In this document: positions 1-64,000 of the stretch, in pieces | Numbering within the stretch: the first letter of the stretch is position 1 | How the letters are laid out: every line of letters starts with the position of its first letter | NCBI RefSeq assembly: GCF_022201045.2 | Contig: NC_068557.1 | Span: 2,046,001-2,110,000, forward strand | Direction of reading: 5' to 3' | Length of the DNA: 64,000 bases | Origin: Citrus sinensis | Taxonomy: Eukaryota; Streptophyta; Magnoliopsida; Sapindales; Rutaceae | The notes under the pieces: generated by a model | Database searches by the model: none | What the model saw: only the letters and a program-made list of their open reading frames with translations | Told to the model about the DNA's origin: nothing | Made by a program: the position numbers and the translations under genes

Positions 1-57
1 ATCCAAGAAGCTTTGCCTCATTGTGGCAATTTGTTGATGCAAAGGATTGTTTTCCAT
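1..57 (-). CDS. Histidine-containing phosphotransfer (HPt) protein-like, first exon, partial
   Basis: On the minus strand an ATG at 57 opens 19 codons that run off the left edge of the window. They read MENNPLHQQIATMRQSFLD, which resembles the N-terminus of plant HPt proteins (AHP family), where a Leu/Gln-rich start is followed by a 'MR+S(F/L)(F/L)D' helix. Plant HPt proteins pass phosphate from cytokinin-receptor histidine kinases to response regulators. The catalytic XHQXKGSSxS region would lie outside this window, so it is unknown whether this is a true phosphotransmitter or an AHP6-like pseudo-HPt. The gene would be divergent from the JMJ30-like gene. The call rests on a short segment only; an unrelated coiled-coil start is possible. 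Confidence 0.5.
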   Translation of the reverse strand, partial: MENNPLHQQIATMRQSFLD

Positions 58-186
58 TTTCAGAAAAAACAAACAACACAATCAAGAAGTTGATTCCACT
101 AAAAGCAGTTTTAAAAGCACTTTGCTAAATTGGGAATAAATGCAAAATGTAGGAGCAAAGTGTATTATGGAATTGAAATACATATA

Positions 187-195
187 TTATATATA
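187..195 (-). promoter_or_regulatory. Possible TATA box of the minus-strand HPt-like gene
   Basis: Read on the minus strand this is TATATATAA, about 130 bp upstream of the ATG at 57, a normal spacing for a plant TATA box plus 5' UTR. The stretch around it is AT-rich, so chance occurrence is possible. Confidence 0.3.
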
Positions 196-932
196 CCAAC
201 GAAAGGGAAAAAAATTAAATTAAATCAACTAACATATCATGAAAACTGTATTTTGCATGACAAAAATTATCACACAGGATGAGAACCAAAAAGAAAACTA
301 TCAATTCTTGTGAAGTTTGTGAATATTTTAAGAATAATTTATTTAAAGATGAATATTTTGTATAAAAATCATATATCCAACTTGTTTTACAAAGACAACT
401 CCACTTGACATCAACTCTCATAATCCAAAATAAAAAGTACAAGGCTCTGGCTAAGTTACGTTTAACGTAACTTATGCTAGGCACAGCAACAGTGTATAGT
501 GGTGGAACCTGCTACTGTTGCTGTGTCTAGCGTAAGTTACGTTAAACGTAACTTAACCGGCTCCAAAGCACAATATTAGTGTTGTCAATCATTTTTCAAA
601 TTGAAGTTTTGAGAATGACAATTAACTTTCTAGGTGTTTTACCTGTTTCTATTTAACAAATATATTTTATTATTTTCGATCTTTTAAAAACTAATTCCAA
701 AAAAAAAAAAGCTCTTGTACTCTTTCTCTAATGTTCAAAACTTATATTTTCGAAAAAAAATATTTTTATTTTCAAAATAAATTTAAAAAATCATTAGAAA
801 GAAAGGACACACCTTCAGAAAATTAGTTGAGCATGCTCATTCCACGTTCATAATCTTAACGCCATGAAGATAAGCAATCGCATCACATTCACAATTTTCA
901 CAAATGTTCTAGAAAATCCCAGAAAGTACTGA
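196..932. other. Intergenic DNA between the HPt-like gene and the JMJ30 promoter
   Basis: AT-rich spacer between two divergent genes. Apart from the fold-back element at 450-557 I see no coding potential here. Homopurine/homopyrimidine runs are common around 660-800. Confidence 0.5.
450..557. repeat. Fold-back (inverted-repeat) element with nested palindromes
   Basis: Arms of 44 bp (450-493 and 514-557) are reverse complements at 41 of 44 positions, separated by a 20-bp spacer (494-513). Each arm also contains its own near-perfect 21-bp palindrome (left copy 453-473, AAGTTACG-n5-CGTAACTT). The three arm mismatches are all transitions. It looks like a tiny fold-back MITE. GGCTC occurs on both sides but I could not fix a clean target-site duplication. 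Confidence 0.75.
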
Positions 933-1307
933 AAAATATCTTACGTACCCATCACAAAACAGAAGCTTTAAAAATATCTCTCTCTCTCTCTCTCTCATCA
1001 ATCATGATAACTAACTAACTGCCACTTCAAATATCTCAAAATATCATTATCACCCCTCTCAAGTTCCTCTTATCTCACTCTCTCTCGTCAGTTAATCTAA
1101 TGAGATAGTAAACAGCTGAATAATAAGATTTTCGGGTCGCCCGGCACAAATTTACATCTTTACCCTCATCATTCATAAAAATAACTGAAGTAAGTATCTT
1201 AACAAATATCTCCATTAATATCATCACTACCCCTTCAAGTACTCCAATGATTAAAATAGGACCCCTCTTCCAATCATTCTCTCTCTTTGTCCCCCTTATA
1301 AATATCT
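933..1307 (+). promoter_or_regulatory. Cluster of evening elements / CCA1-type sites in the JMJ30 promoter
   Basis: Two exact evening elements AAAATATCT lie at 933-941 and 971-979. The shorter AAATATCT core recurs at 1029-1036, 1204-1211 and 1300-1307, the last overlapping the TATA box. Evening elements are bound by CCA1/LHY/RVE clock proteins, and Arabidopsis JMJ30 is an evening-phased clock gene, so the site cluster fits the gene downstream. A (TC)n tract at 977-996 lies within the same region. Confidence 0.65.
1297..1304 (+). promoter_or_regulatory. TATA box of the JMJ30-like gene
   Basis: TATAAATA preceded by a C/T-rich tract, 109 bp upstream of the ATG at 1413. This is the best TATA match in the proximal promoter. 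Confidence 0.6.
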
Positions 1308-1412
1308 TACTCCCTACTCGCTCGCTGTCACTCGCTTCAATTTTCAAACTTTCAATTTCTTGCAATTTAGTCCAAAAATTTTCACGCGTACACGCGTCCA
1401 CTCGACAAACTA

Positions 1413-4400
1413 ATGGACGAGCTCTTGACGCCGATCATGGACGAGGAGTCGCCAAGGCTCCTGCAGACCATTTCGGAGCACGGCGGATACGCCTACGTCG
1501 GCATGGCGGCTCAGGCGGCGGCGGACATACGCGCGGCGGAGGCGGCGCGTGACTTGGCGTGGGAGCAGCTGCATTCGGGGCCATGGCACTCGGTGTTACC
1601 GGTGTGGCGCGACGCGTACTCGATGGCGTGCTTGCACGGGGCGAAGTACCATTATCGGAACGGCGAGTTTAAGGAGGCGCTTAGGGTTTTGGATATGGGA
1701 GTGCTCATGGGCGGGCCGGTTTTGCGAAAGGATTTGGATTCTGCTATCGAAACATTGTCGTTGAAAGCTAGAGAAGGTGAAAATGAGCGTTTTGGTGAAA
1801 GAGAAGCTAATCGATTAGTCTCTGAGGAGTTTAATACAGCTAAGGTGAGGTTCGTTTTCTTAAAAAAAAAAAAAGGAAATTCAATCTTTCATGTGTTTAA
1901 TTTAATAATGCACTATGATTGTGTATGTTATCTGGAGATACATTGAGCTTAGAGATAGCTTTCCTGTAATTCAATTGAAGCCATGCTTAAAGTTGCTGTG
2001 ATTTCGCTTAATTTCGAATATTATATGACACATTACAGTTTAACCTTTCATGGGTGGCACTTAATGTTCCTTGAAATCCGAATTTTTTTCTTTGCAGTAA
2101 TGCTGAAATTTATTTGACAGAATAGAGTTTTCGAAAGATTTGGACTCAAGAAGTCTTGATCAAATAGTACTACAAAGCTTCTATATTCGTAATGAATTTA
2201 CCCAGCTGATTTCTATTTTTGCCACGAAGATCAGCACTTTATAATAGCTTGTCTTTTTATCTGGTTTGCTGTGTGAATGGGATTGTGTTGGCTTGTTGCG
2301 TGTTGCTGGGAGAGAAATTAATCGGTGATAAACCATTGATGGTGCTTCTTTTGAACTTGTAGGCGCTTCAGGTTTTGCCAAATAGGTCTCTATCTTGTAA
2401 GCTTGTGGTGAAGAGGTCTGCTTTATCGCTGGAGGGATTTTTAAGTGAATATTTCCTATCAGGTTCTCCGGTTATAATTACTGATTGTATGGCACATTGG
2501 CCAGCTAGGACAAACTGGAATGACTTGGATTACCTTAAAAGAGTTGCTGGTGACCGCACAGTTCCAGTTGAGGTAATTAATCCTTCTGTACTTTTGATAA
2601 ATTTCAGAAGAATCAATAAATTGCTAAGGATGACATTTTCTTTTAGTTTTGGCTATTAATTGTCTGTATAGTAATCTAATTCAATGTGGTAATTTTCATA
2701 TGTTACCAATTCACTTAGAGAGCAACATGATATTAGTTCCTTCATAAGTTTAACAGAGAATGAATTGTACAGCTTATCTTTGGAGCCATGTGATAAGTGA
2801 GCTTTGTTAGACTTAAGTTGAAAATACAAGCTTTGAGCAAGATGTGTGAGGAAACTTGAGGAGATGATGATTAAATGTAATTTAAATTATTTTAGTAGTG
2901 TAAATTTCAGGATTTTAGCATATGAAAGCCATCAAATTGGGAGGCTAGATTTCCTGGTGATGAGTTACAATTTTTTAGACAAGGCTTGTTAGGCTATTGA
3001 ACAGGCATAATTAAACAGTGATAAGTCTAGCAAGGATTGGTAAACAATAGGAGGCTGGTATAGAGTGAATGGTGATGACCACCACATACCTACTAAAATC
3101 AGATGAGCCATAGATCATTATCTTCCCCACTGAATTGTTCTTTTTAAATTAAAATGTGCCATTAGGTCTCAAAAACTTCCATATCCTTTGTTGTTAACTT
3201 AGTCAAATATCCATGGTATGTTGAATGCAGTTTCCTCTTTCATTCTCTCTGTCTCTCTTTTAATTTTTTGCTTTTTCAATTTCTACTTTTTTCTGGCAAA
3301 AGAGCTTTTGCCATTGCATTTTTACTTCACTAAATGCTTGATTCAATCACCTTCTTCTTCCTTCTTCTTCTGCTTTTTTTTTTAATTAACTGAAAACTGG
3401 TAAAGTTGAAATGCTTTACAGGTTGGTAAAAACTATTTGTGCCAAGATTGGAAGCAAGAGCTGATCCCCTTCTCCCAATTTCTTGAAAGGATTCAATCGA
3501 ATGGCAGTTCTGCTAGTGTCCCTACTTATCTTGCTCAGCATCAATTATTTGATCAGGTATGCATTCATCTGATCAAATATTACAGCCGGGAATTAGTACA
3601 TCTAAAGTTCTCAATGGTGAAACTTAACTCATTGGTGATTTACTCAAACGGCAGATTAACGAACTACGGAATGACATTTGTATTCCTGACTATTGTTTTG
3701 TTGGTGGTGGGGAGTTGAGGTCTCTTAATGCTTGGTTTGGTCCAGCCGGAACTGTGACGCCCCTGCATCATGATCCACACCATAATATACTTGCTCAGGT
3801 ATCTCTGTATTGTGCATTATCTCAACGTACATCTACTTTTAGGAGGTTGTGGTTAAACTCTTTACTCCTGGTCTTCTGTTATTATGTCTGCCATTAAGAT
3901 TTCAAATATTGCTAAACTCTTTAACTTTTTTGCAGTACCTGTGTAACAACTTGTCATTCTTTTCATAGATTAAGTGGCCAACGCCTGAGATCAAATATAA
4001 GCACGTATTCCTGTTCAATTAGCCGGTGGATTCTTGTTCTTTTTCCTATACTTTCTCTCCCCCAAAACCCCCCGCCCCCCCAGGCCAAAATATATTCACC
4101 CTTTCATCAAACCCTGTGGCCTCACTATTGTCCCCATAGATATGGATAGATTAAATGCTGCTGGATCAGACGGCTGTGGGCAGCGAATTATTTAATTATC
4201 TTGTTAGTACTAATTTGTGTTTATTCGCATCCTTGGATAAGTGCTACAGCTTCATTTTTTTCAAATTTTATGTGCTTCATAAATCCAACAATATGCTAGG
4301 TCTATGATTAGTTTTCTTATTGGAGATCATTTACTGGATAAGTTCCATTCCTGAATATGCCTGTCCGGTGTTTCTTGCATACTTCATTAATAGACATGTG

Positions 4401-4890
4401 TGGATACTTGTGTGGTTTGTTTATACGATTACCATATCTACTGATTCAGGCTTTTTTTGGCTGAAACAATCCATTCCTTTGCCTCTTCATTTTCAGGTTG
4501 TTGGTAAAAAGTATATTAGACTTTACCCAGCTTCATTGTCAGAGGAACTTTATCCATACTCCGAAACCATGCTTTGCAATTCCAGCCAGGTAGCTATTAA
4601 CTTGAATTGTAAGACTTAGTCTACAGTAATATGCCTGTTCTTTGTATACTAATGCTGTAATTGTGAATCTAAAAAATATCCTCCTGCTCTATTTGAAGGT
4701 TGATCTAGACAACATAGATGAGACAAAGTTTCCAAAGGTGCGTGACCTAGAATTTTTTGACTGTATATTAGACGAAGGTGAAATGCTTTACATCCCACCC
4801 AAATGGTGGCACTACGTACGCTCTCTTTCTATAAGTTTTTCAGTTAGCTTTTGGTGGAGTGATGGTGGAAGTTCAACTGCATACTCGTAA
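1413..4890 (+). CDS. JMJ30: JmjC-domain protein, JMJ30/JMJD5-like (six exons)
   Basis: Exons: 1413-1844, 2363-2572, 3422-3556, 3655-3798, 4497-4589 and 4699-4890. All five introns (518, 849, 98, 698 and 109 bp) begin GT and end AG, and all lie in phase 0. The product is 401 aa, close to the roughly 400 aa usual for plant JMJ30. Residues 1-144 are a helical N-terminal region rich in Ala/Glu. The JmjC cupin fold follows, with the Fe(II) triad visible as H297-x-D299 ('PLHHDPHHN') and H376 ('[10 protein letters not shown]'). The 79-residue His-to-His spacing is the same as in human KDM8/JMJD5. Plant JMJ30 is a nuclear 2-oxoglutarate/Fe(II) oxygenase with reported histone demethylase activity and a role in the circadian clock and flowering. 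The last exon runs without a break through 'SFSVSFWWS' to its stop. No lesion is seen; the gene looks functional. Confidence 0.93.
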
Positions 4891-5775
4891 CAAATCGTTT
4901 ATATGCGTGCTAAGTTGTTTCTGATAGAGATCTGGGTACAACAATATTAGATATAATCTTTATACAAACAAAAGGAGCAGAATTCAGTGATGGTTTAGAG
5001 TGTATTATCATCATCTTATATAGGAACATTTTGATTGTTAGTTGATTGTAATCAACTACGAGATATTTGTATTGTAGAAATCTGTAACATTTTCAAATAT
5101 CATTTCAGCTTTTCTGGTCTGGACTTGACCATTTACTATTTGCAGTTTTAGCAACAATAATGTTTTGACGTTGCTTCAGAATGCTTGATCATTAACAAAT
5201 GCTTTGAACTAATGCTTGCAATCATGCTCTCAAGCAAATGCGGATGCTGTCAAATGAAATATTCATCCTTCTGATGATCGAGATAGTGGTATGATTTGAT
5301 AAATTTCTTGGAATTGTAATGGGTTGCCTGATTGCTTCGATTATGATTGTGAAAATGGCGAAATGTGATGGTGAAGTTAAAAAAGAGTGATGGAGTTGCC
5401 TTTGTTATTATAAATTAAAAAGATTGAACCATACCCATGATTGTGAGACTTGGAGAGTTATGTGGGGCTTTAACTTTATGTTTTGATGTTTCAATGAATC
5501 TTCTTTAACTATAAAATCTTATATTCAGCATCATCAACTCCACCAGTGACTACTTTAATTTATAGTCTGAATATTTTAAAAAATTAAGTTGACTTTCTAA
5601 TGATCTGATGGTCGATATTCCTAGCAGTATCGTAGCATTGATGTTTCTTCTGTAAGTTAGAAAAGAAAGGAAGGGAACTTCAAAGTCCAATTTCCCTTCT
5701 GGAAGAACAAGAAAAAGTGAAAACCCACCTACCCATTACGTTTGTAGGACTAGAATTTACATATACATGGACCAA
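4891..5775. other. JMJ30 3' region and spacer
   Basis: AT-rich sequence downstream of the JMJ30 stop. It must hold the 3' UTR and polyadenylation site, but no single signal stands out. No coding potential seen. Confidence 0.5.
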
Positions 5776-5784
5776 TAAAATAAA

Positions 5785-6229
5785 GGGTTAATTTTGTCCT
5801 GCCCCCAAATGTTTCAACATTTTTCGCCACGCACCCATATGTTTCGAAAATACTCACTTCACACCCAATTCCGTTATTTTGACCGTTTATTCTAAAGGTC
5901 AAAGGGCAAATTTGGAAATTCATATCTTAAATATTATTTGATGATGATAAATTAAATTTATTTGATAATTTAATTGATGAAATTATTATTAATTACCTTT
6001 AAATAAAATTTTTTAATGTAAACATTAATTATTAAATTAACATTTTATCTCATTTTATTTTTCTCTAATTCAAAATAAGGGGTATTTCGGACATTTACTT
6101 AAATTTCAAATAGCTCCGTTAAACATAACGGTCAAATTAACAGAATTGGGTGTAGAGTGAGTATTTTCGAAACATATGGGTGTGTGACGAAAAATGTTGA
6201 AATATTTGGGGGCAGGACAAAATTAACCC
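5785..6229. mobile_element. Long-TIR MITE, Mutator-like (445 bp)
   Basis: The ends are inverted repeats of about 100 bp (5785 onward against 6229 backward, beginning GGGTTAATTTTGTCC) with few mismatches. The element is flanked by a perfect 9-bp duplication TAAAATAAA (5776-5784 and 6230-6238), the size typical of Mutator-like elements. The interior is AT-rich with no coding capacity, so it is non-autonomous. Confidence 0.85.
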
Positions 6230-6238
6230 TAAAATAAA

Positions 6239-8063
6239 TGGTAAAAAAATGTACTTTCTGACCATCTATATGGATCATGTATATACTCTATGGGTCCAGC
6301 TATAATGCCTGTTGTTTCATACCTATTTTTTTGTTTTTTTTGTGATCTAACCATTGGATCAACCAAGAGTTGCAAAGGCTATTCCAATCGTTAGAATGTT
6401 ATTATTTAGTTATTAACGATGTGGTCTCTTATGTTTACTAAAAGAATAAGAAAATATTAAATTATAAAATTTTGACACATTGGTCCGTTAAATATTTTAT
6501 TATCAAAGGTAATTTAGTAAACGAACATATTTATATATTAAAAATATGGATGGATTATTTTAACTTGCTAAAATACTCTCCACTTCCATTTACTTAAAAT
6601 ACCAATTATATTTTCATAATACTATTTTGTATTTAGTGTAACACAAAATTAGATAAGGTTTTATATAAATTTTGACAATATTAAAATGGAAAATAAATAA
6701 ATATTAAATAAATGCTTGGATAGTCATTTAAATTCATTATAGAGTTTATAAATAATATTTTCAAAATAATAAAATTCTATATGTAAATTTGAGATTATGT
6801 AAAATTACTTATACTTTATCTCACGTATGAAGCCGATCAATTATTTATTTAATATGAAAAAAAGTAAATTATATAATATTTATTCCATCACTTAAATTTA
6901 GAATTATAAAGAATGAAACTTAAATTTAAAATTGATTGAGAAGGAGATAGAGAGAATAATTTTTTTAGAATTTTAAAATTATTATATTTTAATTGGGTTT
7001 ATTACATAAAATTATTAAAACTTATAGTTTTTATTATTTATAGAAAAAAATAGGGATTGTTGAAGAAAATGCCAAATAAACTTTTTAGAATTTTGAAATT
7101 ATTATATTTTAATTGGGACTTATTGTATAAAATTTTTAAAACTTATAATTTTTATTATTTATAAAAAACTACAGGGACTACTAAAAAAATACCAAAATGG
7201 TATTTAGTACAACGGGAGTAAGATAGTTTTGCCCAATATAATAATAGAGCTTTATTAGGTCATGTCCAATAAAGCAAAATCAAAAGAAGCTGCTTGTGCA
7301 CGGCATTAGCTCTATTTCTAGAAGCTGACGAAAGGCAAAGTTTGTTTTGGTATAGTCTTGGTCTGGTCGTTTGTTTTATTTTATTTTATCTTAATTATTA
7401 TATTATAATCTATTGATTTTAAAATCAGTAGCCTGCTCTTATCCATTGGATTTGTCAAGCAAAACTCAAAAATTTACACCAAATACAACCTATAACTATT
7501 CCACGCTTATATTAATTTATACGAGAGGATTAGTCTTCATGATTTGTCTCAATCATGGTCCTGTTGAAGAAAACAAAGTTTAAATATAAATGAAATTTCA
7601 AAGTTGGAAGAGTGGTGAAGTTCAGTTGATAAGACTTAAAAGTGAAAGGGACAATTGCATGACTTAATGCAATTTGCAATCAAAAATAGTAAAACCCCAT
7701 AATTAAGCTAGAAAATATAACACGTGAATTTCCAATCACTAGTAGCTATTAATGAAAAAAAAAAAAAAGGTAAATTTTACATTACCCTCTAGTTCCAAGT
7801 TAGCAAAAAGCAACTTGCATCAAACGATCATAATCTGGATTTGCTCAACTTCGAATTTCTGTAGAGTGCTTTTTCTCCTTTAGATTAAAATGTAATATAT
7901 GTATCTAAACTGTAATATATAGGTTGAATACAACAATTAAAAAATAAAAGGGTACATGCATCAAGATGCAGCGACTTCTCAATAAACAAGAAAACAAGCT
8001 ATATTTGCTTTATAACCTTGAAGATTTTAGTATACTAAACGATAAAGCTACATAGCTCAAGCC
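6239..8063. other. AT-rich intergenic DNA with a two-copy 120-bp tandem repeat
   Basis: No gene seen. Two imperfect copies of a 120-bp unit occupy 6961-7080 and 7081-7200; both contain TTAGAATTTT followed by ATTATTATATTTTAATTGGG. The right part is the 3' flank of the minus-strand UGT gene. Confidence 0.6.
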
Positions 8064-9545
8064 TCAAGCTCCATTGTTGACTCTTCCATTGATCTTGTTC
8101 TTCATTGATATTGCAGCGCTGAGAAAATCATCCATGGCTTTGACTGAAGATCCCCTGCAACCTTCTTCATCTTTCATGGCATTCTTGATCATCTCCCTAA
8201 CTTCAGAAACTTTTCTTCTAATTTCTTTCCCTTTGTCTGTTTCATTCATCACCAATTCAATTTTTGCAACCACATCTTCATGTTTTACTTCACAAGTCTT
8301 CCCTCTAGCAACCTCCACACAAACCCCCATCTCTTGTTCTAAAAACTTGGCATTGAAAAATTGCTCAGCAGCCATAGGCCATCCAATTATTGGCACCCCA
8401 TGAATCAAAGCTTCAAGTACTGAGTTCCATCCACAATGACTCAAAAATGCACATGTAGCTCTGTGTGACAAAACCTCCAATTGGGGTGCCCAATTTTTCA
8501 TCAAAAGACCCCTTTTTGAATCTCTAATTCTCTCCTCAAACCCTTCAGGTAACCATTCACTGGCTCTAAATTCTGAATTTATGTCAAATCCAATTGGTGG
8601 CCTAACGACCCAAATGAAGTTTTTCCCACTAGCCTCCAATGCCATAGCCAATTGCATCATTTGTGATGCACTAATAGTGTTCATTGACCCAAAAGATATA
8701 TACAAAACTGAATTCTCATCCTTTGAGTCAAGCCATTCCTTGCAAAACTTTATGGATGTTCCGCCTTCTTTGCCTGCGTTTGCTCTATTTTCCAATGATA
8801 GCAAGATTGGCCCCACTGGCCAAACTGACAAGCCTAGCTTTCTCTTCAAGTAAATGAATCCAATCTGATCAAACTCTTCAATGGTATTACACAAAATCCC
8901 GTTAGAATTCACCCACGCAGGAAAATTTTCACCTTGAAACAAAGACCAAGAATCTGTCCCATCAGCCTCTAACATATTCAAAGCTAATTGGGATTTATGA
9001 ATCCTTGAAGCCTCTTCAAAATCTGGCAACACAAACTCATCTGAAGTAACTTTGTTGTGAGGAAGATTTGTCCAAAAGGAATAGTAACAAGCCAAGCCAT
9101 AGCTACCAGAACCACTAAAAATTGCATGAAACACATTAAGCTCCTTGGCAACACCACAAGTCCACCCAAAGAAAATATCAGCAATGATGCAAAGTGGAGG
9201 CCGGCCTTGATTTATGAGACTAGAAATCACTTCTTTAAAAGCAGGTTTCAAAGAAGTTGAAGCTCTAAGGAGATGAATGACAAGATTGTAAGGAAGGACA
9301 TCACAATTTTCAGAATTTGGAGGAAGGCCATGAGATGAGCTATTGAAAGGAATTTCATGCAAGTCAATGGAGGAGTTTGGAGGGAGAGATGATTTTAGTT
9401 TCTTGATGTTTAAAGGGGTGCTGACAAAGGTTATGCTGTAATTTTTGTGTCTTTGTTCTATGTGAAGGGCCAAGGCTAGAAAGGGAATGATATGGCCTTG
9501 TGCCATGAATGGAAACATTACAATATTTTCTTTGCTTTGCGCCAT
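8064..9545 (-). CDS. UGT92A1-like: UGT-1: UDP-glycosyltransferase, UGT92A1-like, intact
   Basis: A 493-aa single-exon family-1 glycosyltransferase that moves a sugar from a UDP-sugar onto a small lipophilic acceptor in the cytosol. H18 in 'AQGHIIPF' matches the catalytic base and D123 in 'CIIAD' its activating partner. The 44-residue PSPG donor-binding box runs W352-Q395, with 'HCGWNS' inside and a final Gln, which usually goes with UDP-glucose. The start at 9545 (MAQSKEN) aligns with all sister copies; an in-frame upstream ATG at 9749 would add 68 residues of UTR-like sequence and is rejected. No signal peptide is seen, as expected. UGT92 belongs to group M, whose acceptors are poorly known, so no substrate is inferred. 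It is the left member of the cluster and partner of the fragment at 35,577-35,937. Confidence 0.93.
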   Translation of the reverse strand: MAQSKENIVMFPFMAQGHIIPFLALALHIEQRHKNYSITFVSTPLNIKKLKSSLPPNSSIDLHEIPFNSSSHGLPPNSENCDVLPYNLVIHLLRASTSLKPAFKEVISSLINQGRPPLCIIADIFFGWTCGVAKELNVFHAIFSGSGSYGLACYYSFWTNLPHNKVTSDEFVLPDFEEASRIHKSQLALNMLEADGTDSWSLFQGENFPAWVNSNGILCNTIEEFDQIGFIYLKRKLGLSVWPVGPILLSLENRANAGKEGGTSIKFCKEWLDSKDENSVLYISFGSMNTISASQMMQLAMALEASGKNFIWVVRPPIGFDINSEFRASEWLPEGFEERIRDSKRGLLMKNWAPQLEVLSHRATCAFLSHCGWNSVLEALIHGVPIIGWPMAAEQFFNAKFLEQEMGVCVEVARGKTCEVKHEDVVAKIELVMNETDKGKEIRRKVSEVREMIKNAMKDEEGCRGSSVKAMDDFLSAAISMKNKINGRVNNGA

Positions 9546-9621
9546 TGCTGAATGATGATGATGCTGAAGAGAAGTTTGGAGAAGGAGAATTGAGTTGAAT
9601 AATTTGAATGAGGTTTTTAGG

Positions 9622-9629
9622 TTATTATA
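9622..9629 (-). promoter_or_regulatory. Probable TATA box of UGT-1
   Basis: TATAATAA on the minus strand, about 77 bp upstream of the UGT-1 ATG at 9545. Confidence 0.4.
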
Positions 9630-11719
9630 AGGTTGAAATTTCCATATCTTCCGTAATGACACATGTGTCCTTGAGTAATCACATTTTCGCAAATAAGGAC
9701 AGGGTTTTCTTATGTGTATAAAATATGTCCCCGAACTTACTGCATTCATAGAGTACCCTTTATTGCTTTGTTACCAACTTTTGTATTGTGATTGCCAAAG
9801 ACTAAAAAATTCAGTGTATGTAATTGATCATTTTAATAGGAACTACCGGACCAGGACCTGTACTACATAAATGAAAATTTTATATCATTTATATCATTTT
9901 GTGAAATAATTAAAGATTAGTGATTTAGATATTTTATTACTGAGTTCCAAATTTTGTAGGACCTGAATTTGAAAAAGGAGCAACAAATGCTGATTTTCAG
10001 GCTAGCGTCATGGTGGGGGAATAAAAAGTGGTTCAATGTGAAGTTTACTGGTCAACATGCGATCACTGACATTAGAACAATATTTTGACCCACTATGGAA
10101 ATGAGGCCAACTCTAGGGCGTGTTTGATATAACTTTTGTAAAACTTTGGAAAAATTATCGCTTTAATTTGGAAAATAAAAATAGATAGTTCAAAATTTTG
10201 AAGATAATACTTTCCTTTTACATAATGTTTATTAGGCTTAACGACGTGGTGATCGCATTTTCATAGCCTAATTTAAGATACTCATAAAAGCTATCACCTC
10301 AAGGATACATTTTGTTTTTTGAAATATTATCAATTTAAAAGCAATTGCCTCATCAATTTATATCGTGCTGAAAAGACCTCTTAAACCACGAACCACCATA
10401 AGACCTACGCTGTGAATAGAATGCTGAATTCTGACTTGAAGAGCTCACTTTTATCTTCATGTTTGCCTGTCTAACGTTATAAGGTGCCGATTGCTTTTTT
10501 GTTGAGATTTTTTCTTTCGAAAAAATCTAAGGTGCTTCAGGTGCATTATTATGTTTCTGTTTACTTCTTGTTATGCATATATTTCGATCAGATATATAAA
10601 CAATCGTATAAATGTTACAAATGATGAAAGAGGAGGGAGAAATATTTTTAGAGAGTACTTTAAACTCATATTTTGAACTCATATTTTTATATTAATAATA
10701 AACTTCATAGGCATTCTTTGTTTTTTTTTAAATTTTTTTTAAGATGCGGTGAATCAAAATATAAATTTTAACCCTCAAATCTTTTTCAGAAATTAAACTT
10801 GAGTGATTAACCAAATAAAGATGTTAAAAGTCACTCAGCTAACTCATGAGACTCTCATTGAAGTCATTTGTTGATGAAGAGTAGTCAATTTTTAAGCTAA
10901 CATGTGATGATGATTGTAATCTTGATTTTAGGTTAAGGAATAAAATATGCAATTTATGTGTTGAGTTTTTTGGAGTAAACTTACTGTAACTCATGCGGAG
11001 TCTACAAAATTGGTAACATAAAAGAGATAAAGATATGTCGTGTCCATTTAGACAAAACATAATTGGTCGAGAGTGTGGACGACGAGAGGTTTTCAATCAA
11101 TTTTATTTAGCTGGCCATCCAAATCTAAATCTTAAAAAAATAAGAGACTAAAAATTGATTTAAACTTTATTCAACCCTTATCATTTAAAAAAAATAATAA
11201 AATAAATTATTTTCATCTCTTCGTGACGACGATGTTAAGGGACGTGTCCATGACCAAATGGCAGACCCAATTCGTGTTTGGACGCTTTAAGTATCCTTTC
11301 TTCGCGAAGCAAGAAAAGTCGTAGGCTTTTTAAGTGAGCCATAGAAACACCCACGTCCGGAAAATTTAATGCGCATCTGCCCCTCGAACACACACCTGTA
11401 TTAGTGTATCGTTGGATGTTAATACTTAATACAGCCGTATATTTTTTCCTTAATAGAAGATGTATATTGACATCAGTTAAATCGTTTGTTGCGCAGTCCC
11501 ATCATTTTTTTTAATACTTCGTACCAACTAATTTCTTGAGAGAAGGAGATTTAAGAGTCCATAATTGGACCTCAAATTGGCCATACATCCTGGTAAAATT
11601 ATTCTTATTGTATATAACAATTTAGACCAAACTTGATAATTATTAGAGAATGGAATGTAATCTTTAAACATACCATTAATGAGTCCCCATAACATACGTC
11701 AAACCTGATGATTATTTTA
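9630..11719. other. Intergenic DNA between UGT-1 and UGT-2; duplicated in block B
   Basis: No gene seen. The stretch from about 10,442 to 11,275 is clearly homologous to 36,003-36,830, showing that this spacer was duplicated with the UGT genes. A further roughly 240 bp (about 11,276-11,520) is absent from block B, where the junction sits at a short TTC microhomology. Confidence 0.6.
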
Positions 11720-13186
11720 TCAATCCTCCTCCTTCTGTGCCTTCTTCATCATCAACGCAGCATCCAAGAATTGTTCCATGGCTTTTACAGAAGACCCCTT
11801 AAACTTTTCTTCATTTCTAACAGCATTCTAAATAATCATCTTAACCTCAGAAGCTTTCTTTCTCAAGTCCATTCCTTTCTCAGTCTCATTCATCACCAAC
11901 TCAAACTTTGCACTTAAGTTCTCTGTCGAAACCTCACAACTCATCCCTCTTGCTATCTCCACACAAACCCCCATCTCTTCTTCTAACAGCTTAGAATTAT
12001 AAAACTGCTCTGCTGCCAACGGTCACCCAATTATCGGCACCCTATGACTCAAAGCTTCAAGCACTGAGTTCCATCCGCAATGACTCAAAAATGCAGATAT
12101 TGACTTGTGAGACAAAATCTCCACTTGAGGTGCCCATTTTTGGACCACTAGCCCTTGTCCTGAATCTTTGATTCTTTCTTCAAATCCTTCAGGCAGCCAC
12201 TCATTGGCTCTAAATTCAGAGTTCATGTCAAAACCAAGTGGTGGCTTGACTACCCAAATGAAGTTCTTGCCACAAGCCTCTAAAGCCATTGCCAATTGCA
12301 TCATTTGTGATGCAGCTATTGTGTTTTGTGAACCAAATGACACATAAATCACTGAATTGCATGGCTTGGTATCAAGCCAATTTTTACACAACTCTGTGGA
12401 GATTCCGTACTCTTTTCCTGCCCCAGCTCTGCTCCCGGTTGACAAAAGCAGGGACCCAACTGGCCAGACCGGTCGGCCGAGCTTTCTACTGAAATACATT
12501 AGACCAATCTTGTCAAGCTCCTCTACTGTGTTAAACAAGATTCCATCGGCATTCATCCACTGAGGAAGCACTTTCTGAAAAAATACTGAAAGTGAATCAC
12601 TACCATCAGCAAGTCTTAAAAACTTTGTCATCTGAGTTACATGAATTCTTGAAGCTTCAGGAAAATCCGGCAATAGAAATTCATCGGAATCCCGATGGGG
12701 TAGGTTTAGCCACAAAGAGTAGAAACAAGCAAAGCCAAAACTGCCACCTCCTACAAATAGAGCATTAAAAATACCACATTCTTGTGCTATCTCTGCACTC
12801 CATGCAAAGAACATATCTGCAATGATGCAAACCGGTTTATGGCCATTTTGTTCATCAATAAGACCATTGATGAGTTTCCTGAAATGGGGTTTAAATGATA
12901 AAGTGGATTCAAAGAAATTTGGAAAGAGATGAAAAGGAAGAGAATCACTGTTTTCAGTACAAGGAGGGAGGTCATGAGCTATGCCATCGAAGGGAATTTC
13001 ACGGAGGTGAATGGAGGAGTTTTGAGGGAGAGACGATTTGAGTTTCTTGAGGTTTGAAGGGGTGTTAACAAAAGTTATAGTGTATCTGTTTGTATTCTCC
13101 AGGTGAAGGGCTAATGCAAGGAATGGGATTGTATGGCCTTGTGCCATGAGCGGGAACATCACTATGTTCTCTTTTCTTTGTGCCAT
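11720..13186 (-). pseudogene. UGT-2: UGT92A1-like pseudogene with two nonsense codons
   Basis: Reading from the ATG at 13186 the frame stays open over 489 codons, with no frameshift, to a normal TGA at 11720-11722. It is broken by TGA at codon 388 (12023-12025), where sister copies have the Trp of 'PIIGWP' in the PSPG box, and by TAG at codon 453 (11828-11830) in place of Lys. The PSPG Gly just before 'VPIIG' is also Arg. N-terminal motifs ('AQGHTIPF', 'CIIADMFF') remain. A product ending at codon 388 would lose the end of the donor-binding box and probably be inactive. It is almost identical to UGT-2' in block B, which lacks both stops, so the damage postdates that duplication. Confidence 0.9.
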
Positions 13187-13268
13187 TCTTGTTAATAGGA
13201 AAAAACAGAGGTAAGTACAGGATGATGTAAAGAAGATGTGCGGGGGTGTGCGATACACATACACGCGA

Positions 13269-13276
13269 CTTTTATA
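13269..13276 (-). promoter_or_regulatory. TATA box of UGT-2
   Basis: TATAAAAG on the minus strand, 83 bp upstream of the UGT-2 ATG. The same box and context occur in front of UGT-2' at 39218-39225. Confidence 0.55.
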
Positions 13277-13997
13277 ACAGTTGGAAGAATTTAGCGTACG
13301 TTAAGAATTAACCTTAAGCTATTATTATTGGTTGAAACATGTGCATTTAATAAAGAGAAAATTAAAAAGAAAATTAATAATAATAATAATGCTGCAGACA
13401 GGAACTCTGTGAAACTTTCCTAAGCGACGTATTAAAAATTTGACCGCATTACTCCAGCCATCGACCCCAACCAATCCAAAGTTAGTGTGAGGAGAATTCA
13501 AACTTTTAATCTCTTTGAATTAAATAAAATAATCTCTTTGTTTCTTGTTCTTTGAATTCAATAAAATCAACTGAGTCGTCAGACATTTTCTCCAAATTGT
13601 TTATTCAATTGAGTCCTCTTGACCTCTTCGATAATGATGGTATACAAATTGATTTGCTGAACTCGGTTTGTTTTATCTTTCTATTTCTATTCTCATGTCA
13701 GCTAACAAACAGGGATGGTGCTGCTGATTTCATTAAAGGGCCAACTGCAGGACACCTCACTCGCACTATTTTCCAACCCACTTACTCACACTTTTTCAGA
13801 AGAGATAAGATGGAATACAAAAGGTCCAGTCTTTTCGAACTTACCATGTAGGAAATTGCATGGAAATGATTAAATTGTTCAATAATACTTCATAGACCTC
13901 TTAACTTTCCTCCAGAAAAATTTAAGAATCATACCCCACTCCCCTTCTCTACCACTTAATCCTCCACTTTTTCTCCTTCTGATCCTCATCAACAACA
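13277..13997. other. Shared head-to-head promoter region of UGT-2 and UGT-3
   Basis: UGT-2 (-) and UGT-3 (+) are divergent, with 811 bp between their ATGs. I see no coding potential. The block B counterpart is split by a CACTA-like element at 39,836-43,106. Confidence 0.55.
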
Positions 13998-15461
13998 ATG
14001 GCACAGAGGAAAGAAACCATAGTTTTGTTTCCATTCATGGCACAAGGCCATATAATCCCTTTCCTGGCATTAGCCCTTCACTTAGAGAAAACAAATAAAT
14101 ACACCATAACTTTTGTTAACACCCCTTTGAACCTCAGGAAACTCAAATCTTCTGTCCCTCAAAACTCCTCCATTAACCTTCTTGAAATTCCCTTCGATAG
14201 CATAGATCATAATCTCCCTCCTTGTACTGAGAACACAGATTCTGTTCCTTATCATCTAGTTTCCAAACTCATTGAGGCTACTTTATCGTTTAAGCCCCAT
14301 TTCAAGAAACTCGTCAATGATCTTATTGATGAACAAAATGGCTATAAACCACTTTGTATCATCACAGATATGTTCTTTGGTTGGTGCAAAGAGATAGCAC
14401 AAGAATATGGTATTTTTCATGCGATATTTATAGGAGGTGGTGGATTTGGCTTTGCTTGTTACTACTCTCTGTGGGTAAACTTGCCTCATCGGAACATGGA
14501 TTCTGATGAATGTGTATTGCCTGATTTTCCTGAAGCTTCTACAATTCATGCAACTCAGCTGGCAGATTATCTAAGAGTTGCGGATGGAAGTGATTCTTTT
14601 TCAGCGATTCTACAGAAAGTGCTTCCTCAGTGGATGAATGCCGATGGAATTTTGGTTAACACAGTTGAGGAACTTGACAAGATTGGACTGATGTATTTCA
14701 AGAGAAAATTTGGCCGGTCGGTTTGGCCAATAGGACCTGTTCTTTTGTCCACAGAAAACAGAGGTGGGGCTGGAAAAGAGTACGGAATCTCCACAGAGTT
14801 GTGTAAAAAATGGCTCGATACCAAGCCGTACACTTCAGTTCTGTATGTATCATTTGGTTCACAAAACACAATAGCCACATCACAAATGATGCAATTGGCA
14901 ATGGCTTTAGAGGCTAGTGGCAAGAATTTCATTTGGGTTGTTAGGCCTCCGATTGGCTTTGACATAAATTCTGAGTTTAAAGCCAACGAGTGGCTGCCTT
15001 GAGGATTCGAAGAAAGAATCAAATGTTCAGGACAAGGGCTAGTGGTACACAAATGGGCACCTCAGGTGGAGATTTTATCTCATAGGTCTGTATCTGTATT
15101 TTTGAGTCACTGCGGATGGAACTCTGTACTTGAAGCTTTAAGTCATGGGGTGCCGATAATAGGGTGGCCATTGGCAGCAGAGCAGTTTTACAATTCTAAG
15201 CTGTTGGAAGAAGAGATTGGGGTTTGTGTGGAGGTAGCTAGAGGGAAAAGCAGTGAGGTTCTGAAAAAAGACATAGCGGCAAAAATTGAGTTGGTGATGA
15301 ATGAGACTGAGAAAGGAATAGAGTTGAGAAAGAATGCTTATGAGGTTAGGGAGATTATTAAGAATGCCTTTAAAAATGAAGAAAATTTTCAGGGTTCTTC
15401 AGTGAAAGCCATGAATCAATTCCTGAATGCTGCATCGATGGTGAAGGAGACAATTAATTGA
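13998..15461 (+). pseudogene. UGT-3: UGT92A1-like gene with a single in-frame TGA
   Basis: From the ATG at 13998 the frame is open for 334 codons, hits TGA at 15000-15002 (codon 335), then stays open in the same frame to the normal stop at 15459-15461 (488 codons in all). UGT-4 and UGT-6 have CGA (Arg) at the stop position, so a single C-to-T change at a CpG explains it. Both halves look otherwise healthy: 'AQGHIIPF' with the catalytic His, 'CIITDMFFGW', and a complete PSPG box in the downstream half (WAPQVEIL...HCGWNS...AEQ). A truncated 334-aa product would lack the donor-binding domain. Either a very young pseudogene or a null allele; stop-codon readthrough cannot be judged from sequence. 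Confidence 0.88.
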
Positions 15462-17581
15462 TCAAAGAATGAAGTTTTTGATGCATGAACCTAGCCATTT
15501 TAATGGTGTTACTTGAAAATGACGCATCTTTTTTTTCGTTTTTGGGTTTGGCCAATCTTATAATAATTGGTGGCCGGCACGGCATTCCTCATTATTCGTA
15601 CTCACTTTTTTTGCTATTAGATTAGTTTAACGTGGATGTGTCGGTAACTTTTTGAATGTTTGAATAATTTTCAAAACTTCTATTTGATATCCAAAATTTT
15701 TGTATTAAATTTTCTATTCGTTCTTGTTCCAATGCTTGTAAAAATATTTTTATTTCTTAATTTCTTCTTTCACCTACTCTAATTTCTTCTTTCAACTACT
15801 AAAGACCTTCACAATATGCGAAAAGCCACTTTTTGAAATTATATATTCCAATGTGTGCAGTATTATTATTTACCATTGAATCATCTACATAAGAAAAGAT
15901 GCTAGTTTCTCTTCCTTTGTTAATTTCTTTATTGCATATTAATTAAACAATTAAGGAGGTTTTTGCCGTACAATTTCTGAAAGCTTGCTCGCTTATTGTA
16001 TGCTAACGTTGAAGCAACTGAACTTCTCATTACTCAAGAGTGATTCATGGATCTTAGAGGTTAGAAAAATCACATGTTCTTGGTGATTCATCATTCACGT
16101 CCACTTTCTATAGAACCAATCAATACCTGTCAACTATTCCTTAATTACACTATCTTGTTTGGTATTGTTTTTCAAATAATGTTTTTGTATTTATTTTGTA
16201 ATAGAGAAATGATTAATTTTTTGTGGATTTGAAAATGTGTTTGGTAGTTTGCTTTTATAATAGTACTTAAAAATAGAAAAATAAAAATAAGTTTGGTTAT
16301 TTGTTTGGAAAAATGATAATAATGAAAATGAAAGGGTGTTGAAAAAGAAGTTATATAATAATGAAAGATGATGGGAAAAAAAAACTTTTAAAAGTTGCTA
16401 TTAAAATAAGAAATATATTTATTCATATAATTTAAAAATAGTGTAGTTAAATTAATTAATAAATATTTAAGTTGGCAGGTACTTCAACCATAAAGAGACA
16501 ACTTCAGCCATAAACAAACAACACATGAGTGACAGTTTCGATGACTTTTCATAAACAAAAAAATGTAGAACAAATTTTGCAAATTTTATTGTTTTCTATT
16601 TTCATGAAGGGAAGACACAGAACGAGAATGATTTGTTGTCAAAGAATCCAAACATTGCTGGAAAACGGTACAACCAGACAAGTTTTCCTTTGTTTTATCT
16701 TTGAAAAACAGAAAAGACCAATTTGGAAACAGTACCAAACAGGCTTTTGAATTATGATTTAGGATGGGAGTTTTGTTTGATTTTGACTGAATTATATGAT
16801 AATTCAATAATATTACCTCTACCTATTTGCATGTGGAAGTATGGCAATAAAATGATTCTTCCAATCAAAATAAGCCATGTGTCAATGGTACAACAAAATT
16901 ACCAAACAATTTTTTTTAAATTTGATTTTTAGTTTTTAAATTCTGTAGGGATATTTGAACCCAGTAAACTACTCGTTAAACCATTTACTAGATAAACTCA
17001 CCCTCATATTTTGAAATTTAAAATTTTACTCAACAAACTCACATAAATACTCAATAAACCCTTACTAAATCCAAATTGTATAATAATAATGTATTTATTC
17101 ACTAAACCCATTAAATTCATTTATGAATCCTTAATGAATATTTCATTGAATTTCTTATATAGTTATTCAAAATCTAGAAAATTCCAGTAGCCCATCAACC
17201 ACTAAATATAGACTCATGTTGGCAATGCGTAAGAAGAGGATCCATTCACCTCAAAATCAAAATATCACCTCTCAAGTAAGCCAAATGATTGATGTTTAAG
17301 AAAAGGACCACAAACCAAACAAATTAAAGAGCAACATCTTTCATTTTCAGCCAAGTACTTTACAAAAACAAAAAAAAAAAAGAAGGTGGAAAGCACTAAA
17401 ACAACACTAGAGGATATTTTTGTAGTATACTAGTATAAGTGGCCCAAAAAAATAAAAATCATTCTTTAGTTTATTAAGGTTTAACAAAATTACATTGAAT
17501 GTGAATATGGGTTCAAAAAGCAAAAAAAAAAAATTCTTTTTTATTATATTTTAGTGTCTATAATTATAATTTAATTTATAA
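15462..17581. other. Intergenic DNA between UGT-3 and UGT-4
   Basis: No gene seen. The part from about 17,100 onward has a counterpart in block B (43,481 onward), where everything between the UGT-3' N-terminal region and this point has been deleted. The segment near 16,440-17,000 resembles 22,020-22,700 upstream of UGT-5, showing that UGT-4 and UGT-5 are tandem duplicates including their promoters. Confidence 0.5.
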
Positions 17582-17764
17582 TTTTTTTTTCTTAACTATC
17601 CGATATCCGGCGACCACATCAGGTCCTGGCTACTTCGGATTCGAGTCGGGTGCCAATAAAATCCTCCCAACGAGGGCGACTCCTAAGGGTTTCAAACTAG
17701 AGAGCAAACCCACTCGAGCCACCTAAGGGGTTTAACCAGCGCCAGCAGAACCAACACCTCGTTG
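17582..17764 (-). mobile_element. Short SINE (minus orientation) upstream of UGT-4
   Basis: A roughly 183-bp insertion relative to the matching site in block B (near 45,105). Read on the minus strand it has a tRNA-like internal promoter (B-box-like GTTTGAAACCC; a weaker A-box-like GGCGCTGGTTAAACC) and ends in an A tract, seen as poly-T at 17582-17590 on the plus strand. The flanks TAATTTATA and TAATTTAGA are a likely imperfect target duplication. It ends about 210 bp upstream of the UGT-4 ATG. Confidence 0.65.
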
Positions 17765-17973
17765 GTAATTTAGAAATATTTTAATCATTAAAAATTATTT
17801 CTAAATGTAGGTTTAATGAGTAATTTAGTGAGTTTAAATAACCATAGGATGGTGAAAGTCAAACTTAATCATTGGTCGTTGAAAAAAATTAAAATTACCA
17901 AAATGACCCCACTTCCCTTCCTTATCACTTATTCCTCTGCTTTTTCTCCTCCTAATGATCCTCATCAACAGCA

Positions 17974-19458
17974 ATGGCGCAAAGAAAAGAGAATATAGTG
18001 ATGTTCCCATTCATGGCACAAGGCCATATAATCCCCTTCCTAGCATTAGCCCGTCGCTTGGAAGAAACAAACAAATACACCATAACTCTTGTTAACACCC
18101 CTTTAAACCTTAAGAAGCTCAAATCATCTCTCCCTCAAAATTCCTCTATTCACCTTCTTGAAATTCCTTTCAATAGCGTAGAGCATGACCTCCCTCCATG
18201 TACTGAAAACACAGACTCTATTCCGTATCATCTCTTTCCAAAATTCCTTCAAGCATCAGCATCGCTCGAACCCCACTTCAAGAAACTAATCTCTGAACTT
18301 GTCAATGAACAAAATGGCCAAAAACCACTTTGTATCATCACTGATACGTTCTTAGGCTGGTGTAAAGAGACAGCACAAGAGTATGGTATTTTTCATGCTA
18401 TATTCATAGGAGGTGGTGGCTTTGGCTTTGCTTGTTTGTACTCGATGTTGCTAAACCTACCTCACCGCAGCACGGATTCTGATGAATTTCTGTTGCCGGA
18501 TTTTCCAGAAGCTTCAACACTTCATGTAACACAGATATCTCCTTACTTACGTGCTACCGATGGAAGTGATTCTTTTTCAGTGTTTTATAAGAAGTTGCTT
18601 CTTCTATGGAAGGATGCAGATGGAATTTTGGTTAACACGGTTGAGGAACTTGACAAGATTGGACTGATGTATTTCAAGAGAAAATTTGGCCGGCCGGTTT
18701 GGCCAATAGGGCCTGTTCTTTTGTCCACGGAAAGCAGAGCTGGGGCCAGAAAAGAGTACGGAATCTCCACAGAGTTGTGTAAAAAATGGCTTGATACAAA
18801 GCCGTACACTTCAGTTCTGTATGTATCATTCGGTTCACAAAACACAATAGCTGCATCACAAATGATGCAATTGGCAATGGCTTTAGAGGCTAGTGGCAAG
18901 AATTTCATTTGGGTTGTCAGGCCGCCGATTGGCTTTGACATAAATTCTGAGTTTAAAGCCAACAAATGGCTGCCTCGAGGATTTGAAGAAAGAATCAAAT
19001 GTTCAGGACAAGGGCTAGTGGTACACAAATGGGCGCCTCAGGTGGAGATTTTATCTCATAGGTCTGTATCTGCATTTTTGAGCCACTGCGGATGGAACTC
19101 TGTGCTTGAAGCTTTGAGTCATGGGGTGCCGATAATTGGGTGGCCATTGGCAGCAGAGCAGTTTTATAATTCTAAGCTGTTAGAAGAAGAGATGGGGGTT
19201 TGTGTGGAGATAGCAAGAGGGATGAGTTGTGAGGTTTTGAAAGAGGACTTAAGTGCAAAAATTGAGTTAGTGATGAATGAGACTGAGAAAGGAACAGACT
19301 TGAGAAACAAAGCTAATGAGGTCAAGGTGATTATTAAGAATGCTGTGAGAAATGAAACAAATTTTAAGGGGTCTTCTGTGAAAGCCATGGATCAATTCTT
19401 GAATGCTGCATTGATAATGAGACAGATGGAAAAGGGAGCATCAAAGGATGAGGTTTGA
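17974..19458 (+). CDS. UGT92A1-like: UGT-4: UDP-glycosyltransferase, UGT92A1-like, intact
   Basis: A 494-aa single-exon cytosolic glycosyltransferase. H18 ('AQGHIIPF') and D124 ('CIITD') form the expected catalytic pair. The PSPG box spans W353-Q396, with 'HCGWNS' and a terminal Gln that suggests UDP-glucose. The start is the MAQRKEN motif shared by all copies. It is the only uninterrupted plus-strand member of the cluster and keeps CGA (Arg335) at the position where UGT-3 and UGT-7 have TGA. Its closest relative is UGT-5, which shares flanks on both sides. Odd residues compared with sisters: LARRLE where most copies have LALHLE, and an Asn-Lys (NKWLP) where others have NEWLP. Acceptor unknown; UGT92 proteins belong to group M. 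Confidence 0.93.
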   Translation: MAQRKENIVMFPFMAQGHIIPFLALARRLEETNKYTITLVNTPLNLKKLKSSLPQNSSIHLLEIPFNSVEHDLPPCTENTDSIPYHLFPKFLQASASLEPHFKKLISELVNEQNGQKPLCIITDTFLGWCKETAQEYGIFHAIFIGGGGFGFACLYSMLLNLPHRSTDSDEFLLPDFPEASTLHVTQISPYLRATDGSDSFSVFYKKLLLLWKDADGILVNTVEELDKIGLMYFKRKFGRPVWPIGPVLLSTESRAGARKEYGISTELCKKWLDTKPYTSVLYVSFGSQNTIAASQMMQLAMALEASGKNFIWVVRPPIGFDINSEFKANKWLPRGFEERIKCSGQGLVVHKWAPQVEILSHRSVSAFLSHCGWNSVLEALSHGVPIIGWPLAAEQFYNSKLLEEEMGVCVEIARGMSCEVLKEDLSAKIELVMNETEKGTDLRNKANEVKVIIKNAVRNETNFKGSSVKAMDQFLNAALIMRQMEKGASKDEV

Positions 19459-22400
19459 TTTTGCGTGGAAGGAAGTCTCCATTGCCATTTCTGTCGATGA
19501 AAAATAATGTAATCTTTTAACGAGACAGTTTTGGGAAAATTCTTGAAGTAGTGTTATCTTTTTATTAACTTTCGATCAATAATATGAAATTTGATTTTAT
19601 ATAAATTAATCCCATAACAAAGAGCATCCTCTGTTTTTTGTGACTACATCTATCAGGATTCAGGAATTTTGAGTTTAAAGCTTGTTCCTTCCGAGTGGGA
19701 TCAGGAATTTATAGAGCACAATTCCTTAGTATTTAATGTTTTCAATAAATGAAAGTATGATTGGGCCGAAAAACCATCACCCACGGTCCTCATCAAGCCC
19801 AACCCAGACCATGTCATTTGGGCTGGTTTGATAAGGGAAACTCAATCTATTATAAATTTCATTAGGCTTTGGGTCGGTCATTTTCACAAAATAATTTCTA
19901 AAGTGATATATCGATAAATTACTGTTAAAAAAAAAAAAAAAGGTAGAAATCTGCATCTCTTAATTTATCAATGGCACCATCATCGTCAATGAACAAGCTT
20001 CTGACCTTGGCTATAACGATATTTATAAGTTTCGGCTAAATCGGATTGCCACCATTAAATTTTTTAGTTATTGGTATCTTAGATTTTTCTAACATCATAA
20101 TCTGTTAAAATATTGAATCTAAAAAAAAAAAAAATTGAACTAACTGTTTTTTTTAATAGAAATGCATTCTGATTAAAGTATGTTAAAACGTTAATAGAAA
20201 GAATAAACATAACATTTCATATGAAATTTTAGTTCAATCACATGCGTAAATTTCTAGTTTGTGAAGCAAAAAGGTTATGAGAGATTTTTCTAAATATGTA
20301 CATTGAGATCTCCTTCCTACCAATCCTTAATTATTTTTTATTGTTGAATTATGTTGTGTTTTGTGCTCACTTTAAAATAGGATTCAACTTTATACCATTG
20401 AACCAATCATGTTAAAATGTTGGATGAAATTGAATTAAAATTATTCATAGCATTAGATGGAGATTGAGATTTTATAAACAAATGTTGGATGGTGATTGGA
20501 GAAAAGAGATATTGCAAATGGCGACGCTGATCGGAGAAAACAAAAATACCCTAAAGTATATAAACGCTTGGTTTCGCAATGATATATATTGTCTGATTTA
20601 TTGAAATTTGTTTTAAAGTATACTCTAATTTACTGGATTGCTTGAAAAAATAAAGTGTAATGTTAATCGCATCTCGTAGATTTGTATGCAAAATAAATTT
20701 TAATATAATATTTTAAATTAATTAAAATAACAGTATTTTTCCATTGCAATAATAAATCGTCTTTAATTATTTATGAAGACAAAATTTAGGCTATTTTCAG
20801 ATTGAAAGCACATATACTCTTTGTCTGCAGGGGAGACTCTCCATTACTGACAAGAGTGATAAGCATTTAGTCTTTAGACTGAGACCATCTAAAACTGGAC
20901 TCAACAATTCTGCATCGTATGTATATTCCCAAAAGATTTTTAAAATTAGTTTTAAAAACGTGGAAGCTTTGGTTGCCCAATTAATGCACCCACCTCTGCG
21001 TTTCCCCTACGTATTAGCCTGCGTAATTTTTAAATTTTCGGTGATTATGGTCTTGATTGGGATTACGTTGCTGTAATTTTTAAGTTATAACTACTGTGAA
21101 AAAAAAAGTATAATTATGAAATAAAAATAAATAATATATAATAAATATAATTTTTAAATAATAATTTTATAAAAATTATTAAAGATATATTAATTCATCA
21201 CGTAAATATAAAATTAAATTAAATTATCTTTTAAGTTATAGTAGTTAGTATTTATTAAATATTTTAATTTTTAAATTTTTAAATTACAGTTATTTAATCT
21301 CAATTCTAAATAGAGCCTATATCTATTTAAAACTTGTTCAGATTGCTAACTAGTTATGCTTTATTTAACATAGTAGAATTCGGTAATTCACTTATTATTA
21401 ATTTTTTGTTTTAGTCTCTAGACCATCTTTCACCGATAAAAACTGTTTTATTACATACCAAAACTGTTAAAATCAAGGACGGAAGCAGCATGGTGCTACC
21501 AGGATCAGCTGTCCCCACTTAAGTACTTAGCTTTCTATTTTATGCTTAAGTCTCACCCTGCAATCTTTATTGGTGTGCCCTCTTGATTTCAATGTTCAAC
21601 CAATTTATCTTTTAAAATTTTTTGAACAGACTCAGTAACTTGAAATTAAAAGCCTAATAGCCTTAATTCCAGTATGTTGCGAAAAAAATTTCAAATAGTA
21701 TTGATAATAAAACTATTGAGCAGCATTATCAATTCATGAAAATAAGTCATCAACAATTTATGAGTGAAAGATATAACTTTATATTTATTATTATTTTTTA
21801 AAAAAAAATTACCCCCTATAGAGTAAATTTCTAGCTTCATCCATCGTTAAAGTAACTCATGTTATTTCAATGAACGCCAAAGACACATAGGTATAACTAA
21901 TTATTTTAAATTTTTTTTATTAAAACTTAGCAGTTTGAGGAATTTTTATTAAATATGAAATAAGAAATGAAATACCAAATCCGGAGGATTTAATTACATT
22001 ATTTTTTTCCCAATTGGAAATATGTTGGAAAGAAATACCTTTAAAATCTGCCATTAAAATAAGAAATATGTTTATTAATATAATTTAAAAAATAATGTAA
22101 TTAACTTGACTAATAAATGTTTGTTTTGGTTGGTCATTTAACCATAAAGTGGCAACATGCAAGCAACAGAGTTGATGACTTTCTGTGCAGTTTGGAGCCC
22201 ATTCTAGACACAAAAAATATAGAACAAACTTCATTGCTTTCTACTTCTATGAAGGGGAATAAAAAAATGAGGATGATTTGATGTCAAAAATCAAAATGAT
22301 CCAAGCAATGCCGCAATACGGTGCCGCCAAACAAACCTTTCATTGTTTTACTCTTAAAAAACAGAAAACAACAATTTGGAAACAGTACCAAGCAGCCTAC

Positions 22401-22799
22401 TAAAAAGTTAGTGAATTATGATTTAGGATTGGGGTTTTGTTTGATGTTGAATGAATTATATGATAACAATGATGATAAAGTCAAAAACAGTTTTGTATAA
22501 TTTAATATGTAATAATTAATGTGACACGAAAAAAGTAACTAAAAAGTAATGATAGTTTTTTTTTTAATTATGTGAGACCATAATAATTTTATATAATCAA
22601 TCATCAAAATTAACAATATATGTCAAGGCTCTAGCAGAATTATCAAAATGCTCAGTTTTTTTTAAATTTAATTTTCAGTTTTTAAATTTAGAAAGTCGAA
22701 AGTTGTCTTTCAAAAGAATTAAAATTACCAAAATGACCCCACTCCCCTTCTTAACCACCTAATCCTCCGCAATTTCTCCTCATCCTCTCATCAATAGCA
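19459..22799. other. UGT-4 3' flank and UGT-5 promoter
   Basis: No gene seen. About 19,470-20,880 is homologous to the UGT-5 3' flank (30,080-31,350) and partly to 49,490-51,780, marking a repeated unit longer than the genes. About 22,020-22,799 resembles the UGT-4 upstream region. Several A/T homopolymer runs. Confidence 0.5.
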
Positions 22800-22909
22800 A
22801 TGGCACAAAGAAAAGAAAACATAGTGATGTTCCCATTCATGGCACAAGGCCATATAATCCCTTTCCTAGCGTTAGCCCTTCAGTTGGAAAAAACAAACAA
22901 ATACACCAT

Positions 22910-22914
22910 AACTC
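22910..22914 (+). repeat. Left target-site duplication of the Copia element (AACTC)
   Basis: AACTC here and at 28706-28710 flank the two LTRs; 5 bp is the normal size for LTR elements. Confidence 0.9.
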
Positions 22915-23549
22915 TGTTGGTGAATTATGAGAATATGGAGGCAAAGAACAATGAAATTTCTTAGGATTTGAGACGTGTTTACACACTTTCCTTTAAGGTT
23001 TTATTTGCCCTCACCAATCTTGGTTTGCTATAGAGTTTTAATGGCAAATTACCCCCAAGATATATCAAATCCTGAATACAATCTTTAGCAAATAAGATTG
23101 TATTTCCAGAACAAGCATGAAATCTTCAAAATCTGATTTCTAATCTTATTGTATGTCTTTCTTTTTATGAATAAGATGTTTATTTGAAAGAATACAACCA
23201 TTAGAAAATGGTACTTCTTCGAAAAAAACTCTTTTGGTTTTAAAATGCATCGATTTACAATTGAAATCTTTTCAATCTTGCTAACCGTTTTCCAATTGAC
23301 AACTTTCTGGAAATAAACGGTTAGCTGTTTTCTCAATAAACGGTGAGCCGTTTATTCTAGGACATAAAACATGCTCTCTGGACTTAAACGGTAAGCCGTT
23401 TTCACCATAAACGGTGAGCCGTTTATTCCAGAACAAAAAACATGCTCTCTGGACTTAAACGGTTAGCCGTTTTCTCAATAAACGGCAACCCGTTTTCGTC
23501 CAGAATATCAAACCAAACAAACTTGAAAGATGTTACAATCTCTCTTACA
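22915..23549 (-). repeat. Copia LTR (3' LTR in element sense)
   Basis: 635 bp, TG...CA. Paired with 28071-28705 with four C/T differences. Contains the AACGG/CCGTT palindrome array. Confidence 0.93.
23281..23500. repeat. Palindrome array (AACGG...CCGTT) in the LTR U3 region
   Basis: About twelve half-sites, six AACGG and six CCGTT, alternate to form imperfect palindromes such as AAACGGTGAGCCGTTT. Part of it is a direct repeat that includes CATGCTCTCTGGACTTAAAC twice. In element sense this lies close to the start of the LTR, where U3 enhancers sit. The same array is at about 28,437-28,656. Confidence 0.8.
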
Positions 23550-24050
23550 ATCCCTACTAGATTGTAATATTTTTCAGATTTATTAATGATAAACTTATAC
23601 ATACAAAAGGTATCTTTCGATTTTAACCTTTAATTAGTGAGTGTATTTCAAAGCATTTACAAGACAATAGTGTGCTAAGCATTAAACTTTGTCTCTTAAG
23701 TAAATACCGGAGATACATCACATATAAGCTATCCCAGATTTCAAAGTTGTGTTCCAATAGTTAGCACTATTCCGGCCTTGTGCTCTATCTTGGATTCATG
23801 AACATTTACAAGATTAAACCATGACCTTGTTAGAAACGGCACCATTTCTTATGTTCACTTAGGTGAAGTTTCAAATCATGTCTTTAGCTACTAAAAGACT
23901 TGAACTTCATTAAGAGTAAATACTCAACCTCAACCTCGTAGCTATTTGCACCGAATATCTCGAATGGGATTATTTATTACTCGGTGTCAAACCAGTCACA
24001 TAACAACAACTTGTTATTACCCATTTAACTATGGAGTAGCGGTATAACTA

Positions 24051-27000
24051 CTACATAGTTGGGTTACCGTCGTTGGTGACTTTATTATATAAAGGTTTCA
24101 ATCCCATTCCATAAGATGTATCCTTAACTAAGTCTCTTGAAAGACCTTTTGTTAAAGGATCTGCTAGGTTCTTATTAGTCCTAACATAAACAATATTAAT
24201 AACACCATCTGCTATTAATTGTTTCACATATTCATGTCTTAAGCTAATATGTCTAGACTTTCCATTATACACTTTATTATAAGCTCTAGACAATGTAGCT
24301 TCACTGTCGCAGTACAAAGAAATAGATGGCATCGGTTGTGGCCACAACATTATATCAAACAACAAATTTCTCAGCCATTCTGCTTCTTTGCCTGCAGATG
24401 CAAGTGCTATAAACTCACTTTCCATTGTTGAATGAGTTATGCACGTTTGTTTCTTTGAAGCCCAAGAAACCGCTCCTCCAGCAATTGTAAAAATCCAACC
24501 AGAAGTGGATTTATTGTCTCTTGTATTGGTTACCCAACTAGCATCTGAATATCCTTCCAGTACTTCAGGATAATCATTATAAAACAAACCCAAATTAACG
24601 GTCCTTTTAAGATAACCAAGTATCCTATCAATTGCTTTCCAGTGTTCAACACTAGGGTTACTCGTGAATCTTGACATTTTGCAAACTGCAAATGCTATAT
24701 CAGGCCTCGTACAATGCATAGCATACATCAAGCTACCAATTGCACTAGCATATTCTAGTTGAGCTACTATTCGGCCTGAATTCTCTAGTAATTTAATACT
24801 AGAATCATATGGGGTATTAGCTTCTTTAAGTTTCAAATAATTGAATTTAAGAAGCACTTTCTCTATATAATGAGATTGACACAACGAGTAACCCCCACTA
24901 TGTTTATTCACTTTGATACCTAAGATAGTATCTACTTCACCAAGATCTTTCATCTTAAATTGTGAAGTTAAATACTTCTTTGTATCATCTACTCCTTGCA
25001 TATTTGTTCCAAAGATAAGCAAGTCATCAACATACAAGCATATAATCACACCAAAATCATTCGTATATTTAAAATATACACATTTATCAGCATTATTATG
25101 CTTAAAACCATGTGATAAAATTACCGAATCAAACTTCTCATGCCATTGTTTTGGTGCTTGCTTTAAGCCATAAAGAGATTTGATTAACTTGCATACCTTT
25201 TTTTCATTTCCAGGCAAAACAAATCCCTCAGGTTATTCCATATAGATTTCTTCATCAAGATCACCATTAAAAAAAGTTGTTTTAACATCCATTTGATGCA
25301 CATATAAATTGTTCAATGAAGCAATTGCAAATAGCACTCTTATAGAAGTTAACCTAGCTACCGGAGCATATGTATCGAAATAGTCAATACCATTTCTTTG
25401 CTTAAACCCTTTGGCTACTAATCTAGCCTTAAAAGTTTGCAAAGAACCATCATTATTGTACTTTCTTCTAAATACCCATTTGCTGCTAATTGGTTGAGAT
25501 CCTGGAGGAAGATCAACCAAGACCCATGTTTGATTCGACATTATCGAATCCATTTCATCATTTACCGCCTCTCTCCAAAAAGAAGCGTCTCTAGAAGACA
25601 TAGCCTCGCTAAATGTCTTTGGATCTTTTTCAATATTTAACAACAATGGTACTTTGTTAAGTACATTCTTTCTATCCCCTTCAACCAAGAAGAGTAGTGC
25701 TTGTGATGAAATAAAATCCGGAGCTAAACTTTTTTCTTTCTTTCTTTTCACGTTGACTCCTCCTTAGTTCGAAAGATGTCGTAGACTCTTTCCTTTTATT
25801 ATTGTTAGTGGAGGTAATAGGAGTATTAACACATGGTTGATCAATAATTGATTCTGATTCAATATTAGAATCATGTTGAAATTTATTCTCAATAAATTCA
25901 ACATCTCTAGATTCCACAATCACATTAGAATCTAAATCTAACAACCTATAAGCCTTGGAATTTTCAGCATATCCTACGAAAACACTTTTTATACCTCTAG
26001 CACTCAACTTTGATGACTTAGGGTCATGTATTTTATAAAAGGCTAAACAACCCTAGACCCTTAAATACATCAAGTTTGGTTTTCTTCCTTTCCAAATTTC
26101 ATAAGGAGATATATGTGTTTTCAAAGATGTAATTCTGTTATGAATATGACATGCAGTGAGTAATGCTTCCCCCCACAAATTATTTGGTAGTTTTGCATTA
26201 AGGATCATGGAATTTATCATATCCGTGAAGATCCTATTCTTCTTTTCAGCCAAACCATTTTGTTGAGGAGTAAATGGAGCTGATCTTTGGTGAATAATTC
26301 CAACTTCCTCACAATAATTATTAAATTCAATTGAGAAATATTCACCACCTCTATCACTACGAACCATTTTGATTTTCTTATCTTTTTGGTTCTCAACTTC
26401 AGCTTTGAAAATTTTAAATTTATCAAAAGCTTCACTTTTTGTTCTAAGTAAATACACATAAGTGTATCTAGAACAATCATCAATAAAAGTGATGAAGTAT
26501 CTCTTACCTCCTCTTGTTAAAATGCCATTATACTCACAAATATCAGTATGTATCAAATCCAATATTTGAGTATTTCGTTCAGCTTTAGGAAAAGGTTTCT
26601 TAGTTATTTTAGCTTGGATGCAGATTTCACACTTATGACCTTTAACATCATTGCAATTAATCAAACCATGCTTAGACATGTATTTCAAAGATCTAAAGTT
26701 TAAATGTGCTAATCTAGCATGCCAAACATCACAAGACTCAACAATATAAGCTAAGTTGATATTATTATTATTAATGCTGAGTTTGTACATTCCATCACAA
26801 GAATACCCTTTCCCAACAAATAATCCATTCTTTGACACAATACAAGTATTACCCTCAAGCACAATCTTAAGCCCATGCTTACACATACAACTATCAGAAA
26901 TAAGATTCTTCCTAACGGAAGGTACATGAAAGACATTATACAATGTGACTTTCTTTCCAAAAGTGAAGTTGATCTCAACTACTCCTTTCCCTGCTACTAT

Positions 27001-28050
27001 GGCTGCATTATTGTTCCCCATGAGAACCATTTGTCCTTCCGTTTCTTCTTTGTATGATAAGAAAAATTTCTTATCATTACAAACATGAATTGTTGCACCC
27101 GAATCGAGCCACCAATCATAGGACTTAGTTTCAGCCATATTGGTTTCAGTAATCATGCCAATTTGTATTTCAGAAACCATAGCACAAATCTGTTCAGATT
27201 TGTTTTCAATAACATTAGCTTTATGGGAATTCACTTCTTCCTTTTTCTTCTTGAATCTGCAATCACTTTGGCGATGGCCTTTCTTACCACAAAAGAAACA
27301 ATTTCCAGAAAACTTTTGTGTGCTGGACTTCTTGAATTTCTTGTCATTCTTGACTTTAAAATTCTTTGAGAATTTACTAGCTTCAACAACATTAACTTTA
27401 GTATAATCATGCTTATCCTTGGATTCACGAGACCTAGTCTCTTCTTCAATTACCAAGTGTTTTTGCAATTCTTCTAAAGTTATGTTCTCTTTACTATGAA
27501 GGAGTTTCTTTTTATAATCATTCCAACTTTGAGGCAATTTAGCAATAATAGCCCCAACTTGAAATGATTCAGAAATTTCAACTTTTAACTCTCGAAGCTT
27601 AGCAACAATAATTTGTAACTCATGTATTTGATCAAGAATGGATTTTGTGTCTACCATAATAAATTCAAAATATTTAGATACAAGGAATTTGTCAGTACCT
27701 TCTTTCTCCGTTTTGTATTTGTATTCAAGAGCATTCTAAATTTCCACCGGAGAAGTCATAGAATTGTAGAGATCATATAATCTGTCAGAAAGCGTATTGA
27801 GTATGTGACCCCGGCATATCAATTCATCATCTTCACGACGTTTCCTTGCAGCCTTAACAACTTCGGTATCATCTTCTCTTGGTTCTGGAAATGGTTCCAA
27901 TTTCGGATCAAGAACATATGCCACTTTAAGAACAGTAAGGAGAAAGAACAATTTTCCCTTCCAACGAGTGAAATTAGTTCCATCAAAACGATCGAGATGG
28001 ACACTAGGATTCAGAAATGATGTCAAACTCTTCTCAACCTCCATTTGCAC
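24051..28050 (-). pseudogene. Copia gag-pol polyprotein, broken
   Basis: Gag starts at 28050 or 28044. A CX2CX4HX4C zinc knuckle lies near 27,300-27,259, protease DSG near 27,105, and the HHCC plus DDE integrase follows to 26,056. Reverse transcriptase has YVDD near 25,034-25,023, and the RNase H-like tail ends at 24051. Four lesions break it: TAG at 27736-27738 in gag, TAG at 26053-26055 after integrase (Trp in the normal 'VWGCLAF' context), a frameshift in an A-rich tract near 25,740-25,760, and TAA at 25233-25235 where Copia proteins read 'EQPEGF'. All three stops are explained by single transitions. The copy cannot make its own proteins. Confidence 0.9.
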
Positions 28051-28070
28051 AAAAATAAAACCTTAAAGAT

Positions 28071-28705
28071 TGTTGGTGAATTATGAGAATATGGAGGCAA
28101 AGAACAATGAAATTTCTTAGGATTTGAGACGTGTTTACACACTTTCCTTTAAGGTTTTATTTGCCCTCACCAATCTTGGTTTGCTATAGAGTTTTAATGG
28201 CAAATTACCCCCAAGATATATCAAATCCTGAATACAATCTTTAGCAAATAAGATTGTATTTCCAGAACAAGCATGAAATCTTCAAAATCTGATTTCTAAT
28301 CTTATTGTATGTCTTTCTTTTTATGAATAAGATGTTTATTTGAAAGAATACAACCATTAGAAAATGGTACTTCTTCGAAAAAAACTCTTTTGGTTTTAAA
28401 ATGCATCGATTTACAATTGAAATCTTTTCAATCTTGCTAACCGTTTTCCAATTGACAACTTTCTGGAAATAAACGGTTAGCCGTTTTCTCAATAAACGGT
28501 GAGCCGTTTATTCTAGGACATAAAACATGCTCTCTGGACTTAAACGGTAAGCCGTTTTCACCATAAACGGTGAGCTGTTTATTCCAGAACAAAAAACATG
28601 CTCTCTGGACTTAAACGGTTAGTCGTTTTCTCAATAAACGGCAACCCGTTTTCGTCCAGAATATCAAACCAAACAAATTTGAAAGATGTTACAATCTCTC
28701 TTACA
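28071..28705 (-). repeat. Copia LTR (5' LTR in element sense)
   Basis: 635 bp, TG...CA, followed by the right AACTC duplication at 28706-28710. Its last bases fuse directly to UGT-5 coding sequence. Confidence 0.93.
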
Positions 28706-30080
28706 AACTCTTGTTAACACCCCTTTAAACCTCAAGAGACTCAAATCATCTCTCCCACAAAATTCCTCCATTCACCTTCTTGAAATTCCTTTCAACAGCA
28801 TAGAGCATGACCTCCCTCCTTGTACTGAAAACACAGACTCTATTCCACATCATCTCTTTCCAAGATTCCTTCAAGCATCAGCATCGCTCGAACCCCACTT
28901 CAAGAAACTAATCTCTGAACTTGTCAATGAACAAAATGGCCAAAAACCACTTTGTATCATCACTGATTCGTTCCTAGGTTGGTGTAAAGAGACAGCACAA
29001 GAGTACGGTATTTTTCATGCTATATTCATAGGAGGTGGTGGCTTTGGCTTTGCTTGTTTCTACTCTTTGTGGGTAAACTTGCCTCATCGGAAAACGGATG
29101 CCGATAAATTTCTGTTGCCGGATTTTCCTGAAGCTTCAACACTTCATGTAACTCAGATGTCACTTTCCTTACGTGCTGCCGATGGAAGCGATTCTCTTTC
29201 AGTGTTGTCTAAGGAGCTGTTTCTTCAATGGAAGGATGCTGACGGAATTTTGGTTAACACGGTCGAAGAACTTGACAAGATTGGACTGATGTATTTCAAG
29301 AGAAAATTTGGCCGGCCGGTTTGGCCAATAGGACCTGTTCTTTTGTCCACGGAAAGCAGAGGTGGGGCCGGAAAAGAGTACGGAATCTCTGCAGAGTTGT
29401 GTAAAAAATGGCTTGATACAAAGCCGTACAGTTCAGTTCTGTATGTGTCATTTGGTTCGCAAAACACAATAGCCGCATCACAAATGATGCAATTGGCAAT
29501 GGCTTTAGAGGCCAGTGGCAAGAATTTCATTTGGGTTGTTAGGCCTCCGATTGGCTTTGACATAAATTCTGAGTTTAAAGCCAAAGAGTGGCTGCCTCAA
29601 GGATTTGAAGAAAAAATCAAAGGTTCAGGACAAGGGCTAGTGGTACACAAATGGGCGCCTCAGGTGGAGATTTTATCTCATAGGACTATATCTGCATTTT
29701 TAAGTCACTGCGGATGGAACTCTGTGCTTGAAGCTTTGAGTCATGGGGTGCCCATAATTGGGTGGCCATTAGCAGGAGAGCAGTTTTATAATTCTAAGCT
29801 GTTGGAAGAAGAGATTGGGGTTTGTGTCGAGGTTGCAAGAGGGCTTACGTGTGAGGTTTTGAAGGAGGACTTGAGTGCAAAAATTGAGTTGGCGATGAAT
29901 GAGACTGAGAAAGGAACAGACTTGAGAAACAAAGCTAAAGAGGTGAAGGTGATTATTAAAAATGCTGTAAGAAACGAAGACAATTTTAAGGGGCCTTCTG
30001 TGAAAGCCATGGATCAGTTCTTGAATGCTGCATTGATTATGAGACAGATGGAAAAGGGTGCATCAAAGAATGAGGTCTGA

Positions 30081-32178
30081 TTTGCGTGGAAGGAAGTCTC
30101 TGTTGCCATTTCTGTCAATGAAAAATAATGGAATCTTTTGACGAGACAATTATGGGAAATTTCTTCTAGTAACGTTATCTTTGTATTAACTTTCAATCAA
30201 TCACGTAAAATTTAATTTAATAAAAATTAATCCCATAACTGAAAGAGCCACCTCTGTTTTTGTGGCTGCATCTTTCCAAGAATTTGAGTTCAAAGCTTGT
30301 TCGTTCCGAGTGGGATCAAGCATTTATAGAGCTAATTCATTATCTCAATAAATAAAAGTTGGATTGGGCCGGAAAACCAACGCCCACAATCCAAATCAAG
30401 CCCAACGCAAACAACGTCATTTGGGCCGGTTTGATTAGAGGAACTCAATCCATTTCAACTTTAGGTTGGGTTTGCGTTGATGATTTTCACAAAATGATTT
30501 ATCGATAAATTAATGTTAAAGAAAAATAAATGGGGGGAAATCTGCATCCCTTCATTTACCGGTGGAACCTTCATCGTGAATGATCAAGCTTCTGATCGTG
30601 GCTATAACGGTATTCATAAGTTTCGGCTAAATCGGATCGCCGCCATTAAAATTTTTTAAGTACTTGTATCTTAGTTTTTACCAATAATGTTAAAATGTTG
30701 GAGGAAATTAAATTAAATTATTCCTAGGTGCAGAAGGAGATGGGATTCTATAACTAAATGTTGATGGTGATTAGAGAAAAGAGTTATTGCAAATAGGGAC
30801 GCTAATCGGAGAAAGCAAAAATACCCTAAACTATAAAAACACTCAGTTTGGCAATGATGTATATGAGTGATGATATATGTACAAACTCTTATACAAACTT
30901 ATTTTCTATAAACTAATTTAGTATTAACTCATTGGTTGAATAAAAATATAAAATAATAAAAACAAATCATATGAACCAAGAGATATCTAATTCAACCAAT
31001 TAAATTATGCTACATTGTTTGTATAAAAAAAAATTATACAAGAATTTGTAGTTATATTATTACTTGATGTATATTATTTTATTTATTGAAATTTGTTTTA
31101 ATGTATATTGTATTCATCTAATTTACTTGCATGCAAAATAAATTGTAATATAATATTTTAAATTAATTAAAATAATAGTAATTTTCCATTACAATAATAA
31201 ATCGTATTTACCTATGAAGACACAATTTATGCCATTATCATATTAAAAGCACATATATTCTCTGTCTGCAATGAAGACCCCTTCAAAGCTAACATTGGTC
31301 ATAGGCATTAAATGTCGATTGAGACCCCGTATAAATGGACTTTACAACTCTACATCATGTACATAAGCATGAAGCTACTAAGATCAGATGTTTCAAACTT
31401 AATTTAAAAAAAAAAAAGTATTCAGCTTTCTATTTATGCTCAAGTCTTAGCCTATAATCTTTATTAATGTGTCCGCCTGTTTTCACTATTCAACCCATTT
31501 ATCTTTTAAAATTATTTGAATAACTTGCAATTAAAAGCCTAATAGCCCTAATTCCAGTATGTGGGGAAAGAAATTTTGGAGAGCATTATAATAGAACTAT
31601 TGAACAACGTTATCAACTCAAAAAAATCCGCCATCGACAATTGTAAATGATGCTAATAGAATACATTTATTATGAACGAAAGATATAACTTTGGTAGTTT
31701 GTATTATTTTTTATTTTTTAAATTACCCCGATAGGATAAATTTCTGGCTTCAACCCTTGTTAAAGTAACTCGTGTTATTTCAATGAAAGCCAAAGACAAA
31801 TATTATAACTAACTATTTTTATTCTTTTTAGTTAAAACTTAGCGGTTTGAGGAAATTTTATCAACTATGAAATATAAAAGGAAATACCAAATCCGGAGAG
31901 TTTAAATGAGCATCAGCCCCCAACAAAATTTAAGAAACCTCAAATACGAAACCGTGAATGTACACACCTAAATCGTACACCTGAACTGTTAGATGTTACT
32001 ATAGCCTTTAAATCAATGGTCCTCAGTTTTTTTTTAATTCTATTCAACTGGCTCTGAATTCTGATGGCGACAAAAAACTTAAGCTTTCATAAGCAATTAT
32101 GAACAATACTGACTTTTATTTTTGAACACTGATAGTGTGTTTGAATTATATATGATATCACCCCACTCTCCTTCTCCA
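30081..32178. other. UGT-5 3' flank and UGT-6 promoter
   Basis: No gene seen. The first 1.3 kb match the UGT-4 3' flank. About 31,890-32,178 matches 45,850-46,145 in front of UGT-7. Confidence 0.5.
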
Positions 32179-33643
32179 ATGACACAAAGGAAAGAGAACG
32201 TGAAAATGTTCCCATTCATGGCACAAGGCCATATAATCCCATTCCCAGCATTAGCCCTTCACTTAGAAAGCACAAATAAATACACCACAACTTTTGTTAA
32301 CAACCCACTTAAAATGAAGAAACTCAAATAATCTCTCCCTCAATGCTCCTCCGTTCACTTTCTTTGAAATTCCCTTCAATAGCATAGATCACGATCTCCC
32401 TCCTTGTACTGAAGACACGGCTTCTCTTCCATTTCATGTCGTTGGAAAACTCCTTGAAGCTACTTTATCCTTTAAACCCCATTTCAAGATACTCATCGTT
32501 GATTTTATTGATGAACAAAATGGCCACAAACCGCTTTGTATCATCACAGATATGTTCTTTGGTTGGTGCAAAGAGATAGCACAAGAGTACGGTACTTTCA
32601 TGCTATATTTATAGCAGGTGGTGGCTTTGGCTTCGCATGTCACTACTCTTTGTAGGTAAACTTGCCTCATCGGAGCACAGATTCCGATGAATTTTTGTTG
32701 CCGGATTTTCCTGAAGCTTCAACAATTCAAGTAAACCAGCTGGCATATTATCTAAGAGTTGCTGATGGAAGTGATTCTATTTCAACGGTTCTACAGAAAG
32801 TGCTTCCTGAAAGGACTAATGCTGATGGAATTTTGGTTAACACAATAGAGGAACTTGACAAGATTGGACTAGTGTATTTCAAGAGCAAATTTGGCCGACC
32901 AGTTTGGCCAATAGGGCCTGTTCTTCGGTCTACAGGAAGCAAAGCTGGAGCCGGCAAAAGAACATGGAATCTCCGCGGAGTTGTGTAAAAATTGGCTCGA
33001 TACAAAGTCATGCATATCAGTTCTTTATGTATCGTTTGGTTCACAAAACAAAATAGCTGTTTCGCAAAAGATGCAATTGGCAATGGCTTTAGATGCTAGT
33101 GGCAAGAATTTCATTTGGATTGTTAGGCCTCCGATTGGCTTTGACATAAATTCTGAGTTTAAAGCCAACGAGTGGCTGCCTCGAGGATTTGAAGAAAGAG
33201 TCAAAGGTTAAGGACAAGGGCTAGTGGTACACAAATGGGCACCTCAGGTGGAAATTTTATCTCATAAGTCAATATCTGCATTTTTGAGTCATTGCGGATG
33301 GAACTTGATCTGCGCTCGAAGCTTTGTGTCATGGGGTGCCGATAATTGGGTAGCCATTGGCAGCAGAGCAGTTTTATAATTCTAAGTTGCTTGGAGAAGA
33401 GGTTGGGGTTTGTGTGGAGGTTGCAAGAAGGATGAATTGTGCCGTTTGAAAGAGCACATAGTGGTAAAAATGGAACTGGTAATGAATAAGACTGAGAAAG
33501 GAGAAGCAGTGAGAATGAATGCTTTAAAAGTTAAGGAGATTACTGACAATGCTTTTACAAATGAAGAAAATTGTAAGGGATCTTCTGTGAAAGCCATGGA
33601 TGGATTCTTGAGTGCAGCATTGATAATGAGGGAGATGAAATAG
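32179..33643 (+). pseudogene. UGT-6: degenerate UGT92A1-like pseudogene
   Basis: Starts with MTQRKEN at 32179 and ends in TAG at 33643, so both ends are recognisable. Stops occur at 32329-32331 (codon 51, Ser to TAA), near 32,654 (Trp to TAG in 'SLWVNLP') and near 33,208. There are several single-base indels (for example after 'EYGT' near 32,593 and around 32,958) and a 4-bp insertion inside the PSPG box near 33,308. Recognisable pieces are 'AQGHIIPF', 'CIITDMFFGW' and 'FGRPVWPIGPVL'. It shares the PSPG insertion with UGT-7, so decay began before the block duplication. Confidence 0.9.
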
Positions 33644-34140
33644 AGAGGATCAAATAGTGAGGTTTGCTGGATGCATGTTGAGTGCTTCTTGGTTTCTTTT
33701 GGCATTTCTATATCTTTTAATGAGACATAGTTTTGGGGAAAAATCACGAGTAATCGTTGTTGTTGTTTTTAATTTTTTAATTTTTAATTTTTGTTTTTTT
33801 TTTTTTTTTTGCTGCGTGTTGTGTGTCTTTTAGTAAATCATGAAAATATTCTCACACGTTATACAAAAAAAAAGTGAATAAAAATGAAGCAATGCTTCTG
33901 ACGCATATTGATTTTATGGTTGCTCTTAGACACTTTTTAAGATTTGCTTTGCTATTTTGGTACATAATAGAAATTTATCAACACTTTAATCTAACAACAG
34001 AGGTCCATAGATATTAATGGTGGAGTCACCTCTGTTTTTTCCCGTATTAGCCTGTGTATTTGTGAACAATGTTATATATATACACACACACACATACGCC
34101 CTTTGCTACAAAATTTGGCACTAAACTTTTTGGTGACTTA
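33644..34140. other. UGT-6 3' flank
   Basis: No gene seen. It matches the sequence after UGT-7 (47,594-47,749 and 48,410-48,715), apart from a solo LTR in the latter. Contains long poly-T and a short (CA)n tract near 34,081. Confidence 0.55.
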
Positions 34141-34155
34141 ATTTATTAAGAATTT

Positions 34156-34971
34156 TTTTTTTATTGCATGAGACTATTGTTCAAACTACAACTCATATTA
34201 CATGAGACTATAACTGATATTAATAAATCACACTATTAATGGGACCAACATACATCAATGCTAATGGAACTCTACCCAAATTTTAACCATCACTAATATT
34301 CGAGGGATTTACATCAATGTTAATGGAGCTCTACCCAGATTTTAACCCTCATTAATATTCGAGTGATGTCTACTCCATTCACTCTGGGACCAACTTACAT
34401 CAATGCTAATGGAGCTCTGCCCAAAGTTTAACCTTCACTAATATTCGAGGGATGTCCACTCTACTCACTCTGGGACCAACTTACATCAATCACTAATATT
34501 CGAGGGATATCGACTCCACTCACTTTGGGACTAACTTATATCAATGCTAATGGAGATCTGCCTAAAGCTCTGCCCAGATTTTAACCCTCGCTAAAATTTG
34601 AGGGATGTCTGCTCCACTCACTCTGGGACTAATTTACATCAATCACTAATATTCGAGGGATGTCTACTCCACTCTTACATCAATGCTAATGGAGCTCTAC
34701 CCAGATTTTAACCCTCACTAATATTCGAGGGATGTCTACTCTACTCTTACATCAATGCTAATGGAGCTCTGCCTAGATTTTAACCCTCACTAATATTTGA
34801 GGGATGTCTACTCCACTCACTCTCGGGTAACAGAAAAGACTACATTCACTTAATTATACAATATAATTAAGGAAGGAATTACCCTCACATTGCACTTGTA
34901 GGGGTTCAAACTGCTACCCACCAACTTGGAGGGCAACAGCCCTAACCACTCGGCTTTGGCTGAGTGGCTAT
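34156..34971 (-). mobile_element. tRNA-derived SINE with tandemly expanded body
   Basis: In minus orientation the element starts near 34,971 with a tRNA-like head: A-box region GCCGAGTGGTTAGGGCTG and B-box-like GTTTGAACCCC about 50 nt later. It ends in an A tract (plus-strand poly-T at 34,155-34,162). Near-identical 15-bp duplications, ATTTATTAAGAATTT (34141-34155) and ATTTATCAAGAATTT (34972-34986), flank it. The matching block B site near 48,715 lacks it. Its length of about 816 bp is well above a usual plant SINE, owing to the internal tandem array at 34,240-34,830. Confidence 0.82.
34240..34830 (-). repeat. Tandem array inside the SINE
   Basis: Six to seven imperfect units built from the same modules in order: 'TTACATCAATGCTAATGGAG', 'CTCT(A/G)CCCAGATTTTAACC', 'CACTAATATTCGAGGGATGT', 'CTACTCCACTCACTCTGGGA'. 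Some units lack one module, so unit length varies (roughly 60-115 bp). The same modules occur once in the SINE at 60,662-60,908. Confidence 0.8.
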
Positions 34972-34986
34972 ATTTATCAAGAATTT

Positions 34987-35576
34987 AAATTACTTAAGAG
35001 TGGCTATACTTAAAGGTGTTTTTTTTTTTTTGAATTTTCCTTACTGAAAAATAAAAATATAATTAAAACAAAAGAAAAAAAGTCCTAACAAATTCCACAG
35101 TAGCCACCGATCAAATGCCCCTCATTTACTTAGAATCAAATTCATCATGCTCTAATTTTGTAAATCTACATACACAAAAAAAAAGGATATAAAGATGCAA
35201 ATTGGTACTGAAATTTTAGAATATCAAACTTCAATATACAAGACAATATGATTTTTTTTTTTTTGGTACTACAATTAACTAATTAGTTAGTTAAGTAGAA
35301 ATCTAAGTAGTTATCTTGGAAACAACGTGGCTTTTGCTTACGGGATAGACATCAGCAAGTTTCAACGACTTTAAATCATCGTGAAAATCACAAGGTTTAC
35401 TTCTAGGCGTATTCTTATTGGCTTTACATTTACATGCAGTGATGAAATAAGTAGGTGTTTTGGTCGGCAGTCTGGGAATTTATTGATAATGTCAACTAGT
35501 AACGACGAGTTAGCTTTTGGTGGCTTGAGATGGTGACTATGATAGTGGAAGGTGGCTAGACTTCATGGAATTAGCT
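34987..35576. other. Right end of segmental block A
   Basis: No gene seen. Homologous to about 48,830-49,380 in block B. Homology stops at 35,576, where the sequence switches abruptly into a UGT-1-like fragment. Confidence 0.6.
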
Positions 35577-35937
35577 TTTGCTCTATTTTCCAATGATAGC
35601 AAGATTGGCCCCATTGGCCAAACTGACAAGCCTAGCTTTCTCTTCAAGTACATGAATGCAATCTGATCAAACTCTTCAATGTTATTACACAAAATCCCGT
35701 TAGAATTCACCCACGCAGGAAAATTTTCACCTTGAAACAAAGACCAAGAATCTGTCCCATCAGCCTCTAACATATTCAAGGTTAATTGGGATTTATGAAT
35801 CCTTGAAGCCTCTTCAAAATCTGGTAACATAAACTCATCTGAAGTAACTTTTTTGTGAGGAAGATTTGTCCAAAAGGAATAGTAACAAGCCAAGCCATAG
35901 CTACTAGCACCACTAAAAATTGCATGAAACACATTAA
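35577..35937 (-). pseudogene. UGT-1': internal fragment of UGT-1
   Basis: 361 bp colinear without indels with UGT-1 8779-9139, covering roughly residues 136-255 ('VFHAIFSG...WPMGPILLSLENRA'). Both the start and the PSPG box are missing. The left end is the block A/B duplication junction and the right end is a deletion junction with filler DNA. Near identity to UGT-1 shows it is a recent copy. Not functional. Confidence 0.9.
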
Positions 35938-36006
35938 ACATCCGTATAAATGTAACAATTTGAAAAGATTTGTCCAAAAGGAATAGTAACAAGCCAAGCC
36001 ATAGCT
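35936..36006. other. Templated filler DNA at a deletion junction
   Basis: Between the UGT-1' fragment and the downstream spacer lie two short copied pieces: about 23 bp matching 36,158-36,181 (AACATCCGTATAAATGTAAC) and about 42 bp matching about 35,861-35,902 (contains GATTTGTCCAAAAGGAATAG). Compared with block A, 9,140-10,441 is missing here. Confidence 0.8.
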
Positions 36007-37023
36007 CACTCTTATCTCCATGTTTGTCTGTCCTACGTTATAAGGTGCGATTGTCTTTTTGTTGAGATTTTTTCTTTGGAAAAAATCTAAGGTGCTTCAG
36101 GTGCATTATTATGTTTCTGTTTATTTCTTGTTATGTATATATAATCGATTAGTTATGAAAACATCCGTATAAATGTAACAAACGATGAAAGAGAGTACTC
36201 TGAACTCATATTTTGAACTCATATTTTTATATTAATAATATGTTCCATAGGCATTCTTTATTTATTTTTTATTTTTAAGATGAGGAGAATTAAAATATAA
36301 ATTTTAACCTCAATTTTTTTCCTTAAAAATTAAACTTGAGTGATCAACCAAATAAAGATTCTAAAAATTGAATTTGGCTGACTCATGGGACTTCCATTAA
36401 AGTCATTTGTTGATGAAGAGGACTAGCCAATTTTTGAGCTAACGTTTGACGATGATTGTAATCCTGATTTTAGATTAAGGAATAAAATATGCAATTTATG
36501 TGTTGAGTTTTTCGGAATAAACTTATTGTAGCTTTTGTGGAGATTACGAAATTGTTAACATGGAAGAGTTAAAGATATGTCATGTCCATTTAGACAAAAT
36601 TACATAATTGGTCAAGAGTGTGGATGAGTGGTTTTCAATCGATTTTATTTAGCTAGCCATCCGAATCTAAATCTTAAGAAAAGTAAGGGACTGAAAATTA
36701 ATTTAAACTTTATTCATCCCTTATCATTTAAAAAATATAATAAAATAAATTATTTTCATTTCTTCATGACGATGAGTCGACGATGTTAAGGAACGTGTCC
36801 ATGACCAAATGGCGGACCCAATTCTTCACCAACTAATTTCTAGAGAGAAGGAAATTAAGAGTCCATAATTGGAACTCAAATTGGCCATACATCCTGGTAA
36901 AATTATTCTTATTGTATTTAACTATTTAGTCTAAACTTGACAATTATTAGAGAACGCAACGTTATCTTTAAACATACCATTAATCAGTCCCCATAACATA
37001 CTTCAAACCTCATTATTATTTGA
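36007..37023. other. Duplicated spacer between UGT-1' and UGT-2'
   Basis: Homologous to 10,446-11,719 of block A, minus roughly 240 bp. No gene seen. Confidence 0.6.
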
Positions 37024-39136
37024 TCAATCCTCCTCCTTCTGTGCCTTCTTCATCATCAACGCAGCATCCAAGAATTGTTCCATGGCTTTTACAGAAGACC
37101 CCTTAAACTTTTCTTCATTTCTAACAGCATTCTTAATAATCATCTCAACCTCAGAAGCTTTCTTTCTCAAGTCCATTCCTTTCTCAGTCTCATTCATCAC
37201 CAACTCAAACTTTGCACTTAAGTTCTCTTTCGAAACCTCACAATTCATCCCTCTAGCAACCTCCACACAAACCCCAATCACTTCTTCAAGCAACTTAGAA
37301 TTATAAAACTGCTCTGCTGCCAACGGCCACCCAATTATCGGCACCCCATGACTCAAAGCTTCAAGCACTGAGTTCCATCCGCAATGACTCAAAAATGCAG
37401 ATATTGACTTGTGAGACAAAATCTCCACTTGAGGTGCCCATTTTTGGACCACTAGCCCTTGTCCTGAATCTTTGATTCTTTCTTCAAATCCTTCAGGCAG
37501 CCACTCATTGGCTCTAAATTCAGAGTTCAAGTCAAAACCAAGTGGTGGCTTAACAACCCAAATGAAGTTCTTGCCACAAGCCTCTAAAGCCATTGCCAAT
37601 TGCATCATTTGTGATGCAGCTATTGTGTTTTGTGAACCAAACGAGACATAAATAACTGAATTGCATGGCTTGGTATCAAGCCAATTTTTACACGACTCTG
37701 TGGAGATTCCGTACTCTTTTCCTGCCCCAGCTCTGCTCCCGGTTGACAAAAGCAGGGGCCCAACTGGCCAGACGGGTCGGCCAAGCTTTCTACTGAAATA
37801 TATTAGAGGGAAAAGGACATTCAACCCCCCAACGTTCAGGAAAATGGATAAAAAACCCCTGAACGTTTTAAAAAGGACTTATAACCCCCTTTCCGTTAAC
37901 AAACACCGTTTGTTTTAATAGTAAATTTATTTTTAATTTTTAATTAACATTATACCCTTATAATAAAAAAATTAATATATTAATTTGAGATATATCATAA
38001 TTAATAATTTTTTAAAAGCTTAAAGTTGAGATACACTTATTTTTTTGCCTAAATTATTTACTATAAATTATACCTTTCTAACAATAATAATATGGTTTTG
38101 ATTCCTCAAAGAAAAAAGGTTTAATCAAATTTTGTTTTATTAGTAATAATCACATATGAAAGGTTTGATCATTAGAAAGGTATACTTTATAGCAAATAAT
38201 TTGGATAAAAATGTAATTGTATCTCAATTTTTAGTTTTAAAAAATATTAATTGTGACATGTCTCAAATCAATATATTAATTTATATTTATTATAAGGGTA
38301 TAAAGTAATTAAAAATAAAAAATAAATTTACTGTTAAAACAAACGGTGTTTATTAACGAAAAAGGGGTTATAAGTCATTTTGGAAACATTGAGGGGTTTT
38401 TTGTCCCTTTTCCTAAACGTTGGGGGGTTGAATGTCCTTTTCCCTATATTAGACCAATCTTGTCAAGCTCCTCTACTGTGTTAAACAAGATTCCATCAGC
38501 ATTCATCCACTGAGGAAGCACTTTCTGAAAAAATACTGAAAGTGAATCACTACCATCAGCAAGTCTTAAAAACTTTGTCATCTGAGTTACATGAATTCTT
38601 GAAGCTTCAGGAAAATCCGGCAATAGAAATTCATCGGAATCCCGATGGGGTAGGTTTAGCCACAAAGAGTAGAAACAAGCAAAGCCAAAACTACCACCTC
38701 CTACAAATAGAGCATTAAAAATACCATATTCTTGTGCTATCTCTGCACTCCATGCAAAGAACATATCTGCAATGATGCAAACCGGTTTATGGCCATTTTG
38801 TTCATCAAAAAGACCATTGATGAGTTTCCTGAAATGGGGTTTAAATGATAAAGTGGATTCAAAGAAATTTGGAAAGAGATGAAAAGGAAGAGAATCAGTG
38901 TTTTCAGTACAAGGAGGGAGGTCATGAGCTATGCCATCGAAGGGAATTTCACGAAGGTGAATGGAGGAGTTTTGAGGGAGAGACGATTTGAGTTTCTTGA
39001 GGTTTGAAGGGGTGTTAACAAAAGTTATAGTGTATCTGTTTGTATTCTCCAGGTGAAGGGCTAATGCAAGGAATGGGATTATATGGCCTTGTGCCATGAG
39101 CGGGAACATCACTATGTTCTCTTTTCTTTGTGCCAT
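37024..39136 (-). pseudogene. UGT-2': UGT92A1-like gene split by a MITE
   Basis: From the ATG at 39136 the frame is open through 'EELDKIGLI' (to about 38,454). It resumes after the MITE at 'YFSRKLGRPV' (about 37,798) and runs to TGA at 37024-37026. Removing the 637-bp element and one 9-bp duplication leaves 1,467 bp, the same 489 codons as UGT-2, with no stops. 'AQGHIIPF', 'CIIADMFFAW' and a full PSPG box ('HCGWNS', 'GVPIIGWPLAAEQ') are present. The gene was thus intact until the insertion. 646 extra bases are not a multiple of three and contain stops. A possible 3' splice site (ATATATTTCAG) lies at the downstream junction, but I found no donor that would restore the frame. Confidence 0.9.
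37808..38444. mobile_element. Long-TIR MITE, Mutator-like, inside UGT-2' (637 bp)
   Basis: Inverted repeats of at least 150 bp start GGGAAAAGGACATTCAACCC at both ends and extend towards the middle, so the whole element could fold into one hairpin. A perfect 9-bp duplication TATATTAGA lies at 37799-37807 and 38445-38453. UGT-2 provides the uninterrupted site at about 12,500. No coding capacity. Confidence 0.93.
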
Positions 39137-39217
39137 TCTTGTTAATAGGAAAAAAGAGCAGTGAGTACAGGATGAGGTAAAGAAGATGCGTGGGGTGTGT
39201 GATACACATACACACGG

Positions 39218-39225
39218 CTTTTATA
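39218..39225 (-). promoter_or_regulatory. TATA box of UGT-2'
   Basis: TATAAAAG on the minus strand, 82 bp upstream of the ATG at 39136, in the same context as the UGT-2 box. Confidence 0.5.
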
Positions 39226-39835
39226 ACAGTTAGAAGAATTTAGCGTACGTTAAGAATTAATCTTAAGCTAATACTATTGGTTCAAACAGGTACATATAAT
39301 AAAGAGAAAATTAAAAAGAAAATTAATAATAATAATAATGCTGCAGACAGGAACTCTGTGAAACTTTCCTAAGCGACGTGTCAAAAATTTGACCGCATTA
39401 CTCCACCCATCGACCCCAACCAATCCAAGGTTAGTGTGAGGGGAATTCGAACTTTTAATCTCTTTGAATTCAATTAAACAACTGAGTCCTCAGAATTTTC
39501 TCAAAATTATTTACTCAGCCCGCCGAGCAATAAATTATACGTTGTCCTCTTGACCTCTTCGATAATGATGGTATACAAATTGATTTGCTGAACTCGGTTT
39601 GTTTTATCTCTCTATTTCTATTCTTATGTCAGCTAACAAACAGGGATGGTGCTGCCGATTCCATTAAAGGGCCAACTGCAGGACACCTCACTCGTACTAT
39701 TTTCCAACCCACTCACTCACACTTTTTCAGATGGAAAACAGGGATGATTAAATTGTTCAATAATACTTCATAGACCTCTTAACTTTCCTCCAGAAAAATT
39801 TAAGAATCATACCCACTCCCCTTATCTACCACTTA
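39226..39835. other. Left half of the UGT-2'/UGT-3' head-to-head promoter
   Basis: Homologous to about 13,277-13,955 of block A. Ends at the CACTA-like insertion. Confidence 0.6.
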
Positions 39836-40157
39836 TATACTACAACAAATAATAGTATTACCGGCGAGATATTTCCGAGAGTTTTATTTACTTTTGGTAC
39901 TAAATATTTTTTTTTGCAAAGGTGAAAAAGAACTATCAAAAAAACATTAAAAAACTATTAGCTTTTTCAAGAGCAAATTGCTATCGGTAATAAATAATAC
40001 ACCAGTCGGAAGTACAACTATACAAGGGCATAATTAATGATAAATCTTCTCAAGTTCGACCTAATGTCAGTGATCTGTTAAAAATAAATGAGTGGCTAAT
40101 TAAATTATGCACTGGCTCTGCTAATTAATAAAGAATCATAAGTAAATAACTAATCAC

Positions 40158-40411
40158 CTGGCCAGTTGGTCCCCTCTTTATTCTTAATCTAGAAACATCG
40201 ACTCCACTGAACTTCATGTTACTAACAAATAATTGGCCTTGTTGATCGTCTCCATACGCCCCGATCAGCCCACAAGGAACCCCAAAGCCTACGCTAAGCC
40301 CTCGAATAGTATTGGTGACACTACCTCCAGCTATTGTCTTTATAGGAGAGGCTCATCCAGAATGTGGGTTTTCACTTCACTCAATATATGCTCAAGCTCT
40401 TCAATTGCAAC
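40158..40411 (-). pseudogene. Captured exon of a pfkB-type carbohydrate kinase
   Basis: On the minus strand 254 bp are bounded by a splice acceptor (TGTAG before GTTGCAATTG) and a donor (CCAG followed by GTGATTAG). Translation gives 'VAIEELEHILSEVKTHILDE', then after a 1-bp deletion 'GGSVTNTIRGLSVGFG', 'LIGAYGDDQQGQLFVSNM' and 'SRLRIKRGPTG'. These are pfkB/ribokinase-family features (substrate-binding GG and GxxGxDxxG-like segments). Both splice sites survive, so genomic DNA rather than mRNA was copied. The frameshift makes the fragment non-coding. Confidence 0.75.
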
Positions 40412-40484
40412 CTACACAACATTTTTAATTTCGATTTTTTTTCTAGCCACAAAGAATTGCTTATGAAAAAAAATAATAATTAAT

Positions 40485-40503
40485 ATATATATATATATAT
40501 ATA
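40485..40503. repeat. (TA)n microsatellite
   Basis: About 19 bp of pure TA repeat within the CACTA-like element. Confidence 0.8.
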
Positions 40504-40636
40504 AATAGAAAAAAGAAATCAAGTAGAATGAAATTGTTAAAAATAAATGAGTAGCACATGTTGCAGCTGCTGGAGAATTTAATAACAATGTTCCTTATCT
40601 GAGAGTGCACAATGTGGCTGAAATTAAGGTAACTAA

Positions 40637-41433
40637 TGTTGATGCGAGATTCCGGTTCTCCTCGTTCTACGATCAGGATCTCTGCTCGATCAACTTCGTC
40701 ACTACCAGGAGGTCTCCTCGCCAGGCTTCTTCTCCGGAAGTCCCTGCGTACACAGATAAGTCAGAGTACGCCGGTTGTTTTCCCGGCGCAAACCCTCCGA
40801 CGCTCAAGTCAGATATGAAGGTTCGGGAAAAGCTTGCCACAGGTCTTATGGCGTTTCTTGTGGTTTTCTCCCCTTTTCTCAAGAATGCCAACCCTTTTAC
40901 CTTCGTTGGCTACCTTTTTATAGGCTTCCTCTGAATCTCAGTCCTCCGCTCTTTTCGAGACGGTATGGGACTTCAACTGCTGCGTTATGGGCAAAACATG
41001 GGATCTAGCGTGTTATGCCACGGTTCAGGGGAAAGCGTGGCTGCCACGGCTCTGTGAGACCTTGCGTGTTACGCCACGGTTCGGGGGAAAGTGTGGCTGT
41101 CATGGCTCTGTGAGATCTTGCGTGTTACGTCGCGGTTCTGGGGAAAGCGTGGCTGTTGTGCCTAGATTCTCGTGCTGGAGAGCACGTCTTGCCAACTGCC
41201 GTCGACCGGGTCTCCTCGCCTCTCGATCTCTAGCCGGAATGGCCTCATGCCTTTTATAGGAATTGGCCTCGCGGACGACAACATCGTGGACGAGCAGGAT
41301 GTTTCTGATCCTGTTCTTCCACGCGCTAGGCTTTAACGGAACACATCGGTTCGCAGAACTCCGCCATCAGATGTCTGCTCGTCATTCCTGGTCCCTTCGA
41401 CGCATTTGTCCCAAACAGTATCCCTCCCAAACA
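40637..41433. mobile_element. GC-rich solo LTR (797 bp)
   Basis: Starts TGTTGATGCG and ends CCCAAACA, flanked by a perfect 5-bp duplication ACTAA (40632-40636, 41434-41438). It is visibly richer in G and C than everything around it. A TATA-like TATAAAAG sits on the minus strand near 41,251-41,258, suggesting minus orientation. There is no second LTR or internal region, as after LTR-LTR recombination. Open frames inside it are not genes. It lies nested within the captured-gene DNA. Confidence 0.8.
41008..41165. repeat. 56-bp minisatellite within the solo LTR
   Basis: Nearly three copies of a 56-bp unit begin at 41008, 41064 and 41120 (GCGTGTTA(T/C)G...CACGGTTC...GGGGAAAG). Differences between units are mostly C/T. 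Confidence 0.85.
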
Positions 41434-43148
41434 ACTAACATATTATTTTCTGTTTGGATTCTAATTACTGAATATTATTTGAGTCTACGTTCAAAACCAT
41501 GCATGCTGAGTGTTGGATAATCAGGAAAATAATACTACTATGTTTCAATTTTTTATTTTTTTTTGGGTTAATTTATATGCATATATAATTTGACAGCTGA
41601 TGAGTTTTCAGTTGAGCTAGCTGAAGGGCTTGCTTTTGTTGCTGCTCGTGATGATGAATCCAAACTCTTTATGGTAGTTTTACTCTCTTTCAAGGTTTGT
41701 GAACAATTTATACTTGGCGATGATTGATTCTTCAAGTAGCAATTATTTCATACTCCTTGTTTGGCATTCTTCATTGTATTATAGTTTATGGAGAAAGAAG
41801 TGAAGAGGTTGAAAAGAATAGTGAAGCTTGCACTTGGAAACTCAAGTGCACAAGAATCACCTCTTACGTTACAGATTGCTAATTTTCATTTACTTTCAAG
41901 CTTTTTAAAAATTTTTTTTTTCACTTTCTAATCCATAGAAACTAACCATAACAGGGTTTTGTAACTGATAGACCAGATTACCGCAAGCACATAAATCCTC
42001 TAATGGCAGTGTTGCATTTTTCGGCCTCTCTAAATTTATAGGTTAGCAATACTTGCTAAATTTAGAATCCAACTCCTGCTGTTGACTTCAAATATTAGCA
42101 TATTTTCTTATTGATACAAAATATTGCTCTAATGATTATTATCCATTCCAGTCTCATATTTTGTCAGGCTTCTTAAGCATATCTTGGATATAATACTTAT
42201 GCTTAATTCTATACAAACTGATTGTCGAAATAACATACTATTATACTAGTTACTGATTTGATAATTTACTGATTAATATTTCTTCGTTGATCTAGGATAT
42301 TATTTGGTATACTAATGATGATGTGGGGATGGAGCAGATTCATATTTCTTGATTCATATAGGATATTATTTGGTCGAATGAAGATGATGATGGGAATGAA
42401 GAAGATGAGGTAGAGGCAAACGTAGGTCTCAGAGACTAAAGAACATGTGTTGGAGGATGCTTGAAATAATTCATGCTATGAAATCATTTTGCGTATACAT
42501 TTGAGATTTTTTTTAAAAAATATACTATTAAAATTGATTATGTTGTACTGTTGATTGGTGAATGCAATTTCTATAAATTTTTGAAATTAATGAAGCTATA
42601 TTTAATGTATTTTGCGTGTTGCTATTGCTATTTTGTTGATTATGTTGCATTGGTAATACAGATACTTAAAAAGAATAAAAGTAAAAAGCGTAATAAATAA
42701 TAATATTAAATAAATTAAATGGGTCACTAAATAAAAAAGAAGAAGCATATTTCCAGCGTGTTTCTTGCATTTTCGAGGGTAAATTATGGTTGGAATAGTA
42801 ATCATTTGTGTTCTCCAGCCTCATTTCCAAGGGAAGTTAATGCGATCTCGAAGGGCAAATGCAATTGGAAATATGTAATTTTTGGTTTTATAGAATCATT
42901 TTCGAGGGCATTTGATGTCATTTCTGACGGCACGGCTATTGAAAATAATTTTTTTCTCTAACGACCCATTGAAAGTTGTACTTTTTCGATGCAACTTAAT
43001 ACAACGACGGTCGACGGCATGATTTTCTCAAAAATAAGTTTTTCCAAAAGTGTTTGTGTATTTCCAAGAGTATTTACCCTTAGAAATAACCGTTTTTCTT
43101 TTAGTGTTAATCCTCTACTTTTTCTCCTTCTGATCCTCATCAACAACA

Positions 43149-43485
43149 ATGGCACAGAGGAAAGAAACCATAGTTTTGTTTCCATTCATGGCACAAGGTC
43201 ATTTAATCCCTTTCCTGGAATTAGCCCTTCACCTAGAGAAAACAAATAAATGCACCATAACTTTTGTTAACACCCCTTTGAACCTCAATAAACTCAAACC
43301 TTCTCTCCCTCAAAATTCCTCCATTAACCTTTTTGAAATTCCCTTCCATAGCATAGATCATAATCTCCCTCCTTGTACTGAAAAGTGAAAACACTGATTC
43401 TGTTCCTCATCATCTAGTTTCCAAACTCATTGAAGTTACTTTATCGTTTAAGCCCCATTTCAAGAAACTCGTCAATGATCTTATT
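43149..43485 (+). pseudogene. UGT-3': 5' fragment of a UGT92A1-like gene
   Basis: The ATG at 43149 opens 79 codons closely matching UGT-3 ('MAQRKETIVLFPFMAQGH'). An extra AAGTG then shifts the frame to a stop at 43386-43388. Homology ends near 43,485, where the sequence jumps to the equivalent of 17,100 in block A. The junction shares TTATT with both parents, so about 2.8 kb were lost by a microhomology deletion. The CACTA-like element ends only 42 bp before the ATG. Confidence 0.88.
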
Positions 43486-43652
43486 CACTAAACCCATTAA
43501 ATCCATTTATGAATACTTAATAAATGTGTCATGGAATTTCTTATAAATTTATTAAAAATCTAGAAAGTTCTAGTAGCTCGTCAACCACTGAACATTGACT
43601 TAAGTTGGCAACACCATGATCAAATAAGAAGATGACCCATTCGCCTCAAAAC

Positions 43653-44808
43653 CAAGGGCGGATCCAGGATTTAATATTACCCCGGGCTAAATTTTAAAAT
43701 TTATATTTTAAAGCGAACATAAAAATTTATAAGTAGAAATAAGTATATTAAATAAGGAGGAATACCAAAAACTTTATCTCTCTAAATATGTACTATAAAC
43801 AAAAATAATTATAAAAAAAGAGTAGAAAACAAAAAACAACTCAAATATGAAATTATTTTTTAATTATAGAATTTGACATTGCAACCTATAATAACTTGTA
43901 ATTATATAAGGATTAAAAAATCAATTAAGAAATTTAAATTAACATAGATCAATACATGTAATTACAATCAATTAAAAATTGCAAGTAAAACTTTTATGCA
44001 TGAAGTGAAGTACTAAATTACCCGACTTAATAAATTAAATAATTAAAATTTATTTATCCTTTTAAATTGTAAAAGTATTTTTAATCAAAAGTTTTAATAA
44101 TAAACTAAACTCAATTTAGCAAAAAGATATTTGGGTGCAGTTGTTTCTTTGTCAGATGCTCTATCTCTCTTTAAAGAATTAGAAGTTGATGATTCTTCTA
44201 TTAAAAGCTCTTAAAATACTCAAATTTTATTTTCTACTTGTCATCTTAGTTAATATAACTAATAAATAAAATCTGAAAATTCACATTAAAATTTTATGAA
44301 AATATTGATAATTGTTACTATATGTTATTTCTGTAAGTACTTTTAAGTCTAGTGATGATGTTATATTACATTGACATATATATTTTTTAATTAGAAGCTT
44401 TTTAAAATAAATTAAAGCAGTAATAAAATTTTAACACCCTAATGTTTTCAATCTATTCAATAAATATATAATTTAATCATTTTATAAAATAAGTCACTAA
44501 TTTCAATTGAAAATAATATAATTGACTTAGGGACACATTTATAAATAAAATAAAAACTCTATTATTATATAAAATTAATGAAAACATATGGGTAATTGAG
44601 TTAGGGACATATTTAAATATAAAATGAAAACTCTATTGTTATACTAAATTGATGAAAATGTAAGGGTAGTTGAGTTAGGGATATATATGAAACTAAAATG
44701 AAAACTCTATTGTTTTATTAAATTATTAAAAAAGTAAGGGGTGTAAATGATTTTTTTAAACTAGACCGGGCTACAGCCCGGTCTAGCCCACGTGCAGGTC
44801 CGCCACTG
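43653..44808. mobile_element. hAT-like non-autonomous element (1,156 bp)
   Basis: Ends CAAGGGCGGATCC and, reversed, CAGTGGCGGACCT, resembling the CAGGGGCGGA termini of hAT elements. An 8-bp duplication CTCAAAAC lies at 43645-43652 and 44809-44816. Block A has the uninterrupted site near 17,250. AT-rich inside with no transposase. A 74-bp unit is tandemly repeated about three times (44,540-44,740; AAAACTCTATT at 44,553, 44,627 and 44,701). Confidence 0.82.
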
Positions 44809-44816
44809 CTCAAAAC

Positions 44817-45303
44817 AAAATATCACTTCTCAAATAAGCCAGATGATTGATGTCAAAGAAAAGGACCACAAATCAAACAAAGAAAAGAGTAACGTCTTTC
44901 AATTTCAGCTAAATACTTCACACAAACAAAAAAGAGTACAAGGTGGAAAGCACTTACACAACACTAGAGGAGATATTTGCAGTATAAATGATCCGAAACA
45001 AGGATAGGGTTTAACAAAAGTATGTTGAATGTAAAGATGGGTTCAAATATCAAAAATTATTATTTTTTATTATATTTTAGTATCCACAATTGTAATTTAA
45101 TTTAGGCATATTTTAATCATTAAAAATTATTTTCAAAAATAAGTTTAATAAGTAATTTAGTGAGTTTAAATAACCATATCTTCTTAAATTATGAATGTTA
45201 TTTGGTCTTTAAAATGAACCAAAATTACCAAAATGACCCCACTCCCCTTCTTTACCTCTTATTCCTCTGCTTCTTTCTCCTCCGATGATCCTCATCAACG
45301 CCA
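44817..45303. other. Upstream region of UGT-4'/5'
   Basis: Homologous to about 17,255-17,973 without the SINE present there. No gene seen. Confidence 0.6.
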
Positions 45304-45678
45304 ATGGCGCAAAGAAAAGAGAATATAGTGATGTTCCCATTCATGGCACAATGCCATATAATCCCTTTCCTAACATTATCCCATCGCTTGGAAGAAACAA
45401 ACAGATACACCATAACTTTTTTTAACACTTAACATCCTTTTAAACCTCAAGAAACTCAAATCATCTATCCCTCAAAATTCCTCCATTCACCTTCTTGAAA
45501 TTCCTTTCAATAGCACAGACTACGACCTCCCTCCTTGCACCGAAAAACACAGACTCTATTCCATATCGTCTCTTTCCAAAATTCCTTCAAGCTTCATCGT
45601 CGCTCAAACCCCACTTCAAAGAATGCTGCATTGATAATGAAACAGATGGAAAAGGAAGCATCAAAGAATGAGGTCTGA
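45304..45678 (+). pseudogene. UGT-4'/5': internally deleted UGT92A1-like pseudogene
   Basis: Starts with MAQRKEN at 45304 and keeps roughly the first 100 codons with frameshifts (near 45,427 and 45,541) and a Gly-to-Cys change next to the catalytic His (AQCHIIPF). Near 45,621 it jumps to the last 20 or so codons, ending in TGA at 45676-45678. About 1.1 kb, including the PSPG box, is missing. The 5' part is closer to UGT-4 and the 3' UTR closer to UGT-5, so it may be a recombinant or an ancestor-like copy. Confidence 0.85.
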
Positions 45679-46145
45679 TTTGCGTGGAAGGAAGTCTCTG
45701 TTACCATTTCTGTCAATGAAAAATAATGTAATCTCTTAACGAGACAATTCTGGGAAATTTCTTGTAGTAACGTTATCTTTTAATGTAATAGGCTAGTTAG
45801 TGGCAAGAATTTCATATTTCTTTTATTAAATATGAAATAAAATAAGAAATACCAAATCCGAAGAGTTTAAATGAGCATCAGCCCCCGACAAAATTTGAGA
45901 AACCTCAAATACAAAACCATAAATTTACACTCCTAAATCGTACACCTGAATTGTTAGATGTCACTATAGCCTTTAAATCAATTGTCCTCAATTTTTTTAA
46001 TTATATTCAACTGGCCCTGAATTCTGATGGCAACAAAAAACTTAAGCTTTCATAAGCAACTATGAACAATACTGACTTTTAATTTTTGAACACTGATAGT
46101 GTGTCTGAATTATTTATGATATCACCCCACTCCCCTTCTTCTCCA
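45679..46145. other. Spacer before UGT-7
   Basis: The left part matches the UGT-5 3' flank; from about 45,820 it matches 31,870-32,178 in front of UGT-6. No gene seen. Confidence 0.55.
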
Positions 46146-47593
46146 ATGGCATAAAGAAAAGAGAACGTGATAATGCTCCCATTCATGGCACAAGGCCATG
46201 TAATCCCTTTCCTAGCATTAGCCCATCACTTAGAAAGCACAAAGAACTACACCATAGCTTTTGTTAACACCCACTTAAACATCAAGAAAATCAAATCATC
46301 TCTCCCTCAAAGCTCCCCCATTCACTTTCTTGAAACTCCCTTCAATATCATAGATCATGATCTTCCTCCTTGTACTGAAAACACGGATTCTCATCCATTT
46401 GATGTTGTTAGAAAACTCCTTGAAGCTACTTTATCCTTTAAACCCCATTTCAAGAAACTCATCATTGATCTTATTGATGAACAAAATGGCCACAAACCGC
46501 TCTGTATCATCACAGATATGTTCTTCGGTTGGTGCAAAGAGATAGCACAAGAGTACGGTATTTTTCATGCTATATTTATAGAAGGTGGTGGCTTTGGCTT
46601 TGCATGTTACTACTCTTTGTGGGTAGACTTGCCTCATCGGAACACAGATTCGGATGAATTTTTGTTGCTGGATTTTCCTGAAGCTTCAACAATTCATGTC
46701 AACCAGCTGGCATGTATCTAAGAGTTGCTGATGGAAGAGATTCTATTTCAACGGTTCTACAGAAAGTGCTTCCCGAATGGACTAATGCTGATGAATTTTA
46801 GTTAACACAATAGAGAAACTTGACAAGATTGGACTAATGTATTTCAAGAGCAAATTTTGCCTACCAGCCTGTTCTTCGGTTTACAGGAAGCAAAGCTGGA
46901 GCTGGCAAAGAACACGGAATCTCCGCAGAGTTGTGTAAAAATTGGCTCGATAGAAAGCCATGCAGATCAGTTCTTTATGTGTCATTCGGTTCACAAGACA
47001 CAATAGCTGTTTCGCAAATGGTGCAATTGGCAATGGCTTTAGAGGCTAGTGGCAAGAATTTCATTTGGATTGTTAGGCCTCCGATTGGCTTTGACATAAA
47101 TTCTGAGTTTAGAGCCAACGAGTGACTGCCTTGAGGATTTGAAGAAAGAGTCAAAGGTTCAGGACAAGGCCTGGTGGTACACAAATGGGCATCTCAGGTG
47201 GAAATTTTATCTCATAAGTCAATATCTGCATTTTTGAGTCAGTGCGGATGGAACTCAATCTGCGCTTGAAGCTTTGAGTCATGGGGTGCCGATAAATGGG
47301 TGGCCATTGGCAGCAGAGCAGTTTTACAATTCTAATTTGCTTGGAGAAGAGGTTGGGGTTTGCGCGGAGGTTGCAAGAGGGATGAATTGTGCCGTTTTGA
47401 AAGAGCACATAGTGGTAAAAATTGAACTGGTAATGAATGAGACTGAGAAAGGAAAGCCAATGAGAATGAAGGATTTAGAAGTTAAGGAGATTATTGACAA
47501 TGCTTTTAGAAATGATGAAAATTTAAGGGATCTTCTGTGAAAGCCATGGATGGATTCTTGAGTGCAGCATTGATAATGAGGGATATGAAATAG
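46146..47593 (+). pseudogene. UGT-7: degenerate UGT92A1-like pseudogene (partner of UGT-6)
   Basis: The ATG at 46146 is followed by TAA at codon 3 (Gln in sisters). An open stretch then continues to a frameshift near 46,714 ('VNQLACI'). Further damage: small deletions near 46,795 and 46,866; TGA at 47123-47125 (Trp of 'EWLP') and TGA at 47132-47134 (Arg in UGT-4); a 4-bp insertion in the PSPG box near 47,256 shared with UGT-6; and a deletion near 47,524. It ends in TAG at 47591-47593. A later ATG at 46173 could start translation, but no functional enzyme is possible. Confidence 0.9.
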
Positions 47594-47749
47594 AGAGGAC
47601 CAAGGAATGAGGTTTGCTGGATGCATGTTGAGTGCTTCTTTCTTTCCTTTGGCATTTCTATATCTTTTAATGAGACATAGTTTTGGGGAAAAATCACTAG
47701 GAATCGTTGTTGTTGTTATTTTATTTTATTTTTTTTGCTGCGTGTTGTG

Positions 47750-48404
47750 TGAAGTGGTGAAAAAACTGCTCAACCTAACCTTTCAACGAACACTCCCCAA
47801 GATCCTCGATTAGAATCAACAAGATGCTTAAGAGATGATCTGAATCACTAATAAAGAATCCATGTATGAACAAGATGATGACTGATTCAGAAATGATCAA
47901 AGAATTAATCAACAATTCAAAGAGTCACAGAAGAGAGCTATTAACGTGGCTCAGTCAATTTGCATTGACCTACATCCACGAGGGTATTGATTGATTCAAG
48001 CCACATTTACACAGAGTTTTACAGAGCATATCAAGGAACAAGAAAACCGCACACGCACCAGCTATCTCTCTCTCTCTCTCTCTCCCGAATGCTCTCGAAT
48101 CCCCTGTTTTTCACACCAGATGCAGCTGTGTAGATAGCCGTTAACGAACCCAGAAAACTTTTCCAGGAGCGCACGTGTTTGTCATGTGAATTAACGGCCT
48201 CGTAACAGCTTTTCAAGTCACGTGCATTGCGTATGCTTTATTAATCTGAAAACGGCAAAGCTTCTGTTCGTTTAAGCTAGCAAATTAAATGTACATCAAA
48301 ACACAGATCTTGCTTGTCGTTTTGCCTTAGTCATAGACATACCAAAACCCAAATCACCTCTGTCGTTTTGATCTCTTTGATTTGCTTCACTAGTTTACAC
48401 AACA
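47750..48404. mobile_element. Solo LTR (655 bp)
   Basis: Begins TGAAGTGGTG and ends TTTACACAACA. Flanks are TTGTG (47745-47749) and TCGTG (48405-48409), a 5-bp duplication with one change. The block A sequence near 33,820 is the empty site. The interior has 'AACGTGGCTCAGTCAA' and 'CCTACATCCACGAGGG', a motif pair I associate with plant LTRs, and a (TC)n tract at about 48,065-48,084. No internal region remains. Confidence 0.8.
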
Positions 48405-48409
48405 TCGTG

Positions 48410-50153
48410 TGTCTTTTAGTATATCATGAAAATATTCTCACACGTTATAAAAAATGAATAAAAATGAAGCAATGCTTCTGACGCATATTGATTTTATGGT
48501 TGCTCTTAGGCACTTTGTAAAGATTTGCTTTGCTATTTTGTTACATAATGGAAATTTATCAACACTTTAATCTAATAACAGAGGTCCATATATATTAATG
48601 GTGCAGTCACCTCTGTATTTTCCTGTAGTAGCCCGTGTATTTGTGAACAATGTTTTTATTTTTATTTTTTTAATACGCCCTTGGCCACAAAATTAGGCAC
48701 TAAACTTTTCGGTGACTTATAATACTTATCAAGAATTTGAATTAATTTAGGAGTGGTGATATTTGAACCCTTCAATTTCTCTATCCAATTCTCATTTTTC
48801 TTAATTAATGTCATTTATTTTTTGAATTACCCGTATTGAAAAATAAAAAATATAATTAAAACAAAAGCAAAAAAAGTGCTAACAAATTCCACAATAGCCA
48901 CCGATCAAATTCCCCTTATTTATTTAGAATCAAATTCATCATGCTCTAATTTTCTAAATCTACATACACGAAAAGAAAAAAAATATATAAAGATGCAAAT
49001 TAGTACTGAAATTTTAGAATATCAAAGTTCAATATACAAAATAATATGAATTTTTTTTTTTTTTTTGGGTACTACAATTAACTAATTAGTTAGTTAAGTA
49101 GATATCAATGTAGTTATCTTGGAAACAACATAGCTTTTGCTTACGGGATAGACAACAGCAAGCTTCAACGACTCTAAATCGTCGTGCAAATCACAAGGTT
49201 TAAATTCTAGTCATATTCTTATTGGCTTTTACATTTACATGCAGTGATGAAATAATTAGGTTTTTTGGTCGGCAGTTGGGGGATTTGTTGATAATGTCAT
49301 CAAGCAACGACGAGTTAGCAGTTTGGTGGCTTGAGATGGTGACTATAATAGTGGAAGGTGGCTAGAGTTTATGGAATTAGCTTTATAAAAGTAATTGATA
49401 ATGAAAAATAAATAAATAAATAAAGGTGAGGGGTGGTGAAAGAAAGTGAGGAGGTGAAATATCGCCAGTCATACTTTATAATAATATAGGGCTTTCAGTA
49501 ACAATAAAGTTGGAATCGAAAGCCCACGCCCACACCCTAAATCAAACCCAGCGCCAATCACATCATTTGGGTTGGTTTTCGATGTTAGAAATCCAGCCCA
49601 TTTTAATGGTAGGCTGGACTAAGTTGAATTTGACAAAAGCGGGGTTTTAACTCTCTCGCAAAACTCTTATGAAGCCTTCCCTTCGTACTTATATCTCTTT
49701 CTTTGATAAAAGTTATAAAAAAGGATCAATAAATTACAATAAATTTTGAATTAAATTTTACTATTTAAATTGTGAACATACTATTTCAAACTAAAATACT
49801 TATTATTAGATAATTTATTTCTTCATTGATTCAAAAGTATAATGATTTTTATATATTAAAGAAAAGTTATTTATATATATGTTAGGATTCAATCATTCAA
49901 AGAGAGTTAGATCCATTATTTGTCCTTCAATATAATAGAACTATGATTATAAAAATGGGTTTTCATAAGAATATTAAAAGGGTGTGAAAACTGAAAAGTA
50001 TTACTCGCTCACAAACTCATACGACCCAAGCCCATGTATTTAATATATATATATATATATATAATGATTTTATTGATAAATTAGCATGAAAGAAAAATAA
50101 ATGCCAACTATTTATTTTGGTATAATTGGAAATTTGCATCTCTTGATTTATCA
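48410..50153. other. Right end of block B and a stray UGT 3' flank
   Basis: 48,410-49,383 matches 33,830-35,576 of block A. From about 49,490 the sequence matches instead the 3' flanks of UGT-4 (19,740 onward) and UGT-5 (30,340 onward), without a UGT gene before it. A (TA)n tract lies at about 50,043-50,063. Confidence 0.55.
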
Positions 50154-50161
50154 TTGGCACT

Positions 50162-50986
50162 TAGGGTTGGGCATAGATTGGGTTTGTGAAAATCAACCCA
50201 ATCTACTATTGAATAGATTGAGATAAATTCAACCTAACCTAATTAAATAAACAAAATCAATGGGTTGAGTAAGGTTGGATTGATCGGGTTGAAGATTAAA
50301 TCAAAATTAAAAGTTTAATAAAGAAAAAAGATGTAAAACTTAAAATGAAACTTATTAAAATTAAATATAAATCTATTATAACATGAAATTTCATTCACCA
50401 TTGAGTGTTCGATAAAGAAAGTTAAAAGATTAGCTATCTAAAAATTTCAATGATGAGCTCTTCGACTTTATTCCTGGTTCCTCGCATCTCTTTTTCAAAC
50501 TCTAAGTTTAGACCTTTTAGATAATTAATTAGCATCATTTTCAATAACAAAATGAAAGTGGTATATAATAATATAAAATAAATATTTATTAAAAAATAAA
50601 GAGAAATTGAAATCAACTTACTTTCAAAATTATACTTAAAAGATAATAAATTCACTTATATGAGAGAGAGATTTTAGTTTTGGAATTAGACTTTAGAGCA
50701 ACAAATACGAGAATGAAATAGTCTTTTCGATATAAAAATAAAAAGAGTTAAAAATTAGGTTAGTCGTTTAGGTTTTCAGGATTTTACAGTTGAGGATTAA
50801 TATGTGTGTGTATTTGCAAATGTTGAATTAGGTTAGGCAAATTCATTATAATTAACCCAACCCAACCCAATTATTAATTAAGTTCTGAAAATTGACCTAA
50901 TTAACTTATAACAATCCGCTCAACTCATCAAACTTAAATTGGGTTGGATCAAGTCTATTGGGTTAGATTAGGTTTGCCCACCCCTA
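50162..50986. mobile_element. hAT-like non-autonomous element (825 bp)
   Basis: Ends TAGGGTTGGGCA and, reversed, TAGGGGTGGGCA. Flanks TTGGCACT (50154-50161) and ATGGCGCT (50987-50994) are an 8-bp duplication with two mismatches. It interrupts sequence that is continuous in the UGT-4 3' flank near 19,970. No coding capacity seen. Confidence 0.7.
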
Positions 50987-50994
50987 ATGGCGCT

Positions 50995-52354
50995 ACCACC
51001 ATCAATGATTAAGTTTATGATAGTCGCTATAATGATATTTTTAAGTTTCAGCAGAATTGGATCACCACCATTGAATTTTTTAGTTATTTTTAAATTAATT
51101 TTTTTCCTAAGAGGATAATACACTAAAAATTATTGAGTCTAAAAGAAAGAAAGTGAACTAACTTTATTTATTTCCTTTATCGTTTATTTATACATTTAAA
51201 TCCAAGTGTTTTAAAAAATAGTTCAAATATTACTTTTCTTGAAATTTTGGTTCAATCACATGCCGTAAATTTCATTTTGTGAAGCCCAATGTTTATGGGA
51301 GATTTTTATATCTCTAACACATCCAATATATGAAAACAAAATTCATAAAAATGTACTTTTCCAAAACATATGTATTTAGATATCTATTATTGTCAATTTT
51401 TAATTATTTTTCCCATTTATTTATTTAATATTGCGTTTATGTTCGCTTAAATATTATAGGAGATATTAATATACACACAATAATATCAAATTGTTGGAGG
51501 AAATGAAATTTAAATTATTGGACAAGTGAGAGTAATTTTTTTATAATGGTATTTCTCTATTAGAATAAATAAAATTAAATAAATAAAATGGTATTTCTCT
51601 ATTAGAATAATAAACTGTTTTCGTCTATACATCAACCAAATTTGAGCTTACTACGATGCTATTGTCATATTTAAGTACATTATTTTTTGTCCGGAAGACT
51701 CTCCAAAACTAACATAGAGTCAACAAATCTACATCATATATTCCCAAAAAGATTTGCAAAATTAGTGTTAAGAAGCTACGCAGCGTGAAGTCAACTTGAA
51801 GTTATGCATGCCTCCGCTGCGAAATCAGATATTAAAAATTCTTGTTGATTACATCGATCTTGAATTCGAAGTTCAAATTGCCAACTAGTTATGAGTTGGG
51901 TCACGAACTTCATGGAGTTTGGGTTTGGGCCAAAAACCCGTCTGGCAGCCCAAATGAAATCAACATTTACATTTTTCTTTTTCAATTCCTAAATTGTGGA
52001 TAGACCTATCACCTATAGTCAATATGCGACGGCTACTAAATTAAGGCGAGGAAGGAGAATTATTTTCTTTGTTATTCTCGATTAGGTGGGTTAGCTCACA
52101 TCAAAATCAATTCATTGCTTCACAATTTTATGACGTTAGAAATTTCTATTAGAAATTGTATACTTCAATCATTTAAAAAAAGAAAAATCCTATATAGGAT
52201 TCCAATTCTATCACTTCAAAATTCCACCTAATCCCCTAACAACTACAAGTCAATTTATGCTAGCAATAGAAAAAAAATAAAAAAATAAAACCCATCTGAC
52301 AATTTATTCAAACATCAATTTCACATATAGTTACAAACTTTCTTGGCTCTTCAT
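50995..52354. other. Remainder of the stray UGT flank and the IRKI 3' region
   Basis: Homology to about 20,000-21,360 continues to about 51,890. A 43-bp unit (ATGGTATTTCTCTATTAGAA) occurs at 51,545 and 51,588. No gene seen. Confidence 0.5.
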
Positions 52355-54596
52355 TTAGGCTGCTGATTTATACCTGCAAAGAACCTTACATCTCAGAACC
52401 TTATCTTGAACATAAAACCCAGGCATCACCATGATTTTAACTCGGCTCGAACCGTGTGACTTTTGCCTATCCATCAACATATCTTCCATGTAATGTGCAT
52501 CAAAGCTTCTATTATCTTCGACCCTCAAGATTCCCAATGGTGGATTGAATGAAAATGCAAGCAAATGAAGTAACCAAATGCATTTAGCTGCAACAAAGAA
52601 AGCCTGCAGCAATTGCTCAGGCCATGGCCTAGTCCAATTCAGTGTCGTGATAATGCAACTCATTTTTTGGTCGCAGAACTTGCTAAATTCTTCACTATAG
52701 AATTTAGTCCCCTTCCTCAACACTTCATTCCAGCTTAGATTTCTTAGTGAAACAAACGACGCAAACTGTGCTTGGCGATCTTGCTGTGGATCTAAAATCT
52801 TCGGTGAGCCATTTTTCTGAAACACACAATTCTCAAAGTCCTGGTAGAGTGATTGGTTTATCATGGCTTCCAAGTGGTACAAAACAGCCTTGGAGTATTT
52901 TGAACTTAGTGACAATTTATACGGTTGAAGCAGCACATTCAAATTATCCATTAGAGTGTGGTCCGTCTCTTCAATCTGTGCAACAAGTGTCTTGCAAAAT
53001 TGCTTCACCGACAATCTTGCTTCTGAAACAATCTGCAAGAAACCTTCCACCATTGCTTCTTCACTAACCGGCATCAAACTCTCTCCATTTCCATCAATAG
53101 ACTTCCCTCTTCGGGGAAAATTCCCAAGCTTTTCATTAACTTGATGAGAGTCCTTTGCATGTGTTGCTGCTTGTCTCAAGGCTTTCTTCAGCTCTTCACA
53201 ATAAGCCTCCAAGTACTCCAGCTTTTGCCTTAGCTCCCCAAATGAAGATCTCATCTCTGAAACTTCCATTAATGCTGCGTCTCTACTCTCATTTGCTTCC
53301 ATAAGTTCCCTCTTCAATGTCTCTATTGACAATATCCCCAAGTCCTTAAAAACCTGTGAAACTTCCTCGGATTCTGTCCGGTTAGGGGAGTTTTCACTCT
53401 TGTGCTTCTTCTTTAACCGCGGAAACAACCATGACAGCACTCCCCCACGACTCTTAGGCTGCGAGTGAACCATTGAATGAGAGTCTGTCAAGGGCACAAC
53501 AATGTTAGAACTCCTGATGCTTCTAACGACATTTTCGGATTCACTTGTTATAACTGCCGGCTTGCATCTATTGCAAGAGGATACTGATTTGAAGTCCCCC
53601 AAGCTGTTTCTTCTGCTTGACTTGTAAACTTCAGTTCCTGGTGATGTTTGTAGCACAGTGATGTGGTTTGTGCAGGAACCAGTAACTGATTTTTGGTCAT
53701 CAGCTGGGCAGAAATGGGACTCGAAACTGGCCAAACCAGAAGGCAATCCTTTCTTTGAAGATAAAATTTCTTTCTTATAATCAGATAAAGTTGATTCATT
53801 GCCATTGCCTCCATCCAATGCATACTCATCCCAGGTTCCCGATGGATTCTTTGAGTGAATCTGATGATACCCGGTTACTGGTTCATCTTCATAACTCTGT
53901 CAAAAATTCCCCAAAATCTCAATATAAAATCCAACTACATGAGAAAGCTAGAACAAAATTGAAAGCATAGCATGTTAAAAAATGGCCTATATTATCCCAT
54001 CACGGTAAAAAATCAAGAAAATGCACATGAGATTAAAATTAAAATAAGTAGAAATTTAAAAGAATGAGCATGTTAGTTTATACAGAATACAATATACATT
54101 GACAAAACGAAAGGGCATATTAATATCACAACAAAACAAATTTCTGGTTTTTATTTATTCAATCGCTGCCAACTACTAAAGTACCTAAAAAATTCCTTTT
54201 GTTACAGAATCTTTTCAAAATATTAGACCACAAATGGAGTAGCAACAACAGAAAAAACATTCCGTTTCAATAAATAACATAAAGGTAATTAAAAAAGATT
54301 ACAACTTGTTTTAAAAAAATAAGAAAATAAACAAAACTTACAGGAGTGAAAACAGGGTAATCATGAGCAGAGAACTGAGAAACAGGGCGAGAAACCGGGG
54401 AAGTAGAAGAAGAATTGAATCTGTTATTAGCAGCAGGGCTATTTCCTTGCATCAGAGCTGAATGAAGGGCTCTGAGCTCCACTGCTTTAGCAATGGCAGC
54501 TTGTATTTCTTGTCTGCTAACTTCATTATTATTGTTGTTTTCGTTGCCACTGTCGTGATTTTGAAAGATTTGTGTAGCAGTAGTTGCCGCAGCCAT
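52355..54596 (-). CDS. IRKI: IRK-interacting protein-like, DUF641/GIL1 domain (two exons)
   Basis: Exon 1 is 54596-54342 (85 codons) and exon 2 is 53896-52355, with a 445-bp GT-AG intron in phase 0; the product is 598 aa. Exon 1 gives 'MAAATTATQIF...EIQAAIAKAVELRALHSALM' and ends 'YPVFTP'; exon 2 continues 'SYEDEPVTGYHQIH'. A basic patch 'LFPRLKKKHK' is near residue 243. A Glu/Lys/Leu-rich coiled coil spans about 273-333 and the DUF641/GIL1-type region about 355-598 ('VSEEAMVEGFLQIVSEARLS', 'WTRPWPEQLLQAFF', 'VMPGFYV'). Arabidopsis IRKI binds the receptor kinase IRK; GIL1 relatives act in light and gravity responses. Serving as a scaffold partner of a membrane kinase is inferred. No lesion seen. 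Confidence 0.9.
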
Positions 54597-54815
54597 GAAC
54601 AGAGCATAAAACAGAGTTGCACATAAACAAAATAATACACAACAGAGAATAGAACAAAGTATGCGACTAGATATTGTTGTAAAATTTGGGTATCCAACGG
54701 TTGGATGTGATTCGCAGAGATTAAGATGATATCCACTGTTAGAATCTTGGAGAGCCAGAAAATTGTGAGAGATGGGGAAATGAATAAGAAAATGGAAATG
54801 AAAATGAATGTGAGG

Positions 54816-54822
54816 TATATAT
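54816..54822 (-). promoter_or_regulatory. Possible TATA box of the IRKI-like gene
   Basis: ATATATA (reverse of TATATAT) about 220 bp upstream of the ATG, implying a long C/T-rich 5' UTR. Confidence 0.35.
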
Positions 54823-57800
54823 GTAAACTCCAATGAACTTTTCTTTTGTCTTTGTCTTCAAGGAATTAATAGAATGAGAGCATGTGAGTAAGAAAGAGAG
54901 AGAAGTTTCAAAATGGATTAATAGAATGACAGCATGTGAAGGAAAAGAGAGAGGGAACAATTCATGGCTTTGCCAGTTTCCTAAAATGCCCATGAATTTT
55001 TCTAAAACTAAATTTCTTGGACCACCCTAGCCTTTCAAGAAATATCGAGAGGTTTCAAAACTTTTTGATTATAAGTTGTGATATGACCGTGAATTGAATC
55101 CTAGACTTTTTGTAGTACCTAAAAAGGAAAAAGTTCTTGTAGATTGAGAGTAATGTGCATTCGGGGTTTCGAAGACTCACAAAATCTTATTAGTAAAACA
55201 AATCTTTTTACACTCACCATTAATAATAATAGAAAATGATCATTTTCAAATAGCAACAAGAAGTGATGGCGGTACCACTTAGAAACATGATTGCTCAAGT
55301 ATTATAACAAGATGGTTCCACTATAAAATCATTATTTATACCAACAGTTTTTGTTGGTGGTGTTGTTCTCATTATTGCATTGATTTGAAGTTGTTATCAT
55401 ACATGTGTAATCATCATAATTGATCATATAAGTATGCTGCCATCTGAGGGCACGCTCTAGCCCCACATTGATTAGACTATTTGTTTAGAAATAGTAAATA
55501 AACATGATATTATTTCTATTGTAAAAAGTTGTGTTCACAATCATAGTCTTCACTTGAATTTTCTTTCCTTCATTTGCATTTTCAATGGAGTCTAAGCTGT
55601 AAATCCATATGAAGAATAGACAAATGCGGATCACAAGTAAAAAGAAAACATTTGACTGGTGTTAAGCTTGACTTTAGTTTTTAACGTTGAATAACATTGT
55701 ATTAGAGTTATAATTCTATGCTATAAATTCCTTCAACTCATTCAATTTATTGACGACTTCATCTCGGTTTCAATTTCATCAAAGACATGTATTTTGATTT
55801 AAGTCAGATTTCATTGAATTCTCATTCGACATTAGAGACCTATTAGACCTAACTAAAACGCAACATTTTTCTTGAATTCTACCTAAGGTTTTGATAGCGG
55901 CTGCTTCTCAATTGCAATTTCAAAACCAAACTTTGAATTAACACTAACATAGTGCATGCTCCTGTGGAAAATTCACGCAGTTGATTTCAAAGTGGTTAAA
56001 AGCCATGCAATTGATGTTCACTGTGAAAGTTGAGCTAATTTATTGTTTAAAATTTTTCAAAATCTAATAAATAAATGGTTCACTTTTTAGTAAGCAAAGA
56101 AGAAAAGAATAGAAAAGAAAAAGTTGCTATAATTACTCCATTACATTGGACCTTTGAAGGTAGAATTTAGAGGTTCTTAGGGTAGTTTTGTCCAAAGAGA
56201 GTTGCCCCAAGGTTGCGGGCTTGCGGATTCTGCCGAAAGGAAATCAGGTGGGGGACAGACATGTCCGATAGCTTCCACATACTCACTGTCTTTCCCTTTT
56301 CTCTGAGTTGTGAATCTAGTGAGAAATAATGCCATTGTGGGGACCATAAAAATTAATCTTAGTACAATTTTTTCTTTTTTGTTTTAATTTAGCTTAACGG
56401 TTGTAACTAACATAAACTTTGACCACTTATACTGCGCTTAGTGTCAGTAACAACGCTACAGAGTTATAGACTCCGGATATGCAGAGTAAATATAAATATA
56501 GACATCCCTAAAAGCAACAGTATGTGAGTCACGAGACAGATGAATAAATAAAAATACTAGATTAAATAAAAAGAGCAAAAGAATAGCTAATTAAGATGAG
56601 ATTTAATCGGTCACAGCTGAAAGTTTTTATAAATAGAAATATTGAATAATTTGAAAGAGATTTGAACTTAAATTCTCAGGGGAGAATATGTCCATTCTCC
56701 CCTAATTAAGATTACTTTTTTTTTTTTAGTATTTTCCAAGGAACCATATGCTAATTTGAGCGATGAAATTCTTTTTATAGGTACCAAATTGACACTAGAA
56801 GTTGTGGGAGTTTGAAGATAAGGACAAAATTGTCATTTTTTGATATCGAAGGAATTTTGCTTCTTCAACAATAATCTAATCCCCTTCCATCTATACGAGC
56901 ATAGTTGAAATATCATACTTCTTATTTTCAACACAAGCTTCAACATTAATCTAATCCCCTTCCATCTATAGGAGCATAGTTGAAATATCATATTTCCTAT
57001 TAGTAATTCTAAAAAAAAAAAAAATTCACGTAGTTAGCTACTTCCAGTGACGTTAAAACTTAGATGAGAATTTCAATCCAAGCGACATTGGGGGTTAAAT
57101 GGAGATTATTGAAAGAAGTAGGGCTTTTTTGAAGTAACCAATTATGTATTAAATATTTCAACTATGTAATAGTTTTTGTTGTTTGTTTATTTCAGATGGA
57201 ATTCCAGGTAGGATTGTTGAAATGTTAATTTAGTATACGAAGTTTGCTTTTCCCCATCATCGCTTTTGTTTTTGTAAAAAAATTATTAATAATAAAAACC
57301 ATTATAATATTGAGATTAATTTTCTGATCCAACCACCCCATCAAAAAGCTTACTAAGGTTTTGTCAACCTCCACATGCAAAAAGTGCTGTTAATTTCTTG
57401 TTTAATCGATAAGATAATGACTATAATAAGTTTAAATTAAGCATAGTGATCATAGCAGGTTTGATGTTGCACAAAGTTTAGAATCTAAGCAGCTATAAGC
57501 TGTCTAGTAATTAGCCATGACTCCTGCAAAGATAAGGCTTGGAACCCAACAAAAGAATTAGGTTCCATTCTTTTGACGATTTACGAAAAAAAAAGTCAAA
57601 AAAAAAAATTTTTAGTATTCATATTGTTCGGTGAAAATTTTGTTCATACTAAATTTTATCTTATTATGATCAGATCAAAGAGATGAATCAAAATTATTAT
57701 TGAGCACTAAATGAATAGTTTGTATTTTTTGATTTTTTTTTATTCTCTCACCTAACAACTATTTATTCAGAGCTCAACAAAAAAATTAGCTCAATAATAA

Positions 57801-59030
57801 ATCTTTATTCTTGAAATATTTGTAATGTTAACAATGAAATGCAAATGATTTTCAATAAAATGCAATACTATGCTTATGATATCTGATGTTTTACTAATCA
57901 AATTAAGACCGAACTTAATGCCGTGACTCTATCATGTTGAATCTAAAACCTAGAAAGAAGAATAATTTATTTCATATTTTACTTTAACAATTTAATACAG
58001 ACCGTATTAATGGTTTAGGATAGGGCCTCACAATCATTTGTCCATTTCATTTCTTAGAATCAAAGGCTTCTTAGAGGACAGGCTTGACTCTTCATACTGC
58101 AAAAGTGATTGAGGGTGGAGCTTACACAGTATATCACATCTTGATCCTTGAGAATTTAGAACATGAAAATAAAGTATATATCTTTTCTTGTGATTGGTTA
58201 CTAATAAAAATTTTAAAACAATTAATATTTGACAAGGCGGAAACATTGAAAGTAGATTAATATAAGAAATAAAGGTTTGTGAATAATGATAAGTTTTATT
58301 GAAAAATCTAAATGAGTAAAACTATGGTTTTGAGCTCCTTTTATAATAAGTTTAGATATCCTGAATTTACTAAAATAGTTAAATTCAAAATATAATATGA
58401 TAATTAAATTCTCCTAATTAAAATAATAAAATAAAAATAAACAGCACTCAAACTTGAATTCCAAAAAAAAGATAAAAATCTTTAAAAAAAACAAGGAAAA
58501 ATAGGAAAAAAAATCCTAAAACTAGGAAATGATCAGGGAAAAAGTAGAATTTCTAGCTTGATCCTGGGGCAGAACAACACAAGTAGTTCTGAGTTAGATT
58601 TGTCTTGTCGCAAGCTTTAAAACAACATATTATACTTAAAAAGGGGATGCCTGAGGCCTGTGGCTCAAGTTATGGCCTTCAGAAGATACCCTACTTGTAA
58701 TACACAATTACCATACATCAATATCAATCATAATGTAATAATGATAATTATGAGAAAATCGAGATCTCCATGATAACAAGCTTGTTACCTCAATATTACA
58801 GCAAAAATGCAAAACCCAGTAATCATGCAATCCTTAGATGGATATTTCTCATCCTTTATGAGAAAATGATTAATTTAGATTCAGACTTGAGATTTTTATA
58901 CTATTGTAACTATCATTGATTAGATAAAAAATAATATTTAATTAAATCTTAACTATAAACCACTATAAATTTTTGCGTGATAGAAAATAATAATAAAAAA
59001 ACTCAGCTCATATCTTTAATACTTTTAGAA
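54823..59030. other. Gene-poor AT-rich DNA
   Basis: No convincing gene on either strand over 4.2 kb; short open frames have no recognisable features. One 75-bp tandem duplication (56,863-56,937 and 56,938-about 57,005, containing AATCTAATCCCCTTCCATCT). Confidence 0.55.
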
Positions 59031-59040
59031 GAATATCACC

Positions 59041-59586
59041 GGGTAAAAGCCTATTTAGTCTCTGTATTTTAAGATTAGTGTCCATTTAGTCCCCGCATTT
59101 TTAAAAATATCTCGAAACATTCATATTGTTCAAGTATTGATGCCCCTACCCTTACTTTTTATTTCTTTTGGCTTACTTTTACAATATTACCCTTTTATAA
59201 TATTTTTTGTTTGGACATTAATAAAAATAAAATAATTAAATTACCAATTTAACCCTAAAAAATAAAAAATTTATATTAATTTTTTTGCAAGCACCATTTG
59301 CACACTTGATAGTTTGCATACAATTTTTGACAATTAAAAATTAATATAATTTTATATTTTTTATTTTTAGGGTTAAATTGGTAATTTAATTATTTTCTTT
59401 TTATTAATGTCCAAACAAAAAAAATATTATAAAAGGGTAATATTGTAAAAATAAGCCAAAAAAAATAAAAAGTAACGGTAGGGGTATCAATGCTTTAACA
59501 TCAATGATATTTCGAGGTATTTTTAAAAATACGAAAACTATATAGACATTAATATTAAAATATAGGGACTAAATGAACTTTTACCC
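59041..59586. mobile_element. Long-TIR MITE (546 bp)
   Basis: Inverted repeats of about 160 bp or more begin GGGTAAAAG at both ends and approach the centre. Flanks are GAATATCACC on both sides (59031-59040, 59587-59596), a 10-bp match; the true duplication may be 9 bp. Same architecture as the elements at 5785 and 37808. No coding capacity. Confidence 0.85.
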
Positions 59587-59858
59587 GAATATCACCTATC
59601 CCTTGAAAAAGGCAAATGAAGTAGACATGATAAGAAAAATAGGTTTAGACCTCTGAGTTGTGTTATAATAGAATAGAATTAATTCTGGTCAGGTTTGCTA
59701 AATATCAACATATTAACGTTATTATTTTATTGAAAAAACACAATATTTTCTTCGAAATTGGGTCCCTTAGAAGCAAATGAACATTGCCACCATCGTTTGT
59801 ATTTTTGCCTCGTGTCTTCCAATTGATACTGATCATATATTATTTTAGGAGAAACCTG

Positions 59859-59977
59859 CGGTGCAACTGTGGTACCGTGCCACAGTTGCATCCAACCGTT
59901 AGATGCTAATGGATTCCATCAATTCAAGTACATCCAATAATTAGATGTAATTGTGGTACGGTACCACAGTTACACCG
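59859..59977. repeat. Second fold-back element with nested palindromes
   Basis: Arms of 47 bp (59859-59905 and 59931-59977) pair at 38 of 47 positions, and all nine mismatches are transitions. Each arm contains its own palindrome (left 59863-59887, CAACTGTGG-n7-CCACAGTTG). The architecture copies that of 450-557 with unrelated sequence. Confidence 0.75.
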
Positions 59978-60661
59978 TAGCCTGATCCATTATTGTAATA
60001 CAAAAATCCTACAAAAGTTAAGAACAATCTCCAGTCTTTGGTTAATATTTTGTTCAATCCTTTTTTTTTAGTTTCCCCAGACAGGTGTTCCAAAAAAAAA
60101 AAATAATAATTCTCCAAAGAGAATATTTATATTTTCATGATTGTAGCTTTATGTTTGTATACACATAAGTAGTGAATGCTCATCATTTTCATTTTACAGC
60201 TTTATGTTCTTGCACAGAGATTGATTGTCTGTCCCTTTCTTTCGTACCGAAGAGAATAAAGCAGCGAAAATACTGCAACAAAATCCAAGCAAAAATACTG
60301 CAAAGCATTAAGCGTGCGTGTTTTATTTCTTTTTATTTTCTTGTATTATTATTTATCTCAAAAAATAAATTATTTTTAAATTGAAAAAAAAGAAAGCAAG
60401 AATAAAGTGTTTCTGTTTGCCAAGTTAGGAGTATTTTTTAAAGTGAAAGTAGAAAGAATGAATACTCATGCATGCTTGGCTTACTCCTCGTATAACGTTT
60501 GGATTTTGGCTTGGCTTGGTTGTTTGCTCGTGCTAAAAGATTATTCCTTTTGTTAAATGTATGTGTATGCTATTGCGTATAAAGAGTCAGATTCAATACC
60601 CACGAAAGTAACGAAAGAGGAATTTTCAATAAATACAACGACTAAATAGATCATTGTCTTA

Positions 60662-60908
60662 GCCATAATTGTGAGGAAAGTGGTTCGCGCCCCCGCAGAC
60701 GCATTGCAGGGGTTTAATTTAAATATCTTTATTTGAGGCCTTAGAGCTTGAGTGAAGACAGTCTTTCTCATAAAATGAGAGTTGGGCATTCCTCGAATAT
60801 TTGAGAGGGTTAAAAATCTGAGCGGTGTCATATCAGAATTGATGTAAACGGGTCTTAGTAATTTATATGGTGTAAATATCATGAACAATAATTCTTTAAA
60901 AAAAAAAA
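60662..60908 (+). mobile_element. SINE related to the 34-kb element (247 bp)
   Basis: A perfect 14-bp duplication AGATCATTGTCTTA (60648-60661 and 60909-60922) flanks 247 bp ending in about 11 A. Its 3' part has single copies of modules in the 34-kb tandem array (CCTCGAATATTTGAGAGGGT; AGAATTGATGTAAACGG). A B-box-like GTGGTTCGCGCCCC lies near 60,681; no convincing A box, so it may be 5' truncated or a sister family. Confidence 0.82.
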
Positions 60909-60922
60909 AGATCATTGTCTTA

Positions 60923-63112
60923 AATTTTCGGGACTAAAGAATATTTACTTAATATCTGTGACAACATACCATATTTTTTTTTTCTTATAGCCCCATTGTC
61001 GTTTCATATTAGTTGAAATAGACTTCGTGCTCAAGTTGAGACAAATGAGAGCCCACTGTCGTTAGTGCATTCACGTTCTTAATTTTGAGTTCATTTTGTA
61101 AGATATATTAATTGTTTTTGTGACGAACGTCGTTGGAGTTTGCTCTTCAATTCATAGTGAGCTATAATATTCGAGTTACCTAATACAATCGAACTAATAT
61201 AAATAGAATCTCTAGAGCAAGACTAATTAAATTCAATTTAGTACTCTAGAAACAAAACCCAATAATTGTAAGAGGAATCTATGTCCCATAAAACAGCAGC
61301 ACAGATAATTAGTAATACGATGTTAAAGAACGATATTTTCTTTTGAAATATCAAAGCTCTTAAACCAATTAGTGCATGCATGATAAAATTGACATCCATG
61401 TTTTAGCCCATCGACTAATTTAAGTCGATAAATCATCTCACAATTAGAGGCCTTCTCCTTCCCCACTTTTCGACAACAATATTTTTCGCGTTGCTTCAAG
61501 AAGTATAGGGAGTTGTTTCTTCGATTGTTGAACCCAAGAAGAATGTCGAATTGTATCTCTTCAATATCAACTTATCTAATTGCAAAAACATGCACGCTCA
61601 CAGTTTGTCATGCTTAATTTTCCGAAATAATATCATTTCCAACATCCTTGAGGGTGATTAATTACTAAGTATTGGATATGATTGACGATGTTAAGATTTA
61701 TTTTATACTTATTCTCACCTCTTCGTCTCATCGCTAAGGTTGAGGGTTTGAATTAGTTTACATCGAGGCAGTTCAAAACAAACTTTATGCTCGGGCTTCA
61801 AAGTGAATTATATTGAGACACGGCTCTCCTTAATATGAAAATAGATTTTCGAATTGATTTGCTTACTCTTGATTTGAACTTCAACTGAACTACATCAAGG
61901 CAGGGGGCTAGAGTCTCCTTTATTAAGCATACTTCCCAATAAAATTTCAATTGCGCTACATCATTAGAATCCCAACGTATTTAATACAACCATTAGTATA
62001 CTTGTAATATACTTGGAAACGGAGAAACTATATATATGAAAACTATCACATCAAGCTTTTAGATCCAGCACTTTCTTTAACGCATAGACCATTTATATTT
62101 ATTTAGAAGGCTAATGCATGGTCTATTTGGTTATTGTGATTAGACGCTCGAGGTTGATTAGTTGTTGCTTGATACAAATTAATTATTTCATTGTCGTTTT
62201 GGAGCCACTTGTGTGTGTTAGGACATTCGAATAGGACAAATAAATCATATTCAATGAACCCCAAGGAAGCAGCCAGTGATACAAAAATCAAATATGAATA
62301 TTACACATTTTTTAAAGTAGAGATTATCCTCCGACCACTTACAACAATATAGAAATTGTAAATAGTAATTATAAATTTTTTACGATATCTTAAAACTACC
62401 TTAAATTTTAATTTTAATTTAATTAATTATTTTCTATTAATTACATTAGTCACTATTAAAGAATCTAAGATAAATAAATAATTTTAAATCACCACCTAAA
62501 ATATAGTTTTATCTTCTTAAATAAATGTAGGGACAGAACAAATCCGACGTTCTCCAGCATTTGAAGATAAGAACACCTTCATTATGTAATAAAACTACTT
62601 CAAAATTTTTTGTAATAATTTCAATCTATCATTAAAATAATATTTTTGTCCCTTCTGATTCAGTTATAAACTAATTATCGATTGTTTATTGAGTTTTCGT
62701 TCAAGGGTAGGAACTAGGAATCTAAATGATAATTTTTTTTTTTTAATTTTTTTGTCTGACATGGATGAGAAAATGACAAATTAATTGAGTCCATGACGAT
62801 AAGAGATTAACTCACGAGTGTTGCAAAACAGCAACCTCCCTAAAATTTTGACTTTTGTCAAAAATTGAGTACCGCGTGGGACCTTGGGGTGATAATGCTC
62901 TGGTTGCAACTAATCTGCAAATTACTAAATTACTAAATTACCCGAATATTTCAACTAATTTGCAAGTTTGCCAATCCAAATATGCAATGCAGTGCGCAGT
63001 AGAGAAAGAAAAAGACTTGTCGCTGTTTGCAATTAGCCAAATATACAAAAGAATCATAAAATTGAATTTAATAATTCCAAAAATTGTTCACTAATTAATT
63101 TACACAGAAAAT
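60923..63112. other. Gene-poor intergenic DNA
   Basis: No gene seen. The right end is the 3' region of the small gene at 63,113. A short GAGGGTTTGAATTAG near 61,740 looks B-box-like, but no SINE boundaries could be found. Confidence 0.5.
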
Positions 63113-63397
63113 TCAATAAGGAACAATGGTCTCGAAACAGTTGACCCCATCGAGCTCCAGCGCAAACCTCGGCAGCTTCGTCTTGGTTTGTTTCTGCTGC
63201 GTCATCATATTAGCGTCGTTCGGCGTCGGTTTCCGTGGCGTTGACGTTGACCTGCCACCGTCTTCGTTTTTCTTCATAATACGATCATTAACAACGTTAT
63301 TGTTGTTGTTGCCGCTGTCTTTTGGCTTAGATAACTTCAGTTTCTGGCCGTACGATTCGGGGAAGAAGGCATCGAACGAGCTGAAAATCGACATCAT
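63113..63397 (-). CDS. Small plant protein with conserved 'RFA-ELDG-NCFETIVPY' tail
   Basis: 94 aa from MMSIFSSFDAFF at 63397 to TGA at 63113-63115, single exon. The N-terminus 'MSIFSSFDAFFPESYGQKLK' and the C-terminus 'RFALELDGVNCFETIVPY' look like the two conserved ends of a small plant-specific protein family of unknown function. The middle is Lys/Asn/Ser/Thr-rich and probably disordered. No signal peptide or membrane segment. The start was chosen because an upstream in-frame ATG at 63532 lies within the TATA region. I cannot assign a function. Confidence 0.65.
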   Translation of the reverse strand: MMSIFSSFDAFFPESYGQKLKLSKPKDSGNNNNNVVNDRIMKKNEDGGRSTSTPRKPTPNDANMMTQQKQTKTKLPRFALELDGVNCFETIVPY

Positions 63398-63512
63398 CGT
63401 CGTTAAATTAACTTTGATGAGAGAAACTACCGAATGATTTGCCTTGAATATGAATTTTATAGCTTTTGAAATCTCCGAATCCGATGATGAAAAGATTTCC
63501 CAAGAGTGGGGG

Positions 63513-63520
63513 TATTTATA
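63513..63520 (-). promoter_or_regulatory. TATA box of the small gene
   Basis: TATAAATA on the minus strand, 115 bp upstream of the ATG at 63397. Confidence 0.55.
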
Positions 63521-63886
63521 TTTCATAATCAATCATATAATTCATAGCGGAGGGAAAATAACTGGAAACAACTGGGAGGACAGTGAGTTAACGGGAAACG
63601 AACTGGAAGGTGCGGAATGTGGAGTACGTGTCATGTTATTATTGGAGATATGACTCGACGTGGCGGGCGGCAAGTCAATTGTGGATGGACCGGGAGGGAC
63701 TCTGTCAGCGCATTTCTTTGACTAAAGCTTTCGGAAACAACTTTAATTCAATGTATTAGGCTCAGCAAGTGGACGCAGTTGATGTGCCAAATTGTAATCG
63801 TTTTCCTCGTTAGAGTAATGCGATATTATGTATTTGGGATTTATAGTGTGTATTGCAGCATTCAACCAAACCTTAATCACATTAAT

Positions 63887-64000
63887 GAGGGGTGCGGTTT
63901 GGTTCGGTTTTGCTTAAAAACCAAATCGTCGAGCCGAACCGTTCAAAAATACATGAATCGAGTACGAACTGAACTTCTTTCTTTAAGCCTGATTCGGTTT
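63887..64000. mobile_element. Possible left end of a transposon running off the window
   Basis: GGGGTGCGGTTTGGTTCGGTTTT followed by repeated GGTTCG/CGAACC words resembles the termini of plant non-autonomous hAT-type elements. The other end is outside the window, so neither the boundary nor the class is proven. Confidence 0.35.

Follow-up and report, generated by a model that had tools for sequence, protein, structure and literature searches.

An exon-bearing Pack-CACTA candidate with four host gene sources upstream of a UGT copy in Citrus sinensis

Several described transposon systems resemble the element that we report here, and the comparisons below draw on portions of the published accounts. 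Pack-CACTA (Pack-TYPE) elements of Arabidopsis, maize and rice are non-autonomous CACTA elements in which host fragments, sometimes from several loci, occupy a central position (PMC8903248). Tgm-Express1, a CACTA element of soybean, carries five host gene fragments, unrelated to one another, in which introns and splice sites are preserved (PMC1947982). Captured gene pieces are likewise found in the CACTA transduplications of grapevine, such as Cactavine-5, and the authors raise antisense transcripts for one captured piece (PMC2528002). CACTAs of Chenopodium also carry several host fragments, in a report that mentions transposases of Citrus clementina (PMC8978399). Among animals, single-copy Pack-TIRs combine single-copy capture with short overlaps at their junctions, for which gap filling is the explanation offered (PMC8277862).

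The citrus element lies within a 64,000-nt stretch of contig 2 (2046001-2110000), here called the window, and positions given without a contig number are those of the window; the genome searched comprises 299.7 Mb in 11 contigs. In contrast to the Pack-TYPE elements as characterized in the consulted sections of PMC8903248, its junctions around a pfkB kinase segment look more like template switching than like fusion of neighbours, and it shares a cassette of captured sequence with a second CACTA-like family. Whereas Tgm-Express1 lies within a flower-colour gene, in one of its introns, and gives rise to chimeric transcripts (PMC1947982), the citrus element sits upstream of a broken UGT copy. The grapevine elements hold other genes, and layering comparable to that described below is not seen in the relevant parts of that account (PMC2528002); the Pack-TIRs belong to animals and to other superfamilies (PMC8277862). 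A literature search combining citrus, CACTA and gene capture returned no title naming such an element, and the word "citrus" is absent from the main text of PMC8903248. CACTAs that carry multiple fragments with splice sites are already known, and the element in the window is a well-documented example with an unusually complete set of sources.

A TTA-flanked insertion and its CACTA family

Positions 39836-43106 (3271 bp) align as a discrete insertion in block B of the window, and the paired block A is empty at this site. Block A reads ...CTACCAC-TTA-ATCC... with a single TTA, and alignment of block B minus the insert to block A places a TTA on both sides of the insert. The flanks of the two blocks are identical at 266/276 positions upstream and 354/372 positions downstream of the insert. 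The original prediction, made from the letters of the window, had described an insertion missing from block A and flanked by a TTA duplication, and both statements agree with this alignment. Because the TTA site is clean, the simplest reading of these sequences is that the insert entered block B later than the block duplication, as had also been proposed. The outer features are as follows.

39833..39835, no strand: left target-site duplication TTA, from the empty-site alignment with block A
39836..40126, plus strand: CACTA left arm, with the terminal repeat TACTACAACAAA starting at 39838 and an extra TA at 39836-39837
41739..43106, plus strand: CACTA right arm, the family's own and shared with many of its members, with the right end ...TTTTAGTG
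43107..43109, no strand: right target-site duplication TTA, from the empty-site alignment with block A

On the opposite strand, the right end reads CACTAAAAGAAA and starts with CACTA. The left terminal repeat begins TACTA; its first base differs from CACTA, and the same is true of a family member on contig 7. Most simply, the extra TA at the left end would represent one unit of TA slippage. A single subterminal motif, picked by eye, has counts of 1+0 in the left 301 bp, 3+1 in the right 400 bp and 0+0 in the middle 2570 bp, with 2+1 in the rest of the window.

Both arms recur in the genome. The left arm matches contig 8, 7393914-7394203, at 88% and contig 3, 28565652-28565868, at 91%; used as a query, the left part gave 25 matching stretches including itself, six of which consist only of a (TA)n-rich stretch (all 22 candidates scored). 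For the right part (41434-43106), at least 71 matching stretches including itself were found in the best 40 of 54 candidates scored, many of them reaching the very end. The right arm common to the family begins at about position 305 of this query and includes pieces 3′ of a TNP2 stretch at contig 9, 16548551. Scanning 31 fetched loci for the end motifs, we found three other two-ended elements, all with matching 3-bp duplications.

Contig 8, 7383247-7394204: duplication AAT, both ends found; sister of the element in the window
Contig 7, 19428176-19468223: duplication AAC, both ends found
Contig 8, 9782445-9793240: duplication CTT, both ends found

Four further candidate pairs have degenerate ends: one, at 24.46 Mb on contig 7, is flanked by TGA on one side and TAA on the other, which are not identical, and three have no placeable right end. 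Matching 3-bp duplications are therefore present in three of the four other members with both ends readable. The ends of the contig 8 sister read CACTACAACAAA / CACTACAAGAAA. The contig 7 member at 19428176, which has the TACTACAACAAA end, is about 40 kb long and nested. Reading of this member covered both ends plus about 9 kb on the left; near the left end it encodes a TNP2 domain (PF02992, E 4e-93), a transposase-associated domain (PF13963) and DUF4218 (PF13960). In the 7 kb read from the 9.78-Mb member on contig 8, the two longest frames carry a copia-type gag and no TNP2. TNP2 is common in this genome, exceeding the cut-off in at least 150 places (best 150 of 454 candidates scored).

Because its family has matching 3-bp duplications and a TNP2-carrying member, the insert is very probably a non-autonomous Pack-CACTA with the anatomy given here, and a TNP2 transposase acting in trans would have moved it. 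No transposase of its own was found in the insert, either by frame length or by a Pfam search of six frames. The predicted CACTA-type identity is thus upheld by the CACTA right end, the 3-bp duplication and the relatives with the same ends that encode TNP2. Two observations had been named as counting against it, namely end sequences without other copies bearing TTA-type 3-bp duplications and gene fragments lying contiguously elsewhere; instead, three of the four readable members have matching 3-bp duplications and the donors lie on four other contigs.

Several family loci show additional features. Within the region of the contig 8 sister (7382801-7394800), an LTR retrotransposon of about 7.7 kb is nested, and its two LTRs are 98% identical. 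Elsewhere on contig 8 (6269301-6279200), left-arm and partial right-arm matches occur together with a FAR1/MULE-type transposase frame on the opposite strand (PF10551, PF03101), which may be either a nested MULE or a captured gene. On contig 5, two related right halves, at 596584-598293 and 601891-603119, are separated by about 5 kb, point the same way and are 93% alike over 2.3 kb. We rejected two separate insertions for this pair, as the two stay similar for about 1 kb beyond the right end; judged by its sequence, the pair is probably a segmental duplication.

Sources of the plus-strand fragments

Between the arms, the plus strand carries two exon pieces separated by an intron, which itself contains a solo LTR. 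The slash in the first line marks the splice position.

40553..40628, plus strand: exon X, a receptor-like kinase (RLK) exon piece ending at the intact 5′ splice site AAG/GTAACT
40629..41596, plus strand: hybrid intron with the solo LTR inside; 5′ part from intron 1 of a gene at contig 6, 13400629, and 3′ end from a SEC14-like gene
40632..40636, no strand: left 5-bp duplication ACTAA of the solo LTR, from reading the flank
40637..41433, plus strand: solo LTR of 797 bp, TG...CA, flanked by the ACTAA 5-bp duplication
41434..41438, no strand: right 5-bp duplication ACTAA of the solo LTR, from reading the flank
41597..41694, plus strand: exon Y, a SEC14/CRAL-TRIO exon (ADEFSVELAEGLAFVAARDDESK...), preceded by the 3′ splice site TTGACAG and followed by GT

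Exon X aligns to an RLK gene at 26.087 Mb on contig 8 with 60/77 identical positions (score 60, against at most 29 for 300 simulated sequences), and this donor contains a kinase domain (PF07714). At the DNA level, exon X occurs elsewhere only in sister elements on contigs 8 and 5 (3/3 candidates scored). At the protein level, the search hit five places weakly (best E 0.126), all within a contig 8 cluster at 25.97-26.09 Mb, and the one cluster member that was read has a receptor-kinase exon with the sequence pattern of exon X. From its GT onward, the intron matches intron 1 of the contig 6 gene at 63/78 positions (score 76 versus 33 for 300 simulated sequences). Exon Y aligns to a SEC14-like gene at contig 1, 21366156-21366283 (102/119; score 129 versus 35, again with 300 simulated sequences), and PF00650 (CRAL-TRIO) is found in this donor. 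Because its 5′ part matches the contig 6 gene and its 3′ end the SEC14 gene, the intron has ends from two genes. A Pfam search of exon X, exon Y and two downstream pieces found no family above the cut-off, and neither did one of the first exon of the contig 6 gene, which we presume to resemble plant FUSC-type membrane proteins.

These alignments support the earlier description of spliced-looking fragments with preserved splice sites, as the sites at exons X and Y are intact and there is more than one source. They do not support its assignment of 40561-42060 to one other gene. A single donor for this stretch is ruled out by the three sources: it comprises an RLK exon, an intron piece from the contig 6 gene and a SEC14 exon, after which the transposon right arm follows.

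The solo LTR, which the original prediction had missed, makes up 797 of the 3271 bp, about a quarter of the insertion, and lies inside the hybrid intron 8 nt past the 5′ splice site. It has at least 39 other full-length places in the genome at 98-100% identity (rounded; best 40 of 834 candidates scored), and among the matches listed at least 14 pairs of copies are spaced 10.2-11.6 kb apart. A complete element at contig 3, 35590739-35602493, has AACAT on both sides. Because the seven copies read differ from the solo LTR at only 3 to 5 of 797 positions, its insertion appears to be young.

Intact splice sites at exons X and Y, together with sisters on contigs 8 and 5 that keep the exon order of the element in the window, could be taken to mean that the element is a young host gene expressing a useful spliced RLK-SEC14 chimera. 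We find this barely credible, as no stop-to-stop frame in the insert exceeds 127 aa, six of its frames have no Pfam match at E 0.1 and its pfkB piece is frameshifted. Moreover, in the contig 8 sister exon X has lost 2 nt and exon Y has gained 5 nt, and in the window the solo LTR lies just behind the 5′ splice site.

The intron and the SEC14 exon are also present at three loci outside this family, L066, L067 and L068 (contigs 5, 3 and 1), where the preceding exon comes from an O-fucosyltransferase gene, a copy of which with most of its exons lies on contig 5 at 31.722-31.724 Mb. The end sequence CACTACCAGAAAA is found in L067 and L068 but not in L066, and eight further places match the final 338 bp of the L068 query in full. 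Because of this end and its repeated copies, we take the second family to be CACTA-like. Before the intron, L068 retains an 11-nt RLK-like remnant, CTGATGTTGAG, where the RLK gene reads CTGATATTGAG (compared by eye). These sequences may indicate that the cassette, consisting of the end of the RLK exon, the intron from the second gene and the SEC14 exons, arose a single time and was later transferred between two CACTA families that differ in their ends, a reading that we put forward tentatively and at less than even confidence. Under it, and with equal reserve, each family would have its own first exon, RLK in the family of the window element and O-fucosyltransferase in the other. Chance or independent origin of the shared cassette is a possible alternative.

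We also considered the O-fucosyltransferase gene as a donor of the element in the window and rejected it, as its exon was found only in the second family and the shared part begins after it. The last exon of this gene is found at contig 1, 14290224; contig 3, 31098755; contig 5, 24776250; contig 6, 2911613; contig 7, 18503693; and contig 8, 13975101, and several of these sites are in the second family. Another exon of the gene is listed near the contig 7 site; the remaining five have none listed nearby.

Acquisition of the pfkB segment

The left half of the element contains a segment of a pfkB kinase gene on the minus strand, flanked by filler and by two copies of a short repeat.

40076..40093, plus strand: left-arm copy of the 18-bp repeat TGTTAAAAATAAATGAGT, the first of two
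40127..40479, minus strand: captured pfkB kinase segment, with all of exon 2 (about 40158-40411) flanked by the end of intron 1 and the beginning of intron 2
40480..40534, no strand: low-complexity filler of 55 nt with a (TA)n run, not contiguous with pfkB at the donor
40535..40552, plus strand: 18-bp repeat TGTTAAAAATAAATGAGT again, directly followed by the RLK exon piece

The donor is a pfkB gene at contig 5, 36818943-36819290, which is identical to the segment at 332/345 positions (score 594, against at most 37 for 300 simulated sequences) and was the only other place found in a genome search with all 22 candidates scored. The donor resembles an ordinary gene in the 3.3 kb read, and its first three exons together match PF00294; relative to it, the captured segment has a 1-nt frameshifting deletion and an 8-nt insertion. 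A minus-strand pfkB exon captured from elsewhere, as originally predicted, is therefore confirmed, and the predicted minimum of two source loci is exceeded, with host donors or their relatives on contigs 5, 8, 6 and 1. Because the divergence of the segment (13/345) is close to that of the flanking blocks (10/276 and 18/372), captures before and after the insertion are indistinguishable.

The contig 8 sister (7383247-7394204) shares both arms, the RLK exon, the intron and the SEC14 exon with the element in the window and has no pfkB, and none of the other family copies found has the pfkB piece. Between the left arm and exon X of this sister lies a stretch of about 1.2 kb (excluding the nested retrotransposon) that is absent from the element in the window. 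The contig 5 sister retains most of this stretch; the DNA read from it showed no left arm. In the window, the 18-bp repeat stands on both sides of the pfkB patch; a repeat of this kind arose in none of 1000 first-order Markov simulations. As judged by eye from the alignments, the junctions overlap by AA at the left of pfkB, by AGT between repeat and exon X, and by TGAGG between RLK exon and intron.

These features suggest a layered history, in which the ancestor would already have been patched with the RLK exon, the intron piece and the SEC14 exon. Only in the element of the window would a break or excision gap then have arisen in the left half, and the DNA synthesis closing it would have jumped between templates at short matches, copying 353 bp of the pfkB gene and some low-complexity filler. 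Next, 18 bp of the left arm would have been copied again before rejoining at the RLK exon, with loss of the roughly 1.2 kb that the contig 8 sister kept. Finally, an LTR retrotransposon would have entered the hybrid intron, where recombination left a solo LTR. We lean towards pfkB capture by such gap filling with template switching, because it explains the pfkB segment, the filler, the re-copied 18 nt and the lost stretch all at once. Single-copy captures in animals are mostly ascribed to the same combination of gap filling and template switching in the parts of PMC8277862 on which we draw.

A different mechanism, the Catoni model of tandem fusion, has been proposed for Pack-CACTA elements in the corresponding portions of PMC8903248 and PMC13317346. 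Here, two neighbouring copies with pfkB DNA between them would have been deprived of their inner ends and transposed together as a single element, taking the intervening DNA along. This would fit the internal position of the captured piece and the stretch of left arm that is repeated after it, as two overlapping partial copies would give. We nevertheless consider it unlikely for this element. The filler at 40480-40534 is not adjacent to pfkB at the donor, so that the captured stretch is non-contiguous, and none of the four CACTA start motifs searched for was found in the 3.3-kb donor locus. In addition, the second partial copy would need an internal deletion of its own of about 1.2 kb.

The UGT neighbour and implications

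Downstream of the insert lies a UGT copy, the pair of which in the window is at 13998.

43149..43388, plus strand: downstream UGT copy, 79 codons followed by TGA; broken

The copy at 13998 is open for 334 codons, and we assume that both copies are shorter than the usual plant UGT. The insert ends 42 bp before the start codon of the downstream copy, so that the predicted location stands; its functional weight is small, with a UGT frame of only 79 codons. This short distance is the argument for a reading in which the insert alters the regulation of the UGT cluster, driving or silencing the adjacent UGT. We regard this as very unlikely, given where the UGT frame stops and that its likeness to block A fades at about 43485. 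Because the UGT copy stops so early, any effect of the insert on it appears unlikely from the sequence. Any plus-strand transcript of the element would include pfkB exon 2 in antisense orientation, which is a testable guess.

The locus presents a layered case in which a CACTA transposon has shuffled exons; each of the four host fragments has a located source, and the empty site lies in the same window. Its single-copy pfkB patch and re-copied 18-bp piece of left arm can help to decide whether plant Pack elements gain DNA by gap filling or by tandem fusion. Furthermore, the cassette shared with the second family points to a possible movement of captured modules from one transposon family to another; if this is true, such families would trade ready-made, splice-competent exon modules instead of capturing genes afresh.
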